This document shows positions 1-12,669 of a stretch of DNA of 12,669 bases, one piece after another. The notes beneath the pieces were generated by a model. That model saw nothing but the letters and a program-made list of their open reading frames with translations, searched no databases and was not told where the DNA came from. The stretch spans positions 1 to 12,669 of the forward strand of contig JAEDNF010000021.1 in the NCBI GenBank assembly GCA_016302655.1, in the 5' to 3' direction. Each line of letters opens with the position of its first letter. Position 1 is the stretch's first letter. The DNA is from Oscillospiraceae bacterium (lineage in GTDB: Bacteria > Bacillota > Clostridia > Oscillospirales > Ruminococcaceae). Both the position numbers and the translations under genes were made by a program.

Positions 1-30
1 TACATCAAAATTCCGTCTTGAAATCCAAAC

Positions 31-84
31 AAAAAAATTAATTTTTTTGATATAGAAAATTTACTTTAAATACGGAATTTAAAG
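31..84. repeat. A/T-rich palindromes upstream of the gyrB promoter
   Basis: Two palindromes lie ahead of the gyrB promoter. One is a perfect 18-bp palindrome of seven A, TTAA and seven T at 31-48. The other is an 8-bp inverted repeat, ctttaaat at 64-71 and atttaaag at 77-84, around a 5-base loop. A looser 9-bp pair, aaattccgt at 8-16 and acggaattt at 72-80, spans most of the leader. They could form a bent upstream element, a protein-binding site, or the remains of a terminator from the preceding gene. Simple palindromes arise easily in such A/T-rich DNA, so no function can be assigned. Confidence 0.4.
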
Positions 85-105
85 CGAAAAAACGCGGCTT
101 CATCG

Positions 106-134
106 TTGACTTTAAAATTCAAATGTGATATAAT
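106..134 (+). promoter_or_regulatory. Sigma-A-type promoter of the gyrB operon (extended -10)
   Basis: A -35 box TTGACT at 106-111 is followed by a 17-base spacer and a perfect -10 box TATAAT at 129-134. TG at 126-127, one base before the -10, makes it an extended -10 promoter. Transcription should start near 141-143, giving a leader of about 35 bases before the gyrB start at 178. This is the best promoter match in the window and fits a strongly expressed gyrase operon. Known gyrase genes are often induced by DNA relaxation, but nothing here proves that. Confidence 0.85.
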
Positions 135-177
135 TATATATAGTATTCCGAAAAATGAAAAGTGAAAGGAAAAGAGC

Positions 178-2229
178 ATGGCAGAAGAAATTCTTGTAAA
201 TACCGATGAAGAGTCAGAATCTGTTATAGACGGTGAGATAAAAGATATTGAAAACAATACTCAGGTAGATCACGAATACGGCGCAGATGATATACAGATA
301 CTTGAAGGTCTTGAGGCTGTAAGAAAAAGACCGGGTATGTATATCGGTTCGACCGGAGAAAGCGGTCTTCATCATCTTGTATATGAGATCGTTGACAACG
401 CTATCGACGAGGCTCTTGCAGGATATTGTACCGAGATAAATGTTAAAATACTTCCCGATGATGTTATAGAAGTAACAGATAACGGCAGAGGTATACCTAC
501 AGGCATCCATCCGAAAGAAAAGATAAGCGCAGCTACGGTAGTATATACCATACTTCATGCCGGCGGTAAATTCGGCGGCGGCGGATATAAAGTATCAGGC
601 GGTCTGCACGGCGTTGGTGCGTCTGTCGTAAACGCTCTTTCCGAATGGCTTGAGCTTACCGTATATGACGGAAGTGAGATACATTTTCAGCGTTTTGAAA
701 ACGGTGGTCACTACAACGAGCAGATGAAGGTTATCGGTACTACCGATAAAACGGGTACTCAGGTACGCTTTAAGCCCGACAGAACCATATTCCACAGTAC
801 AGAATTCAAATATGATATTCTGCTTGACAGACTGAGAGAACAGGCTTTCTTAAACGGCGGTCTTAAGATAGTTTTAAGCGACCTCAGAGATGAAAATGAG
901 CCGAAGCAGGAAGTTCTTCAGTATGAGGGCGGTATTATAAGCTATGTTGAGTGGCTTCAGAAGAAAAGAGGCGCAGACGCTCTTCATCCCGATGTAGTTT
1001 ATATTGAAGGTTTACTTGATGAAATATCTGTAGAGATAGCTTTCCAGTACAATACCGATTTCAACAGCGAAACATTCAGGTCTTTTGCAAATAATATTCA
1101 TACTATAGACGGCGGTACTCACGAGGTAGCTTTCAAGAAAGCTCTGAATAAGGTTATAAACGACTTTGTCAAGGCTTATAAAGAACAGCAGGCTCAGCAG
1201 AATAAAAAATCCAAGAAGAAAAATGACGAGGCTAAAGAGTTTGTTCCGCTCAGCGGCGAAGCAATAAGAGAAGCTATTAATGCCGTTATTTCGGTCAAGC
1301 TCCCCGAGTGTGAGTTTGAAGGTCAGACAAAGGGTAAGCTGGGCAACCCCGAAGTAGGTCCCGTTGTATATAAGATAACTACCGAAAAGCTGACTTATTA
1401 TTTTGAAGAACATCCCGATACTATAGCTACCATAGCTCAGAAATGTATCAATGCACAGGCGGCAAGAGACGCCGCTAAGAAGGCTATGGAAGCAAAGAGA
1501 AAATCCGTTGCCGACGGCGCAGGACTTCCCGGTAAGCTTGCCGATTGTTCGGATACCGATCCCACAAAGACAGAAGTATATATCGTAGAGGGAGACTCTG
1601 CAGGCGGTTCTGCAAAGCAGGGGCGTGACAGACGCTTCCAGGCTATACTTCCTCTGTGGGGAAAAATGCTCAATGTCGAAAAGTCAAGAGCAGATAAGGT
1701 ATATAATAACGATAAGCTTCAGCCTGTCGTAAAGGCGCTCGGTACGGGTATCGGCGAAGATTTTGATATAACTAAGCTCAGATACGGCAGAGTAGTAATA
1801 ATGGCGGATGCCGATGTCGATGGCTCGCATATCAGAACGCTGCTGCTTACTTTCTTCTTCCGCTTCATGCGTCCTCTTATTGAAGAAGGTCATGTATATC
1901 TTGCACAGCCTCCGCTGTTCAAAGTGTTCAGAGGTAAGAAGATAAGATATGCTTTCAGTGATGAAGAAAGAGACGCTTATATTGCCGAGCTTGCAGGAGA
2001 GAGCAACGCAAAGGTTGAAGTACAGCGTTATAAAGGTCTTGGTGAGATGGATCCCGAACAGCTGTGGGAAACTACTATGGATCCTTCCGCAAGAACTATG
2101 ATCAAGGTTAATCTTGAGGACGCCGCAAGAGCAGATGAGATATTCTCCATTCTTATGGGTGATAAGGTTGAACCGAGAAGAGAATTTATCGAACAGAACG
2201 CAAGATATGCAAAGGATCTTGATATATAA
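178..2229 (+). CDS. gyrB: DNA gyrase subunit B
   Basis: ATPase subunit of DNA gyrase (A2B2), which uses ATP to introduce negative supercoils into DNA in the cytoplasm. The GHKL ATPase domain shows E70, D73 and N74, DNGRGIP at 101-107 and the lid GGLHGVGASVVNA at 141-153. The QTK loop is at 383-385. The TOPRIM domain has EGDSAGGSA at 471-479 and metal-binding D544, D546 and D548. The C-terminus EPRREFIEQNARYAKDLDI is typical of Gram-positive GyrB. At 683 residues it is longer than the usual ~640: there is an acidic extension of about 30 residues before EYGADDIQILEGLEAVRKRP and a lysine-rich insert at about 334-355. W494 sits where E. coli has K447. The start is chosen because AAAGGA (165-170) lies 7 bases upstream and the next Met is residue 54, inside the ATPase core. 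First gene of the operon with gyrA. Confidence 0.97.
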   Translation: MAEEILVNTDEESESVIDGEIKDIENNTQVDHEYGADDIQILEGLEAVRKRPGMYIGSTGESGLHHLVYEIVDNAIDEALAGYCTEINVKILPDDVIEVTDNGRGIPTGIHPKEKISAATVVYTILHAGGKFGGGGYKVSGGLHGVGASVVNALSEWLELTVYDGSEIHFQRFENGGHYNEQMKVIGTTDKTGTQVRFKPDRTIFHSTEFKYDILLDRLREQAFLNGGLKIVLSDLRDENEPKQEVLQYEGGIISYVEWLQKKRGADALHPDVVYIEGLLDEISVEIAFQYNTDFNSETFRSFANNIHTIDGGTHEVAFKKALNKVINDFVKAYKEQQAQQNKKSKKKNDEAKEFVPLSGEAIREAINAVISVKLPECEFEGQTKGKLGNPEVGPVVYKITTEKLTYYFEEHPDTIATIAQKCINAQAARDAAKKAMEAKRKSVADGAGLPGKLADCSDTDPTKTEVYIVEGDSAGGSAKQGRDRRFQAILPLWGKMLNVEKSRADKVYNNDKLQPVVKALGTGIGEDFDITKLRYGRVVIMADADVDGSHIRTLLLTFFFRFMRPLIEEGHVYLAQPPLFKVFRGKKIRYAFSDEERDAYIAELAGESNAKVEVQRYKGLGEMDPEQLWETTMDPSARTMIKVNLEDAARADEIFSILMGDKVEPRREFIEQNARYAKDLDI

Positions 2230-2291
2230 TATCTTTGCGGTATAAAAATGCTTCGGGTGAGGAAAAAATTTTGAGATATTAAGGTGTTTTT

Positions 2292-2720
2292 ATGAGTGAC
2301 GAAATACTAATTAAAAATGAAGAACAGCCCGATGAAAAGGAACTGCTGAGAAAGCGTAAGGAAGAACAGGTAGAGCGTGTTAAAGCTCAGTATCAGACGG
2401 ATGTCGCAGAAAAAGCACAGGCTGAAATACGTTTGAAAGAAGAAGCAGAGCTTGAAAAAGCAATAGCTCCTTTTGTAACAGTAAGAAAAGGCTTAATAGG
2501 TCTTTGCGGACTTATGTGGGTATTTGCGGCATTTTGCCTGCTTACCGGCACGCTCGAGATGAATATTTTCCTGCCGATGTGTCTTTTTGCTCTGTGCGCT
2601 CTTGCTGCTGTCAATATACCGATTTTTCTTAAGAAAAAGAAGATAGGTGACGCAGTGGTGGCGGGAGCTTGTACTGCATTGTGTTTTATTTTCGGCGCAG
2701 TCATACTTACGCTCGGATAA
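2292..2720 (+). CDS. Hypothetical membrane protein with N-terminal coiled coil
   Basis: I do not recognise a family for this 142-residue protein. Residues 1-58 are highly charged, with a probable coiled coil from about 14 to 57 rich in E, K, R, Q and A. Three hydrophobic segments follow at about 67-86, 91-113 and 119-141. The positive-inside rule (R65/K66 before TM1, KKKK at 114-117 after TM2) predicts a cytoplasmic N-terminus and an outside C-terminus. There is no signal peptide or catalytic motif. The start is supported by AAGGTG at 2281-2286, 5 bases before ATG. The gene begins 62 bases after gyrB with no clear terminator or promoter between, so it is probably co-transcribed with the gyrase genes. 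Codon use resembles its neighbours. Role unknown. Confidence 0.85.
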   Translation: MSDEILIKNEEQPDEKELLRKRKEEQVERVKAQYQTDVAEKAQAEIRLKEEAELEKAIAPFVTVRKGLIGLCGLMWVFAAFCLLTGTLEMNIFLPMCLFALCALAAVNIPIFLKKKKIGDAVVAGACTALCFIFGAVILTLG

Positions 2721-2744
2721 TAAAAAGGTAAATGAAAGGATAGT

Positions 2745-3344
2745 ATGGAAGAATTACTGCTTAAGATAAAGTATAATATGACTCTTGATGAAATAAGCGA
2801 GGGTTTCAGGCTGTTTCAGAGAAAATATCAGTTAAAAAAATCCTTGATTTTTACTGCGGTATATCTCATTGCGCTTGGTTTAGGCGTTGACTTCATCATC
2901 AGAAATATTACGAATTTTTACGGATATGTACTGATAGGACTGGCACTCGGTATGATTTTTTATACCTGGTACAAGCCTGTTCTGATAAGAAAAAAGCTTA
3001 TTGCTACTATAAGCTCGCTTGCGGAAGAAACTTATATCTCCGAGTTTTATCGTGACAGAATAAAAATTACTACGGTAATAGAAGAGCCGGTCATTGAAGA
3101 AAACGAGACACAGTCGCAAGAAGTAAACGAACCGTCAGAAGATGAGCCGCACGAGGAAGAAAAACAGGAAGAAGTTGTAACAAATCTTTATTTCGGCTCG
3201 GATTATTTAGACGCTGTAGAAAATATAGGAATGTTTTTACTTTTTGTAAACAGACAGCTTATATATATTTATCCTAAGCGTTGTCTTACCGATGATGAGC
3301 AGACAAAGCTCAGAGAAATATTAACCGAGAAATCAATACTCTGA
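2745..3344 (+). CDS. Probable YcxB-like membrane protein
   Basis: A 199-residue protein whose layout resembles the poorly characterised YcxB-like family: an N-terminal Y-N-M-T-x-D-E stretch, two adjacent membrane segments at about 32-52 and 58-76, then a cytoplasmic region. That region has a short E-T-Y-I-S-E-F-Y strand (95-102), a strand ending in F-L-L-F-V (164-168), and the characteristic YIYPKR (174-179) before a charged C-terminal helix. An acidic, disordered-looking insert rich in E, P and Q occupies about 113-144. The biochemical role of the family is unknown. The family call is from memory of its pattern and needs a profile search. GAAAGGA at 2734-2740 precedes the ATG by 4 bases. It lies 24 bases after the previous gene and 23 before gyrA, inside the gyrase operon. 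Confidence 0.75.
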   Translation: MEELLLKIKYNMTLDEISEGFRLFQRKYQLKKSLIFTAVYLIALGLGVDFIIRNITNFYGYVLIGLALGMIFYTWYKPVLIRKKLIATISSLAEETYISEFYRDRIKITTVIEEPVIEENETQSQEVNEPSEDEPHEEEKQEEVVTNLYFGSDYLDAVENIGMFLLFVNRQLIYIYPKRCLTDDEQTKLREILTEKSIL

Positions 3345-3367
3345 AATAAATCGGAAAGGAAATAGTA

Positions 3368-6010
3368 ATGGAAAAGGACATTAAAGAATTCAGTACAGCC
3401 ACCGAGAAGCTGATAGAGGTAGATATAGAAAAAGAGATGAAGGAAAGCTTCCTTCAGTATTCTATGGCTGTTCTTGTATCGAGAGCGCTTCCGGATGTAA
3501 GAGACGGAATGAAGCCGGTACACAGAAGAATAATCTATACCATGAATGAAGCCGATAACACTTCGGGTAAGCCGTACAGAAAATGTGCGTATACCGTCGG
3601 TGAAGTTCTCGGTAAATATCATCCTCACGGTGACGCATCCGTATATGACGCACTTGTAAGACTTGCACAGGATTTTTCAATGAGATATCCGCTTATCGAC
3701 GGACACGGAAACTTCGGTTCTGTCGACGGCGATCCTCCGGCAGCATACCGTTATACCGAAGCGAGAATGGCTAAGATAGCTTCAGAGCTGCTCAGAGATA
3801 TCAAGAAAGATACTATAGACTGGGGCAAGAACTACGATGATAAACTGGATGAACCTACTGTTCTGCCCGTAAAATTTCCTAACCTGCTTGTAAACGGTTC
3901 TGTAGGTATAGCTGTAGGTATGGCAACAAACATACCTCCGCATAACTTGAATGAAGTATGTGACGCTATAGTAGAGAGAATAGACAATCCCGAATGCGGA
4001 ATAGAAGAGATACTTCAGTATATAAAGGGTCCCGATTTTCCTACCGGCGGTATAATTATGGGCTACAGCGGAATACGCTCGGCATATTATACCGGCAGAG
4101 GAAAGCTTACGCTCAGAGGCAAGGCAGAGATAGTAGAAGACGGCAACCGTACAAAGATCATAGTTACCGAAATTCCTTATATGGTAAACAAGTCTAAGCT
4201 TCTTGAAGTCACAGGTCAGCTTATGCGTGACAAGCGTATTGAAGGTATAGCTAATCTCCGTGACGAAAGCGATAAGGACGGTATGCGTATCGTCTATGAG
4301 CTTAAAAAGGACGCAAACGCTCAGGTTGTACTGAATAAGCTGTATTCTTTCACACAGCTTCAGGATACCGTAAGCGTAATTATGATAGCTCTTGTAAACG
4401 GTGAGCCGAAACAGCTTACACTTTTACAGATACTGGATAATTATATTTCATTCCAGAAAGAGATAATCATAAGAAGAACAAATTATGATTTAAAGAAGGC
4501 AAGAGAAAGAGCTCATATCTTACAGGGATTTTTGCTTGCTATAGACAATATTGACGAGGTAATTTCGATACTTCGTTCAAGTAAGTCTGTGCAGGAAGGT
4601 AAAGAGCGTCTGATGGAGCGCTTTAAAGAGGATGATCTTGCAAAACTGCTTCAGAGAGCTATGGGAGAGAACTATAAAGATGTTCACTTTGAGCATGAGA
4701 TAGGACTGTCTGAAGAGCAGGCAGACGCAATCGTACAGATGCGTTTAGGACAGCTGACAGGTCTTGAAAGAGACAAGGTTATTTCCGAGCTTGCCGATAT
4801 AATGGAGAAAATCAACGATTATCTTGATATTCTTTCAAAGGATGAAAGAGTAAAGGAGATAATAAAGGAAGAAATCACTGCTATAAAGGAAAAATACGGT
4901 GATGAAAGAAGAACGGCAATTGAGCCTATCAGCGGAGAAGTTGATATAGAAGACCTTATTCCCGAAGAGGAATGTGTTCTTACTTATACAAATATCGGAT
5001 ATATCAAGCGTCAGCCTGTTGATGTATATAATCTTCAGAAGCGTGGCGGCAAGGGCGTATCCGGTATGAAGCAGAGAGAAGAAGACTTCGTTGAGGATAT
5101 GTTTATCAGCTCGACGCATGATAACATACTGTTTATTACAAATTATGGTAATATGTACAAGCTCAAATGCTATGAAGTTCCCGAGGGTTCAAAGCAGAGC
5201 AGAGGAACGAACATAGTAAATCTTCTGCAGCTTTCTGAAGGTGAACGCATAGCTGCAATGATGAAGACGAGCGACTTTGCGGAGAATAAGTATTTTATCT
5301 GTGTAACTAAGTACGGCAAGATAAAGAGAACACCGCTGTATGATTTCAGAAATGTAAGAAAGAACGGACTCAGAGCAATTACACTCGGTGAGGGTGATGA
5401 AATTGCTGCGGCACATCTTACCGAAGGCGACAGCTCAATTATAGTTGCAACGAGAGACGGTATGGCTATACATTTCAGCGAAGACAGAATCAGAAGTATG
5501 GGCAGACTTGCATCCGGTGTAAGAGCGATAAAGCTTCGTGAGGGTGACTATATTGTCGGAGCCGCAAAGGTATACAATGATGATATGAGGATTCTTACCG
5601 TGACCGATAAGGGATACGGAAGACTCAGCGCTCTCAGTGACTACCGTATGCAGAACAGAGGCGGTAACGGTCTTAAGAATTACAAGATAAGAGAAGACAG
5701 AGGATATGTATGCGGTATCCGTTCGATACAGGCAGACGATGATGTAATTCTTATCAGCACGGACGGTGTAATTATCCGTATCCGTGCAAACGACCTGAGA
5801 GTTATGCGCAGAACCGGCTTAGGCGTCAGGGTAATGAAGCTGTCCGATGAAGACAGGGTAGTTACATTTACGAGAACCGAGCATGACGAAACTGCGGATA
5901 TAGAAGAGGTTGAGCAGGCTAGTGAAGAAGAGATAGCTGCAGCAGAAGCTGAGGCAGAGGCTGAAGTTATAGAAGACGAGCCTGAAGCAACGGATTCGGA
6001 CGAAGAATAA
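3368..6010 (+). CDS. gyrA: DNA gyrase subunit A
   Basis: DNA-cleaving and DNA-wrapping subunit of gyrase. The breakage-reunion domain occupies roughly residues 30-510. The catalytic tyrosine is Y129 in [10 protein letters not shown]; it attacks the DNA backbone to form the covalent 5'-phosphotyrosyl link. The quinolone-binding helix reads [12 protein letters not shown] (86-97), with A90 where E. coli has S83 and D94 where E. coli has D87. The C-terminal beta-pinwheel, which wraps DNA, starts near 530 and carries the GyrA box QKRGGKG at 557-563, the signature that separates gyrase from topoisomerase IV. The last 40 or so residues (about 840-880) form a Glu/Ala/Asp-rich acidic tail; in E. coli such a tail modulates wrapping and supercoiling. 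The length of 880 is normal. GGAAAGGA at 3353-3360 lies 7 bases before the ATG. Confidence 0.97.
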
Positions 6011-6018
6011 ATATTAAT

Positions 6019-6058
6019 TCAGCCTGTCGGCAGTAATTCTGTGACAGGCTGATGTTTT
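6019..6058 (+). terminator. Hairpin after gyrA, probable weak intrinsic terminator
   Basis: A perfect 10-bp stem (6019-6028 with 6043-6052, core cagcctgtc / gacaggctg) encloses a 14-base loop and is followed two bases later by a short T run (TTTTCT, 6055-6060). The stem is GC-rich enough to fold, but the long loop and weak T tract suggest partial termination. Read-through into mnmG is plausible, since I see no convincing promoter for mnmG. Confidence 0.6.
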
Positions 6059-6064
6059 CTGAAT

Positions 6065-6080
6065 TGTTCCACATGGAACA
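6065..6080. promoter_or_regulatory. parS: parS-like partition site upstream of mnmG
   Basis: The 16-mer TGTTCCACATGGAACA differs at one position (A for G, position 9) from the fully palindromic parS form TGTTCCACGTGGAACA, and at two from the 16-mer established in B. subtilis, TGTTCCACGTGAAACA. Its 7-bp arms are perfect and the central two bases are CA instead of CG. It lies between the gyrA hairpin and the mnmG start, in intergenic DNA. parS sites are loading points for Spo0J (ParB) clamps and cluster near the origin, which fits this locus and the parAB genes downstream. Whether the changed central base is tolerated is unknown. Confidence 0.7.
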
Positions 6081-6101
6081 TTTTCACGATCGGGGTTATT
6101 T

Positions 6102-7979
6102 ATGTACAAACTTGATTATTATGATGTTATAGTCGTAGGCGCAGGTCACGCCGGATGCGAAGCGGCTCTTGCCGCCGCAAGACTCGGCTGTAGGACAGCT
6201 GTGTTTACTCTGAGCCTCGACGCTATCGCAAATATGCCGTGTAACCCTTGTATAGGAGGTTCAGCTAAAGGTCAGCTTGTAAGAGAACTGGATTCGCTCG
6301 GCGGAGAAATGGGCAGGGCGGCAGACGCAACTTTTATACAGTCAAGAATGCTGAACAAAGGCAAAGGCCCTGCTGTACATTCACTCAGAGTACAGAGCGA
6401 CAGAGTAAAGTATCATACATATATGAAATCTGTGCTTGAGCATACCGAAAACCTGGATATCAAGCAGGCAGAGGTAACCGAAGTGTGTGCAGAGGACGGA
6501 AAGATAACCGGTATAAAAACAAGGCTCGGTGCATTCTATCCTGCAGGTTGCGTTATTATCACTACCGGCACTTATCTCGGCGGCAAGATACACATAGGTG
6601 AGCTCAATTATCAAAGCGGACCTGATAATGTTTGCGCCGCTTTACAGCTTACAGACAGCCTTAGAAAGCTCGGCCTTTCTATGAGAAGATTTAAAACCGG
6701 TACTCCCGCAAGAGTTCATAAGCGCTCTATTGATTTTTCGGTTATGGAAGAACAAGACGGAGATGAATATATTACTCCTTTCTGCTTTGATAACACTTTT
6801 AAACTCGAAAATAAAGTTAAGTGCTATGTCACTTACACAAACGCTGAAACACATAAAATAATACTTGATAATCTCGACCGTTCTCCGCTGTACGCCGGAA
6901 GGATAGAGGGAGTAGGTCCTCGATACTGCCCCAGTATAGAAGATAAGATAGTAAGATTTTCGGATAAGCCAAGACATCAGTTATTTGTTGAGCCGATGGG
7001 ACTTGATACAGACGAATATTATCTTCAGGGTATGTCAAGCTCGCTTCCCGAAGATGTGCAGATAAAGTTTCTCAGAACTATAAAAGGTCTTGAAAATGTT
7101 GAGATAATGAGACCGGCGTATGCAATAGAATATGACTGTTGTGATCCTCTTGAACTGTATCCTACACTTGAATTCAAAAAGATATCGGGACTGTTCGGAG
7201 CAGGTCAGTTCAACTGTACCAGCGGTTATGAAGAAGCCGCCGCACAAGGACTTATAGCAGGTCTTAATGCCGCAATGAAAATAAAAGGGAAAGAGCAGTA
7301 TATACCCGACAGGACAACTTCTTTCATCGGTACACTTATAGATGATCTTGTTACAAAGGGCTGTGTAGAGCCGTACAGAATGATGACGAGCAGAAGCGAG
7401 TACCGGCTTCTCTTAAGACAGGATAATGCAAATGAGCGTCTTATTCCCGTGGGATATAAATACGGTCTGATATCCGAAGAGCGTTATCAGAGGTTTTTAT
7501 CAAGAAAAGAGACGCTTGAAAAAGAAACCGAAAGAATCAAAAAAGCTACGATTTATCCCGGAGATGAGCTGAACAAAATGCTCGAAAGTAAAGGTACATC
7601 TCCGATAAATCAGGGAGTGAAGTTTATAGAGCTTCTTAAGCGCCCTCAGATAGATTATCGTGACTTAGCGGTTTTTGATGAAAATGCTCCTGTTCTTGAA
7701 CATGATATTATAGATAAACTTGAGATCAATGTCAAATACGAAGGATATATAAAGACGCAGACGGATAAGATAAGTCAGATGAAACGGCTTGAAGAGAAAA
7801 AACTGCCTACCGATTTTGATTATAAGAAAATATCCGGACTCAGACTTGAAGCGCAAGAGAAGCTGAATAAATATAAGCCGCTTAATATCGGTCAGGCAGG
7901 TAGAATATCGGGAGTAAATCCGGCTGATATATCTGTACTCCTGATATGGCTTTCGGGGAGAAAAAATGGAGAAGATTGA
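6102..7979 (+). CDS. mnmG: tRNA uridine-5-carboxymethylaminomethyl(34) synthesis enzyme MnmG
   Basis: FAD-dependent enzyme that, with the GTPase MnmE, adds the (carboxymethyl)aminomethyl group to C5 of wobble uridine 34 in certain tRNAs, using methylene-tetrahydrofolate and glycine or ammonium. The Rossmann FAD motif [10 protein letters not shown] is at 13-22. The two family cysteines are C47 (in [16 protein letters not shown]) and C276 (in [15 protein letters not shown]). RFKTGTPAR is at 196-204. The segment [16 protein letters not shown] (368-383) matches the usual [16 protein letters not shown] with Cys replacing Gly at 372. The C-terminal MnmE/tRNA-binding domain ends with [22 protein letters not shown]. 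The length of 625 is standard. The ribosome site is modest (GGGG at 6092-6095, 6 bases before ATG). Its last 14 bases overlap rsmG. mnmE, often directly upstream, is not in this window. Confidence 0.97.
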
Positions 7980-8664
7980 GTATATACTGAAAGAATTCGG
8001 TAAGTGTAATATAGCTTTATCACAGGAACAGGGAGAAAAGCTGCTGAAGCTGTATGATTTTCTTGTAGAATACAACGAGAAGGTTAATCTTACTGCAATA
8101 ACCGACTTTGAAGAAGTAGTGGTTAAGCATTTTGTAGACAGTATTCTTCCTTTTTCAAAGCTGAGTATTGACAAAGGCGCAAGTTTTATTGATGTCGGTA
8201 CGGGAGCAGGTTTTCCGTCAATCCCTTTATTGATATACAGACCTGATCTTGAAGGAACTCTGCTTGAAGCACTTAACAAAAGATGCGTATTTCTTGAGGC
8301 TGCGTGCGAGCTTGTCGGTGTTAAAGCAAAAGTTGTTCACGGCAGGGCAGAGGACTATGCTAAGGATAACCGAGAGCAGTTTGATATTGCTACAGCAAGG
8401 GCGGTGGCGGCAATGCCGGTTCTGTGCGAGTACTGCCTGCCTTATGTTAAGGCAGGAGGAAGATTTGTAGCTTTAAAATCGGTAAACGAAAATTGTGATG
8501 AATGCGAGAATGCAATAAAAATACTCGGCGGCAAAACAGAGCAGATTTTAGACTATGAAATTACAAACGGTGACAGCAGGCGACTTTTTGTAATAAAAAA
8601 GATAAGTCAGACTCCGACAAAATATCCGAGAAATCCTTCAATGATTAAGAAAAAACCGCTGTAA
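7966..8664 (+). CDS. rsmG: 16S rRNA (guanine(527)-N7)-methyltransferase RsmG
   Basis: SAM-dependent methyltransferase that makes m7G527 in the 530 loop of 16S rRNA; loss in other bacteria gives low-level streptomycin resistance. The N-terminal segment has [12 protein letters not shown] (36-47) and the conserved KHFVDSI (54-60). The SAM-binding motif I is [13 protein letters not shown] (76-88), followed by the acidic ribose-contacting position in LLEALNKR (99-106). RAVA (145-148) and the C-terminal [14 protein letters not shown] match the family. GGAxFP-type motifs usually read DVGSGAGFPGIPL, so S85 and T79 are mild variants. The length of 232 is normal. It overlaps the 3' end of mnmG by 14 bases in another frame, with GGGGAG (7955-7960) 5 bases ahead of ATG inside mnmG, so translation is probably coupled. 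Ends before a strong terminator. Confidence 0.95.
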
Positions 8665-8683
8665 AAAGAAAAAACAGACATAC

Positions 8684-8721
8684 TTCCGTCGTAAAACAGA
8701 AATTTACGGCGGAATTTTTTT
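8684..8721 (+). terminator. Intrinsic terminator after rsmG
   Basis: A 12-bp stem pairs ttccgtcgtaaa (8684-8695) with tttacggcggaa (8703-8714), with one G-U pair, around a 7-base loop. It is followed directly by seven T (8715-8721). This is a strong rho-independent terminator, 20 bases after the rsmG stop, and separates mnmG-rsmG from noc. Confidence 0.9.
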
Positions 8722-8722
8722 A

Positions 8723-8751
8723 TTGCACATTTGTTTACACGGTTGTAATAT
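8723..8751 (+). promoter_or_regulatory. Possible promoter of noc
   Basis: Because a strong terminator precedes noc, a promoter is expected in 8722-8759. The best spaced pair I find is TTGCAC (8723-8728), 17 bases, then TAATAT (8746-8751). Only half of the -35 matches consensus, and TTTACA at 8734-8739 is a better -35 by sequence but has no -10 at a workable distance. Treat the exact boxes as tentative. Confidence 0.35.
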
Positions 8752-8772
8752 TATATCAAGGGAGGCGGGCAT

Positions 8773-9570
8773 ATGGGATTGTTCATAAAGGATAAACAGA
8801 CAGCAGAAAGAGAAATAATAAAGATACTTGTAAGTGATGTTGAGCTAAACCCAAATCAGCCGAGAAAGCATTTTGATAGTGCAGAGCTTATAGAGCTTGC
8901 TATGAGTATAAAAGAAAACGGACTTATGCAGCCTCTCAGCGTCAGAGTAAACGAGAGCGGAAGATATGAACTGATAGCAGGAGAGAGAAGACTCAGGGCG
9001 GCAAAAATAGCAGGAATAGAAAAAATAGAAGCGGTAATATGCAATACTTCGGTAGAAGAATCGGCAGTGTTGGCTATTATTGAGAACATACAACGAAGTG
9101 ATTTGAACTGTATCGAAGAAGCGCTGGCAATAGAAAAGCTGATAAGCTATTACGGATATACGCAGGAACAGCTTGCAAAGAAGCTCGGTAAGGCACAGAG
9201 TACGATTGCAAACAAGCTTCGTATACTGAAGTTAACGGATAACCTTAAAAAGAAGGTTATTGAATACGGACTGTGCGAAAGGCAGATAAGATGTCTTTTG
9301 AAACTGCCCGAAGAAAAGAGGGAAAGGGCGGCAGAGCATATATATAAGTACAATCTTAATGTCGGTAGCACGGAAAGATATATAGAAACGCAGATTTCGG
9401 GTAATAAGAAACCGGCAAAGAAAATCTGGACATTCAAGAACAAGCGGCTGTATATTAATAATATAAACAGGACGCTTGATACAATGAAAAAATCGGGGAT
9501 AGAATTTATATCGGAAAAGAGAGAAGAGAACGGATATCTCGAATATATAATAAGAATACCGCACGATTAA
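8773..9570 (+). CDS. noc: Nucleoid occlusion protein Noc (ParB family)
   Basis: ParB-family CTP-dependent DNA clamp. In B. subtilis Noc binds NBS sites and the membrane and keeps FtsZ from dividing over unsegregated chromosomes. The CTP-binding signature GERRLRAA is at 70-77 and ENIQRSDL at 104-111, followed by the helix-turn-helix TQEQLAKKLGKAQSTIANKL (130-149). The positions reported to separate Noc from ParB specificity read Q142, K148, K153 and R170, the Noc set (ParB: R, T, A, G). A C-terminal dimerisation domain follows. The N-terminus before the ParB domain is very short (MGLFIKDKQT), leaving only a small amphipathic stretch compared with the membrane-targeting helix of B. subtilis Noc. 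At 265 residues it is slightly shorter than usual. GGGAGG at 8760-8765 sits 7 bases ahead of ATG. It is a single-gene unit between two terminators. Confidence 0.9.
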   Translation: MGLFIKDKQTAEREIIKILVSDVELNPNQPRKHFDSAELIELAMSIKENGLMQPLSVRVNESGRYELIAGERRLRAAKIAGIEKIEAVICNTSVEESAVLAIIENIQRSDLNCIEEALAIEKLISYYGYTQEQLAKKLGKAQSTIANKLRILKLTDNLKKKVIEYGLCERQIRCLLKLPEEKRERAAEHIYKYNLNVGSTERYIETQISGNKKPAKKIWTFKNKRLYINNINRTLDTMKKSGIEFISEKREENGYLEYIIRIPHD

Positions 9571-9588
9571 GCGTTCATAGTAAAGTAA

Positions 9589-9633
9589 GTTCATGATTTG
9601 TTCTACGTGGAACAAATCATGGACGCTTTTTTT
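9589..9633 (+). terminator. Terminator of noc whose stem contains a parS-like site
   Basis: Two 18-base arms (9589-9606 and 9607-9624) are complementary at 16 positions; both exceptions are T opposite G, so the RNA hairpin would be paired along its length by G-U wobbles apart from the few bases needed to turn. GC and then seven T (9627-9633) follow, as in an intrinsic terminator. It starts 18 bases after the noc stop and precedes the parA promoter. The centre of the stem is the parS-like 16-mer listed separately. Confidence 0.85.
9599..9614. promoter_or_regulatory. parS: parS-like partition site between noc and parA
   Basis: The 16-mer TGTTCTACGTGGAACA differs by one base (T for C, position 6) from the palindromic parS form TGTTCCACGTGGAACA and by two from the B. 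subtilis 16-mer. The central ACGTGG core is intact. It is the likely binding site for the Spo0J encoded 0.9 kb downstream, and sits inside the noc terminator stem about 30 bases upstream of the parA -35 region. parS sites near parAB are common across bacteria. Confidence 0.8.
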
Positions 9634-9643
9634 ATAAAAAGGC

Positions 9644-9672
9644 TTTATTTTTGCAGAATAGTGTGCTATAAT
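9644..9672 (+). promoter_or_regulatory. Extended -10 promoter of parA-parB(-serS)
   Basis: A perfect TATAAT (9667-9672) is preceded by TGC (9664-9666), an extended -10 element. The -35 region at 17 bases spacing is weak (TTTATT, 9644-9649), as is usual for extended -10 promoters. Transcription should start near 9679, about 20 bases before the parA start codon. It lies directly after the noc terminator and the parS-like site. Confidence 0.75.
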
Positions 9673-9690
9673 GTATAGAGTAATGTTTGT

Positions 9691-9696
9691 AGGAGG
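9691..9696 (+). promoter_or_regulatory. Ribosome binding site that fixes the parA start
   Basis: AGGAGG lies 4 bases before the ATG at 9701. An in-frame ATG at 9671 overlaps the -10 box TATAAT and lies upstream of the likely transcription start, so it cannot be used from this promoter. 9701 is therefore the start. Confidence 0.85.
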
Positions 9697-9700
9697 AAAT

Positions 9701-10471
9701 ATGGGAGTAATAATTTCTGTTGTAAATCAGAAAGGCGGCGTCGGAAAGACAACTTCCGCCGTTAATATCTGTGCGGCACTCGGTGCAAAAGGCAAAAAAG
9801 TGCTTTTAGTGGATTTCGATCCGCAGGGCAATGCTACTTCCGGATACGGAATCTCAAAGAAAAACCTTGAGATAACCTCTTATGATGTTGTTATGTCAAA
9901 TGTCAGACCGCAGGAAGCTGTAATCGAGACTAATTTCAAAAATGTAAGCATTATTCCTTCAACAGCAGAGCTCGCAGAGGCAGAAATACATCTGCTTCAG
10001 GTAGAGCAGAGAAATCATCAGCTGAGAAAAGCGCTTATTCAGCTGAAAGACGATTATGACATTATCGTTATTGACTGCCTTCCTTCGCTCGGCGTGCTTG
10101 CCGTAAACGCTCTTATTGCAAGCGATAAGTTTATTGTTCCGATGCAGTGTGAGCATTACAGCCTTGAAGGATTGGCACAGCTTTTGTCTACGGTTAAAAA
10201 GGTTAAGAAAACATCAAATAAAAATCTCACACTTATGGGTATTGTGTTTACTATGCTCGATAAACGACTGCTCCAGTCAAATGAGATAATGAGAGATATA
10301 AAACGCAATTTTCCTCCGTCATCTATTTTCAATACCGTCATTCCGAGAAATGTAAGAATTTCGGAGGCTCCCAGTCACGGAATGCCGGTAATATATTATG
10401 ATAAAAATTCAAAAGGCGCAGAAAGCTATATGAAGCTCGGCGCCGAGATAATAAAAAAACTTGATAATTAA
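9701..10471 (+). CDS. soj: Chromosome partitioning ATPase ParA/Soj
   Basis: ParA-type ATPase that binds the nucleoid as an ATP dimer, is stimulated to hydrolyse by Spo0J, and in B. subtilis also controls DnaA. Counting from M at 9701, the deviant Walker A motif is KGGVGKTT (11-18) with signature K11 and K16, the Walker A' is DFDPQGNAT (38-46), and Walker B is IIVIDCLPSLG (121-131) with D125. The usual DCPPSLG has become DCLPSLG. NVRISEAPSHG (217-227) is the conserved C-terminal signature. The length of 256 residues matches the family (about 253); a start 30 bases earlier would add MYRVMFVGGN, which homologues lack and which overlaps the promoter. The stop codon merges with the ribosome site of parB, indicating translational coupling. 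Confidence 0.95.
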   Translation: MGVIISVVNQKGGVGKTTSAVNICAALGAKGKKVLLVDFDPQGNATSGYGISKKNLEITSYDVVMSNVRPQEAVIETNFKNVSIIPSTAELAEAEIHLLQVEQRNHQLRKALIQLKDDYDIIVIDCLPSLGVLAVNALIASDKFIVPMQCEHYSLEGLAQLLSTVKKVKKTSNKNLTLMGIVFTMLDKRLLQSNEIMRDIKRNFPPSSIFNTVIPRNVRISEAPSHGMPVIYYDKNSKGAESYMKLGAEIIKKLDN

Positions 10472-10480
10472 GGAGGGTGT

Positions 10481-11320
10481 ATGGCAAAAAGAGTCTTAAA
10501 TCAGAAATTCGACAGTATATTTGATGATAACAGCTTTGACGAGGATGAAGGAATAACCACTCTCAAGCTCACAGATATCGAGCCGAATAAGTCACAGCCG
10601 AGAAAAAATTTCGACATCGAAGCGCTTAATACACTGGCGGACTCAATAAGGCAGAACGGCATAATACAGCCGCTTCTTGTTCGTTCAATGCCCGACGGTA
10701 CTTATCAGATAGTAGCAGGCGAACGCAGATGGCGTGCGGCAAAAATGGCAGGTCTTACCGAAGTTCCCGTATTTATTAAGGAGCTGTCGGATATTCAGGC
10801 ACAGCAGATCGCTCTTATAGAAAATCTCCAGCGTGAAAATCTGAACCCTATTGAAGAAGCTAACGGCTATAAAGAGCTTATGGACAGATTCGGTATGACT
10901 CAGGAAGATGTCGCAAGAGTTGTAGGCAAGGCAAGGTCCTCTGTTGCAAATTCTCTGCGGCTGCTCAGCCTTCCGCCGATAATCGCCGAGATGGTCTCAA
11001 ATAACGAGCTTTCGGCAGGTCACTGCAAGGTTCTGCTCGGCGTAAAAGATAACAAGGATATGGTCGAGCTTGCTCATCGTGCCGCCGGAAAAGATGTCTC
11101 CGTGCGTGAAATGGAACGAATGGTAAAATCGCTTAACAAGCCCGAGAAGCCCGAAAAGAAAAAAGAAACCTTCTACGTCGAGGCAGAAATCAGTCTTTCA
11201 AAGGCTCTTGAGACTAATGTAAGCATAATACCGGGCAAAAAGAAGAACACAATACAGATAGAATTCTATAACGATGAAGATTTAACCGATATAATCAATC
11301 GGCTTGCAAACAATAAATAA
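10481..11320 (+). CDS. spo0J: Chromosome partitioning protein ParB/Spo0J
   Basis: ParB CTPase clamp that loads at parS, spreads along DNA, stimulates Soj and recruits SMC to the origin. The N-terminal ParA-stimulating peptide is basic but atypical (MAKRVLNQKFDSIF; relatives usually show LGKGLxxLF). The CTP-binding box AGERRWRAA is at 79-87 and ENLQRENLNPIEEA at 114-127. The helix-turn-helix is TQEDVARVVGKARSSVANSL (140-159). At the four Noc/ParB specificity positions it has R152, S158, S163 and G180, close to the ParB set R-T-A-G and unlike the Noc protein upstream. A basic linker (PEKPEKKK, 221-228) leads to the C-terminal dimer domain. Its length of 279 is normal. AGGAGG (10471-10476) overlaps the parA stop and lies 4 bases before ATG. 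Confidence 0.95.
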   Translation: MAKRVLNQKFDSIFDDNSFDEDEGITTLKLTDIEPNKSQPRKNFDIEALNTLADSIRQNGIIQPLLVRSMPDGTYQIVAGERRWRAAKMAGLTEVPVFIKELSDIQAQQIALIENLQRENLNPIEEANGYKELMDRFGMTQEDVARVVGKARSSVANSLRLLSLPPIIAEMVSNNELSAGHCKVLLGVKDNKDMVELAHRAAGKDVSVREMERMVKSLNKPEKPEKKKETFYVEAEISLSKALETNVSIIPGKKKNTIQIEFYNDEDLTDIINRLANNK

Positions 11321-11342
11321 TGTATAAAAGAAAGGCAAAAAA

Positions 11343-12638
11343 ATGATTGACATTAAATTTTTAAGAGAAAATCCCGATGCTGTAAAGGAAAACATTAAGA
11401 AGAAGTATCAGGACGAAAAACTCGGACTTGTTGACGAGGTAATTGAGCTTGATAAAAAACTCAGAGCAGCTCAGCTCAGAGCCGATACTCTCCGTGGCGA
11501 CAGAAACAAACTGTCAAAGCAGATCGGCGGTCTTATGGCTCAGGGTAAGAAGGAAGAAGCCGAACAGGTAAAGGCACAGGTTAAGCAGTTCTCCGACGAG
11601 CTTGCCGAACTTGAAAAGCAGGAAGAAGAGCTCGGCGAGGAAGTAAAGAAGATAATGATGGTTATCCCCAACATTATCGATCCTACAGTTCCTATTGGCA
11701 AGGATGACAGCCAGAATGTCGAGATAACTAAGTACGGCGAACCTGTTGTACCTGATTTTGAAATTCCTTATCATTCCGAGATCATGGAAAGATTTAACGG
11801 TATCGACCTTGACAGTGCAAGAAAGGTTGCAGGAAACGGATTCTATTATCTTATGGGCGATATTGCACGCCTTCACTCCGCTGTTATTGCTTACGCCCGT
11901 GACTTTATGATAGACAGAGGATTTACCTACTGCATCCCTCCTTATATGATAAGAAGCAATGTTGTAACAGGCGTTATGTCATTTGCCGAGATGGACGCTA
12001 TGATGTACAAGATCGAGGGTGAAGACCTCTACCTTATCGGCACAAGCGAACATTCGATGATAGGCAAGTTCATCGATACAATAAACGAGGAAGAAAAGCT
12101 TCCTTACACGCTTACAAGCTATTCTCCCTGCTTCCGTAAGGAAAAGGGCGCTCACGGAATAGAAGAAAGAGGCGTTTACAGAATCCATCAGTTTGAAAAG
12201 CAGGAAATGATAGTTGTATGTAAGCCCGAAGACAGCAAAATGTGGTTTGACAAGCTGTGGCAGAATACCGTTGACCTGTTCAGATCAATGGATATACCGG
12301 TAAGAACTATCGAATGCTGCTCCGGAGACCTCGCAGACCTTAAGGTTAAATCCTACGATGTCGAGGCTTGGTCGCCCAGACAGAAGAAGTATTTTGAAGT
12401 CGGAAGCTGCTCAAATCTCGGTGACGCTCAGGCACGCCGCCTCAAGATAAGAGTAAAGAGCAAGGAAAAAGGAAACTACTTTGCACATACTCTTAACAAC
12501 ACGGTTGTTGCTCCTCCGAGAATGCTGATAGCTTTCCTTGAGAATAACCTTTGTGCAGACGGAAGCATTAAGATTCCCGAAGTTCTAAGACCCTATATGG
12601 GCGGAAAAGAAAAGCTCGTTCCAAACGATAATAAGTAA
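11343..12638 (+). CDS. serS: Serine--tRNA ligase
   Basis: Class II synthetase that charges tRNA-Ser with serine. The N-terminal antiparallel coiled coil that grips the long variable arm of tRNA-Ser spans about 36-104. The serine-binding TSE loop is 234-236 in LIGTSEHSMIG. Motif 2 has FRKEKGAHGIEERGVYRIHQ (264-283), with R265 and E267. Motif 3 includes SCSNLGDAQARRLKIR (355-370) and HTLNNTVVAPPRMLIAFLEN (382-401), with R393 as the class II arginine. In the E. coli-type enzyme the motif 2 loop reads closer to GSAGRDTRGLIRQHQF and motif 3 to NGTxxAxxR, so this is a distinct subtype. At 431 residues it is of normal length. The start has AAAGG (11331-11335) 7 bases upstream. It follows parB by 22 bases with no promoter visible, so it is probably transcribed with parAB. 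Confidence 0.96.
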   Translation: MIDIKFLRENPDAVKENIKKKYQDEKLGLVDEVIELDKKLRAAQLRADTLRGDRNKLSKQIGGLMAQGKKEEAEQVKAQVKQFSDELAELEKQEEELGEEVKKIMMVIPNIIDPTVPIGKDDSQNVEITKYGEPVVPDFEIPYHSEIMERFNGIDLDSARKVAGNGFYYLMGDIARLHSAVIAYARDFMIDRGFTYCIPPYMIRSNVVTGVMSFAEMDAMMYKIEGEDLYLIGTSEHSMIGKFIDTINEEEKLPYTLTSYSPCFRKEKGAHGIEERGVYRIHQFEKQEMIVVCKPEDSKMWFDKLWQNTVDLFRSMDIPVRTIECCSGDLADLKVKSYDVEAWSPRQKKYFEVGSCSNLGDAQARRLKIRVKSKEKGNYFAHTLNNTVVAPPRMLIAFLENNLCADGSIKIPEVLRPYMGGKEKLVPNDNK

Positions 12639-12643
12639 TCATA

Positions 12644-12669
12644 AAGCCACAGACTCAACTCTGTGGCTT
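12644..12669 (+). terminator. Hairpin after serS, probable intrinsic terminator cut by the window edge
   Basis: A perfect 10-bp stem (12644-12653 with 12660-12669) around a 6-base loop begins 5 bases after the serS stop. The last bases are CTT, so any T tract would lie beyond the window. The position and GC-rich stem fit a rho-independent terminator ending the parA-parB-serS unit. Confidence 0.7.

Follow-up and report, generated by a model that had tools for sequence, protein, structure and literature searches.

The window, by which we mean the whole 12,669-nucleotide stretch analyzed, carries gyrB, two small ORFs, gyrA, mnmG, rsmG, a noc-like gene, parA, parB and serS, in that order and all on the forward strand. 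Domain and profile searches assigned mnmG, rsmG, parA and parB, and we presume the identity of gyrB, gyrA and serS from their translations. The noc and parA genes are separated by 130 bases, and reading of the sequence located within this spacer a palindrome with the form of an RNA hairpin. The features to which we refer are as follows.

6065-6080, no strand: second parS-like palindrome, TGTTCCACATGGAACA, in the gyrA-mnmG spacer before mnmG and outside any terminator-like hairpin
8773-9570, + strand: noc-like ParB paralogue, the gene 5′ of the hairpin (TIGR04285, nearest solved relatives, specificity residues)
9571-9578, + strand: GCGTTCAT, a second GTTCAT; its pairing with ATGGACGC at 9619-9626 could give the stem a different base (sequence)
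9589-9624, + strand: hairpin stem with 18-base arms and two T opposite G (sequence, terminator scan, fold)
9599-9614, no strand: parS core, TGTTCTACGTGGAACA (pattern match; parS at this place in 26/26 loci)
9627-9633, + strand: terminator T tract (sequence, terminator scan)
9644-9672, + strand: putative parA promoter, with a weak -35 TTTATT and an extended -10, TGCTATAAT, at 9664-9672 (by eye)
9701-10471, + strand: parA (soj), with ParA/MinD-type ATPase domains
10481-11320, + strand: parB (spo0J), whose product is the expected ligand of the core (ParB_N and HTH_ParB)

The first-pass annotation had described a palindrome with 18-base arms followed by GC and seven T, and direct reading of 9589-9633 confirmed it: the arm GTTCATGATTTGTTCTAC (9589-9606) lies opposite the arm GTGGAACAAATCATGGAC (9607-9624), and on their 3′ side come GC at 9625-9626 and seven T at 9627-9633. 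Pairing between the arms is Watson-Crick at 16 of 18 positions, and the remaining two, T9591/G9622 and T9604/G9609, are both T opposite G, as had also been stated. In RNA form a four-base loop is closed by 16 pairs, of which only five are G-C, so that the stem is A-U rich. The 61 bases from 9580 to 9640 fold with an energy of -23.1 kcal/mol versus -6.7 (sd 2.2) for shuffles (z -7.4; none of 200 shuffles was as low), and the hairpin is the longest stem in the window's terminator scan, a scan that over the whole window was not enriched (11 sites versus 9.0 in shuffles). It begins 18 bases past the noc stop codon and has the T tract behind it, which is the arrangement of an intrinsic terminator. 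A search of the window against Rfam gave no hit at the gathering threshold. A GTTCAT-like repeat resembling GCGTTCAT is also present in the noc-parA spacers of the related genomes G033 and G002.

The consensus of chromosomal parS in ParABS (Soj-Spo0J) systems is TGTTNCACGTGAAACA (excerpts of PMC7022226). The core of our palindrome, TGTTCTACGTGGAACA, is one mismatch from TGTTCCACGTGGAACA and three from TGTTTCACGTGAAACA, in agreement with that consensus, and with up to three mismatches allowed there are four parS matches in the window (two sites, each on both strands) versus 0.05 in shuffles. The other of these sites, at 6065-6080, lies about 12 bases past an imperfect hairpin that may end gyrA. 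In the one-contig relative G002 exact-pattern parS occurs exactly twice, at 11.9 and 15.4 kb, corresponding by spacing to the two sites of the window, and looser matches in that genome show no excess (14 versus 39 for the reversed control). Across 71 genomes of the genus the degenerate parS pattern was found in 60 and its reversed form in one. The noc-like protein was matched in 68 of the 71 (E 1e-20 or better), in some through parB only. From 65 loci (the window included and the duplicate L064 removed) we took the 26 in which parA lies within 3 kb downstream of noc; several of the other 39 end too early to show parA. Each of the 26 contains at least one parS with no more than two mismatches, located between noc and parA except in G064 (L121), where the 3′-terminal part of the noc reading frame contains it and a separate terminator lies downstream. 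Because all 26 noc-parA loci carry a parS there, the core at 9599-9614 is very probably parS and is predicted to be bound by ParB; the earlier description of it as a parS-like Spo0J site is thus supported.

Which of the two ParB-family proteins should bind it? The noc-like protein scored 254.6 bits against NCBIfam TIGR04285, under the cut-off of 315. Of its solved relatives, those nearest in sequence are Noc proteins, and the four positions that shift the binding preference of ParB to the Noc site (PMC7383237, in excerpt), as we placed them on the alignment, are occupied by Q, K, K and R. The nearest solved relatives of the parB product are ParB/Spo0J proteins, and it has R and G at two parS-contacting positions, likewise placed by us on the alignment. 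Taking the Noc site to be ATTTCCCGGGAAAT, we counted 17, 19 and 14 matches with up to two mismatches in G001, G002 and G033, versus 2, 7 and 4 for its reversed form; in the window no match to it rose above chance. On account of the contact residues of both proteins, their solved relatives and the excess of Noc-site-like words in three related genomes, the 16-mer should be a ParB/Spo0J site rather than a Noc site. Words similar to those of the putative parA promoter, CTTTATTTTT and TATAAT, are held by related spacers; the promoter scan of the window did not list this candidate. By eye, an AGGAGG at 9691 precedes the parA start.

All 26 noc-parA spacers were scanned for hairpins with a T tract. 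Five have parS within a terminator and no other terminator (those of the window, G033, G002, G054 and G052), 17 have only a separate terminator, four have neither and none has both. In G052 the hairpin scan favoured pairing between its two parS copies, and the single-parS terminator was found by the flank-pairing analysis. The hypergeometric chance of such exclusion, calculated by hand and ignoring relatedness, is 126/65780 = 0.002. The 17 separate terminators include four weak ones (-8.7 to -9.6 kcal/mol), and if the count is restricted to those at -12 kcal/mol or better (13/21) the chance goes from 0.002 to 0.02, relatedness again being ignored. On a tree of the noc-like proteins the fused state occupies 6 of 27 rows and needs three changes; a single clade (95/90) unites the window with G001, G033 and G002, and the other two, G052 and G054, stand apart, G052 being a long branch of unsure placement. 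G001, the nearest genome compared, is labelled fused on the tree and is absent from the 26, its T tract lying beyond the contig end; the palindrome is cut by the end of that contig (G001:C69, L128), perhaps because the inverted repeat disturbed assembly. Fusion of the G033 type is also present in L005, a Ruminiclostridium sp. RGIG9130 MAG contig, and neither the spacing nor the order of parS and terminator is constant among relatives.

As far as these sequences tell, parS is conserved in the sampled spacers, a terminator is usual there, and fusion of the two comes and goes. This pattern and the exclusion in 26 spacers make the strongest case for regarding the hairpin as the probable noc terminator, and they render probable the earlier claim that the hairpin ends noc. 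Loss of the palindrome or T tract from relatives in which noc and parA stay adjacent had been named as evidence that would speak against such a dual element: parS was never lost, although in 21 of the 26 it lies outside a terminator.

Fusions of this kind recur beyond the genus. A parS followed by T7 within 6-20 bases was detected in 31 of 391 class genomes, in 26 of 396 of the family (with a more degenerate pattern) and in 11 of 274 of the phylum, counts that are uncorrected for relatedness; parS alone occurs in 305 of the 391 class genomes, and a scrambled palindrome of equal composition followed by T7 (one scramble only) in none. Flank pairing was better than in 99% of shuffles (p<0.01) for 28 of 77 parS site-orientations with T6 or more nearby, most of which came from loci chosen for T7. 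Among sites unselected for a T tract, 6 of 49 in the class and 1 of 35 in the genus passed, the class sample being 30 loci, taken in output order, of the 305 genomes with a match, several of them from one genus, and its sites numbering 49 or 48 depending on duplicate removal (T-tract versus arm-length analysis). Most of 29 fused rows border relatives of noc, rsmG, mnmG, parA, parB or gyrB, as judged by similarity to the window proteins; L168 and L180 have none of those neighbours within the examined stretch. For 36 fused hairpins, co-directional genes have the T tract on the terminating side in 18 and on the other side in 8, and some of the latter are two-way hairpins. At L203 and L195 the parS-centred hairpin is flanked on each side by A and T tracts, so that it could act as a terminator in either direction. 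Among the open-access papers listed, no title or abstract opening describes a parS inside a terminator.

The arms themselves proved to have a wider distribution than the T tract. Class sites without a T tract have at least five consecutive flank pairs in 14 of 38 cases (flank-swapped mean 1.7, maximum 6), genus sites without one have long arms in 2 of 66, and 3 of 17 sites at nine further class loci are extended. Intergenic class sites have long arms in 18 of 42 cases, a survey in which two L243 sites were counted as coding and are actually between noc and parA relatives. At L004-L048, mostly from other phyla, long arms were found at 1 of 48 sites (20 of the 48 intergenic). The longest run outside the core is 18 pairs, at L228, which has a T tract, and the longest without a T tract is 16, at L240; in the class loci L225-L254 and L265-L273 parS is often the centre of long perfect palindromes, with as many as 18 pairs flanking the 16-mer. 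From lineage to lineage the arms change in sequence and stay paired.

Covariation between the arms was followed in two sets of seven genomes. In set 1, from one genus, the parS core is invariant and, of ten flanking pairs, six have substitutions in both partners, with a covariation of 0.419 versus at most 0.157 when partners are slid; this genus is mostly without a T tract, only G821 passing the T-tract rule, in the direction opposite to the genes. In set 2, from one other family, covariation is 0.586 versus at most 0.386 when slid, and seven pairs changed on both sides, a count equalled by one slid version; we took the sites of this set to be orthologous on the strength of their gyrB-parA position, and their arms are rich in A+T. 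The first-pass annotation had proposed, as a check, to see whether arms change with pairing kept and the core fixed. Both sets, from other families, behave in this way, but they mostly lack a strong T tract, and in the genus to which the window belongs the centre of the core is variable as well. Such covariation is a pattern that RNA pairing, DNA symmetry and templated mutation would fit alike. Since sites of the class sample so often have long arms and lack a T tract, termination cannot be the only reason for such arms. With these arms covarying in a mostly T-less genus as well, we rejected the proposal that arms exist solely for termination.

Within the genus, 14 of 152 sides carry a GTTC half-parS word 10-12 bases before the core (after shuffling, mean 1.25 and maximum 5; relatedness ignored), among them arms of the window, G033, G002 and G054. 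The word lies about one helical turn before the core, at 9588-9598 in the window and also in spacers L115, L124-L126, L150 and L151.

One part of the earlier interpretation did not hold, namely that selection for both functions would leave wobble-preserving changes. In 28 elements chosen by a strand-symmetric selection, one site of which was entered in both directions, arms have 7 G·T versus 5 A·C mismatches and cores 2 versus 0, no significant excess, and the core variant TGTTCTACGTGGAACA is found in both orientations in non-fused spacers. This test is a weak one because several of the mismatches fall outside the stem; wobble preservation was set aside as unsupported. The suggestion that a ParB clamp loaded here could affect RNA polymerase is weaker too, published in vitro results being contrary to steric blocking (PMC10681803).

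We consider it likely, judging from sequence comparisons, that the element is a chromosomal parS that has been co-opted, more than once, to form the stem of an intrinsic terminator for noc. In its DNA form the 16-bp core would load ParB/Spo0J near parAB; in the transcript, six core pairs and ten flanking pairs would make up a hairpin, and this together with the U tract would end noc. Termination at this point, just ahead of the putative parA promoter, would insulate parAB. With parS retained in the spacer and a terminator usually present there, arms that extend the fixed palindrome could replace the separate terminator, as may have happened repeatedly; such a takeover is feasible because the fixed palindrome already gives a short stem. 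At the sequence level the support consists of the anatomy, parS conservation, mutual exclusion in 26 spacers and recurrence in other families. Against it must be set the A-U-rich stem, the four weak terminators among 17 that bring the exclusion chance to 0.02, the class-wide long arms without T tracts, and the 8 of 36 fused hairpins that face against the genes.

Both halves of the element have familiar counterparts. It is like the parS of ParABS (Soj-Spo0J) systems in being a 16-bp palindrome of known form, beside parAB and in few copies per chromosome, and unlike them in lying within a longer palindrome that has the look of a terminator, the published descriptions consulted treating parS as DNA only. 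It is like an intrinsic (Rho-independent) terminator in having a hairpin right after a stop codon and then a T tract; it differs from the usual one in that a protein-binding site fixes the upper stem and loop and in its A-U-rich stem. Our best reading, repeated co-option of parS as a terminator, resembles in logic the Neisseria DNA uptake sequences found in terminators, where too a DNA recognition sequence doubles as a stem, although there two copies of a non-palindromic word pair and here the site is a single palindromic centromere site (PMC2397512, in excerpt).

Could the element have arisen, or be maintained, in some other way? That it is an ordinary terminator resembling parS by chance is scarcely credible: terminators are inverted repeats and the window-wide scan is unenriched, as this would have it, but parS is in 26 of 26 spacers, fused or not, and the scrambled palindrome with T7 (a single control) is in 0 of 391 genomes, and we rejected it. 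It is possible, if doubtful, that the arms were made by mutation, DNA hairpins nucleated by the fixed parS leading to template switching by which one flank is copied to the opposite side, so that arms are by-products of which some become terminators. Template switching in replication has been proposed as the origin of RNA hairpins and could likewise yield perfect arms and paired changes, although the hairpins it yields are not tied to a fixed binding site, unlike the parS palindrome (PMC8794818, in excerpt). Long T-less arms at 14 of 38 class sites versus a swapped mean of 1.7, and arms that differ between lineages yet stay paired, are in its favour, whereas in the window's genus only 2 of 66 T-less sites are extended, and LexA-like palindromes (five distinct sites in five related-class genomes) are unextended, with runs of 0-2, these being far too few to decide. 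Template switching is partly compatible with co-option of parS as a terminator stem, for which it would supply the origin.

Alternatively, the extended palindrome may be a DNA element whose half-parS words or symmetry help ParB to load, with the T tract there by coincidence. ParB binding to half-parS has been reported in other bacteria (PMC7022226, in excerpt), and both the GTTC half-sites on 14 of 152 sides and the existence of palindromes without T tracts accord with this idea, but the half-site count ignores relatedness, arms in other families (e.g., L211, L195 and L168) share no half-site word, and the absence of a separate terminator from fused spacers is left unexplained; we regard it as unlikely. 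Very unlikely, in our estimation, is a regulated switch in which ParB at parS alters noc termination or parA initiation and partition-complex assembly thereby feeds back on noc and parAB. The end of parS is about 30 bases before the putative parA -35, and genes adjacent to parS3 and parS4 of P. aeruginosa are repressed by ParB bound there (excerpts of PMC7022226). However, relatives differ in how far apart parS and the terminator lie and in which of them comes first, and published in vitro data argue against steric blocking of RNA polymerase, B. subtilis ParB clusters having formed no roadblock to it in single-molecule experiments (PMC10681803, in excerpt).

A more interesting question is “Why does parS sit in long palindromes here even without a T tract?” Centromere-like sites are usually treated as DNA only. 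We would speculate, with considerable reservation, that in many Clostridia the working centromere is a long hairpin-forming palindrome whose arms stay compensatorily paired while drifting, and that a hairpin or cruciform, as RNA at gene ends or as DNA, couples ParB loading to transcription beside parAB. If parS is regularly a terminator in Clostridia, its sequence would be under two constraints, RNA polymerase would have to meet the ParB loading site each time the upstream gene is transcribed, and maps of parS drawn from the 16-mer alone would miss much of the element. The recurrent fusions would then be natural replicates in which to study ParB loading alongside transcription and the seeding of hairpins by template switching.

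Two minor observations concern the surroundings of the element. A second strong terminator-like hairpin with seven T follows rsmG, at 8684-8714 of the window, and in L082, L084, L109, L115 and L123-L126 two parS copies lie 38-40 bases apart in the noc-parA spacer.
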